Source: a virus. Taken from it: a stretch of 46,821 nt of DNA. Shown piece by piece: positions 1 to 46,821 of this stretch. Each line of letters begins with the position of its first letter. Position 1 is the first letter of the stretch. The stretch lies in the IMG/VR virus record IMGVR_UViG_3300046791_000097, positions 1 through 46,821 of that record. One strand, written 5' to 3'. The translations under genes and the position numbers were made by a program. Under the pieces are notes generated by a model. That model was not told the origin of the DNA. It saw only the letters and a program-made list of their open reading frames with translations, and made no database searches.

Positions 1-575
1 TCGCCTGCTCTTCTAACACGAGCGGTGCGGCCTTCTCCCAAGGTTCAGTACGCCTACGCATGGGTATTTCTGGCGCTCTAGGTTCACAGAATGCGATGGT
101 ATTCTCTACCACCAACTCGCGCCTGTGGAAGATGGATGACTACTCTAGTTCGGCGGTATTGGTGGGCAACACTACAGCTGCCGCCAATACTCTAGGTACT
201 TCAAACCTAACGGCCCAGACCGGCAACATCGCTGCCACCACCCTCCTCACTTCCTCATCTGCCTCATCTGGCATGTTCCGTGTCAGTTTCTACATCAAGA
301 CCACCACTGCTGGTACTGCCGGTGTGGCCACAACTAAGATTACCGTGGCCTTTAATGATGGTGCGGCACAGACGATAGATGTACCCCTACTTATAGAATC
401 GGCAGCAGCGCCTGTGTTCCTTAACTCGCACGATCTCGGCACTAACAATGCTGCCTCGGCTGGAACTGTGGTAGTCTATTCGGCAGCTTCAAACGCCATA
501 ACCTTCACAACTACAGGTACATACACGGGCAGTCCTCAATACACACTACGCGCACGCATCGAGTACCTTGGATAA
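1..575 (+). CDS. Tail fibre protein, C-terminal part (5' end outside window)
   Basis: The frame is open from base 3 with no stop, so the gene enters from the left; the first internal ATG (60) is not a convincing start because upstream codons read on in the same Ser/Thr/Gly/Ala-rich style. The visible ~190 residues are rich in small and beta-prone residues and end in a compact ...LRARIEYLG, as phage fibre C-terminal domains do. It is probably an adsorption or trimerisation tip. The gene is followed by a promoter and the ejection protein genes. It is most likely the distal part of the fibre gene cut at the right edge, or a second fibre gene; joining the two edges directly does not keep the frame. 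Confidence 0.6.
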   Translation, partial: ACSSNTSGAAFSQGSVRLRMGISGALGSQNAMVFSTTNSRLWKMDDYSSSAVLVGNTTAAANTLGTSNLTAQTGNIAATTLLTSSSASSGMFRVSFYIKTTTAGTAGVATTKITVAFNDGAAQTIDVPLLIESAAAPVFLNSHDLGTNNAASAGTVVVYSAASNAITFTTTGTYTGSPQYTLRARIEYLG

Positions 576-580
576 AAAGG

Positions 581-608
581 TTGACTTTCTAGCAACATCT
601 GGTACAAT
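581..608 (+). promoter_or_regulatory. sigma70-like promoter before the ejection/lysis genes
   Basis: TTGACT (581-586), 16-base spacer, TACAAT (603-608), in the only sizeable gap of the left late block. A GGGGC/GCCCC hairpin (about 616-631) lies in the predicted leader. It would drive the genes from 654 to 6787. Confidence 0.6.
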
Positions 609-653
609 TCTGGCGTTGGGGCATGTCGCCCCCGCCATCAGTGAGGCAGCACA

Positions 654-1304
654 ATGGGACCTCTACTACTAGCACAACTTGGACTTATGGGCTTGGGTGG
701 CCTCCACGGCTTCTTCAAGAAGGACCGGAGTACCCAACAACTCCTTGACATGGTTGCTGCCTATAGTTCGCCGCAGCGCATCCTAGGTGACGCGACCGAC
801 TACTACCGTGGCTTCCTCGGCTCCCCCGCCTATTCTTCGGCTCGGGCGGGGATCAACATGTCCGCCAACCGGACGGCTGGCCAGTTCGCCAATGACGCCT
901 CAGCCCGTGGCCTGACCGGCACAGGTATTGGCTCTGCCCAGATGGCCCTAGGGGCAAACACAGCCGGACTCCAGCTTGGCAACCTCCAGTCTCAGGCGTG
1001 GATGAGTGCGCTTCAGAATGCCAGTAACATCGCCAGTGGCCGTCTACAGGGCGCAGGATACCTGAAGGGACCCCGGGACATTAGTGGCGACACTGAAGGT
1101 GCCTTCCTAGACTGGCTTGGCAAGCAGGACGTGACCAAGTGGGGCGGGCAGAAGAAGGTAACTGGCAACAGTATGAGTGCTGGATGGGGCGGGGGTGGCG
1201 GGATGGATGCTGGCAACCCAATGTCCTACTTCGCACAACTGATGGGTACCCCAATGGGCGGCCCTCCAGTTCGGTACAACCCTACAGGCCGCTTTAGGTT
1301 CTAA
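654..1304 (+). CDS. Small internal virion/ejection-type protein (hypothetical)
   Basis: 216 aa with a short hydrophobic N-terminus (MGPLLLAQLGLMGLGG), an Ala/Gly/Asn-rich helical middle and a Gly-rich C-terminus. The size, composition and position directly before a transglycosylase-bearing protein and a giant protein resemble the smallest of the three podovirus ejection proteins (T7 gp14 position). A GAGG ribosome site lies 9 bases before the ATG, and the stop overlaps the next start (TAATG). The role is inferred from position; there is no recognisable catalytic motif. Confidence 0.5.
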   Translation: MGPLLLAQLGLMGLGGLHGFFKKDRSTQQLLDMVAAYSSPQRILGDATDYYRGFLGSPAYSSARAGINMSANRTAGQFANDASARGLTGTGIGSAQMALGANTAGLQLGNLQSQAWMSALQNASNIASGRLQGAGYLKGPRDISGDTEGAFLDWLGKQDVTKWGGQKKVTGNSMSAGWGGGGGMDAGNPMSYFAQLMGTPMGGPPVRYNPTGRFRF

Positions 1305-2782
1305 TGCCTCTTAGCGACTCACCACTCGTTGGAGCAGCAGCGCGTAAGGCCGTCCGCGATTCCGCGCTGAAGCACGGGATTGATCCAGATATCTTTGAGC
1401 GGATGGTTGGTAGGGAATCTGGCTTTCGGCGTGGCGCACTGAGTAACAAAGGGGCTATTGGCTATACACAACTAATGCCCGATACCGCCCGCGAGCTAGG
1501 GGTGAACCCCAATAACGACAGAGAGAATATCGAGGGCGGCGCGCTCTACTTACGCCAGAACCTAGACCGCTTCAACGGTGACTATAGTAAGGCCCTTGCT
1601 GCGTATAATGCAGGCCCGGGCGCTGTACTTAAGTATGGCGGCATCCCGCCGTACAAAGAGACACAACAATATGTATCATCTATTTTGGGGACCTCTATGC
1701 CAGTAACCGATAGCCCACTCGTACAAGAAGATGCTGCTCGGCGCCAGCAGTCATACGCCGATCTAATGACCGCCTCTGCGGACATGGGAGAGCGCTACTC
1801 GGCGCTGGCCAGCCATGTCATGGGCGTAGGTTCTGGACCTGCCCCACCAGCCATGCTTGCCCGCTCACTGGCTACCCTCGGCAGCAACCTAGGTTCTGCC
1901 ATCTCCGGCCGTGACATGTATGCTGAGAACACGGCACGATCACAGCAGCAAGAGGATATGGACTTCCGGCAAGCCCAGAACCAGCAACGCCAGTTCGAGC
2001 AGCAGAAGATCATTGAGCAGCACAAGGGCATGTTGGAAGCTGCGCGCGACCGCTATCTAACTGCGGCACAGGCAGCAGAAAGCATGGGGAACCATGCCGC
2101 CGCCGCCGAGCTACAGGACAAGGCACTCAAGGCACAGGACAAGATTGCTGGACTGCATGAGCAGGGCGAGACTAATCGTCTGAATACGCAACTGTCAGAA
2201 GAACACAAGAACCGCATGGATGAACTGACCAAGCAACTTTCTGGGCAGTTGGAGATTGCGCATGTGCAGGCCAGCCGTACCGGCAACCAACTACTCGATG
2301 CTGTGATTGGGTATATGACCACGCGTACGCAGGTGATGAGTGAGGTACGACAGGAGTATGCCACCGCTGCTGGTAAGAAGGCAACTGAGGCAGGGTTCAA
2401 GAAGTACCTAGCAAACAATCCCGAGGCGCAGGCAAAGATGAAGATGTTAGAGCACTTTGCCCCTGAAATCCTGAAGCCGTCTGAGGGCATGGCCTCGCAG
2501 GACTATGTAAACATGCTGGTCGCTGCTGGTGTCAGCAAGGAACAGATACAGCGCGTTGTAAAGGTACACTATCCCAACGAGAAGCCAGAAAGGGTAAACA
2601 AGGCAATAGAGACAGCGCCCACACCCGGTCCACTTACCCGTGGTTCTGTAATGGGACAAGTTGCCGGAGCTAACCTACTCCCACTTCTGGCTATGCACGG
2701 CATTGGTGCAGGACCCGGCAACGCACTTCTATGGGGACCACTTGGTAAGTATCTGAACCAGCCATTCCAAGCAGGTAAGTAA
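1304..2782 (+). CDS. Internal virion protein with N-terminal lytic transglycosylase (SLT) domain
   Basis: 492 aa. Residues about 10-130 form a soluble-lytic-transglycosylase fold: the catalytic Glu is in GRESGF, followed by GAIGYTQLMPDTA, the AYNAGPGAV motif and a closing ET..YV segment. The remainder is long, charged and Gln/Ala-rich, predicted as coiled coil. Such proteins are carried in the virion and locally open peptidoglycan during DNA ejection. The start overlaps the previous stop and the stop overlaps the next start (TAATG), so the three ejection genes are translationally coupled. The domain call is firm; virion location is inferred from context. Confidence 0.82.
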   Translation: MPLSDSPLVGAAARKAVRDSALKHGIDPDIFERMVGRESGFRRGALSNKGAIGYTQLMPDTARELGVNPNNDRENIEGGALYLRQNLDRFNGDYSKALAAYNAGPGAVLKYGGIPPYKETQQYVSSILGTSMPVTDSPLVQEDAARRQQSYADLMTASADMGERYSALASHVMGVGSGPAPPAMLARSLATLGSNLGSAISGRDMYAENTARSQQQEDMDFRQAQNQQRQFEQQKIIEQHKGMLEAARDRYLTAAQAAESMGNHAAAAELQDKALKAQDKIAGLHEQGETNRLNTQLSEEHKNRMDELTKQLSGQLEIAHVQASRTGNQLLDAVIGYMTTRTQVMSEVRQEYATAAGKKATEAGFKKYLANNPEAQAKMKMLEHFAPEILKPSEGMASQDYVNMLVAAGVSKEQIQRVVKVHYPNEKPERVNKAIETAPTPGPLTRGSVMGQVAGANLLPLLAMHGIGAGPGNALLWGPLGKYLNQPFQAGK

Positions 2783-5742
2783 TGAGCTATATAATTCCAG
2801 ATCGTGTTCAGCAACCAGACGGACAGGACGATGAGGGCTTCATCAATAGTGTGGTAGAGGGACTGCGGAGCATTCCGCATCTCCCTGCCGCACTCATTAA
2901 TGGCGTCAACGATCCCAAGGCCAACCCCCGCGAGCTAGCGTTAAGAAAGCGTGCGCTAGCAGAAGCGAGCCAGTGGGTTATCCCCCTCATGTCATCTGGA
3001 GCGGCAGCCCTCATCCCAGCAACGGGTGGGGCGTCTGTGCTTATTGGCGCGGTAGCTGATGCTGTGGGTATGGGCGTTGGCTCGGGGCTGGCTGAGCACT
3101 ACAGGGGCAATGACGAGAACGTGGCGCCTGCGGCGGTCAGTGGCGCGCTCCTTGGCGGTGTCTTCGGTGCTGGATTGGGCGGCCTGAAGCTGGGGGCCGA
3201 GAAGTTCGCTGCTGGAGAGGCGACGCGGCTGGCTGGTGAGGCCATGGAGAAGGAGACAGCAACCAACCTAGCCAAGCACAAGTTCGGCGCACAGGGTGAC
3301 CTATTCGACTTTGGTATGACCGGACAGGAGAGGCAGACACTGGCCGGAGCTATGCCGCAGGACCTGAGAAATATCCGCACACCCTTACCACCAGAGCCAC
3401 AGCAGCTTAACCTATTCGGCAACACGCCAGAGAACCCAAGCAGCATAAACATTCCAGATAGTGGAATCGCGTCTGCCATGAAGAGTGTGGCTGCCGCCCG
3501 GGGCAAGGTGCCTGTCACATTCGGGGCTCGGCAGGCCGCTGGTATTGAGGAAGTAAAGGGCGTGTCCGCGCTACATGCGGCCGGAGAGAGTCCATCTCAG
3601 CTTGTAGCCAAAGTCAATGCTGGCATAGACCTCAACCCAAAGGTACCACGCACATTCAAGAACAAGGTACCTCCAACACCAAAAGCACTGCTGGAAGAAC
3701 TACGCGCGCAAGAGCCAACTGATGGCGTGTTGGCAATGAATGGTATCACACCTACTGTAGCAGAGGCAGCAAGCGGTGTGGAGCGCAAGGCCGTGATTGG
3801 CGCGCGTGATGTATTCGCGGCCGACCAACAGATCAAGAGTGCCTTCGGTGACTTCGGCGACAAGATACTGAAGGGCGACCTGCATGGGGTGGGCAAGGCG
3901 TTAGCAAAGGGAGCACAGGCAGTCCGCCTATCTGATACATGGAAGGAGGCTGGCTCTGTGCTGTCCCGGTCTATCGAACCTGCCCGTAAGACACTCCAGC
4001 GTATGGGGCCAGCGGGAGTAGAACTGGCAGCCATGCTGGATAAGGTATTCGTAAACTGGCGCGAAGGAGCGGGCGAGCACATGGCCCAGATACAAAAGAT
4101 TCTAGAACCATGGGCTGGGCGCGCCGGTAAGGCTGATCGCATCCACATTGGCGAGATCATGGAAGGGTTAGCTACGCCTAAGAGTGATGCACATGCGGCT
4201 GCGGCAGAACAACTAAAGGGCGTGCTTAGCTGGTATGCGGACTCAGCAGAGCAACTCGGCATCAAGCAGATTATGGAAAATGATGAAGTGCGAGAGTTCA
4301 CACGCATTGGAACTTACTTACCCCACTACATCGACTTCAAGAACGCGCGTAAGTACATGACTCCCGGCACGCAGGAGTTCGAGGCCGCGCACGCCATGTT
4401 GATGAAGATGGGGCAGACAAACAGCAGAGCACAAACATCAACTATGCTTCGTGCCCACTTCTCTACTCCCCCCGAGTTTAGGACGGGGCCTCTTAATTTC
4501 GTTCGTGGTCACTTCAATCTGCCGTACGAGAAGGACCCATTGCTGGCCACGAGCCGCTACGTGTACTCAGTGCGGAAGCGCATTGAGGCCGCGAAGCTAT
4601 TTGGAAGCGATTACAAGGGTGTGCTGCCCTACTACGAGAGAATCAATCTCGATGGTGGGGACTCCAAGGTGGCGCAGCGCATCTTCTCCGCCTTCAACGA
4701 TGCCCTGCCACAGAGCTACACCAAACTCGTGAAGGCCATCAGCACCTACAATGTGTGGACCATGTTAAGTACCAGCGGCATTGTACAGCCCGCACAGTTG
4801 CTGAACACAGCCGCCATGACCAGCTACGGCAGTACATTGAAGGCTATCGGAGCAGCACTACGCGCACCTAAGACGGCCGACTATATGGCTACCAAGGCTG
4901 GCGTGCACATCAACGAAGTGTTGCAGGACCTAATGGGCGTGTCCATGGGCAACGACCCAACGGCAGGCTTCTTGAAGTACGTGATTGGGCTGGAGCCGAT
5001 GGACAAGGCCAACCGTGTCGTGTCCGCGCTCGCTGGGCGCTTCGAGCTAGACCGCCTTGCAGAGCGCATGGCAGTCACCAGCGGCAAGCCTATTGGCAGG
5101 CTCGGGGACGCGATCAAGCGGCTGGGTATCGACCCCGCCGAGCTAGTTGCCAACGAGTTCAAGCCCACGGAGAAGATGTACCGGGACGCAGCATACAATG
5201 TGTCAGTAAGTACGCAGCACGCGAGCGGCATCCTCGATCAGCCAGAGTTCAAGAACTCTGCGATGGGCCATGTGCTCTACCAGTTCCGTTCCTTCTCGCT
5301 CCAGCAGGCAGGCTTTATCAACAAGGATGTGCTTGGCCCAATGAACCAATACTTGCGGACTGGTGGGCAGCGCGGCTCGCTGGCACCTCTGGCGCGGTAT
5401 AGTGCGGGGCTTGGCCCAACTGGTGCGGTGATTGGGGAGTTGGTCCGTGGTATCAAGGGCCATCCAGAGCCAAGCGATCCAACACGGAAGATGGTGGAGA
5501 ACATAGCGCTCGCTGGTGGGCTCGGTATCTATTACGACATGCTCGATGCTATGGTATCGGGCAAAGACCGGTTCTTGTCTTTCCTTGCGGGTCCGGGCGT
5601 TTCAGAGGTTGCAGCGTATGCAGCAGACCTAACAGCCGTCCCCCGAAACCCTGAGCAACTTGCCAAGCACTTAGTGAAGCGCGTGCCTGTCGTTGGTCAG
5701 ACACTAGCGAACTATTGGTTCTGGCCCCAAGGAACTAAATGA
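2782..5742 (+). CDS. Large internal virion (DNA ejection) protein
   Basis: 986 aa. There is a hydrophobic, Gly/Ala-rich stretch near residues 70-140 (SGALLGGVFGAGLGG), long helical regions, and near residues 835-850 the segment YQFRSFSLQQAGFI, of a type that recurs near the C-terminus of giant phage ejection proteins. Size, order (third after the small protein and the transglycosylase) and lack of enzyme motifs fit an ejection-channel protein analogous to T7 gp15/gp16. It begins in a TAATG overlap and its stop overlaps the next gene by four bases (ATGA). Confidence 0.65.
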   Translation: MSYIIPDRVQQPDGQDDEGFINSVVEGLRSIPHLPAALINGVNDPKANPRELALRKRALAEASQWVIPLMSSGAAALIPATGGASVLIGAVADAVGMGVGSGLAEHYRGNDENVAPAAVSGALLGGVFGAGLGGLKLGAEKFAAGEATRLAGEAMEKETATNLAKHKFGAQGDLFDFGMTGQERQTLAGAMPQDLRNIRTPLPPEPQQLNLFGNTPENPSSINIPDSGIASAMKSVAAARGKVPVTFGARQAAGIEEVKGVSALHAAGESPSQLVAKVNAGIDLNPKVPRTFKNKVPPTPKALLEELRAQEPTDGVLAMNGITPTVAEAASGVERKAVIGARDVFAADQQIKSAFGDFGDKILKGDLHGVGKALAKGAQAVRLSDTWKEAGSVLSRSIEPARKTLQRMGPAGVELAAMLDKVFVNWREGAGEHMAQIQKILEPWAGRAGKADRIHIGEIMEGLATPKSDAHAAAAEQLKGVLSWYADSAEQLGIKQIMENDEVREFTRIGTYLPHYIDFKNARKYMTPGTQEFEAAHAMLMKMGQTNSRAQTSTMLRAHFSTPPEFRTGPLNFVRGHFNLPYEKDPLLATSRYVYSVRKRIEAAKLFGSDYKGVLPYYERINLDGGDSKVAQRIFSAFNDALPQSYTKLVKAISTYNVWTMLSTSGIVQPAQLLNTAAMTSYGSTLKAIGAALRAPKTADYMATKAGVHINEVLQDLMGVSMGNDPTAGFLKYVIGLEPMDKANRVVSALAGRFELDRLAERMAVTSGKPIGRLGDAIKRLGIDPAELVANEFKPTEKMYRDAAYNVSVSTQHASGILDQPEFKNSAMGHVLYQFRSFSLQQAGFINKDVLGPMNQYLRTGGQRGSLAPLARYSAGLGPTGAVIGELVRGIKGHPEPSDPTRKMVENIALAGGLGIYYDMLDAMVSGKDRFLSFLAGPGVSEVAAYAADLTAVPRNPEQLAKHLVKRVPVVGQTLANYWFWPQGTK

Positions 5743-6002
5743 ACGAGAAACTAAGCATCCGTGATTGGATATACATAGCCGTACTTGTCGGACAAATTGC
5801 TGTGTCCAGCTACAGACTGGGCGAACTGGAGAAGCGCTTCAGCAGCTTCGAGGTCAAGTACGTTACCACAGAGGTGTTTAACCTGCGCTTGGAGAACCTA
5901 GAACTGCGTATGGATAAGCACAACATGGAACCTGCGCGTCCGCAAGCGGAGGTTAAGCCAGCACAGGCAGCACCAGCATACCCAAAAATCTACGGACGAT
6001 AA
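5739..6002 (+). CDS. Small membrane protein with coiled coil, lysis cassette
   Basis: 87 aa: one membrane segment at about residues 9-27 (DWIYIAVLVGQIAVSSY), a heptad-like region to about residue 62, then a Pro/Ala-rich tail. This architecture resembles i-spanin or haemolysin XhlA-type lysis proteins. It overlaps the preceding gene by ATGA and precedes a holin-like gene and the endolysin. A lysis role is inferred from position. Confidence 0.5.
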   Translation: MNEKLSIRDWIYIAVLVGQIAVSSYRLGELEKRFSSFEVKYVTTEVFNLRLENLELRMDKHNMEPARPQAEVKPAQAAPAYPKIYGR

Positions 6003-6011
6003 GGAGTAATT

Positions 6012-6281
6012 ATGGCAACCACCTCACCTCTTAGCAACCTCATTAGTTCACTGGCCCAGTTCATCCCCAACTTAGTCAAGCACTACACAGACCACAAGCC
6101 CATCGAGCAGGCATCAGAACTCTGGGCTGGTATAGCAGCAGCCATTGGCGTCTTCGCCGTGTCCAAGGGTTGGATCACGCAGGCCGACTGGAACATATGG
6201 GGCGCGCCAGCGTGCGTCTACGCACTTGCCCGTCTTACCAGTAAGGGCCTGACTCCTCCACCAGTGGTTCCGATCCTATAA
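6012..6281 (+). CDS. Putative holin
   Basis: 89 aa with an amphipathic N-terminus, two hydrophobic segments (about residues 37-52 and 62-76: LWAGIAAAIGVFAV and WGAPACVYALARL) and a Pro-rich end. It lies immediately upstream of the endolysin, which it overlaps through TAATG, and has a good AAGGAG ribosome site. Small size, two candidate membrane spans and position are typical of holins; no family signature was recognised. Confidence 0.5.
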   Translation: MATTSPLSNLISSLAQFIPNLVKHYTDHKPIEQASELWAGIAAAIGVFAVSKGWITQADWNIWGAPACVYALARLTSKGLTPPPVVPIL

Positions 6282-6787
6282 TGGATGCGCTCTTCGCACC
6301 CATCCTCATCCGTGAGGGCGGCTTCGTAGACAATCCAGCGGACAAGGGTGGTCCCACTAACTATGGGATCACCCTCGCTACCTATGCCGCTTGGCTCGGG
6401 CGGGACGTGGCCGTGGATGAACTCAAGGCCATGCCCCCCGAGACTGCTGTAGATATCTTCCGTAAGAAATACTTCACTGACCCCGGGCTGAACAAGTTGC
6501 CAGAAATGCTTCAGCCCATAGTGCTCGATGCTGCTGTGCACCACGGGCCGAAGGGGGCGATCAAGATTCTACAGGAAGCGCTACATATCAGTCCAGATGG
6601 TATCCTTGGACCGCTGACGGTACAGAGTGCACAGAGTACAGGATCAGATAGGCTACTGTGTGCCCACTTTTTAGATCAAAGAATTCAAGCCTTCGCCGGG
6701 ATTTGTCAAGGGAATCCGACACAACTCGTGTTCCTAAAGGGCTGGTTGCGGCGGGTGACGGACCAGTATCGGTCTTTGGTAGGCTAG
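6281..6787 (+). CDS. Endolysin, glycosyl hydrolase family 108 type
   Basis: 168 aa. The N-terminus carries the family hallmark EGGFVDNPADKGGPTNYGIT, with the catalytic Glu at residue 12. The second half (about 75-165) resembles the peptidoglycan-binding domain usual in GH108 lysins (LDAAVHHGP, ISPDGILGPLT). It hydrolyses the glycan strands of the cell wall at lysis. There is no signal peptide, so it needs the holin for export. It is the last gene of the rightward block; the DNA polymerase gene converges on it with a nine-base gap and no clear terminator. Confidence 0.85.
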   Translation: MDALFAPILIREGGFVDNPADKGGPTNYGITLATYAAWLGRDVAVDELKAMPPETAVDIFRKKYFTDPGLNKLPEMLQPIVLDAAVHHGPKGAIKILQEALHISPDGILGPLTVQSAQSTGSDRLLCAHFLDQRIQAFAGICQGNPTQLVFLKGWLRRVTDQYRSLVG

Positions 6788-6796
6788 GCCACAGTT

Positions 6797-9118
6797 CTAG
6801 TTGCTCTGCCATGGCTCCATATCCCTCCAGTTCTTAGACGACCACTTCACACCAACGGGAAGGCTCACTCCGAGTTCTTCCCGTTTTCTTTGTAGTACCT
6901 CAAGGCATGCGACAATTGCTCCATCGCGGAGTTCGGGCGATTCCGGTACCTCCGTAAGCGCTTCATCATGGACAGTGGCAAGTATCGCTCCGCCATGTCG
7001 AGTAAGGCAGGCGTCCAGCGAATAAAAGTCAGACCAGACCACATCGGCTGCCGTGCTTTGCGGGAGGTAGTCGAGCGCCGCCGCGCGGTCTTTGCCTTTG
7101 TCGTAGAAGTAGCGGACTCTTTCATATGGGTTCCTCAAGAAGCGCTGCGCCTTGGCCGTGTTCGCTACATGCGCACGCCATGCCCACAGGGTAGGGTAGT
7201 TCGCGGCCAACTGGGCCTGCATGTACTTGCACTCCTTTAACGTGGTCTTGACTCCACGTGCGCGGAGAGCATGCTGTAGCGCTCCCGGTCCACCACCGTA
7301 TAGAGTGCCGTACACAATGTTCTTAGCTCTTGTTCTATCGCAGCCCAGCCGCTCCATAACTCGCTCAAATATACCCAGTTCCAAGTCATCGCTGAGAGCG
7401 CGGTCCCCGCTAAGAGCAGCAGCAATTCGCAACTCAAGCTGTTTGAAATCGAATGAAACAAGAACCATGCCGGGTCTGGGGATGACGATATAACGAGCGT
7501 CGGGCGGGAGTTGTTGGATGTTTGGATCACGTGCCTGAATTCTGCCGGTCCCGGCCATTCCTTTACCAGTATCTTCATCGTCCGAGTCTTTTGAGACGGG
7601 TAGGTAATATGGATGTACGCAGCCATCGTCGCTGGGTCCTTTCTTCGCGTAAGACGACAAGAGTTTGTCGTTCTTCTTGTACTCAATCAGGCACTCAAGC
7701 GCAGGGCGGTAGGGACTGTCTGCTTCTAGGTCGGCCAGCAACTCATACAGAGCACTACGCTCTGTCGTCGCCGTGCCCGACTTCCGCTGTCGCTTCAGCG
7801 GCAGGCCCCAGTCCCCGTAGAGTAGCTTCACTAGCTGCTGAGGCGAGCCGGGCTCACACTTCGTAGTGAACGTACTCCATGTCTGAAGTAGTTCCCCCTG
7901 CCTGTTGGTCAGTCGCCCCAACCACTCCCCGCGAGCCGCGTCGTCGATAAGCAGACCACGCTTGGTCATGCGGGTGAGTACGCGTAGGGCAGGCATCATG
8001 GTGTTGTTGAATAACTTCTCCATCCCCTGCTCGCGGAGGAGTTCGCTCAGTATCTCATACAACTCGAACTCGTACTTCGCATCCAACAGGTTATACTCAA
8101 CATCATCGTCGTCTGCCTTGTGCTTCCAGCGGGGCAGGTCTAAGTAGAGGGAGGCGACTTCGTTGAGCCCTTTGTAGAGGTCCGGTTGGAGTAATGCCGC
8201 AGCCAGCATCGTATCAAAGATAGGGCCGTCCCAACCCATACCATGCTCATCCAGCACACCAAGGTCAAACTGAGCGTTATGGGCCACCAGAGTACGACCG
8301 GGTACGCCCATCTCAGATAGAGTATTGGTGCGGCAGTTAGCAGTAAGTAGCTCAGTCCACGCAACAGGACTTCCCGTGTTGTCGCGTCCTGCCATACCGA
8401 TGCGTAGGTATGGAGCCGTTTCCACATCGACGACAAATGGACCGCCCATGCTTGGGACATAACTACCTCTGCCTTCCTTGTACTCTAGTGGCGGCCAAAG
8501 AGCACCTCGAAGAGCGCGTCCAATACGTTGCCAGTCCGCGTTGAAGGCAGGTAGGGGTTTACGTCCTGCCCGCATGACCCCAGCAGGGTGTAGCGCTGGG
8601 AGGATGAGTTCAACATTGCTTGGCAGTATTGATTCGCGTATGACGCGTACTTTTGCTGTGCGAGGGTCTCCGCGCTTAATCCCTTTGGCTTTGTTTCCGC
8701 TCTTGTACGTAGTTTGCGTAAGTACAGTAACCGCGAGCGGTAGGCACTCGCTCGGTTTGACAAGGTACCCGCGCCACGATGCAATTCCTTCAGCAAGGCC
8801 AGTAGACGCGGTGAGGGCTGTACTTCCGAGCGGTACGACAATTCGCCCTCTAAATGCAGCAACAGCTTTCTCAAATGCCGGGCGGAAACGCGTAATCTGT
8901 TCTGCACTGGGTTCTCCGTTCTTCTTTAGTGGCCATTCGCCGATCACATTGACAATGTAACAGTCTGCGCGGGTGATCCCCGCATCTAGCGCAATCTCCC
9001 AGAGCAGGGACCCGGAACCACCCACGAAGGGCATCTCCTGCTCTAGCTCCTCACGCCCGGGAGCCATGCCGATAACCATGATGGGTGCGTTAGGATCACC
9101 CCATACCTGACAACTCAT
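6797..9118 (-). CDS. DNA polymerase I (family A) with N-terminal uracil-DNA glycosylase-like domain
   Basis: 773 aa. Residues about 1-205 match the family 4/5 uracil-DNA glycosylase fold: GMAPGREE, PFVGGSG, and LPALHPAGV near the domain end; the cysteine set of iron-sulphur UDGs is not evident. A DnaQ-type 3'-5' exonuclease follows (FVVDVET near 228, HNAQFD near 283, then FDTMLAA). Polymerase motifs are A (SFDFKQLELR, about 555), B (RTRAKNIVYGTLYGG, about 600) and C (ATVHDEALTEV, about 717). All key acidic residues are present, so it should be an active proofreading replicase, possibly sensing or excising uracil. Its start overlaps the upstream gene by ATGA; it ends the minus-strand replication operon. 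Confidence 0.9.
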   Translation of the reverse strand: MSCQVWGDPNAPIMVIGMAPGREELEQEMPFVGGSGSLLWEIALDAGITRADCYIVNVIGEWPLKKNGEPSAEQITRFRPAFEKAVAAFRGRIVVPLGSTALTASTGLAEGIASWRGYLVKPSECLPLAVTVLTQTTYKSGNKAKGIKRGDPRTAKVRVIRESILPSNVELILPALHPAGVMRAGRKPLPAFNADWQRIGRALRGALWPPLEYKEGRGSYVPSMGGPFVVDVETAPYLRIGMAGRDNTGSPVAWTELLTANCRTNTLSEMGVPGRTLVAHNAQFDLGVLDEHGMGWDGPIFDTMLAAALLQPDLYKGLNEVASLYLDLPRWKHKADDDDVEYNLLDAKYEFELYEILSELLREQGMEKLFNNTMMPALRVLTRMTKRGLLIDDAARGEWLGRLTNRQGELLQTWSTFTTKCEPGSPQQLVKLLYGDWGLPLKRQRKSGTATTERSALYELLADLEADSPYRPALECLIEYKKNDKLLSSYAKKGPSDDGCVHPYYLPVSKDSDDEDTGKGMAGTGRIQARDPNIQQLPPDARYIVIPRPGMVLVSFDFKQLELRIAAALSGDRALSDDLELGIFERVMERLGCDRTRAKNIVYGTLYGGGPGALQHALRARGVKTTLKECKYMQAQLAANYPTLWAWRAHVANTAKAQRFLRNPYERVRYFYDKGKDRAAALDYLPQSTAADVVWSDFYSLDACLTRHGGAILATVHDEALTEVPESPELRDGAIVACLEVLQRKREELGVSLPVGVKWSSKNWRDMEPWQSN

Positions 9119-9435
9119 TCTGCCCCCTTTGGCCGCTCATACCACGCATAACCACACTTCTCGCACTTCCGCTCGAATCGCTCCGTCAATGTAATCACCT
9201 TGCGGTCTTCGTCTGGCACCATCTGCTTCTGGTACTCCACGTGAGCGAAGGCACAGTTGCATTGAGGGCACCGGGAGTTAGGGTCGTAGGGCGGGTAGAC
9301 TTGCGTCCATTCCACCACCCATCCATTACTTGTATCTTGTGTCTGTTCGCTCTCCGTAGTAGTCTTGTCGGCTAAGCAACTCGCCAGTGAGTCTTCGGAG
9401 AGCAGCGTCAATGTCCTCGTCTCGTCCGAACTCAT
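9115..9435 (-). CDS. Zinc-ribbon protein
   Basis: 106 aa as read from the ATG at 9435, which overlaps the stop of the HNH gene (ATGA). CPQC (about residue 57) and CEKCGY (about 93) form a plausible two-knuckle zinc ribbon. The first ~38 residues are Ser/Thr-rich and lie in a segment also read in another frame; an in-frame GTG at 9318 would give a 67-residue protein containing only the ribbon, so the start is uncertain. Probably a small nucleic-acid-binding accessory protein; function unknown. Confidence 0.6.
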   Translation of the reverse strand: MSSDETRTLTLLSEDSLASCLADKTTTESEQTQDTSNGWVVEWTQVYPPYDPNSRCPQCNCAFAHVEYQKQMVPDEDRKVITLTERFERKCEKCGYAWYERPKGAE

Positions 9436-9610
9436 TTATCCACTGGCCTCGACTGCGTTGGGGTGGCGGAGAGGGAGTCGTTGGCACAGCGCTCAAGCTT
9501 TCTGCGCAAGATACGGAGCGCCCTTTGCGGGATTTCCGGGCCTTGCCCTTTCGCGCGGTTGAGGCTGTCCGCGATGATTTGCGTGTTGCCTTTGACGTAG
9601 CCCGTGCCAT
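9326..9610 (-). CDS. Small basic protein, overlaps the HNH gene in another frame
   Basis: 94 aa. The N-terminal half is very rich in Lys/Arg/Ser/Thr; the C-terminal half (QWINEFGRDEDIDAALRRLTG) looks like a normal helical segment. The ATG overlaps the stop of the 231-aa gene (TAATG), the junction type used all along this operon, which argues that it is translated. About 179 bases overlap the HNH nuclease gene in a different frame. Function unknown; it could be a shadow ORF. Confidence 0.4.
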   Translation of the reverse strand: MARATSKATRKSSRTASTARKGKARKSRKGRSVSCAESLSAVPTTPSPPPQRSRGQWINEFGRDEDIDAALRRLTGELLSRQDYYGERTDTRYK

Positions 9611-9971
9611 TATGTAATCTGTCCACCTGTAAGTGCTGGCCTACCTTCCGCAACTGATGAAGGCTGAGACCCGTCACTTGGCACCGGCTTTCCACCAGCC
9701 CCGCGAGCTGGAGCTGCTCTACGTGGTAGGGAAGGTCGTGGACTAGATGCGGCAACTGGCTCTCCCGCATCCGGGCTAGGCACCAACTGCACTTCGTCTT
9801 CCTCTCCGAAGAACGCCCGCAGCTCAGGCAGACCCCCTTCTGGCGTCGCATCTGTGTACGTAATCTCCTTCGCGCGGGTGCGCGGCAGAAGTCGCACGTC
9901 AGATGGCTCGGGGGAGGTATCCGCTCCGTCTGTGGGCTGTGGCAGCGGGTGCATAAGCGCGGGTTGTCCAA
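9432..9971 (-). CDS. HNH-type endonuclease with N-terminal zinc fingers
   Basis: 179 aa from a TTG at 9971, preceded by a very good GGAGGT ribosome site seven bases upstream. Cysteine pairs CTRC, CDFC, CLSC and CSWC (residues about 7-65) suggest zinc binding. The core from about residue 95 reads CQVTG...LQVDRLHNGTGYVKGNTQ..., matching the compact HNH/endonuclease VII-like pattern (S/Q-V-D-R...GY..GN). The gene lies inside two other open frames (9610-10305 and 9326-9610), yet has its own ribosome site and ends in an ATGA overlap with the zinc-ribbon gene. Likely a DNA-cutting enzyme for recombination, packaging or homing. Confidence 0.72.
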   Translation of the reverse strand: MDNPRLCTRCHSPQTERIPPPSHLTCDFCRAPARRRLRTQMRRQKGVCLSCGRSSERKTKCSWCLARMRESQLPHLVHDLPYHVEQLQLAGLVESRCQVTGLSLHQLRKVGQHLQVDRLHNGTGYVKGNTQIIADSLNRAKGQGPEIPQRALRILRRKLERCANDSLSATPTQSRPVDK

Positions 9972-10305
9972 GCACAGACCTCCGTATCTTGGCTAGCTCG
10001 TCCTTCATCGCACGCTTATACGCGATCTCGATGACCTTGATTACACGGGTTAGCTCTTTCTCGGTGAGAGTGAATACGCGCCCGGCAATGGTTGCCTTGC
10101 GGGAACCGTCCAATGCGAGGCCATCCGCCCCGGAGATGAACTGCCCCGGCGCCCCACTGGGTGCGGTCAGTTCTGTTGCAGTCCATGGGCTGGGTGGCTG
10201 TACTACTGGTGCGCGCCCTGTTGAGCGCATGCCGAGATGGCCAAGCACCTGCGTCTCACGCAGGGCGTCCATCAGGGCAGGATCATCTAGATCAACTGGT
10301 GACAT
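9610..10305 (-). CDS. Hypothetical replication-operon protein with long out-of-frame overlap
   Basis: 231 aa from the ATG that overlaps the previous stop (TAATG at about 10307-10303). Residues about 50-110 look folded (ISGADGLALDGSRKATIAGR, then FTLTEKELTRVIKVIEIAYK). The last ~120 residues are Pro/Ser/Ala-rich and lie over the start of the HNH gene in another frame. It ends with a TAATG overlap into the 94-aa ORF. I do not recognise the family. The C-terminal half may be dual-coding or an extension caused by loss of an earlier stop. Confidence 0.55.
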   Translation of the reverse strand: MSPVDLDDPALMDALRETQVLGHLGMRSTGRAPVVQPPSPWTATELTAPSGAPGQFISGADGLALDGSRKATIAGRVFTLTEKELTRVIKVIEIAYKRAMKDELAKIRRSVLGQPALMHPLPQPTDGADTSPEPSDVRLLPRTRAKEITYTDATPEGGLPELRAFFGEEDEVQLVPSPDAGEPVAASSPRPSLPRRAAPARGAGGKPVPSDGSQPSSVAEGRPALTGGQIT

Positions 10306-10691
10306 TACGGGGTCTCCCATTGGCCGATATGGCATAGATAACCCATCAGCGCGTAGTTCGCACCGTCTAGCCACGAGTCTACAACAGATTCATCTGTGAA
10401 CTCCCCCGTCTTCTTTGTGTAGAATTCGTGGAGTCGCGCAGCCTTATCGTCGCCACGAATCAAACAGCCGAGAGCGCCATGGCGGCTAATGTTGCCACGC
10501 CCATACTTCTTATGCCGCTCGCACCAGAGAAGATACGCCCTCTGTAGGGCACCAAGGAACCGGCGCTCTAGGTTGATATCCCCAGAAGCGCCGGTCGCCA
10601 TTGATGCGAACGAGAGTATAGGTTCCCCGGGTACACCGAATGTCGGCGCTACCACTGGAGGAAGACTAGACATTGCTCGTTCGCTCCCCAT
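10305..10691 (-). CDS. DUF1599-like protein (nucleotide-modification-associated family)
   Basis: 128 aa. A low-complexity N-terminus is followed from about residue 42 by ERRFLGALQRAYLLWCERHK, KYGRGNI, a GDDKAARL segment and ESVVDSWLDGANYALMGYL, the order of motifs I associate with DUF1599/Nmad-type small proteins found with phage nucleotide metabolism. The fold is thought to be related to all-alpha NTP pyrophosphohydrolases, but the catalytic role is not established. It starts in a TAATG overlap with the SSB-like gene. Family assignment is from memory of motif order and needs a profile search. Confidence 0.5.
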   Translation of the reverse strand: MGSERAMSSLPPVVAPTFGVPGEPILSFASMATGASGDINLERRFLGALQRAYLLWCERHKKYGRGNISRHGALGCLIRGDDKAARLHEFYTKKTGEFTDESVVDSWLDGANYALMGYLCHIGQWETP

Positions 10692-11233
10692 TAGATGCCC
10701 GCGAAGAACGCGACAGGTTCCTGACGGCGGATCGCTTCTCCGTCCTTCGTCTTGCCGGGCTTGTCCTGTACTTTGGCTGTGATTTCGGCCCCAACGATAG
10801 GAGCCTGCTCGCCGGGACCCTGCGGTGTGAAGAACGAGAAGAGGTCGGTTCCCTCTTCCACCTCAAACCCAGCAGCCACCGCCAGACTACGCAGACGGGC
10901 ACAGGCAATCGTGCTCATCAGGTGATCGTCGTGGTTCTTGTCCCCAATGGCATCCACATTGACACGGTACCATTGAGGATAGTTACGGCCAGCATTCTCA
11001 GAGTCGAGTTGCTCTGCCGGGATCTTAAACTGGATCACGATCAGATCGCGCGTTGGCTCCTTCTCATCTGGCTTGCACGATGCATCGACCACGCGCAACG
11101 GCTCGGACCAAGAGAAGGACGCGCCATCTCCAAGCCCCTTCTGTGCGGCGTCTGCGGGGACCTTAAGCTTGAAACTCCCCGCTTCGTCGATGTTATCCAT
11201 CAGCTTCCTATTCAGTACTAGTGAACGACCCAT
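10691..11233 (-). CDS. Putative single-stranded DNA-binding protein
   Basis: 180 aa. A beta-rich core with regularly spaced aromatic residues (LIVIQFKIPAEQ, YPQWYRVNVDAIG) is followed by a segment resembling phage OB-fold proteins (IVGAEITAKVQDKPGKTKDG). There is no acidic tip like that of bacterial SSB. It is coupled by TAATG to the Sak4-like ATPase upstream; Sak4 recombinases are known to work with a phage SSB encoded beside them, and this pairing is the main support for the call. Confidence 0.5.
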   Translation of the reverse strand: MGRSLVLNRKLMDNIDEAGSFKLKVPADAAQKGLGDGASFSWSEPLRVVDASCKPDEKEPTRDLIVIQFKIPAEQLDSENAGRNYPQWYRVNVDAIGDKNHDDHLMSTIACARLRSLAVAAGFEVEEGTDLFSFFTPQGPGEQAPIVGAEITAKVQDKPGKTKDGEAIRRQEPVAFFAGI

Positions 11234-12093
11234 TACTTAGCTCCCTTCGCTTTCTCAAGCGCATGCCAGAATGACACTGGCTCCTTATCGTCGATACGGA
11301 ACTCCTTGATGTTGTTGCTCTTCTGCGGGCTGCGCATCCCTGCGAGCCAGTACCCATTCGGCTCCGTGTATACCACACGGTGAGTCTCGTACGTGGGTGG
11401 CGTACCTGTTCCGATGCGCACACGCTTCGCACCGATTCTAAAGAGGTTGTCAAATAGCCCCGCTATCGGACGGATACCGGCCTTGCCCGCTGTCGCCGGG
11501 CCACCGACAACCTCAGCATCTTCAGGATCAGTCATCTTCGCGTGGAAGAGGACGATCACGTTAAGGGGCTGGGAGAACAGGAAGTCCAGAATGTGCTTCA
11601 CGCAATTCTGAGCCGCCCCATAGTCCCCCTGCTGCGGCTGAGCAACGTGGGAGTTAGTACCTCGCTTACCCAGCGTGATGTTGTTGCCATACAGCCCCTG
11701 TGGGGCAATGGCGGCCAGTAGGTCAGTCGCCGTGTAGGTCATGGTGTCCCAGATGATAGTCTCGATCTCTGGGTCCACACTCTTCCAGTCCCGCGAAGCC
11801 AGCTCGATTGCAGCTTCCAAGGGATCGAAGGGCATGAGCCGCCCGTCTTTCCCAATCTCCGCCTCACCGCGAGCGAAGATAAGATGTTCACGATCCTGCT
11901 CCAAGATGGGCGAGTTCTCCCAATCCTCCGTGCCCGGGTCCCACGCCACGTAAACGGCCTTCTCTCCCCATCCATACTCCCCCCATGGCAGAGACGTAGC
12001 CAACCGGCTCTTACCAATCTTCGGGTCACCGTAGAGCGCTACACGGCGAAAGGACTTCGGTCTCTCCCCCGGTTTATAGACTTTGATCGCCAA
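11233..12093 (-). CDS. Sak4-like single-strand annealing ATPase (RecA/AAA fold)
   Basis: 286 aa from a TTG at 12093 with an AGGAG site eight bases upstream. Walker A is GDPKIGKS near residue 21, a Walker B-like strand ETIIWDTMT lies near 110, and there is a further NVIVLFHAKMTD strand. The short RecA-core architecture with a GxPxxGKS P-loop fits Sak4-type phage annealing proteins, which pair complementary strands in recombination and recombination-dependent replication. It overlaps a 64-aa ORF by 20 bases and is followed directly by the SSB-like gene. Confidence 0.65.
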   Translation of the reverse strand: MAIKVYKPGERPKSFRRVALYGDPKIGKSRLATSLPWGEYGWGEKAVYVAWDPGTEDWENSPILEQDREHLIFARGEAEIGKDGRLMPFDPLEAAIELASRDWKSVDPEIETIIWDTMTYTATDLLAAIAPQGLYGNNITLGKRGTNSHVAQPQQGDYGAAQNCVKHILDFLFSQPLNVIVLFHAKMTDPEDAEVVGGPATAGKAGIRPIAGLFDNLFRIGAKRVRIGTGTPPTYETHRVVYTEPNGYWLAGMRSPQKSNNIKEFRIDDKEPVSFWHALEKAKGAK

Positions 12094-12268
12094 CTCGTGG
12101 CTCCTTTCCTAGCGTGTACTTGAACCTGCGCGTCTTGTGTCCTTGCCGCTCTAGCTCTGTCTGCACTGCCTTGGCCTCGTCCTTCTCCTCACACACAGCA
12201 TGTGCACCAAGCACAGTGTAGACCACGAACAGCGCGTGCTTTGGCTTAATCTCTGTCGGTACCGGCAT
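12074..12268 (-). CDS. Small hypothetical protein
   Basis: 64 aa: MPVPTEIKPKHALFVVYTVL... with a charged helix and a basic C-terminus. It starts at an ATG preceded by GGAG, inside the last 23 bases of the primase gene, and runs 20 bases into the Sak4-like gene. The good ribosome site and exact filling of the gap support it. No family recognised. Confidence 0.6.
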   Translation of the reverse strand: MPVPTEIKPKHALFVVYTVLGAHAVCEEKDEAKAVQTELERQGHKTRRFKYTLGKEPRVGDQSL

Positions 12269-13229
12269 ATTTTCTCCATCCGTTCTCGAAGGCAAGACTG
12301 AGGTCCTTGTCGGAGAGCGGCCTTGGTTTAGACTTTTCATTACCATCAACAACCCATTGCCATGCGGTCTCTGCCGGAACTCCAGCCTCGGCGAGCGATA
12401 CAGCAGTGGCATACACTGCCTGTCTTCGTCCGGGGCTTGTCCATCCATCCATGATGTAGTAAGCTGCTTTGAGGCTGATGTATCCAAGCGCTTTCCTCTT
12501 CGACCAGTTGCCGTCGCCCGGAATGGGCATTGGCTCGGCGGGGGCTGTGTCTGGTACCTTCCATTGCTCGTAGAATATCATAGCGGGGAGGCGCGTCTTA
12601 TTCACTAATAGAAGCTTGGCCCTTCCGCCAGTCTTGCTATTGATCCCGCCCGGTAGGCGTGCCAACCTAGACAGGTCCGACGTGCAGGGGTCGATCCGAC
12701 ACCCAAACTGAGTTACGGGGCCAAGCTGTCTCAGAAAGTTCGCTGCTGCTGCCTCAGCCTGTCTACGTGCTAGGTGCCCTGTAGTAAAGAGAGGAGCCAT
12801 GGAGCCAAGACATAACCACACCTGTCTGCCCCTCCCCGAGTCAATAACCAGATAACAACATTCGTATCCCAGCTCATTCAGTTGTTGGGTTACAACTGCA
12901 AGGGCGGAATCTGGCATTGCGTTTGGGTTGTTCTCGTCGGGGTCAATGTCTATAAGCACTGTACGCCATGTCGTAACATCGGATGCACGGGCCTTTCTCT
13001 CCACATCTTGGTAGGTTGGGTTGGTGTGGATGTAGATATCCGTCCATGGGTCCGCGATGGTATCGATATACGTAGATAGGCCCGCAGGAAAATTGAAGCG
13101 CCTCGTAAGCATGCGCTTCGCAACCTTAGCAGTAACCAACGCACCGGTTCCATCAGTAACTGAGGGCCAGAGCGCATTAATCTCCTGCGCCGTCGGCACT
13201 AGGTTCATACCGCTGTTCGATTGTGACAA
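12246..13229 (-). CDS. Archaeo-eukaryotic-type primase (AEP superfamily)
   Basis: 327 aa. Catalytic-core signatures: TVLIDIDPDE (metal-binding acidic pair, about residue 92), VIDSGRGRQVWLCL (about 128; the sGrG-H-like nucleotide-binding motif, with Gln where many have His), and DLSRLARLPGGINSKTG (about 185). The C-terminal domain (NWSKRKALGYISLKAAYYI..., PGRRQAVYATAVSLAEAGV) resembles primase C-terminal helical domains. It probably makes the primers for PolA. I chose the TTG at 13229 because AGGAGA lies six bases upstream; it overlaps the nuclease gene by 53 bases. Confidence 0.8.
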   Translation of the reverse strand: MSQSNSGMNLVPTAQEINALWPSVTDGTGALVTAKVAKRMLTRRFNFPAGLSTYIDTIADPWTDIYIHTNPTYQDVERKARASDVTTWRTVLIDIDPDENNPNAMPDSALAVVTQQLNELGYECCYLVIDSGRGRQVWLCLGSMAPLFTTGHLARRQAEAAAANFLRQLGPVTQFGCRIDPCTSDLSRLARLPGGINSKTGGRAKLLLVNKTRLPAMIFYEQWKVPDTAPAEPMPIPGDGNWSKRKALGYISLKAAYYIMDGWTSPGRRQAVYATAVSLAEAGVPAETAWQWVVDGNEKSKPRPLSDKDLSLAFENGWRKYAGTDRD

Positions 13230-14046
13230 AGCCCATCTCCTCTAGTGGTCGCTTCAGGTCGCATACATCTTTGTACTTGCATAGTGAGTTACCGAACATG
13301 CCGCCACAGGCCATACGGTTCTTTAAAGGCCGTATTCCAGTTTGGTATGCTGTGATATCCCAGACCATTCTATCGAGCAGCGCCGTAATGTCAGCCCATT
13401 CCTCGCTAAGAAGCGACGGGTTTCTATGGAGATAGAATGTGGCGAACACTGAAAATGGATCGTCTGCGATTCGTTTGGCAGAAAGCTTTCGGATACAGTT
13501 AAGGATCGTGCCGCCGAAGGGCTCGGTGTAATGTTCGGTAGCGAGCCGTTGATACGCAGACTCGTGCCAGTCGGTGCGCATGGTTTCGGCGAAGATATCA
13601 ATGGGCTTTGATGCATGAATCGTCTTATGTTGCAGATGCCAGAGTTTACCCATCGTTCGAATAACCGTGTCCAGCTTTCCGACCAACTCGACTTCGCTCC
13701 CATCAGTAAGTTTGATGGTGGTACGGAGTTCTTTTTCAACATCTACGATCTCCCATTTCTCCTTGGGCTGCCACGCCATTAAGGCTGGAGTCAGTGCAGC
13801 AAACGCTTTAACCGCCTCTTCCCTAACCTCTTCGCTGGCTTCATCATACTCGGGTCCAAAGTTAGGAAAAGGCGTGTCTTTTTCTAACAACACACCCTCA
13901 AAGAACTTGTGCACGGCTGTGCCAACAAGCAGGGCTGGGCTCTTGTCCCCCTTCGGCCCAAGCTTGTCTACGTACTTGTACATGAATAGCTGGGGGCAGG
14001 TTTGATATAGCTTTAGATCACTGATAGATAGTACTAGTCTTTCCAC
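13177..14046 (-). CDS. PD-(D/E)XK nuclease, Cas4/RecB-like exonuclease
   Basis: 289 aa from a GTG with a GGAGGAG site. It opens with the diagnostic SDLKLYQTCPQLFMYKYV, then LVGTAVHKFFEG (conserved His), and the catalytic LVGKLDTVIR...LWHLQHKT, where D and the Q-x-K motif are visible. C-terminal cysteines (CGGMFGNSLCKYKDVC) with the N-terminal Cys would form the Cas4-type 4Fe-4S cluster. It is a 5'-end-processing DNA exonuclease, fitting a recombination set with the Sak4-like annealer and SSB. There is no Cas neighbourhood. Confidence 0.82.
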   Translation of the reverse strand: MERLVLSISDLKLYQTCPQLFMYKYVDKLGPKGDKSPALLVGTAVHKFFEGVLLEKDTPFPNFGPEYDEASEEVREEAVKAFAALTPALMAWQPKEKWEIVDVEKELRTTIKLTDGSEVELVGKLDTVIRTMGKLWHLQHKTIHASKPIDIFAETMRTDWHESAYQRLATEHYTEPFGGTILNCIRKLSAKRIADDPFSVFATFYLHRNPSLLSEEWADITALLDRMVWDITAYQTGIRPLKNRMACGGMFGNSLCKYKDVCDLKRPLEEMGFVTIEQRYEPSADGAGD

Positions 14047-14094
14047 CGCTCCTCCGCCCGAATCTCAACAACACGATTAGTATAAGTTATAGCG

Positions 14095-15105
14095 CTACGC
14101 CTGCTCTGACGAGAGCGCCCGCCATACCCCAAACTTTCCCGCCACCTGTTCGGCTTTGCGAACGGAGCGCAGGAGGCGGAGGTCGTTGTCTACCGCCTTC
14201 TCGACCTTGCTAAGTGGTTGCTCTGTATAGAGTTCCTGCATGTGCCGTACGATATCCTTTCGTGCCCGTTCCTCGGCAATGAATGCCAGCACCTGCCCCT
14301 GCCTTGTGTTCCCTAGGTTGACGCCACGTAGCTCAATGGCCGCTCCCTCTGGGTGGGACACGTCCGTTATGTCGTAGAACAGGAGGCTCTCGTCGTCTGC
14401 ACCGCGCCCCTTGGCGACCTGTACCTTAACTCTAGGCCCGCTGCGAGACAACGCGAGATTGAAGTCAACCGAGGCGGGGATCACACTAGACCCACGCGCC
14501 TTATAGTTAGCACTCATTGGGGCGTCGCCACCCATCGGCTTCCGCTCATGGTGGGCAAAAACAACAGCACACTCGAACGCTTCTCGAATGTGCTTTAGGC
14601 GCGACATGATGATCCCCATTTGCGACGGATCGTTTTCATTCAAACTGTGCAGGGTCCAGAAGGCATCCAGCAGGACTACATTGAAGTCGGTCTCGGCCTT
14701 CTGTTTCTCTAGCTCCTTGAAGAAGTCCTTGTCTGTGAGTTGGATACCGCGATTCAGGATGAGCCGCGTGTCTAGCATGGCCCGCGTGTCAACATCTAGG
14801 TTGTAGCCACGGATGAGTTTATTCAACTGGCCCGCGTAGTCCCACGTCGGGGCATCCTGCGCGATCATCAGCACCCGCTTATCTTCAGCCGGTGCGAACC
14901 GCTGGAGGAGGGGGAGACCAGTGTCGAGGGACACCGCCATCGCGCCTAGTAACAGGGACTTCCCCACGAATGGGGGAGCGGAAATCATTGTTAACGTGCT
15001 GTCTAACAGGAAGCCGCCGAATAGAGGCGGGGGCGGCATGATCCGGCCCTGTGCAATGTCAGCGAGGGGGAACACACCTTGCGCTGAATCTCCCCACTTG
15101 CTCAT
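14095..15105 (-). CDS. RepA/DnaB-like RecA-fold helicase (AAA_25 type)
   Basis: 336 aa. After a short lead (FGGFLLDSTLTMISAPPFVG) comes Walker A APPFVGKS (about residue 47), Walker B NVVLLDAFW (about 140), a motif 3-like CAVVFAHHERKPMGG and a C-terminal helical domain (ADNDLRLL region). This matches hexameric replicative helicases of the plasmid RepA/phage type. It is the first large gene after the tRNA array; its start overlaps the previous stop by ATGA. A 48-base gap separates it from the nuclease gene. Confidence 0.75.
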   Translation of the reverse strand: MSKWGDSAQGVFPLADIAQGRIMPPPPLFGGFLLDSTLTMISAPPFVGKSLLLGAMAVSLDTGLPLLQRFAPAEDKRVLMIAQDAPTWDYAGQLNKLIRGYNLDVDTRAMLDTRLILNRGIQLTDKDFFKELEKQKAETDFNVVLLDAFWTLHSLNENDPSQMGIIMSRLKHIREAFECAVVFAHHERKPMGGDAPMSANYKARGSSVIPASVDFNLALSRSGPRVKVQVAKGRGADDESLLFYDITDVSHPEGAAIELRGVNLGNTRQGQVLAFIAEERARKDIVRHMQELYTEQPLSKVEKAVDNDLRLLRSVRKAEQVAGKFGVWRALSSEQA

Positions 15106-15299
15106 CTTCCTCCTGCCATATGTGCGTTGATGATAGTCTGGCGCAAAGAGGCATTCTCTTTTCGCTCGCGGCGGAGTTCGACCGCTAACCGACGAATAAG
15201 CCCCCGCAGAGAGTGGCTCAGGGTTAGCCCCGATAAGGGCTTGAGCACCATGTCTGCGAGGGCTTTGTCAGTTATCTTCTTATCGTACATCGTCTCCAT
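15102..15299 (-). CDS. Small basic hypothetical protein
   Basis: 65 aa from the ATG at 15299 (METMYDKKITDKALADMVL...), ending in a basic helix (RGLIRRLAVELRRERKENAS). The longer frame upstream overlaps the zinc-ribbon gene and looks like a shadow, so I use the internal start, which leaves a 20-base overlap. Its stop overlaps the helicase start. Possible helicase accessory; no family recognised. Confidence 0.5.
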   Translation of the reverse strand: METMYDKKITDKALADMVLKPLSGLTLSHSLRGLIRRLAVELRRERKENASLRQTIINAHMAGGR

Positions 15300-15495
15300 C
15301 CACTGCACATATACGTGGCCAAACGTGGTCATACTCTTCGCCGCACTCTGGGCACTTAAGGCCCATATGGCTGCCGCAGTCTTCGCAGCTTGGCTCACAG
15401 TCTTCCCATTTTGACGCAACTGTGTAGGTACTACACTCTGGACAGAGAACGTCGTCGGTCGGTTTAAGGTCGAACCACTCTAGATTCTCTGGCAT
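15280..15495 (-). CDS. Zinc-ribbon protein
   Basis: 71 aa from the ATG at 15495 (AAAGGA upstream; a TTG at 15507 is an alternative). Three knuckles are visible: CPEC (residue about 18), CEDCGSHMG and CPECGEEY, with another Cys between, so one or two zinc sites. It is the first protein gene after the tRNA array, only about 13 bases from the 3' end of tRNA-Gly(GCC). Probable nucleic-acid-binding or scaffold protein; role unknown. Confidence 0.7.
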   Translation of the reverse strand: MPENLEWFDLKPTDDVLCPECSTYTVASKWEDCEPSCEDCGSHMGLKCPECGEEYDHVWPRICAVDGDDVR

Positions 15496-15508
15496 GTGTC
15501 CTTTCAAA

Positions 15509-15582
15509 TGGAGCGGGCAGTGGGATTCGAACCCACGCTAGGACGTTGGCAACGTACGGTGCTACCACTACACCATGTCCGC
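15509..15582 (-). tRNA. tRNA-Gly(GCC)
   Basis: Cloverleaf with acceptor GCGGACA/TGCCCGC (one mismatch), loop TTGCCAA, T-loop TTCGAAT and encoded CCA. Last tRNA of the minus-strand array. Confidence 0.93.
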
Positions 15583-15585
15583 AAA

Positions 15586-15659
15586 TGGAGCGGGTAGCGA
15601 GACTCGAACTCGCTTCTTCAGCTTGGAAGGCTGAGGCACAGCCTATATACCATGCCCGC
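15586..15659 (-). tRNA. tRNA-Gly(TCC)
   Basis: Acceptor GCGGGCA/TACCCGC, anticodon stem TCAGC/GCTGA around loop CTTCCAA, T-loop TTCGAGT, encoded CCA. Three bases separate it from tRNA-Gly(GCC). Confidence 0.93.
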
Positions 15660-15660
15660 A

Positions 15661-15846
15661 TTACTTATAATGTATGTATCCTGCCGTGAGTAGTATAAGC
15701 AAAAGAGTGAGTAACCATGCACCAAGCAAGGCGCTTAGTTTATTGCCTCTCCGCCACTCATCTACGACAAAGGCAAGCGTAATACTAACTATGGTACAAA
15801 GTATACCCAATACACCGATGGTAAGCAGAACATTATCTAGTTTCAT
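15661..15846 (-). CDS. Small two-span membrane protein
   Basis: 61 aa. Two hydrophobic spans (VLLTIGVLGILCTIVSITLA and ALLGAWLLTLLLILLTAGY) are separated by a charged hairpin DEWRRGNK. The ATG at 15846 follows GGAGG with five-base spacing. It is wedged between tRNA-Thr(CGT) and tRNA-Gly(TCC). Perhaps a host-membrane-modifying or superinfection protein; no family recognised. Confidence 0.7.
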   Translation of the reverse strand: MKLDNVLLTIGVLGILCTIVSITLAFVVDEWRRGNKLSALLGAWLLTLLLILLTAGYIHYK

Positions 15847-15860
15847 CATCTCCTCCAAGA

Positions 15861-15934
15861 TGGAGCTACGCCAGAGAATCGAACTCTGTCCCCGGAGTTA
15901 CGGGCTCCGTGCTCGACCTTCGAGCTAGCATAGC
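15861..15934 (-). tRNA. tRNA-Thr(CGT), C33
   Basis: Acceptor GCTATGC/GCGTAGC, anticodon stem CGGAG/CTCCG with loop CCCGTAA, so base 33 is C instead of U. T-loop TTCGATT; CCA encoded. Confidence 0.85.
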
Positions 15935-15937
15935 AAA

Positions 15938-16045
15938 TGTGGGGGCTTGTGCCGGATCAGTGGGAACGCTGGTAGATGCACCACTAAAGCCCGGTTGTCC
16001 GTGTCCAGTCCCTAGGACCGGGCATTGACCCCAACAACAGAGGCC
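15938..16045 (-). ncRNA. Structured interval in the tRNA array (element A), not a clear tRNA
   Basis: About 105 bases lie between tRNA-Asp and tRNA-Thr(CGT). On the minus strand GGGGCCT near the 5' end can pair with AAGCCCC near the 3' end, and GCCCGGT/ACCGGGC forms an internal stem. No TTCRA T-loop or seven-base anticodon loop was found. It may be a decayed tRNA or another small RNA. Confidence 0.3.
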
Positions 16046-16054
16046 CCTCTAAAA

Positions 16055-16130
16055 TGGCAGCGCTCACGGGACTTGCACCCGCAACCTTGGCCTTGACAGG
16101 GCCGTGTTCGCCTATTCGAACTCCAGCGCT
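16055..16130 (-). tRNA. tRNA-Asp(GTC)
   Basis: Acceptor AGCGCTG/GAGCGCT, D-stem GTTCG/CGAAC, loop CTGTCAA, G73, encoded CCA. The T-loop is TGCAAGT rather than TTCGAAT, a divergence from the norm. Confidence 0.8.
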
Positions 16131-16139
16131 ACAGAAATA

Positions 16140-16214
16140 TGGCAGGTCGATAGCACCCGCTACGGTGGCTACCAAGGAGCGATTAGCGTCCCTCCCGTCT
16201 AGACTCACCTGCCA
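16140..16214 (-). ncRNA. Structured interval in the tRNA array (element B)
   Basis: A 75-base segment closed by a perfect eight-base stem TGGCAGGT/ACCTGCCA, containing a strong hairpin (GGTAGC/GCTATC with ACC/GGT). Its length is that of a tRNA but no T-loop or anticodon loop can be fitted. Beside it (16222-16256) CCCACA/TGTGGG closes another hairpin. Confidence 0.35.
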
Positions 16215-16263
16215 ATATAACCCACACAAGGGCATGGATAGCTGATTCATGTGGGAGCAATTA

Positions 16264-16339
16264 TGGAGCCGCATGTGGGATTCGAACCCACCCCCTCTCG
16301 CTTACAGGGCGAGCGCACCACCATAGGTGCTTACACGGC
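16264..16339 (-). tRNA. tRNA-Thr(TGT), C33
   Basis: Acceptor GCCGTGT/ATGCGGC with two wobble pairs, anticodon stem CTCGC/GCGAG, loop CCTGTAA (C at 33), T-loop TTCGAAT, encoded CCA. Confidence 0.88.
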
Positions 16340-16342
16340 AAA

Positions 16343-16418
16343 TGGAGCTACCCGTGGGATTCGAACCCACTACCACGATCTTACCGGGATCGTACACATC
16401 CGTATGTGCTTCGGTAGC
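16343..16418 (-). tRNA. tRNA-Thr(GGT), C33
   Basis: Acceptor GCTACCG/GGGTAGC, anticodon stem CGATC/GATCG, loop CCGGTAA (C at 33), T-loop TTCGAAT, encoded CCA. Confidence 0.88.
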
Positions 16419-16422
16419 ATGA

Positions 16423-16498
16423 TGGGTGCAGTGATGGGACTTGAACCCACTAGGACCAACTTGAAAGGTTGGTTGCGTGACCCTTTGCATTCACTGCA
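16423..16498 (-). tRNA. tRNA-Glu(TTC)
   Basis: Perfect acceptor TGCAGTG/CACTGCA, anticodon stem CCAAC/GTTGG, loop CTTTCAA, T-loop TTCAAGT, encoded CCA. Discriminator C is unusual for Glu. Confidence 0.88.
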
Positions 16499-16505
16499 AC
16501 AAAGA

Positions 16506-16590
16506 TGGTAGGTCTGGAGGGAGTCGAACCCACACGCCGTGAGGCATTGGTTTCTAAGACCAACGTGGCTGCCAGTTACACCACAGACCC
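16506..16590 (-). tRNA. tRNA-Leu(TAG)
   Basis: 85 bases, class II with a long variable arm. Acceptor GGGTCTG/CAGACCT, anticodon stem TTGGT/ACCAA, loop CTTAGAA, A73, encoded CCA. Confidence 0.92.
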
Positions 16591-16596
16591 ACAAGA

Positions 16597-16674
16597 TGGT
16601 AGACAAGGTGGGAGTCGAACCCACAAGCAGCGAGGTTTGAACTCGCTAGGTTTTCCAGTTTCCGTCACTCGTCC
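16597..16674 (-). tRNA. tRNA-Leu(CAA), short variable arm
   Basis: Acceptor GGACGAG/CTTGTCT, six-base anticodon stem AGCGAG/CTCGCT around TTCAAAC, T-loop TTCGACT, A73, encoded CCA. The variable region has about five bases instead of the class II arm expected for Leu. The DUF7695-like gene stops inside its 5' end. Confidence 0.8.
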
Positions 16675-16838
16675 ACAAATTCTATCTGTTCCTCGGTATG
16701 TTCCTTGAGGTATCCATAGCGGGTGTACTCGTTCCCGCCATCTACGAAGATCATACCGCACTTACAACTTACGAAATCGTGTGTGTACTTCGACTCAATA
16801 ACGTCGTTGCAACTTTTACAGCGAAGCCTGCGTCCCAC
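16665..16838 (-). CDS. DUF7695-like zinc-knuckle protein
   Basis: 57 aa from a GTG at 16838. The sequence contains RCKSCNDVIESKYTHDFVSC, then KCGMIFVDGGNEYTRYGYL, a pattern I recognise from small phage and bacterial proteins (two Cys pairs, then IFVDGG). The four cysteines likely bind zinc. The stop codon lies ten bases inside tRNA-Leu(CAA). Function of the family is unknown; the match is from memory. Confidence 0.75.
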   Translation of the reverse strand: MGRRLRCKSCNDVIESKYTHDFVSCKCGMIFVDGGNEYTRYGYLKEHTEEQIEFVDE

Positions 16839-16846
16839 GATTTCGC

Positions 16847-17017
16847 CTATTCTCCAATGTCAAGGTTGTGTCTGCGGCACCAAGAAACTATCTTGCGCCA
16901 ATCACCTACCCTGCAAGATGTTCCATACGGGTTATCTGTAAGTCCATTTGTGGCTGCCTCCATCACTAGTTCTGCCAGTTCTTGAAGCGCAGCCTCGTCC
17001 ACATCCTCTTGCCACAT
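16847..17017 (-). CDS. Small acidic hypothetical protein
   Basis: 56 aa, starting MWQEDVDEAALQELAELVME, acidic and helical, with a basic C-terminal part (DWRKIVSWCRRHNLDIGE). The ATG has AAAGG five bases upstream. It lies between tRNA-Leu(TAA) and the DUF7695-like gene, eight bases before the latter's GTG. No family recognised. Confidence 0.65.
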   Translation of the reverse strand: MWQEDVDEAALQELAELVMEAATNGLTDNPYGTSCRVGDWRKIVSWCRRHNLDIGE

Positions 17018-17033
17018 ATGCGCCTTTCGATGT

Positions 17034-17111
17034 TGGTGCCCCCGGAAGGATTCGAACCTTCACTGTGGGAGGTTTAAGCTCCCTGCCTCTGCCGGTTGGA
17101 GCTACGAGGGC
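17034..17111 (-). tRNA. tRNA-Leu(TAA), short variable arm
   Basis: Acceptor GCCCTCG/CGGGGGC, anticodon stem GGGAG/CTCCC, loop CTTAAAC, T-stem GAAGG/CCTTC with TTCGAAT, A73, encoded CCA. The five-base variable region is class I-like, unusual for Leu. Confidence 0.85.
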
Positions 17112-17115
17112 AAGA

Positions 17116-17189
17116 TGGAGATGCCTCCGCGAATCAAACGCGGGTGGGCGGGTTTGCAAGCCGCCGCCTAGTCACTCGGCCAAGGCATC
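17116..17189 (-). tRNA. tRNA-Cys(GCA)
   Basis: Perfect acceptor GATGCCT/AGGCATC, loop TTGCAAA, T-loop TTTGATT, encoded CCA; the anticodon stem has one C-C mismatch next to the loop. Confidence 0.85.
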
Positions 17190-17193
17190 AAGT

Positions 17194-17265
17194 TGGTAGC
17201 CGGTACGGGACTCGGACCCGTTGGACTGTGGTTATGAGCCACTGTTGCGCACCTACGCACCGGCA
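17194..17265 (-). tRNA. tRNA-Met(CAT)
   Basis: Acceptor TGCCGGT/ACCGGCT with a T-T first pair, stem GTGG/CCAC, loop CTCATAA, A73, encoded CCA. The anticodon stem lacks the GGG/CCC of bacterial initiators, so elongator Met, or Ile if lysidinylated. Confidence 0.82.
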
Positions 17266-17271
17266 ACAAAT

Positions 17272-17356
17272 TGGTGTGGGATGTAGGGATCGAACCTACT
17301 GTATCCGAAGACGGGAGTTTTACAGACTCCTGCCCTGCCATTAGGGCCTATCCCAC
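17272..17356 (-). tRNA. tRNA-Tyr(GTA)
   Basis: 85 bases, class II. Perfect acceptor GTGGGAT/ATCCCAC, stem GGAGT/ACTCC, loop CTGTAAA, A73, encoded CCA. The epimerase gene ends 16 bases inside its 5' end. Confidence 0.93.
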
Positions 17357-18303
17357 AAATCGGTATTCATTGTCAACCAGTAATGTGTTCGCTCTAGTCC
17401 CTCGTCAAGCCCAACGTGTGGGCGCCAGCCGAGGTCTTCGCGTATCTTTGAGATGTTGAGACAGCGCCGGGAGATTCCATCTATCTCGCGGGGAGGGGTT
17501 GGCCAGAACGATAGCTTGCCCGCCACATGTCCCACCTTAACACAGAGCGCTGTGCCAGTGGTCTCGATGCCTGTTCCAACATTGTAAACCTTGCCATCTG
17601 CTTCCGTATGCGTTGCTGCGCAGATTGTCGCATCCACCACATCGGATACATAGGTGTAGTCCCTTGTGTCCTTAGCGCCGTACAACTCAAACTTCTGGTC
17701 GAGCAGCGCCGCCGCGAATGCCTTGGCTACGACTCCTGCATATGGGTTGTCGGGTCGCTGGCCCGGGCCGTACACGTTGGAGTAGCGCAGGCACGTCACC
17801 GGGAACATCCACTTGCGTCCCGCCGCGAGCAAAATCTGTTCTGCCGCCGCCTTGCTGCCCGCGTATGGGCTCTCTGGCTTCAATGGGTCGTCTTCGGGCG
17901 TTGGGATGTTGAGGGCGTTGCCGTAGACGGACGCACTAGAGGCAAATACGAGTTTGGTACCTCGCTCGCGGCAGCCCTGCGCCAACTCGTAGGCTCCACG
18001 CACGTTTGTTTCGAAGTCGGCATCAGGTGAACTTGCAGAAACCAGCAAGTTCCGGCAAGCAAGATGATAGACCACATCAGCCCAATCAAGCAAATCCCCA
18101 TGATCGCGCCGAACATGTTCCACCGAGCCGCGGAAGAGTCTAACGCTATTCCCCGTCGCATCCTTATCCCCTGCTACGTAGATGTTAGATAGCTTTCCAG
18201 TGAAGCAGTTGTCCAGTACACGAACCTCATCGCCGCGACGGACAAGAGCCTTCGCCAGCCGCGAGCCAATGAAGCCGAGCCCACCAGTAACTAATGCCTT
18301 CAC
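17341..18303 (-). CDS. NAD-dependent epimerase/dehydratase (extended SDR)
   Basis: 320 aa from a GTG at 18303 preceded by AGGAGGAGAA; the longer frame upstream is discarded. Rossmann nucleotide-binding motif TGGLGFIG at residue about 7, active-site SSASVYG (about 120), YAGSK (Tyr-x3-Lys, about 142), then LRYSNVYGPGQ,  DYTYVSDVVDA and YNVGTG, as in UDP-glucose 4-epimerase and dTDP-glucose 4,6-dehydratase relatives. It would act on a nucleotide sugar in the cytoplasm, perhaps for surface or virion glycans; a GT2 glycosyltransferase lies at 36.7 kb. It sits between tRNA-Lys(CTT) and tRNA-Tyr, its stop being inside the latter. Confidence 0.88.
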   Translation of the reverse strand: MKALVTGGLGFIGSRLAKALVRRGDEVRVLDNCFTGKLSNIYVAGDKDATGNSVRLFRGSVEHVRRDHGDLLDWADVVYHLACRNLLVSASSPDADFETNVRGAYELAQGCRERGTKLVFASSASVYGNALNIPTPEDDPLKPESPYAGSKAAAEQILLAAGRKWMFPVTCLRYSNVYGPGQRPDNPYAGVVAKAFAAALLDQKFELYGAKDTRDYTYVSDVVDATICAATHTEADGKVYNVGTGIETTGTALCVKVGHVAGKLSFWPTPPREIDGISRRCLNISKIREDLGWRPHVGLDEGLERTHYWLTMNTDLWDRP

Positions 18304-18316
18304 TTCTCCTCCTAAT

Positions 18317-18392
18317 TGGTACGCACCCCGGGCCACGATCCCGGATCGGACGGTTTAAGAGACCGCCATTCTGCCAATTGAACTAGGCGCGT
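18317..18392 (-). tRNA. tRNA-Lys(CTT)
   Basis: Acceptor ACGCGCC/GGTGCGT, stem GCGGT/ACCGT, loop CTCTTAA, A73, encoded CCA. T-loop ATCGTGG is atypical. Confidence 0.85.
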
Positions 18393-18402
18393 ATAAGACA
18401 TT

Positions 18403-18476
18403 GGGGAGCGCTCTACTGTGTTGAGCTAAGCACGCCATTGGATGCGTGCCTCGGATTAGAACCGAATCTCTCCCCC
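18403..18476 (-). tRNA. Candidate permuted tRNA gene (3' half precedes 5' half)
   Basis: In the direction of transcription the locus reads: anticodon-stem 3' strand (GGGGGAG), T-arm TTCGG-TTCTAAT-CCGAG, acceptor GCACGCA, T73 and CCA (18476 down to 18439). Then come two bases, then acceptor GGCGTGC, D-arm GCTC/GAGC and CTCCCC (18436 down to 18403). The halves pair in both the acceptor (six of seven) and anticodon stems. Intact tRNAs abut on both sides, so neither half has a normally placed partner. The anticodon is not defined. It is either a permuted gene or the remnant of a tandem duplication. Confidence 0.5.
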
Positions 18477-18479
18477 GCT

Positions 18480-18554
18480 TGGAACCCCCGGCGAGAATCG
18501 AACTCGCACTATCCGGCTTAGAAGACCGGTGCCACGTCCTTTGTGGACGGGGGT
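18480..18554 (-). tRNA. tRNA-Arg(TCT)
   Basis: Perfect acceptor ACCCCCG/CGGGGGT, stem CCGGT/GCCGG, loop CTTCTAA, T-loop TTCGATT, encoded CCA. Confidence 0.92.
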
Positions 18555-18557
18555 ACA

Positions 18558-18631
18558 TGGTGCCTCCAGTGGGGTTTCAACCCACGTCACTCCGCTTAAA
18601 AGGCGGGTTCTCTCCCTTGAGCTACAGAGGC
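18558..18631 (-). tRNA. tRNA-Lys(TTT)
   Basis: Acceptor GCCTCTG/TGGAGGC, stem CCGC/GCGG, loop CTTTTAA, A73, encoded CCA; T-loop TTGAAAC departs from consensus. A Cys-rich ORF stops inside it. Confidence 0.9.
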
Positions 18632-18781
18632 ATAAGATGTTGGATACTCTGCTGGTACTGCTTGCCATGCGATCAACTGAGCATCGCTCGCGGGCGATCT
18701 ATTATGGTCCGGGCACTTGCAGTACTTGTACAACATGCCACACACGGTGCAGTCTGTGGTGCACATTGGACAATTGCACAT
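18596..18781 (-). CDS. Small Cys-rich protein overlapping tRNA-Lys(TTT)
   Basis: 61 aa from an ATG at 18781 with a strong AGGAGG site. The N-terminus packs seven cysteines into about 25 residues (MCNCPMCTTDCTVCGM... then YCKC), a probable zinc-binding knot. The last ~12 codons run 36 bases into tRNA-Lys(TTT), so transcript processing would cut the reading frame. No family recognised. Confidence 0.6.
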   Translation of the reverse strand: MCNCPMCTTDCTVCGMLYKYCKCPDHNRSPASDAQLIAWQAVPAEYPTSYASVAQGREPAF

Positions 18782-18795
18782 TGCTCCTCCTACTA

Positions 18796-18867
18796 TGGGC
18801 TCCCCGGTGGGACTCGAACCCACAAACCGCTCGTTAGGACCAAGCGTAACGTCCGTCGTGCGGGGAG
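18796..18867 (-). tRNA. tRNA-Arg(CCT)
   Basis: Perfect acceptor CTCCCCG/CGGGGAG, stem CGCTTG/CGAGCG, loop GTCCTAA, T-loop TTCGAGT, encoded CCA. Confidence 0.9.
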
Positions 18868-18978
18868 AAATGCGCGTTCTAGGTGGCCAGTTATTCCCCG
18901 GCAGGAGCCACTCCACGGCATACCGGGCCAGATGTTCGCTTGCAAACGCGCGTGGCGAACCCACGGACCTGTACAGTT
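18868..18978 (-). other. Structured inter-tRNA interval (element C)
   Basis: 111 bases between tRNA-Gln(CTG) and tRNA-Arg(CCT) without a convincing ORF or tRNA. It contains a GTTCGC/GCGAAC stem, a TGGCC/GGCCA stem and a GGAG-TGG-CTCC hairpin. Function unknown. Confidence 0.3.
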
Positions 18979-19053
18979 TGGTTGCTCAAGCAGGATTCGA
19001 ACCTGCACCCAATGCTTCAGAGGCATCTGGCCTACCAGTTAGCCTATCGAGCA
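18979..19053 (-). tRNA. tRNA-Gln(CTG)
   Basis: Perfect acceptor TGCTCGA/TTGAGCA apart from one wobble, stem GATGC/GCATT, loop CTCTGAA, T-loop TTCGAAT, A73, encoded CCA. Confidence 0.9.
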
Positions 19054-19058
19054 ACAAA

Positions 19059-19145
19059 TGGCGGAAGCGCGAGGGATCGAACCTCGGCGTGACATGCACG
19101 GCTTAGGTTTAGCAAACCTACTCCTTACCGCTCGGACACGCTTCC
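19059..19145 (-). tRNA. tRNA-Ser(GCT)
   Basis: 87 bases, class II. Perfect acceptor GGAAGCG/CGCTTCC, stem TAGGT/ACCTA, loop TTGCTAA, G73 as expected for Ser, encoded CCA. Confidence 0.93.
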
Positions 19146-19155
19146 ATTGTACTAT

Positions 19156-19230
19156 TGGATTCGGGAGCAGGATTCAAACCTGCATCTTGGTGGTTCAAAG
19201 CCACCCGTCCTATCGTTAGACGATCCCGAA
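19156..19230 (-). tRNA. tRNA-Gln(TTG)
   Basis: Perfect acceptor TTCGGGA/TCCCGAA, stem GGTGG/CCACC, loop CTTTGAA, T-loop TTTGAAT, encoded CCA. Confidence 0.92.
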
Positions 19231-19236
19231 ACAAGA

Positions 19237-19311
19237 TGGTCACTCGTGCGGGACTCCAACCCGCGTCTCTGGCTTGAGGGGCCAGCGTGTTAGGCACTGC
19301 ACTAACGAGTG
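19237..19311 (-). tRNA. tRNA-Glu(CTC), C33
   Basis: Perfect acceptor CACTCGT/ACGAGTG, stem CTGGC/GCCAG, loop CCCTCAA with C at 33, T-loop TTGGAGT (atypical), A73, encoded CCA. A 50-aa ORF stops inside its 5' end. Confidence 0.85.
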
Positions 19312-19454
19312 AGAAGTGTTACTGAACCTGTTGCTTTGATGGAGCGTAGGCGTTTCTTTTCGAGCGCCTGTACGACCTCCAACATTGTATCTGCTGCGAA
19401 AACCTCACAGGTATTGTCCATGAACGTCACGGTGTACTCTAACAGTTTGCGCAT
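19302..19454 (-). CDS. Small hypothetical protein
   Basis: 50 aa, beginning MRKLLEYTVTFMDNTCEVFA and ending in KATGSVTLLTR: a strand-helix-strand pattern. The ATG at 19454 follows AAAAGGA, within eight bases of the preceding gene's stop. Its last ten bases lie in tRNA-Glu(CTC). No family recognised. Confidence 0.65.
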   Translation of the reverse strand: MRKLLEYTVTFMDNTCEVFAADTMLEVVQALEKKRLRSIKATGSVTLLTR

Positions 19455-19462
19455 ACGTCCTT

Positions 19463-19639
19463 TTACTCCTCCACTACTGGTTGCTCCGATGCTGGCTGAT
19501 TCTCAAATGCGTCTGCTAGTCTACCAAACCAGTCCAGAACATACTTTCCGTCTTTCATTTGATGTGCTCCATACGCAGATGCATTGCCGATTAGTGCCTT
19601 GTGTAGATCATCACGCCTGACTGGGATAAGATCGGCCAT
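19463..19639 (-). CDS. Small acidic hypothetical protein
   Basis: 58 aa, MADLIPVRRDDLHKALIGNA..., with a helical C-terminus ending QPVVEE. The ATG at 19639 has GAGG five bases upstream. It follows tRNA-Arg(ACG) by 17 bases and is coupled to the next 50-aa gene. No family recognised. Confidence 0.65.
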   Translation of the reverse strand: MADLIPVRRDDLHKALIGNASAYGAHQMKDGKYVLDWFGRLADAFENQPASEQPVVEE

Positions 19640-19803
19640 GTAATCCTCACAGAGATGGTCGCCCTCGCGGGAGTCGAACCCGCAACCTGTGCGTTCGTAG
19701 CGCATTGCACGTCCATTTGTGCTTCAGGGCGAAAACGTGGATCGAACTGCATAAACTCTGGATAGATACCGTAGAAGATCATATCGGTAAAACTCAGTTT
19801 CAT
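19591..19803 (-). CDS. Small ORF reading through a whole tRNA gene
   Basis: 70 aa from an ATG at 19803 with GGAGG four bases upstream. The first 28 residues (MKLSFTDMIFYGIYPEFMQF...) look protein-like; the remainder is a translation of the entire tRNA-Arg(ACG) gene plus part of the next gene. The start signals are strong, so translation is likely unless tRNA processing removes the message; the native stop may have been lost when the tRNA was inserted. Confidence 0.45.
   Translation of the reverse strand: MKLSFTDMIFYGIYPEFMQFDPRFRPEAQMDVQCATNAQVAGSTPARATISVRITWPILSQSGVMIYTRH
19656..19731 (-). tRNA. tRNA-Arg(ACG)
   Basis: Perfect acceptor CGCCCTG/GAGGGCG but one mismatch, loop CTACGAA, T-loop TTCGACT, A73, encoded CCA. 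A34 would need deamination to inosine. It lies inside a 70-codon ORF. Confidence 0.9.
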
Positions 19804-19815
19804 GCATCCTCCATA

Positions 19816-19886
19816 TGGCGCAGCGTGTAGGAGTCGAACCCACGATGGCAAGTTTTGGAGGCTCGCCTGTGCCCAGCACTCACTGC
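19816..19886 (-). tRNA. tRNA-Trp(CCA)
   Basis: Acceptor GCAGTGA/ACGCTGC, anticodon stem CGAGC/ACTTG with a C-A pair by the loop CTCCAAA, T-loop TTCGACT, G73 as expected for Trp, encoded CCA. Confidence 0.85.
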
Positions 19887-19889
19887 AAT

Positions 19890-19961
19890 TGGTGGACCAG
19901 TCGGGAGTTGAACCCGCGAGGCTTCCTTGCAAGGGAAGCATGTTGCCCGCAACACAAGCCC
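19890..19961 (-). tRNA. tRNA-Ala(TGC), divergent acceptor
   Basis: Anticodon stem CTTCC/GGAAG with loop CTTGCAA and T-arm GGG-TTCAACT-CCC are clear, and CCA is encoded. The 5' end is less sure: GGGCTTG/CTGGTCC pairs with two wobbles and one mismatch. The G3-U70 identity pair of Ala can form. Confidence 0.75.
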
Positions 19962-20031
19962 AAGAATCAGTCCGATGGTTTTTTCACTGGAGCCCCACTT
20001 AAGGGGTCGGACGCCTTCGCCAGCTTTCTTA

Positions 20032-20107
20032 TGGTGTGTCCTCATGGAGTCGAACCATGTTAACCGGGGTTTCAATCCGGTGCTATGACCGCACTAGCTC
20101 AAGACAC
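20032..20107 (-). tRNA. tRNA-Phe(GAA)
   Basis: Acceptor GTGTCTT/AGGACAC, loop TTGAAAC on a CCGG/CCGG stem, T-stem CATGG/CCATG with TTCGACT, A73, encoded CCA. The 70 bases on its 3' side hold a CCCC/GGGG hairpin but no gene I trust. Confidence 0.88.
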
Positions 20108-20111
20108 ATGA

Positions 20112-20189
20112 TGGTAGTCTCGCCGGGAGTCGAACCCGCTCTTGGCGATGTATAAGATCGCTGCCCTCTACCGGTGGGCGAGCGAGACA
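20112..20189 (-). tRNA. tRNA-Ile(TAT)
   Basis: Acceptor TGTCTCG/CGAGACT (first pair T-T), stem GCGAT/ATCGC, loop CTTATAC, T-loop TTCGACT, A73, encoded CCA. Confidence 0.88.
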
Positions 20190-20191
20190 GA

Positions 20192-20276
20192 TGGAGGAGA
20201 GTGTAGGATTCGAACCCACGTAGCCGTAGCCTCACCCGGGTTCAAACCGGGCGCATTACCGCTCTGCCAACTCTCC
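20192..20276 (-). tRNA. tRNA-Ser(TGA)
   Basis: 85 bases, class II. Perfect acceptor GGAGAGT/ACTCTCC, stem CCCGG/CCGGG, loop TTTGAAC, T-loop TTCGAAT, encoded CCA. Confidence 0.92.
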
Positions 20277-20280
20277 AAAA

Positions 20281-20355
20281 TGGGGTGACAGGCCGGACTC
20301 CCACCGGCTATGAGAGCTTCACAGGCTCCCTGTTCGAGTCTTCACACTCTGTCAC
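20281..20355 (-). tRNA. tRNA-His(GTG)
   Basis: Perfect acceptor GTGACAG/CTGTCAC, stem GGAGC/GCTCT, loop CTGTGAA, C73 typical of His, encoded CCA. No G-1 is encoded (T precedes G1); T-loop TGGGAGT is atypical. Confidence 0.87.
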
Positions 20356-20370
20356 ACTTGTGCTGCAAGA

Positions 20371-20444
20371 TGGTAGTCAGTCGGGGAATCGAACCCCGCT
20401 AGCTTGCTTGTAAGGCAAGTGCATTGCCACTGTGCTAACCGACT
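20371..20444 (-). tRNA. tRNA-Val(TAC)
   Basis: Acceptor AGTCGGT/ACTGACT, stem CTTGC/GCAAG, loop CTTACAA, T-loop TTCGATT, A73, encoded CCA. Confidence 0.93.
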
Positions 20445-20450
20445 ACAAGA

Positions 20451-20526
20451 TGGTAGGGATTGTGAGAGTCGAACTCACGACCTCCTGCTCCCAAGGCAGG
20501 CGGATTGACCGCTATCCTAAACCCCT
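20451..20526 (-). tRNA. tRNA-Pro(TGG)
   Basis: Acceptor AGGGGTT/AATCCCT, stem CCTGC/GCAGG, loop CTTGGGA, T-loop TTCGACT, A73, encoded CCA. Confidence 0.93.
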
Positions 20527-20533
20527 ACAAAGA

Positions 20534-20602
20534 TGGTGCCCGATAGGTGACCCCTTAAGGCGTTCGGGCGCGACACCTGCGAACCGAGAGTTTGCAGCTC
20601 CC
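20534..20602 (-). ncRNA. tRNA-like element with CCA end (element D)
   Basis: The 3' end reads ATCGGGC-A-CCA followed by the same TCTTTG linker as real tRNAs, and pairs with GCCCGAA only 18 bases upstream, giving a mini acceptor helix. Further 5' is GGGAG-CTGCAAA-CTCTC, shaped like a Cys(GCA) anticodon arm. No full cloverleaf forms. Confidence 0.35.
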
Positions 20603-20610
20603 GATAAATA

Positions 20611-20686
20611 TGGTATGTGAGTACGGAGTCGAACCGTAACCTTCCGCGTATCAGGCGGACGCGCAGAACCGCTACACCACGCACAT
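20611..20686 (-). tRNA. tRNA-Ile(GAT)
   Basis: Acceptor ATGTGCG/CTCACAT, stem TCCGC/GCGGA, loop CTGATAC, T-loop TTCGACT, A73, encoded CCA. Confidence 0.91.
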
Positions 20687-20691
20687 ACAAG

Positions 20692-20767
20692 TGGCTGACC
20701 CAGTGGGATTCGAACCCACATCTCCAAGCTTAACAGGCAAGTGTCTTACCAATTACACCACAGGTCA
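20692..20767 (-). tRNA. tRNA-Asn(GTT)
   Basis: Acceptor TGACCTG/TGGGTCA, loop CTGTTAA on a CTTGC/GCTTG stem with two T-T mismatches, T-loop TTCGAAT, G73 usual for Asn, encoded CCA. Confidence 0.85.
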
Positions 20768-20774
20768 ACAATAT

Positions 20775-20846
20775 TGGTGCCCCCGGCCGGACTCGAACCG
20801 GCGTCGGCGAGGTTCGGAACCTCACCCTTGTCCTATTAGCGGGGAC
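20775..20846 (-). tRNA. tRNA-Arg(CCG)
   Basis: Acceptor GTCCCCG/CGGGGGC, stem TGAGG/CCTCG, loop TTCCGAA, T-stem GCCGG/CCGGC with TTCGAGT, A73, encoded CCA. First tRNA of the array, just downstream of a promoter. Confidence 0.9.
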
Positions 20847-20856
20847 GCAACTTCAG

Positions 20857-20885
20857 ATGATGGGCCACCGGCAGAGATTCGTCAA
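20857..20885 (-). promoter_or_regulatory. Candidate promoter of the tRNA array
   Basis: On the minus strand TTGACG (20885-20880), 17-base spacer, CATCAT (20862-20857). The predicted transcription start lies within a few bases of the first tRNA. It would also feed the replication genes if transcription reads through the array. Confidence 0.5.
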
Positions 20886-20892
20886 GATTTTG

Positions 20893-21090
20893 TTAACCCG
20901 GAAACTTGATGTGTGTCTCAATCTGGCCTAGGTTATCACGCGCCCTATTACCATATGGATCGGGGTACTTGGCCATGCGGGCTTTACGTTCGGCGGTTGT
21001 CTCGCGGAGGAGGAGTGTATCGAGAAGGGCAAGGGCGGTAATGTACGCCAGTAGCCAAACGCAGTAGAGGTAGACTAACGCGCGCTTCAC
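20893..21090 (-). CDS. Small single-span membrane protein
   Basis: 65 aa from a GTG that overlaps the previous stop (GTGA). Residues about 4-28 are hydrophobic (ALVYLYCVWLLAYITALAL), then a basic, charged tail. It is the last gene of a six-gene coupled cassette, directly before the tRNA array promoter. No family recognised. Confidence 0.65.
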   Translation of the reverse strand: MKRALVYLYCVWLLAYITALALLDTLLLRETTAERKARMAKYPDPYGNRARDNLGQIETHIKFPG

Positions 21091-21341
21091 TCTCCACCTC
21101 CCGTCAGTTCGCGCTCGATGGCGTATAGCGTGTTGGTCGCTGGCGTATGCAGAACGACCAGCGAGGTGCTCTTGGGGGCGCTGTCAGCGATGGCCGTCAG
21201 CCCCTCGACCGCGACCTTGAGCGCCCGCAGCGTGGCGCGTTCGTTCATGTTCGCACCTTCGCAAGTCCTGCCGCCGTGCGTGCCCGGACGCTGCTTCTCG
21301 CACAGCGCCAACGCCTCCTCGATCCGCGCGAGCAGGGTCAT
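21087..21341 (-). CDS. Small hypothetical protein
   Basis: 84 aa starting MTLLARIEEALALCEKQRPG; helical with an internal beta-like stretch (STSLVVLHTPAT). The ATG at 21341 overlaps the preceding stop (ATGA), which decides the start over an earlier in-frame codon. No family recognised. Confidence 0.6.
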   Translation of the reverse strand: MTLLARIEEALALCEKQRPGTHGGRTCEGANMNERATLRALKVAVEGLTAIADSAPKSTSLVVLHTPATNTLYAIERELTGGGE

Positions 21342-21820
21342 GGCTTGCCCCGCGCGCCCCACTCGGCGAACGCTTTCACGGCGCCAGGGATATCGGATGC
21401 AGCCTTGAATGTTGCCTCGCTTGGAGTTTTGTGGAGGCGATACCCTATGTTGATTTTATTGGCCGCCACCAACGCTGCACCAAGCCGCTCGGCGAGGTCG
21501 CGCAACTCGGCCAGCTCCTTCCGCAACTCGTCGCGCTCTAGATCAAGCGCATGAACCAACAAATCGTTGAGCGCGGCCTTGGGGTTGTCCTCGTGCTCCC
21601 CCTTCCACATCCAGTTCACCACGCCTGCCTCATCGAAAGCGCGCCGGTACTCGGCCAGCTTCGCGCGCTCGGCGTCCAGCGTGGCGAACAGGCGTCGCAT
21701 AGTTTCGGTACGTTCGCCATCCTCCCACGAATATTCCCCATCCGCACGCCATCGCTTGTCTACGCCTTCACGCCACTGCGCTTCAGCACGCTCCGTCAGC
21801 GGTTCCACCTTGTCGGTCAC
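21338..21820 (-). CDS. Coiled-coil hypothetical protein
   Basis: 160 aa from a GTG overlapping the previous stop (GTGA). It is highly charged and helical; residues about 90-130 (DLERDELRKELAELRDLAER) form a clear coiled coil, preceded by a WMWKGEHEDNP turn. Such proteins are common hypothetical genes in phage cassettes; function unknown. Confidence 0.65.
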   Translation of the reverse strand: MTDKVEPLTERAEAQWREGVDKRWRADGEYSWEDGERTETMRRLFATLDAERAKLAEYRRAFDEAGVVNWMWKGEHEDNPKAALNDLLVHALDLERDELRKELAELRDLAERLGAALVAANKINIGYRLHKTPSEATFKAASDIPGAVKAFAEWGARGKP

Positions 21821-22074
21821 GGCTGCCTCCGAATTGCTCCGACGCACCACGCCTTACCTGCCACCACGCCATCTTCGTAGGCAGAGCCATCAGACTCGCC
21901 GATGAGAGGTTCGCACGTCGCCGCATCCCTCTCCCGCTGCTCGGCTGCTCCCTCCGCGCGGGCGGTGGCGATGGCTTTCTTAGCGCGATCCAGCAAGTTC
22001 GCGAGGTCCATATCAATGGTGAGTGCCAGCACCAGTTTCTCGGCCGCCCGCTCGTCCTTCGGTCCCACGCTCAC
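21817..22074 (-). CDS. Small hypothetical protein
   Basis: 85 aa from a GTG overlapping the upstream stop (GTGA). There is a helical, Ala/Arg/Glu-rich middle (DLANLLDRAKKAIATARAEG) and a C-terminal AYEDGVVAGKAWCVGAI segment. No family recognised. Confidence 0.6.
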   Translation of the reverse strand: MSVGPKDERAAEKLVLALTIDMDLANLLDRAKKAIATARAEGAAEQRERDAATCEPLIGESDGSAYEDGVVAGKAWCVGAIRRQP

Positions 22075-22340
22075 GGCTTCTCTCCCTTCGGCGGCGTCTC
22101 ATTCAGGTGTTGATCGTGCCCCTCTCGGATGCGGGCAATCGCTACCTTCCTGTCGTGCTCGTTGTTGACCGTGTACTCCACGATGGAAACGTCCCGGTCG
22201 CGTTGCGCCACCGCCAGCAACTCCAGCGCGCGGTCGGCCACGCGGAGCCAGTCTAGGTTCCCCGCCTCGCCAAGATGAGTGAGAGGAGTTACCCAGAACG
22301 CGGCGCGCAGTTCCCGCGCCAACTCCTCTCGCGTTATCAC
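22071..22340 (-). CDS. Small hypothetical protein
   Basis: 89 aa from a GTG overlapping the upstream stop (GTGA). Contains a LREAF-like helix, WLRVADRALELLAVAQRDRD and a charged C-terminus. No family recognised; part of the coupled cassette. Confidence 0.6.
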   Translation of the reverse strand: MITREELARELRAAFWVTPLTHLGEAGNLDWLRVADRALELLAVAQRDRDVSIVEYTVNNEHDRKVAIARIREGHDQHLNETPPKGEKP

Positions 22341-22576
22341 GGTTGCACCTGTTCGACTCGAATGGTGTCTCCGCGAAGGAACGTCTTGCAGCCGTAGTAT
22401 TCAATGTCGCCCCGGTCGGTTACGACAAGGGTGGTCCAGCCTGCCCACGCACCATGCCATGCGCAATGGGCGCTTTGGACAACTGCCGTACGTGCGGGGC
22501 GTGCGTTTTCTTCGGCTCGGTTGGGTGCACAAGATGCGAGCAACAGTAGTGCTAGGAACCACAGGCGCCGTCTCAC
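22337..22576 (-). CDS. Putative lipoprotein
   Basis: 79 aa from a GTG at 22576 overlapping the upstream stop (GTGA). The N-terminus is a lipoprotein signal: basic RRRLW, hydrophobic FLALLL, lipobox LASC with Cys at about residue 16. The mature part has two more Cys and a W-rich core (CAWHGAWAGWTTLVV). An exported lipid-anchored phage protein may act in superinfection exclusion or as an outer spanin-like factor; the signal is clear, the role is not. Confidence 0.6.
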   Translation of the reverse strand: MRRRLWFLALLLLASCAPNRAEENARPARTAVVQSAHCAWHGAWAGWTTLVVTDRGDIEYYGCKTFLRGDTIRVEQVQP

Positions 22577-22926
22577 GCTCGCCCCCCGTTCTTCATCGCC
22601 ACCCACGCTTCGCAGTCGGCGCGGCAGTCGGGGCCGTAGAAGTGGGTCGAGATCTTCTCATTCAACTTCGCGATGCTGAGCCCGCAGTCTGGCCGGTGCT
22701 CGGCCACGTACTTCGGAGGCTCGGTCGCGGCGCGGTAGGCGCGGACGGCCCGAAGGAGGTCGCTCGCCTCCCCGCGTTCGTACAGTTTCGCCGCTGCGAT
22801 CACCTCCTGGGCCTCGGGGCCGATCAGGCAGCCAGCGCGCGCGAGGGCGTCGTAAATTTTTGTCACAGTCCGGGGATCTCCCCATCCTAGCGCCTTATCA
22901 ATTACGTCCCTTGCGTCTCTGTTCAA
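22573..22926 (-). CDS. Hypothetical protein
   Basis: 117 aa from a TTG at 22926 (GGAG upstream); an in-frame ATG at 22971 would start inside the hairpin at 22943-22968. Mostly helical, with a Cys/His-containing C-terminus (EHRPDCGLS, YGPDCRADCEAWV) that could bind metal. First gene of the coupled cassette. No family recognised. Confidence 0.55.
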   Translation of the reverse strand: MNRDARDVIDKALGWGDPRTVTKIYDALARAGCLIGPEAQEVIAAAKLYERGEASDLLRAVRAYRAATEPPKYVAEHRPDCGLSIAKLNEKISTHFYGPDCRADCEAWVAMKNGGRA

Positions 22927-22942
22927 TGTACTCTCCTCCTTA

Positions 22943-22968
22943 GCTCGGGGGCGGTTAGGCCCCCGAGC
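22943..22968 (-). terminator. Hairpin downstream of the beta-helix gene
   Basis: Perfect ten-base inverted repeat GCTCGGGGGC / GCCCCCGAGC with a six-base loop, ten bases beyond the stop at 22979. No T-run follows on the minus strand, so it may be a processing or attenuation signal instead of a simple terminator. Confidence 0.5.
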
Positions 22969-22978
22969 CATGGTTTAC

Positions 22979-25078
22979 TTATGGTTTACCACTTTCATGC
23001 ACTTTCAACACAAGAAAGCGTGCTGTTATAGGTGCACTGTTTCCTGATAATGTAAGCGTTTGAACTGAAACATTCGGATCATTCGTTGGGATATAGAAGC
23101 GCATTTCACTTGTCTGGTCCCCGAAACTTCTAGGGCAGTGAATGGTTTGACGCACTGTACCTCCCGGACCTATCTTGAAACATGTCTCATCGCCGTCGGG
23201 AGTATATGACCCACCCAACCCAAATCCATAATGGGTAAAGTCATCTGCATCATAGAGAATAGGCTGGTTTATTTGCGTATATCCACAACTAGCCAAGCCC
23301 AACGAGTCGCCACCGATATTGGTGATGTAGAAGGAGACAGACGATGTATCCCCCGGTACGAAGTAGGCAATCTGTGGACTAACCTGCGCGATTGGATAGT
23401 TAACACTGGCTACGGCGCCAATGTCTCCACCCGTAGAACTATGCCCAATGGCGGCAGAGCCCACACGCAGGTGTGCGTCAAATGAGGTCCACGAGCTATC
23501 CTTGAACTGCGGAGAACCGTAGGTTCCTACACTATCTAGGCCAAATGCATTCTCAGTCGGCGTGTTGTCACCGGGGGCGCCATTAGTTAGGTTGTTATCT
23601 CCGTATCCATGAATATAGATACTACGGTCGCCCGGATTTTGTGCATATCCATAATATGAATACAGGTTGTGGTGCGCATATACATTCTTTTGGTAGCGAC
23701 CCACATGTCCAGAATCTAGACGTGCATATTCATAGTAGATACCAATTCGTTCGGGCTTACATCCATCACTTGTACCATATCCAGTAATGGGCTGATGGAT
23801 AAGCTGAGGACCAAGTAAGGCGATAATGTTGTTGGTTAGCACTAATGATGTATCGTGGAGACAAAGTGCCGTACCCGCATCATCACCTACCTTGATTACA
23901 CCTTGACCACCCGGCCTAGTACCATGCAAGATGCCGTTTAAGTCATCAAAGCAATCATAGTGGCGTCCTGCAACAGTGGTATCACTATATGCTGTCGTTC
24001 CGGTGGCAACGAGTGTGCAGTGATCGATTGTGTCTCGCTCGCCGGAGGGGATGCGCATAGCAGTCTGCGGCATAGCGAAGGTTGAGTAGGTCAGCTTGTT
24101 GTGGTCGCCAGAGAAGGCGAACTGTGCCTGCCCACCACCTGTGCATGCGATGCCATTAACCAAGGTTGAGTCGATCCATAAGTTATGGATAGGTTCATCC
24201 CCGTCATTGCCGTGGCTAGATAGCCAGAAGGTTGTTGCCCCATTACCTGTGATGGTAAAGGTATCGCAGTCTACTGTCCAGTTATAGCACTTGTCACGAG
24301 TACGGAATGCCCAGTCCATACCAGCCACAACGGTTCCGTGCCAGTGGTTACCACGTAGGGACAGGTTTGTTGTGTGCTTGAAGTAGATGGGCCAGTATTC
24401 TTGGCAAGGCGGACAGTGTGACTGAACATTACAGGTGATATCGTTGAAGATGATAGCCATAGAATCGTCACCCACGGTCTGACTCAGACCGAAGTAAGTC
24501 GGATAGTTCACGCCGTCAGTAGTACCACCTAGATTGGTGAACGTATTCGTCGAGAAGGTATCACGATCTACAGCCTTTTCTCTACCTACATGCCAGAACG
24601 GCCCTTGATATGTATTACGTAGGAATGTAGTGTAGTCAGTACCGTCAACATAAAGACTTCCCCGCACGATGTTATCGTGGATAAAAGAGAAGTCAGCCGC
24701 CTCAGCCGTACTCATGTCCCCCGTAACAAGAAACCCGGCGAACTTAGTGTATGGCGAGGTGATGTTGACGGACGAATTGATTACCACACCCCCAGTCGCC
24801 GCATCTGCCACAGTTAATCCGTCTGTGGTACCAAAGATAGAAACCGGTTGGTTGGTAGTTGTTAAATCTTCCGCCGAGTATTGGCCCGGATAGACCCATA
24901 CTGTATCGTCGGCAGATGCCTCGCCCAATGCGTGCTGGATGCTGCTCCAGCTAGCTACGGCTGAGGTGCCGAGGTTATTGTCGCTTGTGAAACCGTGGCC
25001 GACATACTTCTGTCCGGCCTGTGCTGTTGCTGCTGCGAGCGTCCCCGCGAGCAAGAAAGCTAGGATTTTCTTCACCAT
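22979..25078 (-). CDS. Secreted parallel beta-helix protein with C-terminal Ig-like domain
   Basis: 699 aa from the ATG at 25078. The first ~20 residues form a Sec signal peptide (MVKKILAFLLAGTLAAATAQ, cleaved near AQA-GQ). Residues about 30-480 contain repeated short-strand turns with Asn/Thr/Gly (GVVINSSVNITSP, FSFIHDNIVRGSLYV, NLSLRGNHW), typical of right-handed beta-helix proteins. The end (AYFVPGDTSSVSFYITNIGG) resembles an ASH/Ig-like domain. Beta-helix phage proteins are usually virion tailspikes without signal peptides; this one should be exported by the infected cell. It could be a released polysaccharide-degrading enzyme or an acquired host gene; no catalytic residues identified. 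Confidence 0.7.
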   Translation of the reverse strand: MVKKILAFLLAGTLAAATAQAGQKYVGHGFTSDNNLGTSAVASWSSIQHALGEASADDTVWVYPGQYSAEDLTTTNQPVSIFGTTDGLTVADAATGGVVINSSVNITSPYTKFAGFLVTGDMSTAEAADFSFIHDNIVRGSLYVDGTDYTTFLRNTYQGPFWHVGREKAVDRDTFSTNTFTNLGGTTDGVNYPTYFGLSQTVGDDSMAIIFNDITCNVQSHCPPCQEYWPIYFKHTTNLSLRGNHWHGTVVAGMDWAFRTRDKCYNWTVDCDTFTITGNGATTFWLSSHGNDGDEPIHNLWIDSTLVNGIACTGGGQAQFAFSGDHNKLTYSTFAMPQTAMRIPSGERDTIDHCTLVATGTTAYSDTTVAGRHYDCFDDLNGILHGTRPGGQGVIKVGDDAGTALCLHDTSLVLTNNIIALLGPQLIHQPITGYGTSDGCKPERIGIYYEYARLDSGHVGRYQKNVYAHHNLYSYYGYAQNPGDRSIYIHGYGDNNLTNGAPGDNTPTENAFGLDSVGTYGSPQFKDSSWTSFDAHLRVGSAAIGHSSTGGDIGAVASVNYPIAQVSPQIAYFVPGDTSSVSFYITNIGGDSLGLASCGYTQINQPILYDADDFTHYGFGLGGSYTPDGDETCFKIGPGGTVRQTIHCPRSFGDQTSEMRFYIPTNDPNVSVQTLTLSGNSAPITARFLVLKVHESGKP

Positions 25079-25172
25079 GTCTTGACAGGTCTCCCTAGGA
25101 ATGTGGTTGCGCCCCATTTGGGCGAGCAAGATTGGTACCACATCTGGGGACCGAAGTCAAGTGGTTTCTAGC

Positions 25173-25268
25173 CTACTTGTAGCGGCCGATCTGGTATGCC
25201 ATGGTGAGACAGAGCACACCAAAAGCGATGAGGGCGAAGATGAGTGATCCGAAATACAGTATTGCCAT
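25173..25268 (-). CDS. Membrane micropeptide (31 aa)
   Basis: MAILYFGSLIFALIAFGVLC... then LTMAYQIGRYK: one transmembrane span with a short basic tail. The ATG at 25268 is preceded by a perfect GGAGGT with seven-base spacing, which makes translation likely despite the size. It lies upstream of the beta-helix gene on the same strand. Confidence 0.6.
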   Translation of the reverse strand: MAILYFGSLIFALIAFGVLCLTMAYQIGRYK

Positions 25269-25463
25269 GGGGTTACCTCCAATTTCTGTGGGCTGCGGGC
25301 CACCCATTGGCCTATTAGAGAGCAATGCACCCCAGCCCTTCTGTGGCCTTTCGGCGCGGTGCTGGCAGGCAGCTTCCCCAACCCATGGGGGTTTACGGGT
25401 CCACTGGATCTACACCCGACGGTTCGGTTGTTCGCGGTGTGCTCCCAACAGCCCACAATGTGT
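25269..25463. other. Intergenic interval with no supported gene
   Basis: 195 bases with several GC-rich inverted segments. Apart from the ribosome site of the micropeptide I see nothing specific in it. Confidence 0.4.
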
Positions 25464-25685
25464 CTAGTCCTTAGCTCGGGGGGCGGTGTAGACCACCCGC
25501 TGGTGCTTGTGCGGGGTATCGCACAGGGCTATGGACTGAATCCAAAGTTCGTTGTCGATATCGTTGAGCTTGGCAACTACGGTGGCGTGGTGTTTTTTTC
25601 GCCATAGTTTAGAAACCAAGCGGCGAATACGGCGGCGACGGAACCGAAGCATGTTAAGATATTGTTCAGTGTCCTTGTCCACCAC
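25464..25685 (-). CDS. Small basic hypothetical protein
   Basis: 73 aa from a GTG with a GAGG site seven bases upstream. Very basic middle (RFRRRRIRRLVSKLWRKKHH), followed by a helical segment and a hydrophilic tail. The charge suggests nucleic-acid binding. No family recognised. Confidence 0.6.
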   Translation of the reverse strand: MVDKDTEQYLNMLRFRRRRIRRLVSKLWRKKHHATVVAKLNDIDNELWIQSIALCDTPHKHQRVVYTAPRAKD

Positions 25686-25776
25686 TAAACCACCTCACTT
25701 TTCTGCGGGTGCCTTAGTGAGTAGTGGGTTTCTGATCTCCACTATCCCCCTAAGGGTCTTATATACACACACACAA

Positions 25777-25801
25777 GCGGGGGGATTCACGGGCCCCCCG
25801 C
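25777..25801 (-). terminator. Terminator after the amidotransferase gene
   Basis: GCGGGGGG/CCCCCCGC stem with a nine-base loop, 44 bases beyond the stop at 25845; on the minus strand it is followed by a TTGTGTGTGTG run, weakly T-rich. Confidence 0.55.
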
Positions 25802-25844
25802 CATGTGTTCTCTTGTCGCCAGAACCTACTAATCCGGGGAGGCC

Positions 25845-26729
25845 CTAGTCGCTGCCCCACAGACGGTCCTGAATGTCACCACCGATGGGCTCGCACGTCT
25901 TAACATCTACCAGACATTTCTTCGCCGGGTCCCAGCGGGACGACTGGCGCCCACCCCAGTTACGGGAGGCGGGCAGGACGGTCGAATACCCCCCCGAGCT
26001 AGAGCCCGTGCCGCCATAGTACTTGTAGCGGCTGGGAATGTCGGCTACCTGTTCCACTCCGGTTGGGCTGCACTTTACGAGTGAGTCCACGGGCAGGGTG
26101 ATGGTGCGGAGGAACATGGGGAGTAGGTAGATGTGGCGAAGTGAGTTGATGAGCTGGCCTTCGGTGCTGGCAAAGGCGAGTAGCTTCGTGCCGTTGGCTG
26201 TGGTGATGTTGATGTATTCCACCGGGTTGCTGGTGCGGACGAGGTAGAGTTCACCCTTGTGCACAGCGGCGACGGCGGCAGAGCCGGTCATCTCGGCAAA
26301 GAAGGCGGGCGAGTTGAGGATGCCGTGCTTCTCGATGAAGCTGGTGAAGAGTTCGCTGTCCACACCGGAGGCTTTCTCCAAGCCGTGCTTCTCAATCATC
26401 TGCTCGATGTTGGAGACGTGTCCGTTGTGGACGGTGGTTGTGTCGCCGTGGGTGAAGGGCTGGGCTTGCTGGTCGCCCACTCCGCCACAGGTTGGTTGGC
26501 GGGTGTGGGTCAGGACCATGGAGGTTGGATGCGACATGAGTTCGCGGAATGCCCGGATGTTGATAAATTTTTCGGGCAGGAGCGCGCGCTTCACGGTGCG
26601 TCCGTTGCTCCAAGCACCTGCGGACTGCGATCCACGGTTGGTGCCGTAGTAGACCAAGGCACGGGTGAGGTCCTCGGCTTCCTGTTGTGGCAGGGGTGCG
26701 GCTGAAAGCCAGCCGCCAATGCTACACAC
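25845..26729 (-). CDS. Class II glutamine amidotransferase (Ntn hydrolase)
   Basis: 294 aa, GTG start. After Met removal the N-terminal residue is the catalytic Cys (MCSIGG), as in PurF and GlmS glutaminase domains. Supporting motifs: LTHTRQPTCGG (substrate loop, about residue 74), TVHNGHVSN (about 98, the conserved NG) and SGVDSELF (about 122). It releases ammonia from glutamine. It overlaps the amidoligase gene by eight bases with a GGAG site inside that gene, so the two are made together. Stand-alone class II amidotransferases paired with amidoligases are known from phage and bacterial clusters predicted to form amide bonds; the substrate here is unknown. Confidence 0.82.
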   Translation of the reverse strand: MCSIGGWLSAAPLPQQEAEDLTRALVYYGTNRGSQSAGAWSNGRTVKRALLPEKFINIRAFRELMSHPTSMVLTHTRQPTCGGVGDQQAQPFTHGDTTTVHNGHVSNIEQMIEKHGLEKASGVDSELFTSFIEKHGILNSPAFFAEMTGSAAVAAVHKGELYLVRTSNPVEYINITTANGTKLLAFASTEGQLINSLRHIYLLPMFLRTITLPVDSLVKCSPTGVEQVADIPSRYKYYGGTGSSSGGYSTVLPASRNWGGRQSSRWDPAKKCLVDVKTCEPIGGDIQDRLWGSD

Positions 26730-28278
26730 GGGTATCTCCTCTCAGACGGATGGGGCGGGAACGGCGGGGACGCAGGGTGCCGTAGTTACTGATGAAGGTA
26801 TCGATGTTAGTGATATGGGCAGCGAACACGCTGTCCAACGTCGCAGCTGTTGAGAAGGTAGGCTGAGGCACACTGGGTAGGGCAGCCAAGGGCGGTGGGG
26901 CTGGGACAGCGGCGAGAGGGGGCGGGATTTCCGCAATTCCCTCTCGTTTGGTGAAGAGGCCGCATCGCTTGGTCCAGTACTCTGCCGAACGCTTGAACAC
27001 GAACTTGCGCAGGTAGAGGGGCAGGTTTGTGTCTTTGCAGAACCGGGCCAGTAGTGGGCGCTTGGCTCCTTGTGCCATTCGACGTGCTTGATCTTCAGTG
27101 AGATCGAGGGCCCTGTAGGCTTCCACAAAGTGGAGTAGGAGGTTCGCCCAGTTGGACAAGCCAGCACCATCGAGGGAACCGTGATGTAGACGGAACTCGT
27201 AGGTGCCATGTTCGGAGAAAGCGGTGCGGTTGAGTGCGGCGTACCGTGTTCGCTCCCATTCTGCTTCGGTGAGGGATGCAACAGGATGCGCGTATTGCGC
27301 CGCTCCCTCTTTCCTCCATGCGGGTAGAAGGTGGAACATCATGTACTCATGTACGCGCCACCACTGGTGTAGATTGATGCGTTCTTTGGCAGATAGATCG
27401 CCAACGTAGATGTGGGTATGTGTTCCACACGTTTCATTGGTAAAGCTACCGGCCTCTACCAGTAGGTTGCATGTGTGGGTGAGGGCATTGTGTAGCTTGT
27501 CGCCCCGCGCTGGATATAGCTGGACTTCCGCTGCTAGGTAGCCGGCTAATGAGGGAGGGTTGTGGGGCTGCGTATGTGGATACGCCTCCCTTGCTCCCGT
27601 GCTGGAACTAACGCGCCACGGATGTACGCTTCCATCGCGTGTTACGGAGCCGTAACCGGATAGGAGAGCGGACAGAGTTTGCTGAACTGCTCCGGGGACG
27701 CAACATTCCAACTCCAGCCCCGCCGAGCGAGGGATCTTGATGCGCTCGAAGGTGATGGGCTGGTCCTGATAATGCATGCAACGGGGACATTGTGTGAGGC
27801 TTCGTGTTGGTACCCCACAGTTGATGCAACATACACGCTCCCCGCTCGGGGCATAGCAGACCCGACAGCCGATGGTACCAACAGCGTAGTCGCCAGAGCC
27901 ACAGATACAATTATGGCGTGTGGAGACGTAGCAGTTGTAGCATGTACGGTTGTAGGGCGCATCGTTGGCCACGGTGTAGTTGTAGTAATGCAACCCACAC
28001 AAGAGGCAGGCCGGTGGATCGTTGAAGCATGTGGAACAAATCCAGCCGCCTGTTACGTAGGCGCCCGGCGCCGCGCAGTATACTGGATTGTCGACAGTGG
28101 CCCGGCGTCGGCAGCAGTAGCAGACGTATTCGTACATATAGCCACGCCAGTATTCGGAGGCGAAGGTGTTCTCCCCCATAGCTAATGTGGCTGACCATGC
28201 AACAGCGGATGGTAGCGGCGGGATGCTGTCACTGTTGCGTTCTCGACACAGATTTGATAGGGATGGTATTGTTCTCAC
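26722..28278 (-). CDS. Putative amidoligase (COOH-NH2 ligase) with N-terminal zinc-finger array
   Basis: 518 aa. Residues about 50-175 hold about ten Cys pairs (CYCC, CSTC, CLLC, CYNC, CRVC, CINC, CPRC), a multi-zinc module. From about 188 the Amidoligase_2 pattern follows: AGLELECCVPG (metal-binding acids), TRDGSVHPW, the CGTHTHIYVG motif (about 287), RYAALNRTAF and YEFRLHHGSLD (about 365). The family has a glutamine-synthetase-like fold and is predicted to couple a carboxylate to an amine using ATP. The end is Pro-rich. Partner of the amidotransferase. Start unsure: the GTG at 28278 touches its GGAGG; an ATA nine bases on sits where an ATG would be expected. Confidence 0.72.
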   Translation of the reverse strand: MRTIPSLSNLCRERNSDSIPPLPSAVAWSATLAMGENTFASEYWRGYMYEYVCYCCRRRATVDNPVYCAAPGAYVTGGWICSTCFNDPPACLLCGLHYYNYTVANDAPYNRTCYNCYVSTRHNCICGSGDYAVGTIGCRVCYAPSGERVCCINCGVPTRSLTQCPRCMHYQDQPITFERIKIPRSAGLELECCVPGAVQQTLSALLSGYGSVTRDGSVHPWRVSSSTGAREAYPHTQPHNPPSLAGYLAAEVQLYPARGDKLHNALTHTCNLLVEAGSFTNETCGTHTHIYVGDLSAKERINLHQWWRVHEYMMFHLLPAWRKEGAAQYAHPVASLTEAEWERTRYAALNRTAFSEHGTYEFRLHHGSLDGAGLSNWANLLLHFVEAYRALDLTEDQARRMAQGAKRPLLARFCKDTNLPLYLRKFVFKRSAEYWTKRCGLFTKREGIAEIPPPLAAVPAPPPLAALPSVPQPTFSTAATLDSVFAAHITNIDTFISNYGTLRPRRSRPIRLRGDTRV

Positions 28279-28295
28279 CTCCTTGCAGGTTTAGG

Positions 28296-28330
28296 GTGGG
28301 GGCCAAGCACACAGGGCACTGGCCCCCCAC
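28296..28330 (-). terminator. Hairpin between the 141-aa gene and the amidoligase gene
   Basis: GTGGGGGCCA pairs with TGGCCCCCCAC (one bulged base) around a 14-base loop, just before the amidoligase ribosome site. It may be an attenuator or a partial terminator; no T-run is seen. Confidence 0.45.
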
Positions 28331-28344
28331 TGTGGTACTAGCGG

Positions 28345-28770
28345 TCAGTTCCCGTCGAAGTAGACGATGGTCCAGCCGCCCGGACTCGCACCGATCTTGG
28401 AGCCCATGTAGGCGTCTCCGCTGGTATCGAGCACGTTCACCCATCGGCCATCACGGCCGAACTTGGTGAAGGTGGAAGCGGAGATGGTGGCCCCGAGGTA
28501 CTCGCTGTTGGGGTGCGCGATCACGGAACGGAGGCCAGCAGCGGCTCCCGTGTTGTCGATCGTGCCCTGTGCGAGCAGCCGGTTCACGCGAACGAGGTAC
28601 CAGCCGGACGCCAGAGTGTCGGCATCGGGGTACGCCTCGGCGTGCTCGGAGACGGGGATGAGGGAGACGCGGTTATCCTCCCCTTCGCCCACGGGACCGT
28701 TGCCGTCCTCACAACCGACGGCGAAGACACCGGCGAGCGTCTTGACGAGACGTGCGATGGTGAAACTCAT
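28345..28770 (-). CDS. Hypothetical protein upstream of the amidoligase
   Basis: 141 aa from the ATG at 28770 (AAGGAG nine bases upstream). Basic, hydrophobic N-terminus (MSFTIARLVKTLAGVFAVGC), then a beta-rich body with repeated Gly/Asp turns (SGWYLVRVNRLLAQG, LGATISASTFTKFG, GGWTIVYFDGN). The N-terminus could be a weak signal, but Cys is not in a clear lipobox. No family recognised; possibly linked in function to the next two genes. Confidence 0.6.
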   Translation of the reverse strand: MSFTIARLVKTLAGVFAVGCEDGNGPVGEGEDNRVSLIPVSEHAEAYPDADTLASGWYLVRVNRLLAQGTIDNTGAAAGLRSVIAHPNSEYLGATISASTFTKFGRDGRWVNVLDTSGDAYMGSKIGASPGGWTIVYFDGN

Positions 28771-28822
28771 GTGATGCATCTCCTTTCGGGAGATTGGGTG
28801 AGAGAAACGCTCTCTCAAGCGT

Positions 28823-28837
28823 GAGGCATCATGCCTC
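28823..28837. promoter_or_regulatory. 15-base inverted repeat, possible operator
   Basis: GAGGCAT-C-ATGCCTC is a perfect inverted repeat about 50 bases upstream of the 141-aa gene; a second small repeat (GAGAG/CTCTC) lies at 28801-28817. It could be an operator or an RNA hairpin in the leader. Confidence 0.4.
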
Positions 28838-29057
28838 GAAATGGTGGTGCGCTCGGAACGACTACGCCCGCTTGGGCTCCGATGTTTTTATAGCGGGACA
28901 CGCACTGAAGCGCCATGGCTTATAGTCCCTTGTGACCGGACGGGCATGGCTTGGTGAGGGCAATGAAGACTTGCCCCCGGTATTCCCCATTGCATTAGCG
29001 GGTGGAGCGACCACCAGCTTCCGGTATTGTTGCCGGACGCATACGTTGGGGAAGGTG
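28838..29057. other. Interval without a convincing gene
   Basis: 220 bases. Minus-strand micro-ORFs of 15-35 codons exist, one pair joined by TAATG, but none has a good ribosome site or protein-like composition. Confidence 0.4.
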
Positions 29058-29408
29058 TTAGTAGATGTAGATGATGGCCTTGCCGCGCACGGCGCGAGCG
29101 ATCCCGCCATCTTCGGTGTTCACGCATGCGGTGAATTCGTTGAGCTTGGTGCCGTCCTTCAGGCGCGACGCAACACCACTGCGGAGTAAGGCAGCGATGT
29201 GGCGCTTGATAAGAGGTTGCTGGCTGTCGTGGAGCAGGGAGAGAGAGGGGATTGTTTCAATTGGAACGGCGAACCAACCGCCGAAGGCTTCCCGTTCGCT
29301 GACCTCGGCCCTGCGCTTGAGTTCGTCGTCCATCATGCGAGCGTACTTCTCGTGGGTTTCCTTGATGTGCAGCAATTCCTCATTGCTTTTGTTCTTCAGG
29401 GCATTCAT
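29058..29408 (-). CDS. Hypothetical protein
   Basis: 116 aa. N-terminal coiled coil (ELLHIKETHEKYARMMDDEL), then a compact domain with LIKRHIAALLRSG and a C-terminal strand pair (GGIARAVRGKAIIYIY). The ATG at 29408 has a GGAGGTGAGAACA leader, a sequence repeated before the amidoligase gene. No family recognised. Confidence 0.65.
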   Translation of the reverse strand: MNALKNKSNEELLHIKETHEKYARMMDDELKRRAEVSEREAFGGWFAVPIETIPSLSLLHDSQQPLIKRHIAALLRSGVASRLKDGTKLNEFTACVNTEDGGIARAVRGKAIIYIY

Positions 29409-29440
29409 GTGTTCTCACCTCCCTTCCATTGTGGCCTGTT

Positions 29441-29593
29441 CTAGCGCGTGATGGTGTGCCCACAGTGGGGGCACTTCCACACGGGAATCTTGGTCAAGCG
29501 TGGCGCGTTATGTAGGTAACGCTTGTAGGTGGTGAAGATGAAGGTGGGCTTCATGCGCCTACCATCCCAATGGCAGGTTGGACGGACTACCAC
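29441..29593 (-). CDS. Small zinc-ribbon-like protein
   Basis: 50 aa from a GTG overlapping the preceding stop (GTGGTAG). TCHW near residue 7 and KCPHCGHTI near the C-terminus could form one zinc site. An ATG at 29551 would leave only the C-terminal 36 residues. Start uncertain; function unknown. Confidence 0.5.
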   Translation of the reverse strand: MVVRPTCHWDGRRMKPTFIFTTYKRYLHNAPRLTKIPVWKCPHCGHTITR

Positions 29594-29664
29594 TTGCGTC
29601 TCATGGCCGCGTCGATGCAGGCCATGCCGAAGATGAGTAGGGCGATTGCAAATGCGAACCACAT
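29587..29664 (-). CDS. Membrane micropeptide (25 aa)
   Basis: MWFAFAIALLIFGMACIDAA then MRRKW: a single transmembrane span with a basic tail, preceded by GGAGG five bases upstream of the ATG and overlapping the next gene's start. It is the first gene after the long gene-poor region. Confidence 0.55.
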   Translation of the reverse strand: MWFAFAIALLIFGMACIDAAMRRKW

Positions 29665-29858
29665 GGGTTCCTCCTGTGTGTTTCGTCCGGGTTTCACGGA
29701 CTCGTCAGAATGTAAGCCTGTTGGAGCGGCGCGCGTGGCGTCTTTGGGATGTATGATCCCTTATCCTGCGTGGTAAGCGCGTATCAAATGGCGCGCTCTT
29801 CGCTGGACCGCAATATACATGGGTCGCCACAATCACCAATTGGGGCTGTTAGGAGAAT

Positions 29859-29886
29859 TTGTGTTGGTAAACACAATCTATATAAT
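29859..29886 (+). promoter_or_regulatory. Candidate sigma70 promoter in the gene-poor region
   Basis: TTGTGT (29859-29864), 16-base spacer, perfect TATAAT (29881-29886). No protein gene lies directly downstream on the plus strand, so it may make a noncoding RNA. Confidence 0.5.
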
Positions 29887-30537
29887 ACACCCGCACAGTT
29901 CTTGTGCACCAGAGGTCTGTGAAGGTGGGGTCTCTCCAACCCATGTAAGAATTAGTGGCTGCTCCCTTCGTGTAGGGCGCCTGTTACATGCAGTGCATAC
30001 CTTTTATCGACGTATTACCGTCCGCCTCAAAGGGCTCTACATCGTGCAGACTGCATACCTTCTGTTGGTACCGGAATGACGCATGATATGTATGCCCTAG
30101 AACTATCCACGCTATTGCATGGGCCACTAAAGGCCGGGAGATAGGAACGCGACGCTACCTAAATGGTAGATACGCTTGCCTAGCTGGAAACTAGGTGCCT
30201 ATTTGTGGTATGGGTCGCTTCCAGTATATGCTACACGCCCACCCTTGTCGGCTTCTACTCTATTCCCTCTCCCTCATTGACACGAAAGTGTACGGGTATT
30301 GCCTTGGTCCCGTTGTAGCAGGTAGCGGGATCGCGTCCCCCAGACTCACAACGTGGTGCATGAGTCCGGCAGGATTCCATCGCGGCGATCCCCTGCGCGT
30401 GCGTCTGTGTCACCTCGCCCCCAATAACTTCCACGGGCATGCGCTCCGCAGGCTTGGCGTGCTATCCCCTTGTGGGCACAAGAACGCATCCATTAGCCAA
30501 TCGCTCCGTTAAATGCGCCCACCAGTGTTCACTCCCA

Positions 30538-30551
30538 CGCGGACATATCGC
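30538..30551. repeat. 14-base direct repeat, copy 1
   Basis: CGCGGACATATCGC, identical to 30631-30644 and spaced 93 bases from it, in non-coding DNA. Possible protein-binding site or iteron. Confidence 0.5.
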
Positions 30552-30630
30552 TTGCCTATAGGGTTTCCGCTCACCGTACACTATGTGCTTGCCGCCCCGA
30601 GCCAAACTTCAACCCCGCATTATACGCTCT

Positions 30631-30644
30631 CGCGGACATATCGC
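30631..30644. repeat. 14-base direct repeat, copy 2
   Basis: Second identical copy of CGCGGACATATCGC. Confidence 0.5.
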
Positions 30645-30920
30645 ATGTCGGTTGCCCGATACGGGGATTTCACACGGAGTAGATTGTTCTCTCCGCGCGG
30701 TCTAGGTCTAATGCACACCTAGGCCAGCACCCTAGCACGCTTGCCGGACCATATTGCCACCTGCGCCGGTATCTGAGGGTTTGTCTGTCGGTCCCCTCAC
30801 CGCTACATCGCCATGCTCTTGCCTGCCAACCGGGCTACCGGGTCCGGGACACCATCTCCCATCATGCTCCCGTAAGGGAACAAGTGTGCGCGGCAAGCGC
30901 ATGTCCTATTCGTGTAAGGC

Positions 30921-30956
30921 TTGACTGCCTGATGCGCGGTGAGTATCAGTCACCGC
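30921..30956 (+). promoter_or_regulatory. Promoter-like site with overlapping inverted repeat
   Basis: TTGACT (30921-30926), 17-base spacer, TATCAG (30944-30949). GCGGTGA (30936-30942) and TCACCGC (30950-30956) form an inverted repeat centred on the -10, as an operator would. Confidence 0.4.
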
Positions 30957-30980
30957 TAGTGCATCACCCCCTACCTTGTG

Positions 30981-31007
30981 ACGGGGGGGACTAGCTTCGT
31001 CCCCCGT
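30981..31007 (-). terminator. Hairpin after the 110-aa gene
   Basis: ACGGGGGGGAC and GTCCCCCGT pair with two bulged G around an eight-base loop, just beyond the minus-strand stop at 31014. Likely terminator or transcript-end hairpin; T-run absent. Confidence 0.5.
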
Positions 31008-31013
31008 GTCGTG

Positions 31014-31346
31014 CTACCCCTGCGCCGCTTCGGGCGCCTTCATGGTGAACAGCGGCTTGGCCGAGGTGCTTCCGCCCCTGCGGGCCGCCTTCACACCCAA
31101 CCCATACGGGGTGGGAGCGTAGACGTTCACTTCCATCTTGGCCCCATCCGAGAGGACCACCCCGGGCGGCAACGTCACCGATCCGTGCAGGAACGTTTCC
31201 CGCTTGCTGGCCTCCTTCCCGGATGCGTCCAGTCCCCCACCCACGTCCGGGCGGTAGGTTCCACGCTCGGGCATTTGAAACTCGATCGTGCCCTTGCGCG
31301 TCGTGGGGTCAAACACCACGCCGAGAATCTTGCCTTCGTTTGCCAT
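31014..31346 (-). CDS. Hypothetical protein
   Basis: 110 aa from the ATG at 31346 (MANEGKILGVVFDPTTRKGT). Beta-rich, basic C-terminus, with SVTLPPGVVLSDGAKMEVNV in the middle. Upstream in-frame codons are rejected because they cross a 12-base palindrome (CCCCACGTGGGG, 31399-31410) and lack a ribosome site. No family recognised. Confidence 0.55.
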   Translation of the reverse strand: MANEGKILGVVFDPTTRKGTIEFQMPERGTYRPDVGGGLDASGKEASKRETFLHGSVTLPPGVVLSDGAKMEVNVYAPTPYGLGVKAARRGGSTSAKPLFTMKAPEAAQG

Positions 31347-31414
31347 AGTCCCCTGTCCCGTATCTGTTACGTTACCATGCATCGGGCATGGCACCGTTCC
31401 CCACGTGGGGGAGG

Positions 31415-31768
31415 TTACTGTCCCTGACGAATCGCCATGATGAGGCGAGCCTTGGAATCGGCCTTCCAGTCCCGGAGAGCATGCTGCGCGGCCGGTGCCG
31501 CGATGATGAACGGGATGCTAGCCTTCGAGTCGGTCGCCTTGCGGCTGGTGCTCCGTGCCTTGGCCTTGACGGGGATAGCGATTCTGCTACCATCCGGGCC
31601 GATGCGATACGCGATGGAGTCCACGAATGACCGGACTGGACGCGCACCGTGGGAACCGTTCGCCCACGGATTCCGCTTCATGTCTGCCGCATGCTTGATG
31701 CCATTGGCTTCACGCGCTGCTGACACGATGAATTCGCTTGGGACGGAGCACGCGATATCGCGTGCCAT
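31415..31768 (-). CDS. Hypothetical protein
   Basis: 117 aa from the ATG at 31768 (MARDIACSVPSEFIVSAARE). Mixed alpha/beta and basic, ending KADSKARLIMAIRQGQ. The ribosome site is weak and the longer frame upstream is Pro/Arg-rich and not convincing. It is the first minus-strand gene of the leftward arm. Function unknown. Confidence 0.5.
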   Translation of the reverse strand: MARDIACSVPSEFIVSAAREANGIKHAADMKRNPWANGSHGARPVRSFVDSIAYRIGPDGSRIAIPVKAKARSTSRKATDSKASIPFIIAAPAAQHALRDWKADSKARLIMAIRQGQ

Positions 31769-31912
31769 GTTGCCGTGCCTTCCGTGCTGGTGGACTCTCC
31801 GTCCCGGCCGATCCGGGAGCGGCGCTGCGACTGCCGGGACATAGAGCAAGTGCCGGGCCAGCATTGTGCCGCAACGACTTACGGCGGCAACGCACCGAAA
31901 AGTGTCGCAGAG

Positions 31913-32000
31913 TCGCCACAGTGCACAGATGTGCAGGGAGGCTAACCTGCTGGGGCACTTGAGGTTACGGGGAAAGTGCGAGCCTGCGACACTGTGGCGA
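31913..32000. repeat. Inverted repeat TCGCCACAGTG / CACTGTGGCGA
   Basis: Perfect 11-base arms at 31913-31923 and 31990-32000, 66 bases apart; each is flanked by a GCACAG-rich copy (TGCACAGATGTGC, TGCACAGGTGTGC). Possible replication or packaging element. Confidence 0.55.
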
Positions 32001-32069
32001 TCCTGCTACACTGCACAGGTGTGCACTCGCACCCCATCGCGGCATGCGGAATCGAGCGCCTGCGTTCCA

Positions 32070-32212
32070 AATCGCGCGTGTGCGCGGTTAGATTCGCGCG
32101 TGGGCGTGTGCTGAGCACTACGCAGGCACTGGAATCGCGTGTGTGCGCGCGCGGATATGGAGTCGCATGTGCGCGGGCGCGCGGCCAATGATCGTGTGCG
32201 CGTGTCGCGCGA
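32070..32212. repeat. Imperfect CG/TG-rich repeats (alternating purine-pyrimidine tract)
   Basis: Five related segments begin near 32071, 32092, 32133, 32162 and 32191, each close to ATCGCGTGTG followed by GCGCG. Long alternating purine-pyrimidine runs could adopt Z-DNA. Their composition differs from the coding DNA on both sides. Confidence 0.5.
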
Positions 32213-32285
32213 GGCCGGGGGACCCCCCTTTCGCGTTCGCCGACCGAGACCCTAGGTGCCACAGATAATTTTGCAATTTTAGCAC

Positions 32286-32314
32286 TTGACATTTCACTCC
32301 TCCTGTTGTACATT
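32286..32314 (+). promoter_or_regulatory. Strong promoter giving a leaderless terS transcript
   Basis: TTGACA (32286-32291), 17-base spacer, TACATT (32309-32314), with an AT-rich stretch upstream. The ATG of the next gene is at 32321, seven bases after the -10, so transcription should start at or next to the A of the ATG. Confidence 0.7.
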
Positions 32315-32320
32315 ACGCAC

Positions 32321-32890
32321 ATGGAAAAGCCAATAACTCCTCGAAAACCGTATAAAAGCCGCACAAAGGTCAATTCGGCCATCGTCGCCAACCTGAGCAT
32401 TCCCAAGGCTTTACGCCCAAAATGGCCCGAAGTGGCAGAAACACTCGGTGTGGACGTGAGTTTGATTTACGACCAGATCAACCGACTCCGCAAGAGAGGC
32501 GTCCTTCCGCCAATGGGAGAGGAGTTCATAGCCGCAGCGCCCCCATTCAAGCCCGCAAGCCCAAAGGAGGCAAAGGACTACGACCGCCTCCTTGAAGCCA
32601 CCGAAGCCCAAACCGACATGCCGGAGGCGAAAAGACGCGAACGCCTGACCGATATCATCAATTTCGGCTCCGACCAGAACAAGAATCGCGCCATCGAGAT
32701 TCTCAACAGCATGGATCGGGCGAAGGATCGCGGCATCGGTCCCCCCATCCCAATGACTCCCGAGCAGCGCGTGGCCCGATTGTCCGACCTAATGCGTGCA
32801 TGTGGCCCAGAGACGAGCAAGAAAGCAATGGAGGTGGCATTTGGCAGCAAGCAAGAAGCACGCGACATTAAAATCGCCCCCGCGAGTTAA
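32321..32890 (+). CDS. Terminase small subunit (putative)
   Basis: 189 aa. A basic N-terminus (RKPYKSRTKVNS) is followed by a helix-turn-helix-like segment (WPEVAETLGVDVSLIYDQIN) and a charged helical body. The position immediately before the genes leading to the large terminase, next to a repeat-rich region, fits a packaging-site recognition protein. No ribosome site is available since the promoter abuts the ATG; an upstream TTG at 32306 lies inside the promoter and is rejected. Confidence 0.65.
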   Translation: MEKPITPRKPYKSRTKVNSAIVANLSIPKALRPKWPEVAETLGVDVSLIYDQINRLRKRGVLPPMGEEFIAAAPPFKPASPKEAKDYDRLLEATEAQTDMPEAKRRERLTDIINFGSDQNKNRAIEILNSMDRAKDRGIGPPIPMTPEQRVARLSDLMRACGPETSKKAMEVAFGSKQEARDIKIAPAS

Positions 32891-32903
32891 GGACCTAGAA
32901 CTG

Positions 32904-33158
32904 GTGGTCGTGATTTGGGAAGACGCGGCATTCAGCAACGACGACACAAGCCCGGAGCAGGTAGACTGCAATAGCGTGACGAACCATACAGCGGGCTGGC
33001 TGCTCAAGCGAACGAAGAAGCATACAGTGCTCGTGTGGGACGTGGCGCCACTGGAAGAGCAGAACACAGTACGCTCACCATACACAATCATCAATTCACT
33101 AATCCGTGGCATTATCTACACAGGTATCCACGGTGGAGACACGAAATGGCCTTCTTGA
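32904..33158 (+). CDS. Small hypothetical phage protein (WEDA motif)
   Basis: 84 aa from a GTG at 32904 with AAGGA upstream; further in-frame starts overlap terS. LVVVIWEDAAFSND near the start and a later TAGWLLKRTKKHTVL segment follow a pattern I have seen in small phage proteins encoded near replication or packaging genes. Function unknown. Confidence 0.6.
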   Translation: MVVIWEDAAFSNDDTSPEQVDCNSVTNHTAGWLLKRTKKHTVLVWDVAPLEEQNTVRSPYTIINSLIRGIIYTGIHGGDTKWPS

Positions 33159-33532
33159 ATAGACAGTACACGGCACTGGCTGGTGGTGCTGTAAATACCA
33201 CTACCAGTTTAATTGCTCCGCCCGGGGCCGATGGATTAGCAGGACCGAACATCCTTGTCCTTGATAGCTTAGAGGGATCATTTACCCCAACAACAACGAA
33301 TGCCTCTGCTTATATGCAGTTGCAGCTTTTTGATGCGAACGCTGCCACAGCCGTATGGACCAAGCGTATTCTAGCTAACAGTGTTACTGGTGCCCCAACT
33401 CCGATTAGTATACATTGGCCACAGGGTGGTCCACGTATAAGTACGTCGGCCCCACAATTGATAACAGCAGCAGGAAACAGTTTGGCTGCCAACGGTGTGC
33501 TTATTGGCATCAGCTACCACTTCGAGCCATAA
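33146..33532 (+). CDS. Small structural protein, possibly virion decoration
   Basis: 128 aa from the ATG at 33146 (GGTGGAG upstream); the frame's longer version is a shadow of the previous gene. Beta-rich, Thr/Ala/Asn-rich composition (ALAGGAVNTTTSLIAPPG, ITAAGNSLAANGVLIGISYH), like the fibre end at 1-575. Probably a capsid- or fibre-associated beta-sandwich. It ends in a TAATG overlap with the next gene. Confidence 0.55.
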   Translation: MAFLNRQYTALAGGAVNTTTSLIAPPGADGLAGPNILVLDSLEGSFTPTTTNASAYMQLQLFDANAATAVWTKRILANSVTGAPTPISIHWPQGGPRISTSAPQLITAAGNSLAANGVLIGISYHFEP

Positions 33533-34062
33533 TGCCACCAACTGCCCTCGCCATCTTCAGCGCAGCCAAGCAGGCCATTCAGGAACTAATGGATACCACG
33601 CTGGCCAAGGGCGCCTCATCTGTGGCCGCAGCTAAAGTGCGGGAAGAGACAATAGAGGGTGGGACACATCTCGTTGGGCGTGTGCCAACAGCAGCAGCAC
33701 AGGACCTGATGATGCAGAAGCTGGGAACATGGACACAGGCAGCAAAGATGCGTGACGGCACCATGCTAGACCTGACCGGAGATGCTGACCAAGACATAGC
33801 GCGTGTTATGCAACACACCGGTATGGCTGACCCAGCAAGCGCGATGGAGCACGTTGCGCAGCCGATGTGGAAGTTGAATAACGAATATATGACCGAAGAT
33901 GAAGCGCAGTGGATCAACAGTGTCTTCGGTGACGCCAAGCACGTCCGTACAATCAGCAGGCGGCTACACCCAGATGAGATAGGCAAGCCACTGCCCAAGA
34001 AGTATATGGGTGGATGGATGCCGGACGTGCCTTCGGAAAGGTTTGAGCGTGGGCGTAGATAA
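33532..34062 (+). CDS. Hypothetical protein between small and large terminase
   Basis: 176 aa from the TAATG overlap at 33532. Helical and moderately acidic (ARVMQHTGMADPASAMEHVA, MTEDEAQWINSVFGDAKHV). Overlaps the terminase gene by 14 bases. No family recognised; location suggests a packaging or head-assembly accessory. Confidence 0.6.
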   Translation: MPPTALAIFSAAKQAIQELMDTTLAKGASSVAAAKVREETIEGGTHLVGRVPTAAAQDLMMQKLGTWTQAAKMRDGTMLDLTGDADQDIARVMQHTGMADPASAMEHVAQPMWKLNNEYMTEDEAQWINSVFGDAKHVRTISRRLHPDEIGKPLPKKYMGGWMPDVPSERFERGRR

Positions 34063-35758
34063 GGGGTGGGACAAGGAAGCCGAACGGGCGCTGTGGGCCG
34101 ACATATGCATGGACGACCTGTGGTGGTTCGTAAATCGGGCCTTCGGAGTCACCAACCCCGGGAACGTGAAAGGCGGCTGGCTGTGTGAGCGCATCCACCG
34201 CCCCATCACCGAGTGGTTCCAGACCCATGTGAAAGAGTGGATCATCGCCAGACGCGCAGGGCAGCACACTCAGAAGAACTTGTTCATCGTCGTCCCCCGC
34301 GAGTTTGGGAAGTCAGTCGTTATCACCAAAGCCGGATCACTGTGGCTGCAACTACAGGACCCTGAACTTAGTGAATACATCGGCTCTATCACTAAAGAAA
34401 TGGCTATCGAGTTTCTCGACCCTATTAAGCAGGTACTCAAAGGACAGGACGAGTACCAATGGTTCACATGGCTCTACGGGAGTTGGTATGACAAAGACCG
34501 GGACTGGACAGCAGAAAGCGTCGAGCACGCAATCCGTAAAGGAACAGCGGTTGGTGAGCCTTCTTTTGGAGTATGGGGCGCAGCTACTGGCCTTACAGGA
34601 AAGCACCCAGACGTTATCGTCTTCGACGACCCGATCAGCTATCCGCGCATGGAAACGCACACCGGCTGGGTTGACTACGTTAACCGTCACGTTACGGCCC
34701 TCATCCCAGTTCTCAAAGGCGACGGGCTGAGGATATTCATTGGAACTAGATACCACGATGGAGATTGGATTGGACGCGCCCTGCACAAGCATGGCGCCCG
34801 CACCATTACTGGAATGCCTATTGATGGGGTTGAGGCCAGAGAAGATGGAATCTGGCACTTCTACTTCCTCGCCGCCCGAGACAAGGACGGAAGCCCAATC
34901 TTCCCCGAGCAGTGGCCGGATGCTCGACTTCGTGAATATGAACACGATAATGCAATCGAATATTATGCACAGATGCTGAACGACCCGACCAGCGAGAAGA
35001 CGATGGACCTCTCGCGGCGTCAGGTCGATCAGATGTGGGTAGAGAAGAAGGACCTCCCGGGCAACCTACGTATCAGCGTTCACCTCGACACAGCCTTCAA
35101 GTACAACGAGAGGAAGATGCATGGAGACGAGTCCGTTATTACAGTCTGGGGTCATACTCGGGATGGTAGTGGTTCTGTGTATTACCTTGAGGGCTATAGT
35201 TCGAACTCTTGGAGAGCGGAAGACTTCAACAACCGACTGACCCATGTACTGAAGAGCCTTCGCTCGCGGGCGGCTTGGCCTTATATCGTGACTGATGAGG
35301 TCGAACTCGGTGGCAAGCAGGGCACATGGGAACTGACGATTGTGAACTGGTGCGCGAGCGCCGGACTTCCGCCTCCCAACATCAAGTTGCTCTCTCGTGC
35401 AGGAAAGAGTAAGCTATCACGGCAGCGCGCAGCAGCAAGCTTCTGGGTGGATGGGCGCGTAAAGCTAGTGATTGGAGCCCCCGGTGTGGATCGGCTCGTA
35501 GACCAGATGTTGAAGATTGGTGTAAGCCAGCATGATGACTGGTCGGACAGTGCGGCAGATGTGTTTCATCCAGAAGTGTACAAGCCAATGAGGTTGACCT
35601 TCAGCGATGATGACGTGGCCCTAGCGAGGCCATACGACGCGCAGTTGCAGGATGGGACACTATCCCCGCGCCGCGAGCTAGGTGAGATGTTGAAAGAGCG
35701 CCGTTCATTACGTGAGGAAATGGCGCAGTGGAAAGCAATCGGAGAACACTTATACTAG
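34049..35758 (+). CDS. Terminase large subunit
   Basis: 569 aa from a GTG at 34049. ATPase: VVPREFGKSVV (Walker A, about residue 85) and DVIVFDDPIS (Walker B, about 190), followed by RIFIGTRYHDGDW (coupling region). Nuclease: HLDTAFK (about 350), TDEVELG (about 418) and a downstream Asp-rich segment, the RNase H-like headful/cohesive-end cutter. Supplies force and cutting for DNA packaging into proheads through the portal. An upstream in-frame ATG at 34010 exists but overlaps more and lacks a ribosome site. Confidence 0.9.
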   Translation: MGVDKGWDKEAERALWADICMDDLWWFVNRAFGVTNPGNVKGGWLCERIHRPITEWFQTHVKEWIIARRAGQHTQKNLFIVVPREFGKSVVITKAGSLWLQLQDPELSEYIGSITKEMAIEFLDPIKQVLKGQDEYQWFTWLYGSWYDKDRDWTAESVEHAIRKGTAVGEPSFGVWGAATGLTGKHPDVIVFDDPISYPRMETHTGWVDYVNRHVTALIPVLKGDGLRIFIGTRYHDGDWIGRALHKHGARTITGMPIDGVEAREDGIWHFYFLAARDKDGSPIFPEQWPDARLREYEHDNAIEYYAQMLNDPTSEKTMDLSRRQVDQMWVEKKDLPGNLRISVHLDTAFKYNERKMHGDESVITVWGHTRDGSGSVYYLEGYSSNSWRAEDFNNRLTHVLKSLRSRAAWPYIVTDEVELGGKQGTWELTIVNWCASAGLPPPNIKLLSRAGKSKLSRQRAAASFWVDGRVKLVIGAPGVDRLVDQMLKIGVSQHDDWSDSAADVFHPEVYKPMRLTFSDDDVALARPYDAQLQDGTLSPRRELGEMLKERRSLREEMAQWKAIGEHLY

Positions 35759-35834
35759 TGCGCGCCCGTTCCGCCTCCTCCCGGGGTCCCTAGGGTTACC
35801 GCGTAAGCGAGAGAGGTGCGCCAAAGAGGTTAAC

Positions 35835-35984
35835 ATGCCATACAAGTCAGATGCACAACGCAAGTGGGCACACACGAAAGAGGGCGAAAAGGCCCTCGGT
35901 GGAAAGGAAAAGGTAAAGGAATGGGATCAAGCCTCGAAGGGCAAGAAATTGCCGGAGCACTCGACCAAGCCAAAGAGCAAGTAA
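35835..35984 (+). CDS. Small basic phage protein
   Basis: 49 aa: MPYKSDAQRKWAHTKEGEKA, then Gly/Lys-rich KGKKLPEH. A very basic, short protein of a type often found near phage structural genes; it starts at 35835 with an AGAGG site after a 76-base GC-rich gap from terL that holds no gene. Function unknown. Confidence 0.65.
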   Translation: MPYKSDAQRKWAHTKEGEKALGGKEKVKEWDQASKGKKLPEHSTKPKSK

Positions 35985-36211
35985 GCGGCGGTATTGGGTA
36001 TATCTCAGCACAGAGCGCTGATTATCTGCCACTAAGTATTGATCCATATAAATATGGGTACCCAACACCAACAACTTCTATACAGCATTGTACGCGCTGG
36101 GAATGGCGATACTGCCCATGTTGTGGTCACCTAATAAACCATTGGGAACCATATTTACCATATCAACCAGTTTGGTGCGGAACACGCACAGAAGGGCCTA
36201 GGTTCGTGTGA
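35921..36211 (+). CDS. Small hypothetical protein with Cys/His cluster
   Basis: Up to 96 aa from the ATG at 35921, which lies inside the previous gene in another frame; a start nearer 35990 is also possible. The convincing part is the Tyr/Pro-rich second half (YLPLSIDPYKYGYPTPTTS) and YCPCCGHLINHW, a probable zinc site. It ends in a GTGTGA overlap with the exonuclease gene. Confidence 0.5.
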   Translation: MGSSLEGQEIAGALDQAKEQVSGGIGYISAQSADYLPLSIDPYKYGYPTPTTSIQHCTRWEWRYCPCCGHLINHWEPYLPYQPVWCGTRTEGPRFV

Positions 36212-36774
36212 AGATAGTCGTGTACGATATGGAAATCCTACACCCAATCCCAGAGAAGAATGGTAAGGCCGATTGGGACTACGCGCGAGCAGGGAAGTGC
36301 GGCATTGCCTCCACGGTCATCTACGACAGTGAGACGGAACGGTACCATCTCTACGACAAGAACACAGTGGAAGAGATGGTAGAGCACTTGAACTCAGCGG
36401 GTCTGTGTGTCGGCTTTAACAACATCGGTTTCGACAAGCCAGCAATCGAGGGCGCGTCCGGCATCAAGATCAAGAGCCCACAACTGGATATCCTATCTGA
36501 GTGCCGCACGAACTTCAACATCAAGGGCCATGGACAGTGGGGACTAGGCGCGATCTGCGCAAGGACGCTGGGCATCACCAAGTCTGGTGACGGTGCCAGC
36601 GCCCCCCACCTCGCGGCCAACGGCCAGTGGGCAAAGTTGCTCGACTACAACCTGAATGACACATTCCTGACACTGAAGCTTTTCAACCATATCGCTGAAG
36701 AGGGCTGGATTCTCGGCCCGGAAGGGGACAAGAAATGGATAGCGACGGCAACGTGGCCCAAGAGCGCGATCTAA
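36208..36774 (+). CDS. RNase H-fold 3'-5' exonuclease (DnaQ/YprB-like)
   Basis: 188 aa from a GTG at 36208. Exo I: KIVVYDMEI (Asp-x-Glu, residues 7-9); Exo II: VGFNNIGFDKPAI (about 70); then PQLDILSE and Exo III-like LDYNLNDTFLTLKLF (about 148, Asp). All the acidic residues of the fold are present. Its position between terminase and portal rather than in the replication block is odd; it may act on incoming or packaged DNA ends. Confidence 0.7.
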   Translation: MKIVVYDMEILHPIPEKNGKADWDYARAGKCGIASTVIYDSETERYHLYDKNTVEEMVEHLNSAGLCVGFNNIGFDKPAIEGASGIKIKSPQLDILSECRTNFNIKGHGQWGLGAICARTLGITKSGDGASAPHLAANGQWAKLLDYNLNDTFLTLKLFNHIAEEGWILGPEGDKKWIATATWPKSAI

Positions 36775-37679
36775 CCGCGCCAGAAGGGGCCTCCGCCCCC
36801 GAGCTAGTGTCGATGGAGGGGGAGGAGATTACCCTTCCCTCCTTCTCCGTCATCATTCCGACGTTCGGCGACCCGGAAGGATTGCGCAGGACTTTGACAA
36901 ATCTGATCGGCCAGACCTGCGACTCATACCACGACCTGCCCATCCCACGCGACCTGATGGTAGTGGGGGACGGGTACGAGGCTGAGGCAGCGACAGTTTG
37001 TCAGGAAGTGATGAAGGCCGCAGAGGGCCTACCTCACGTTCGCATCGGCTACTACTACATACCGGAGCATGTGGGGAACGGAAATATGCCACGCGCGGCA
37101 GGGCTGGCCAAGGCAACAGGGGATTGGGTGGTGTTCTGCGATGCAGGCACGTCCGTCCAGCGAGACTTCTTCTTCACCCTCGCGCGGGCGATCATCGGTA
37201 GCCCAGATGCCAAGTTCGTGACATGGGATATGTACCAGTTGATTGACCCAACGCCAGTGTTGGCCGTGGCGAAGGCAGTATTCCAAGTAGATCGTAGCCA
37301 AGGGTTACCGTACGTATTTCCGGGCTGTGCAACGGCGGTTCGTCGCGACATTGCGCAGTTACAGGACTGGCCACATTGCGAGGCTTCTGATTGGGTATAC
37401 TTCTCCCTTCTGTGGGACAAACTCTACCTGAAGAAGAATGAAGACGGGACAGAGGAACGCACTGACACGCCCGAGCAGATTGATCTCGATGTGATTGCTG
37501 TGCCGTGGACGCTGACTTGCTGCTATGGCGCAAGGACTGGGCGTAAATGGCGCGAGCAGCCCACCGAGGAGGGCGTAACCAAGTATGGATGGAACAAGGG
37601 TTATAACCAAGCACGCGCAGATGCGCAGGAGCAGCTAAGTGCAAGACTCACAGCTACTGACTCTAATACGAACCCGTAA
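36735..37679 (+). CDS. Glycosyltransferase family 2 (GT-A fold)
   Basis: 314 aa, ATG with AGGGGA upstream. FSVIIPTFGDPEGLRRTLTN (about residue 38) begins the nucleotide-sugar-binding fold, LMVVGDGYE follows, and NMPRAAGLAKATGDWVVFCD (about 118) carries the D-x-G variant of the DxD motif. Later VFPGCATAVRRD matches acceptor-loop positions. It should transfer a sugar, perhaps onto a virion protein or surface glycan. It overlaps the exonuclease by 40 bases and the portal gene by 41, so it is fully embedded in the morphogenesis operon. Confidence 0.82.
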   Translation: MDSDGNVAQERDLTAPEGASAPELVSMEGEEITLPSFSVIIPTFGDPEGLRRTLTNLIGQTCDSYHDLPIPRDLMVVGDGYEAEAATVCQEVMKAAEGLPHVRIGYYYIPEHVGNGNMPRAAGLAKATGDWVVFCDAGTSVQRDFFFTLARAIIGSPDAKFVTWDMYQLIDPTPVLAVAKAVFQVDRSQGLPYVFPGCATAVRRDIAQLQDWPHCEASDWVYFSLLWDKLYLKKNEDGTEERTDTPEQIDLDVIAVPWTLTCCYGARTGRKWREQPTEEGVTKYGWNKGYNQARADAQEQLSARLTATDSNTNP

Positions 37680-39456
37680 AGCGCACGCGCTGAAGCACTA
37701 TTCGGCGTTCTTGCACCAGCTAGCGCGTCGGTATGACCTTTATCGCGGCTTCTTCCGGGGGAACTATGCACAATTCAGAAACAATATTCAACTACCCACG
37801 CTGTTTTCAATTATTCAGGCAGACGTGGCTCGGAAAGTACAAGCATTACTCGGTGGTGATAGGTTCATCGACTTCGTGGCACGGAGCAGCACTGATGGCT
37901 CGTTTGCGCGAAAAGTATCCTCACTTGTCAATGCCCAGCTTCACGATTGCAACACCGTGTCCAAGGGTCAAGACTTCTTCCTCACTGCCGACATGTATGG
38001 AACAGCTTTCGCACGTCATGGGTGGAAGACAGTTCGGCGTCTGGAGCAGTTCCGTAAGCTAGACGAGACCGGGCAGAAGGAAATGATCGCGTCGGGCGTG
38101 GTTACGCGCTTCGACGGGCCTAATTGGGATGTGCTCGACCCACTAGACGTGTGGCCACAGCCCGGCCGCAAGCGCATCGAAGACTGCCGTTGGGTCATGG
38201 TCCGCTACTTCATGGACTTGGATGAACTAGAGTTGCTCTCACAGGTAGGCGTGTACGACAAGGCCGCTGTAGCCCGCCTGAAGAGTACCTCATCGCCCAC
38301 CGGCTTCGTAGACGACTCATATCGCATCCGTCGCCAGCTATACCGTAACATGAGCGATTATGATGCGCGTATGCAGGAGCAGTATAACAAGGTGGTCGAG
38401 TGTGTGGACATGTTCGGGTACGTGCCGGACGAGTTCGCACCGGACGGCTTCACCTTCCGCATGATTACCACCGGAAACGACGTGGTAGTCCTGAGGAACA
38501 AGCCATTCCCGTTCTGGCACGGTCAAATCCCCATCATCGCCTACAGCCCGATGGCTGATCCACACTACATCCACGGCGTGGGCAAGATCGAGATTACCGA
38601 GCGTCTCCAGTACCTAGCCAACCGTTGGGTAAGCCAGAAGGCTGACGCCGTTGACCTTGTAATCGACCCGATGTGGCTGGTCAACCGACAGGCAGGCGTG
38701 GACACGCAGAACCTCTACACGCGCGCAGGCAGGGTTATTGGAGTTGATGGTGCGGTAGACGACTCTGTGATCCGGCCGCTGTCGCCCGACATGCGCGGGT
38801 TGCCACTAGCAGATCAGGAGATTAAGGGCCTGTGGGGCTGGATGCAGCAATCCACTGGCATGATCGAAGACACGATGATGGGCGGACCTAGCTCCCGCGA
38901 GCAAACTGCCACGGAGTACGGCGGACGCACGCAGGCGGTCCTAACCCGCCAGATGCTGGAACTGCTGCTGGCTGGAAACCTGTGGTTGGAGCCGCTGGCC
39001 AACACCTTCCACCAGTACAACCGCCAGTTCCTGAAGATGCCGAAGGAAGTTATGCTGATCGGCGAGGATGCTGAGATCGACCCGATTACCGGGTTGGCGC
39101 AACCTCCTACCATGCAACAGGTTGGCCTTCAGGACCTGAATATGGACTACCGCGCTGTGTCGAGCGGGGCAGCCAATATGATCGGGAAGCAGGCTCGGCG
39201 GAACGATATTATGGCCCTGACCGGGCTCCTACAGCAGAATCCGGTGGCCGGGCAGGCCATGAACTGGGTAGCGTGGCTGCGGTACGTAATGACCGTGTTT
39301 GACCTGCCGAACACCAAGGACTTCTTTGCTACAGGGCAGGTCCCGGGTGTGAACCAAGTTGCAGAAAGTACTGGACAATCACCCGAAAGTGTGGTAGGAA
39401 TGGCGGGTGGAAGACAACCATTGGTAAACATGATGATGGGAGGACAAGGTGGATAA
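37639..39456 (+). CDS. Portal protein
   Basis: 605 aa from a GTG at 37639 with GGAG upstream. It contains DLYRGFFRGNYAQFRNNIQL near the N-terminus, a wing/clip region (HGQIPIIAYSPMADPHYIHG, about 295) and a Gln-rich stem-like stretch with TATEYGGRTQAVLTRQMLEL. Length, composition and position between terL and scaffold fit a podovirus portal, the ring through which DNA is packaged and ejected. Ends with a Met/Gly-rich tail and an eight-base overlap into the next gene. Confidence 0.82.
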   Translation: MQDSQLLTLIRTRKAHALKHYSAFLHQLARRYDLYRGFFRGNYAQFRNNIQLPTLFSIIQADVARKVQALLGGDRFIDFVARSSTDGSFARKVSSLVNAQLHDCNTVSKGQDFFLTADMYGTAFARHGWKTVRRLEQFRKLDETGQKEMIASGVVTRFDGPNWDVLDPLDVWPQPGRKRIEDCRWVMVRYFMDLDELELLSQVGVYDKAAVARLKSTSSPTGFVDDSYRIRRQLYRNMSDYDARMQEQYNKVVECVDMFGYVPDEFAPDGFTFRMITTGNDVVVLRNKPFPFWHGQIPIIAYSPMADPHYIHGVGKIEITERLQYLANRWVSQKADAVDLVIDPMWLVNRQAGVDTQNLYTRAGRVIGVDGAVDDSVIRPLSPDMRGLPLADQEIKGLWGWMQQSTGMIEDTMMGGPSSREQTATEYGGRTQAVLTRQMLELLLAGNLWLEPLANTFHQYNRQFLKMPKEVMLIGEDAEIDPITGLAQPPTMQQVGLQDLNMDYRAVSSGAANMIGKQARRNDIMALTGLLQQNPVAGQAMNWVAWLRYVMTVFDLPNTKDFFATGQVPGVNQVAESTGQSPESVVGMAGGRQPLVNMMMGGQGG

Positions 39457-39778
39457 CACTGAACGGCTAATGGCGGAGCTGAAGAACACACTAAGCACTA
39501 CGGGGTGGAAGAGCGTGATCGTGCCGACGTTCAAGGCCGAGATGCTTGAATGCTTCGATAGGCTCGCAGCGCTTAAGGTCACTCTGCCTGATGGTATGAC
39601 TCATGTTGAGTACAATGCGTTCTTAAAGGGCCGCATCGACTTCGCCAAGTATGCCATCGGAAACTTTAACCAGCAGCTTGCTGAGTACGAACGCAATAAG
39701 GAAATTCAACAGCAAGGTGCTATAACCGAGCCCGCAGTGGGCTCACCATACGACAGCGCGGCCAACCCGCCTGTCTAA
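39449..39778 (+). CDS. Hypothetical head protein
   Basis: 109 aa from a GTG at 39449 with AGGA upstream. Helical (LMAELKNTLSTTGWKSVIVP, then FLKGRIDFAKYAIGNFNQQL) with a disordered, Pro/Ala-rich C-terminus. Located between portal and scaffold. No family recognised. Confidence 0.65.
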   Translation: MDNTERLMAELKNTLSTTGWKSVIVPTFKAEMLECFDRLAALKVTLPDGMTHVEYNAFLKGRIDFAKYAIGNFNQQLAEYERNKEIQQQGAITEPAVGSPYDSAANPPV

Positions 39779-39794
39779 GTAAAGGAGCCCACTC

Positions 39795-40607
39795 ATGGGC
39801 GTGAATAACCTAGCCAACCTAGGTCAAGTACAGTCAGCCAACCTGACAACTGACCCGTCTGCACAAGTAACGGCCAACCCGGGACAGACGCAGCGACTCG
39901 CGGGAAAGTATAACACAGTAGAAGAACTGGCACGCGGTTACGACCACCAGATGGCAGAGACCCAGCGAATCATCGCCCAGCGCGATGAGGCTGTCCGCAA
40001 GGCACAGCTACTGGAAAGCTTTGTTCGTGGTGGTGGAAGTAATGACAGGGTGATGCCTAATGATCGAATCGCATCTAGGCAGAGTCCGTTCGACGAGATT
40101 ACCGACGCACTGAATGTTGACCGCAATACGTTGCGGGCAGCCCTTGCTGAGATCGTCTCCGAACAACTCGCTCCTGTGACGGCGGTAATGGCAGCGCGGC
40201 AAACAGTCGGCGCTGACTTCCCCGAATTCGGGCAATTTGAACCCGAAGTCGCTCAGTTCCTCAATTCGCACCCCGAGGTAAACGAAGAGTACAGAACCAT
40301 GATTTCCGACCCTCGCACCGCCGCTGCTGGCATGCGCTACGCCTACTTGATGTTTGAGCGGGGCGCGCGTGCACAACAGGGACAGACCGGACAAGAGCAG
40401 CAGCAGCAGGCTGACATGTCTGGGCAGGCACAAGCAGCAGCACGCTTGGATGCCATGCTACCGGGTGGTGGCGTTGGTGGACGCGCACAGGCCATGGCTG
40501 CCGCGAGCGAAGCACAGCTTAAGGCAGAATATGAGAACTCGCGTCGCACTGGCGATTGGTCAGGATATCTGGCGAATGCACTTGGAGACCTCTCAGCAGG
40601 TCACTAA
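39795..40607 (+). CDS. Scaffolding protein
   Basis: 270 aa, AAGGAG site. GKYNTVEELARGYDHQMAE near residue 37 is typical of podovirus scaffolds, followed by acidic helices (QRDEAVRKAQLLESF) and a long Gln/Ala-rich C-terminal tract (GQTGQEQQQQADMSGQAQAA). It directs prohead assembly and leaves before DNA entry. It sits directly before the capsid gene. Confidence 0.8.
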   Translation: MGVNNLANLGQVQSANLTTDPSAQVTANPGQTQRLAGKYNTVEELARGYDHQMAETQRIIAQRDEAVRKAQLLESFVRGGGSNDRVMPNDRIASRQSPFDEITDALNVDRNTLRAALAEIVSEQLAPVTAVMAARQTVGADFPEFGQFEPEVAQFLNSHPEVNEEYRTMISDPRTAAAGMRYAYLMFERGARAQQGQTGQEQQQQADMSGQAQAAARLDAMLPGGGVGGRAQAMAAASEAQLKAEYENSRRTGDWSGYLANALGDLSAGH

Positions 40608-41690
40608 ATGGGTTTTCTAGCAACAGTATCAGGTAGTTACGTACCCGTAGCTACCATTACCACGGTTCTTCGTGAAGAACTGTACGATGTAGTAACGAAC
40701 ATCGACCCCTACAACACCCCGGTGTTGGACATGCTTGGAAGTAAGGCGATCAGCAGCCCTGTGTATCAGTGGCCTGTTGACACCCTGCCTGCAATCGTGT
40801 TGAACAACACTGCGGGTAGCGCTGACGTGGCGGGTGTAAACGTACAGGGTGTGTCTGAAGGTTTCACCCCGGACTACTCTGCATACCCCTACACTGGCGC
40901 GCAGCCATCACGTCTGACGAACTTCATTCAGATGTTCGCCGGTCTGGTATCTATCAGCGACACGCTGAAGCGCGGTAGTCCTTCGGGCATCCGTGATCCT
41001 TACAACTGGGAAGCCATCAAGGTAACGCGAGTTATCAAGAAGGCTATCGAGCGTCGTCTGTTCGACAACATCAGCGCAAACAGTAGCTGGGTAACCGGTA
41101 CTTCCGCAGACCCACGCCGTATGTACTCGCTGTTTGACTGGACCAGTTCCGCTGTTGCTGGCGCGAACTATGTAGTAACCCAGTCAACGATCGGTGCAAC
41201 GGGTGGTATCATCTCGCCTGCTGCAATCGACACAGCGATGGAAACTGCGGTAGCGGGCAGCACGGGCGCAGCCGGTGGTGGTCAGCCTAACATCGTGGCG
41301 ATGAGCCTTGGTGTGAAGTTCGACCTTAGCGCGCAGCTACGTGCGAACGGTAACAGTCCATCCTCAACCGCACTGCTTTCTCCGATGAACTGGCAGACCA
41401 TCAGTGCGCAGGAGAAGCGCGTTATCCGTAACATTGACGTGTACGAAGGCGACGCGGGCGAAGTGAGCATCGTGTGGAGTCGTCAGATTCCGCAGAGCAG
41501 TGCCACCGCTTCTGGTGGCAAGGTCTGGGGTCTTCAGACGGACATGATTCAGTTCGGCTTCTATAGCCCAATTGAGCACATCCCCCTAGCGAAGACTGGC
41601 CACAACACCAAGGGTATCATCGTTGGTGAGTGCGGCTACCGGTTCTTGAACCCTAAGAGCAGCTTCGTTATCAACAACGTAACCACGTAA
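40608..41690 (+). CDS. Major capsid protein (HK97 fold, DUF5309/SU10-like)
   Basis: 360 aa. NIDPYNTPVLDMLGS (about residue 30) and PVYQWPVDTLP (about 50) are followed by GFTPDYSAYPYTGAQPSRLT, NFIQMFAGLVSISDTLKRG and ending RFLNPKSSFVINN, the order of SU10-type capsid proteins. It would form the icosahedral shell. The gene starts one base after the scaffold stop and is followed by a hairpin terminator, consistent with high expression. Confidence 0.88.
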   Translation: MGFLATVSGSYVPVATITTVLREELYDVVTNIDPYNTPVLDMLGSKAISSPVYQWPVDTLPAIVLNNTAGSADVAGVNVQGVSEGFTPDYSAYPYTGAQPSRLTNFIQMFAGLVSISDTLKRGSPSGIRDPYNWEAIKVTRVIKKAIERRLFDNISANSSWVTGTSADPRRMYSLFDWTSSAVAGANYVVTQSTIGATGGIISPAAIDTAMETAVAGSTGAAGGGQPNIVAMSLGVKFDLSAQLRANGNSPSSTALLSPMNWQTISAQEKRVIRNIDVYEGDAGEVSIVWSRQIPQSSATASGGKVWGLQTDMIQFGFYSPIEHIPLAKTGHNTKGIIVGECGYRFLNPKSSFVINNVTT

Positions 41691-41697
41691 CCAATGA

Positions 41698-41725
41698 GGG
41701 AGGGGGTTTCGGCCCCCTCCCCTTT
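41698..41725 (+). terminator. Hairpin terminator after the capsid gene
   Basis: GGGAGGGGG / CCCCCTCCC stem (41698-41706 with 41713-41721), loop TTTCGG, then CTTT. The next gene's ribosome site (GAGGT) starts right behind it, so read-through or RNA stabilisation is implied. Confidence 0.7.
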
Positions 41726-41734
41726 GAGGTATCT

Positions 41735-41908
41735 ATGGCAAAGCCTAACCAAACAGTCGTCCGCCCCAATGATGTAGGCCGTGTACCGGACATGACTGAG
41801 TTCCTCGACACTGAGATCCCCCCAACCTGTGACGATGCTGGCGATCACGGTCCCCAGCACACATACAAAGGCGTGCAGCCGAACTACATCGACAGCGCGA
41901 AGCAATAA
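41735..41908 (+). CDS. Small hypothetical virion-region protein
   Basis: 57 aa: MAKPNQTVVRPNDVGRVPDM, acidic in the middle, ending VQPNYIDSAKQ. The ATG is preceded by GAGGT immediately after the terminator hairpin and the stop overlaps the next start (TAATG). Function unknown; perhaps a head-completion factor. Confidence 0.65.
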   Translation: MAKPNQTVVRPNDVGRVPDMTEFLDTEIPPTCDDAGDHGPQHTYKGVQPNYIDSAKQ

Positions 41909-42207
41909 TGCCTATAATGGACCGAGAGTTTATGGAAGAGACGAGTGCGGATAACACTGCGCGTCTCTTCCCTTACCTGAAAGACCGCTTTCAGGCACTC
42001 CACGAAATCCGCTTGACCGACTACGACAATGCTAAGATTTCGAATATGGGCCGCCGCTTTGCCAAGAATGGCGTGCTTGGTAAGAGAATTGCTAGCCTTC
42101 CCGTACACATCCTCAAGCACTGGGAGGCCACTTACGGATTCCCAATTACCTTTGATAAGAAGATGTTTCGTGTATGGCTGAACCAGCACCCGGAGTATAA
42201 GACCTAA
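41908..42207 (+). CDS. Hypothetical head-tail region protein
   Basis: 99 aa, coupled by TAATG at both ends. Helical with aromatic residues (FPYLKDRFQALHEIRLTDYD, HILKHWEATYGFPITFDKK). The place between capsid and the tail-tube adaptor suggests a head-to-tail joining protein, but no family is recognised. Confidence 0.6.
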   Translation: MPIMDREFMEETSADNTARLFPYLKDRFQALHEIRLTDYDNAKISNMGRRFAKNGVLGKRIASLPVHILKHWEATYGFPITFDKKMFRVWLNQHPEYKT

Positions 42208-42923
42208 TGCCCGGACCAACCTTTGTAATCGCGCAGAACCAGAACACCATGTCGTGGCTAGAAGCCATGGATGAGGTAGCTGCTGTACTTGGCAACTCTG
42301 GTGACGCAGACCAGCGTGCCGTTGCGCTATCATGTATTAAGGACACCCTGCGCGATCTTAACGTCGCCCGCGAGTGGAGTTGGATGCGGAATAGCACAAC
42401 TGGTAGTGTTACCACAGACGGACTCATCACTATGCCCGCGCGCGGGACTAAGGTTTACTCTCTTGTAGTTAGCAACAAGACACTGAACTACATGGACAAG
42501 CGTGATTGGTTACGACAGGTAGACCTGACCCAGAACATCGGTTTGACTGGGTATTACGATATATACAAGACTGGTAACACCAATACTATAGAGGTATCGG
42601 ATCATCCAGCTAGCTCCGCCCCATATACTCTTTACTACCACGCGCTTATGCCTATCGCGTACCAAACTGCAAACGCAGAGGTAGTAGATGTGCCCGAGAA
42701 CGTCATGTCCTTCGTACTGGCACAGGCCAAAGCCGATTACATCGCGCGCGTGGACTCAGGCAGTCCAAAGCTGGACTACTACTCGGCGCAAGCAAAGTTC
42801 CGGCGTGGGCGTCTCATTGCAGAAGACACACGCCAGCCAGATGAGGATGGCGGCTTCACGCCCGGTTATCTACACGCACAGCCAGTCAACCCAGTCTATG
42901 ACCCCAACTATCTGTTCTGGTAA
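42207..42923 (+). CDS. Head-tail adaptor / tail tubular protein A-like
   Basis: 238 aa. Helical first part (CIKDTLRDLNVAREWSWMRN), beta segment (SVTTDGLITMPARGTKVYSL), then VPENVMSFVLAQAKADYIAR and DYYSAQAKFRRGRLIAEDTR, the layout of T7 gp11-type proteins that bind below the portal. Located directly upstream of the nozzle gene. Confidence 0.75.
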   Translation: MPGPTFVIAQNQNTMSWLEAMDEVAAVLGNSGDADQRAVALSCIKDTLRDLNVAREWSWMRNSTTGSVTTDGLITMPARGTKVYSLVVSNKTLNYMDKRDWLRQVDLTQNIGLTGYYDIYKTGNTNTIEVSDHPASSAPYTLYYHALMPIAYQTANAEVVDVPENVMSFVLAQAKADYIARVDSGSPKLDYYSAQAKFRRGRLIAEDTRQPDEDGGFTPGYLHAQPVNPVYDPNYLFW

Positions 42924-42926
42924 TCC

Positions 42927-45641
42927 ATGAGCAACTTCCACGTTGAACCAATGAATGGTGGTCTGGTAACCTCTCGCCCTCCGGTCCTATTGACGGAGGG
43001 TGAACTGGTTGCGGCTCCCGGCGTCTACCGCCCCTTCTCGCAGTCGCTGTGGTCACCGCCAGCGAATGCCACCTTCGGCACACCATCCGGCACAGTATCC
43101 GGGCTACGCTACTGTGGTTTTGACTACCGCAAGGTAGCTTGCCAGATCACATCTGCTAACACCGGCATCACCACCACTGGTTCAGACACCTTCGCTAATA
43201 TCACTGTGGGCGCGTCTGTACGTGGAACTGGTATCCCAGCCAATACAACGGTGGCGTCGCTTGGTACTACAACGGCCACCTTGAGTGCTGCCGCCACACT
43301 AAGCGCAGGACAGACACTGACCTTTGATGCCAGCCACCTAGTGTTAGTTCAGCAGGCCGCTACATTCTCAACGGCTGTGGCAACCAATGCAAGCGGTACC
43401 TTCTCTCCAGTGTCCATCAACGGCATTACCACCACAGCGGCAGTATCTATCTCGCCGGGGGTGAATCTGGATTCTGTGGCATACAACAATAACCACGTTC
43501 TACTAAACGGCATTGAGCGGAACTATGTGTTGAAGGCGGATGGCACGGCTAGGCCACACGGCATGGCCCCCGTTGTCACCTCCCCAACCCTCGTAACTGG
43601 TTCAGGTACATGGGCACTGGATTCGGGAATCGGATACTATGCCTACTGGACCACCGAGTACGACAAGGTTAACGATATCGAGTCGGACTTCCAAGGCAAG
43701 CCAGCCGTAGTGAATGTGTCTACCACCAGCATCAAGGTGACTGTGACCCGCCCACCGCGTGTTAACATTAGCGCAACGCACTGGCGTGTATACCGCAGCA
43801 CCAAGATGGAGGCTAGCACCACGGAAGAGGCCGATAAGGAAAGCATCTTCCCAAGTGGCAATAGGGTCTATGAAGTAACCATGAATGACGATGGCACCAA
43901 CATGACCTTCGTGGATGGAGGTGGGGCCACGAGCGATACCGCGCGTGCGTGGACCGCTACAGGAATTATTGGCAAGAGCACCAATGGCGTGACGTGGGTG
44001 GTGACTGGTACTAGCACAGCAACCCTAACCGGCCCAGCCAGCGAGCCCGTAGCTATCGACTTGGCTAACTTCAACATACCCACAGGCACAGTTACCGCAC
44101 CCATTACGGGTATACAGGTAGTAGTGACCGGCAGCGGCACCAATGGTGCTACTGCACAGATGTGTCTACGCTCAACACGCTCGCTTTATAGTGGGATTGA
44201 ATCAAATTGGAAAACCATTCCGCTTACCAGCACTCCCACAGCGTATACTTTGGGCAGCTCTACAGACACATGGTTCTATGGCTATAATGGCAACACAGAC
44301 CCGGCTAAGTTACCACAATGGGACCCGCTGGACTTCGCCAACGGCAAGTTCGTGGTACATATCCTCGGCAGTGCCGCAGCCACACAAGTCGTTACGATCA
44401 CTACAGTTACCGTCTCTGTGACCTATGGCAAGTCCGACCAGACCGCCGATGTGACCCCATTCCCTGCTATCACAATCACGGCGGCTGGACTTGAGAGCGC
44501 TCCCTGCGGCTGGTGGGGACAGCCACCCATTGCTACCACAGGCGATATCTTCCAAGACTCACTCTGCTTGAACGACGTGACTGTCGGCAACTTCCTGCGC
44601 TATTCGTACCAGACCAAGATAGATGCCTTCCCGACCCTGTACTACATCAATTTCAACACACAAGAGCAGGACGTTATCACATGCATCAAAGCTGTTGGCA
44701 ACGCCCTCGTGGTCGGCATGAATGGACGCAAGTGGCGTGTGACCTACCTCCCCCGCGAGACCGATGCCTCGTACGATAGAGGAAGGTGTGTAGAACTGCT
44801 CTCATCTGAGAAGGGCATTGTGGGCACACTAGCTGCCTGCCGCTTCACGCATCCAGAGGGACGCCAGATGCTGGCCTCCTTCTCCGGCAACAGCTTCGAT
44901 ATGACCGATGCCTACGTCGAGAAGCCCGTGACCAACGATATTGACTTCCGCAACTTAGTAGAACCTACCTACCTCAACATCACTGAGGTGGTCAACAACC
45001 CAGACCTACACGAGTTGCTGCTACTCTATGTGCCGAAGGGAACTAGCACCAAGAACGGTGTCTTGCGCTTTAGCTACCACCCAACACACATCAAGCAGGA
45101 TGGGTCGCTGAAGTGTTCTGCTGGAGCAATGGGCACGACCCGGGCAACCACAATGGGCGTGCTACGTACGGGCGTGCGTGTGTTCTACACGACCGACGGA
45201 ACCAACGTATTCCGTGCCAACCAGACCCCAACCAGCACCGTTGTGGTTGCTGGCACCACACGTCAGTTCTGCCCACCGGGCATCGGCAAGGCCATCAAGG
45301 TGCTCCAGATGTTCACGCACTACACTCAGTGGGGCTACAGCGCCGCGAGCGGGGGAACAATCACACATGCCCTGCGCGGACACCGGGCAAATAAGGCCGC
45401 AGCGGCTGTGGATGCCGATTACACACGCATAGACTCGAACCACACCACGGCGTTACTTGCCTACCCAACTGGTAGTAGTACGAACCCACGCGATTCACAC
45501 ATTCTCAAGACAGCGGTCAACTTCGGCGACAGCATCGTGTCAGATGCCATCACGCTCAACAGTACGGCCGGTTGTCACTATTCCCTAGACTTCAACATCT
45601 TCGAGTACGAAGAACTATCAGACGAGTTCACCAGTGGCTAA
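42927..45641 (+). CDS. Tail nozzle protein (tail tubular protein B-like)
   Basis: 904 aa, larger than T7 gp12 (about 794). MSNFHVEPMNGGLVTSRPPV starts the family-like N-terminus. Two insertions are evident: a Thr/Ser-rich beta domain at about residues 70-140 (ITVGASVRGTGIPANTT, of fibre-like composition) and another at about 340-510. The C-terminal half (VGMNGRKWRVTYLPRETDAS, SEKGIVGTLAACRFTHPEG) matches nozzle beta-propeller segments. It closes the tail tube and carries fibres. The next gene starts eight bases before its stop. Confidence 0.75.
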   Translation: MSNFHVEPMNGGLVTSRPPVLLTEGELVAAPGVYRPFSQSLWSPPANATFGTPSGTVSGLRYCGFDYRKVACQITSANTGITTTGSDTFANITVGASVRGTGIPANTTVASLGTTTATLSAAATLSAGQTLTFDASHLVLVQQAATFSTAVATNASGTFSPVSINGITTTAAVSISPGVNLDSVAYNNNHVLLNGIERNYVLKADGTARPHGMAPVVTSPTLVTGSGTWALDSGIGYYAYWTTEYDKVNDIESDFQGKPAVVNVSTTSIKVTVTRPPRVNISATHWRVYRSTKMEASTTEEADKESIFPSGNRVYEVTMNDDGTNMTFVDGGGATSDTARAWTATGIIGKSTNGVTWVVTGTSTATLTGPASEPVAIDLANFNIPTGTVTAPITGIQVVVTGSGTNGATAQMCLRSTRSLYSGIESNWKTIPLTSTPTAYTLGSSTDTWFYGYNGNTDPAKLPQWDPLDFANGKFVVHILGSAAATQVVTITTVTVSVTYGKSDQTADVTPFPAITITAAGLESAPCGWWGQPPIATTGDIFQDSLCLNDVTVGNFLRYSYQTKIDAFPTLYYINFNTQEQDVITCIKAVGNALVVGMNGRKWRVTYLPRETDASYDRGRCVELLSSEKGIVGTLAACRFTHPEGRQMLASFSGNSFDMTDAYVEKPVTNDIDFRNLVEPTYLNITEVVNNPDLHELLLLYVPKGTSTKNGVLRFSYHPTHIKQDGSLKCSAGAMGTTRATTMGVLRTGVRVFYTTDGTNVFRANQTPTSTVVVAGTTRQFCPPGIGKAIKVLQMFTHYTQWGYSAASGGTITHALRGHRANKAAAAVDADYTRIDSNHTTALLAYPTGSSTNPRDSHILKTAVNFGDSIVSDAITLNSTAGCHYSLDFNIFEYEELSDEFTSG

Positions 45642-46821
45642 AATCCAACATGGTATAGACCCATCCCTAGAGTCCGATCCAGTTAAGCGCGCGTGGTGGC
45701 AGATCGTGCGCAATAACTTCTTCGAAACCGACACGATCTTTGGGTCTATTCTAACTAAGGAGAACGATCCCGGCATCAGTCCCGGCGTGGTGGACCTGTC
45801 TCCATTTCTATACCTACCCGGCAAGGCCGGAGGGCAGACATTACTGTCCACGCTGATAACAGATGTGCCATTTACGATAAAGGGGTTTGCTGGACAGACG
45901 GCCAATCTACAGAATTGGACAAGCAGTGCAGATAGTATTCTGGCATCAGTGGCTTCTGATGGTGGTATGGCCATTACCGGTACGGGACTTACTGTAACTA
46001 CAGCAAGTGGTACACGCGGTATTCGGTTAAACACTACCGGTCCTGTGGGCTGGGCCGATCTTACAGTAGACAATAGCATAACCGGCACTAGATTCGGTAT
46101 TACCTCATCTGGTGGTGATCCCATTGTACAGACGGGGCGCCTGACCTTATTGGGAAATGGAGTATCTACAGAAACACTAGCAGTTAGAGCGCCTAATAGT
46201 GCTAGTTTGCGCCAGATTTCTATACAAAGCAGTGCCGGAACGGAGCAGGCATTCTTCCTAGGCGGCTCTTTGGTTGTCCTTGCTGCTGGTCAGGTGGTAC
46301 GTGTTCCTAGCGACGGATCATTCCAGTTCATCAATAATGCGGGCTCTGGTTTCTACGCCGCCCTCTCGAAGGACACCTCCGACCGCCTAAAGGTTGGATC
46401 AACAAACATCACCACCATCTTCGAACAACCGGGCGGTAGCACGGTTGGGACATGGACTAGCACCGGGCTTGCTGTCACTGGTACTTCTAGTGCAACCACC
46501 TTTTCTGGTTCTGGAGCCAGCCTTACCTCTATCCCCGAGACAGCCATCACCGACGGCACCCTCCTAGCCCGAGTAGCTGCTAACGAGACCATCTCTGGAG
46601 CTTGGAGTACTACTGGAGATATATATTTAAATGACATTGGGTTAGGGGACGGCTCACGGGCTGTTAGGATTGGTACCTCTATTGGGATAGCCAATATTGG
46701 CCTAATGCTGGATGATGGTATTGGTTTTACAAGTACCTTCACCAGCGAAGGTTTTTCTGCGGATCGTTTGATTACAGTTCCCAATCTATCTGGTGTTTTA
46801 ATGTTGACAGGCAATGCCTAT
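45634..46821 (+). CDS. Tail fibre protein, N-terminal part (runs off the window)
   Basis: At least 396 codons from a GTG at 45634 overlapping the nozzle stop, open to the last base. The N-terminus (KRAWWQIVRNNFFETDTIFG) probably docks on the tail; the rest is repetitive and Thr/Ser/Gly-rich with IPETAITDGTLLARVAANET near residue 310, a motif common in phage fibres. It recognises the host surface. It may be the same gene as the fragment at 1-575 across an unseen junction. Confidence 0.8.
   Translation, partial: MAKIQHGIDPSLESDPVKRAWWQIVRNNFFETDTIFGSILTKENDPGISPGVVDLSPFLYLPGKAGGQTLLSTLITDVPFTIKGFAGQTANLQNWTSSADSILASVASDGGMAITGTGLTVTTASGTRGIRLNTTGPVGWADLTVDNSITGTRFGITSSGGDPIVQTGRLTLLGNGVSTETLAVRAPNSASLRQISIQSSAGTEQAFFLGGSLVVLAAGQVVRVPSDGSFQFINNAGSGFYAALSKDTSDRLKVGSTNITTIFEQPGGSTVGTWTSTGLAVTGTSSATTFSGSGASLTSIPETAITDGTLLARVAANETISGAWSTTGDIYLNDIGLGDGSRAVRIGTSIGIANIGLMLDDGIGFTSTFTSEGFSADRLITVPNLSGVLMLTGNAY

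Follow-up and report, generated by a model that had tools for sequence, protein, structure and literature searches.

What kind of RNA is encoded where the 3′ half of a tRNA precedes its 5′ half, between two intact tRNA genes of a virus? The question is raised by IMGVR_UViG_3300046791_000097, a 46,821-base IMG/VR record of an uncultivated virus, the whole of which is the window analysed here. The record encodes a family A DNA polymerase, a Sak4-like protein, a helicase-like ATPase, a terminase, a portal and a major head protein; at 6797-9118, an N-terminal uracil-DNA-glycosylase-like domain is fused onto DNA polymerase A. ARAGORN, Rfam and reading by eye place the tRNA array that hosts the element at 15509..20847 on the minus strand.

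ARAGORN counts 27 tRNAs in the array, to which Rfam adds some more, and atypical Asp, Glu(ttc), Met, Trp, His and Arg-like tRNAs are seen in the gaps by eye and with relaxed ARAGORN. All but one of the 27 end in CCA (26/27), and position 33 is U in 23 and C in the remaining 4, which are the Thr(cgt, tgt, ggt) and Glu(ctc) tRNAs at 15861-15934, 16264-16339, 16343-16418 and 19237-19311. Mismatches in stems are common among the intact tRNAs of the array. In one gap, 20527-20610, a Cys-like anticodon hairpin is accompanied by GCCCGA/TCGGGC-ACCA, which pair like an acceptor, but there is no normal cloverleaf.

Layout of the element

The element (18403-18476, minus strand) occupies an 87-nt gap (18393-18479) that runs from the CCA of the upstream tRNA-Arg(tct) (18480..18554, minus strand; Rfam RF00005, 41.7 bits) to the first base of the downstream tRNA-Lys(ctt) (18317..18392, minus strand; RF00005, 45.9 bits). 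A preliminary description of this DNA had reported a 3′ half ahead of a 5′ half, flanked on both sides by intact tRNAs and with no normally ordered partner gene beside it, and all of this is present, both neighbours being recognised by ARAGORN as well as Rfam; the two bases that it placed after the CCA are two or three, depending on the register of the acceptor stem.

In the direction of transcription, 3 nt separate the CCA of tRNA-Arg(tct) from the 3′ half (18439..18476, minus strand). This half consists of the 3′ strand of the anticodon stem, GGGAG (18474-18470), a variable region, a T-arm (18466-18450), the 3′ strand of the acceptor stem in one of two registers (18450-18444 or 18449-18443) and an encoded CCA (18441-18439). 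A linker of 2-3 nt (18436..18438, its extent set by the register) leads to the 5′ half (18403..18436, minus strand), with the 5′ acceptor strand (18435-18429 or 18436-18430), a D-arm (18426-18410) and the 5′ strand of the anticodon stem, CTCCC (18408-18404). Both halves are read from the sequence and from the circular ARAGORN structure, the 5′ half also from a permuted-tRNA finder. The 10 nt that remain before tRNA-Lys(ctt), AATGTCTTAT (18393..18402), resemble other spacers of the array such as the ATCTTAT before tRNA-Lys(ttt).

The pairing between the halves in acceptor and anticodon stems, also proposed earlier, is borne out by circular ARAGORN and by the finder, which gives the element a score of 20 with 7 acceptor, 5 anticodon, 4 D and 4 T pairs. 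The stack of acceptor and T-stem has 11 bp, not 12, with either a 4-bp T-stem or a 7-bp acceptor that includes a G1.A72 mismatch. The usual GG is missing from the D-loop, which may weaken the elbow contact of the element.

Evidence for permutation

When the 87-nt gap is given to ARAGORN as a circle and an intron is permitted, the program returns a tRNA in which all four stems pair. Across the array, this occurred in only 1 of 12 gaps tested, that of the element, and the scans of the other 11 revealed no second permuted tRNA. The same search found a tRNA in 1 of 20,000 dinucleotide shuffles and in none of 16,460 tiles from outside the array. Furthermore, when halves of different array tRNAs were combined, none of the 702 ordered pairs reached at least 6 acceptor and 5 anticodon pairs. 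Because halves of different array tRNAs never pair this well, these controls together with those of circular ARAGORN show that the element is circularly permuted and that both halves belong to one tRNA.

The shuffle, tile and half-pairing controls rule out a chance origin of the layout; as for mis-assembly, a simple join error does not produce a circular permutation. A covariance model of rotated tRNAs (R1) was set aside because ordinary tandem tRNAs score as high on it as the candidate.

Relatives of the virus

Two syntenic relatives were identified, L002 (helicase-like protein, 40%) and L131 (Sak4-like protein, 52%). The polymerase, exonuclease and terminase retrieved no relatives when used as queries. 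Both share the tRNA order Gln, Ser, Gln, Arg(tct), Lys, Tyr (some tRNAs of L131 were read by eye). The layout of the element, which the preliminary description had proposed to look for in related phages, is absent from both, and Arg(tct) is followed directly by Lys. An exact-pattern search of the viral contigs yielded no close copy, and DNA similarity to phage isolates amounted to weak matches to tRNA halves. As far as can be seen, the element is specific to its lineage. Its two halves have their best total score with one and the same tRNA, the tRNA-Thr(ggt) of L002, albeit weakly. What looked like a candidate permuted gene in that relative (L002:8553-9110) is an ordinary tRNA-Leu whose variable arm is long.

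Permuted tRNA-like genes in other viral DNA

Is this arrangement confined to one virus? The 120 stretches of a pattern scan for tRNA-like T-arm/CCA/D-arm spacing in viral DNA were filtered with a custom finder and circular ARAGORN, excluding overlap with intact tRNAs; finder matches with such an overlap are tandem isoacceptors and not permuted genes. Nine loci passed, namely the element in the window, seven convincing others and a doubtful one (L071), and none passed in three shuffled sets and a reversed set. With L074, added from a scan of gaps, there are about eight other permuted tRNA-like genes in the surveyed viral contigs. A permuted intron-exon arrangement of a group I intron was dropped as their cause, since Rfam found no such intron at these loci.

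Most of these loci resemble YrlA (Rfam RF02553), a bacterial Y RNA whose crystal structure superposes on tRNA via circular permutation (PMC11472068) and whose tRNA-like module comprises a T-arm, an acceptor-like hairpin and a D-arm, with its ends at the anticodon side (PMC11472068, PMC8394870). Rfam matches YrlA at L037, L066, L073, L087, L095 and L033 weakly, with 32-39 bits (E 5e-5 to 4e-3), which is below the gathering score of 69. An outer stem is significant in L066, L073 and L074, a Ro60-like vWA/DUF2828 protein is encoded near the loci of L073 and L095, with a kinase-phosphatase-RNA ligase also near the latter, and the genome of L066 encodes a TROVE protein. The positive control, Mycobacterium phage Phabba (NC_054714), likewise encodes a TROVE protein and contains an unannotated YrlA match of 40.1 bits inside its tRNA array, a permuted tRNA-Asp(GUC)/YrlA-like gene (L149:1484-1560; about 93,866-93,942 of Phabba). 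The YrlA-like permuted loci are most simply read as Y RNAs, that is, as tRNA mimics. A permutation-aware search, as first proposed, does recover the element along with other viral loci. The preliminary remark that no phage case is established needs amending: permuted tRNA-like YrlA RNAs have been reported in mycobacteriophages (PMC12282133) and are present in Phabba and several of the surveyed phage contigs.

One locus stands closer to the element. At L019:1674-1757, a second permuted element lies in a tRNA array, directly after the CCA of a Met-like tRNA, with perfect stems and no YrlA match (a separate YrlA match lies elsewhere in that record). The two may form a second, Ro-free class, although two cases are too few to claim one. 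The contig of L019 also encodes an RNA ligase (phrog_968).

What the element may be

The element in the window has the topology of a Y RNA, and a YrlA match, a basal stem and a Ro partner are absent. In its circular ARAGORN structure it shares with YrlA the permuted module of T-arm, closed acceptor stem and D-arm. Unlike YrlA, it has no basal Ro/Rsr-binding stem and no Ro-like gene in its record, and it starts 3 nt after a tRNA. Its score against RF02553 is 15.3 bits (gathering score 69), at the background level of the controls and in an alignment that uses the T-arm of tRNA-Arg; within its 46.8 kb, the possibly incomplete record showed neither TROVE nor DUF2828.

I tentatively favour the view that the element is a gene for a permuted tRNA-like RNA, a tRNA mimic and not a decoding tRNA, whose candidate function would be that of a look-alike, for instance a decoy or binding platform for tRNA-handling enzymes or nucleases. 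Under this proposal, the gene goes back to an array tRNA with a weak resemblance to tRNA-Thr, which underwent tandem duplication followed by loss of the outer halves. An RNA of about 87 nt would come free once tRNA-Arg is matured at its CCA and tRNA-Lys at its 5′ end, and it is predicted to fold into an L-shaped tRNA-like body with free ends at the anticodon position and a small loop closing the acceptor, which is the topology of the YrlA effector module. The circular ARAGORN match with its controls, the failure of foreign halves to pair as well and the shared best match of both halves to tRNA-Thr(ggt) of L002 argue for a mimic, as does the recurrence of the topology in viral contigs, mostly with YrlA matches and, at L019, without one. 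That it is a mimic and not a decoding tRNA is suggested by an A at position 33 in simple joins and no readable anticodon, against U33 or C33 in all 27 array tRNAs. The missing YrlA match, outer stem, Ro-like gene and conserved copy, and the D-loop without GG, argue against it.

The main rival, and a serious one even if I consider it rather doubtful, is that the element is a recent, functionless relic: a tandem-duplicated tRNA lost its outer halves, and the 3′ half of one copy now adjoins the 5′ half of the next. This would account for the lack of a readable anticodon and of U33, the acceptor/T stack one base short, the D-loop without GG and the absence of the element from both syntenic relatives. 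However, all four stems are still fully paired whereas many intact tRNAs of the array have mismatches, and two independent losses would need to end within the same anticodon loop. Decay is not the only alternative to a mimic. Were the element a true permuted tRNA gene, processing of the neighbours would free the ends, a host RNA ligase would circularise the RNA, and RNase P and RNase Z would excise the linker to leave a decoding tRNA. The topology is correct for this and a CCA is encoded after the acceptor strand, as in 26 of the 27 array tRNAs. Simple joins of the halves place A at position 33 and give no convincing anticodon. The exact 87 nt closed end to end read U33-AGC in ARAGORN, but with a 9-nt insert that would need to be removed, and a CCA anticodon loop arises from a join that overlaps the end of tRNA-Arg and uses that tRNA's own CCA, though 7.7% of shuffles yield one too. 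Beyond the anticodon stem, the flanks form neither a bulge-helix-bulge-type helix nor an outer basal stem: their duplex, at -9.6 kcal/mol, is weaker than the mean of -13.2 for shuffled sequences (p 0.88). Neither RtcB nor the RNA_ligase family has a match in the record; a search for the T4 Rnl1 family came back empty as well, but its controls were equally silent, so it proves nothing. Thus, the maturation by joining at the anticodon loop that was first envisaged fares poorly, the element is unlikely to be a decoding tRNA, and I regard a true permuted tRNA gene as improbable.

Comparison with known permuted genes bears on this alternative and on one further. The circularly permuted tRNA genes of algae and Thermofilum, of which 34 were known in 2014 (PMC3978253), likewise have the 3′ half before the 5′ half and a short intervening stretch from the CCA side to the 5′ end. 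The element differs from them in its encoded CCA and its bacterial-virus context, and in lacking a bulge-helix-bulge and a clear anticodon. Alternatively, RNase P and RNase Z might cut at the acceptor end and leave two halves annealed and unligated. I know of no ordinary tRNA in such a two-piece form. The anticodon stem that would hold the pieces together is merely 5-6 bp with tails, which makes this reading very improbable in spite of the encoded CCA and short linker at the acceptor end. Its precedent is the bacterial two-piece tmRNA, derived from permuted genes (PMC10085705), in which the acceptor end is made, as it would be here, by processing of an internal loop. In contrast to tmRNA, the element has a canonical D-arm and no tag-coding region, and no tmRNA covariance model matches its locus.

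If the element is functional, permuted tRNA-like RNAs that do not belong to the Ro/Y RNA system can reside in phage tRNA arrays, where they escape annotation tools. If it were a true permuted decoding tRNA gene, it would be, to my knowledge, the first in a bacterial virus, and one without a bulge-helix-bulge.

A possible origin of Y RNAs

The other permuted loci also bear on where Y RNAs come from. When the halves are joined after position 28, a perfect anticodon arm results for L037 (1755-1874; Lys UUU), L095 (3970-4080; Ile GAU) and Phabba (Asp GUC), and the halves of L074 give one when joined after 29 (Ser UGA). ARAGORN accepts the joined sequences of L037, L095 and Phabba as normal tRNAs; for each locus taken alone, 1-6% of shuffles reach a perfect-anticodon join. 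Since joining restores perfect anticodon arms, this suggests that permutation of tRNAs at one place gave rise to these Y RNAs. The permuted genes of Phabba, L037 and L095 still hold a complete tRNA broken at 28/29, which makes such an origin testable: Y RNAs would be circularly permuted tRNAs, and phages may be where the permutation still happens. At L066:8971-9741, in a tRNA-rich phage, a ROOL RNA ends 34 nt before the permuted YrlA-like gene.
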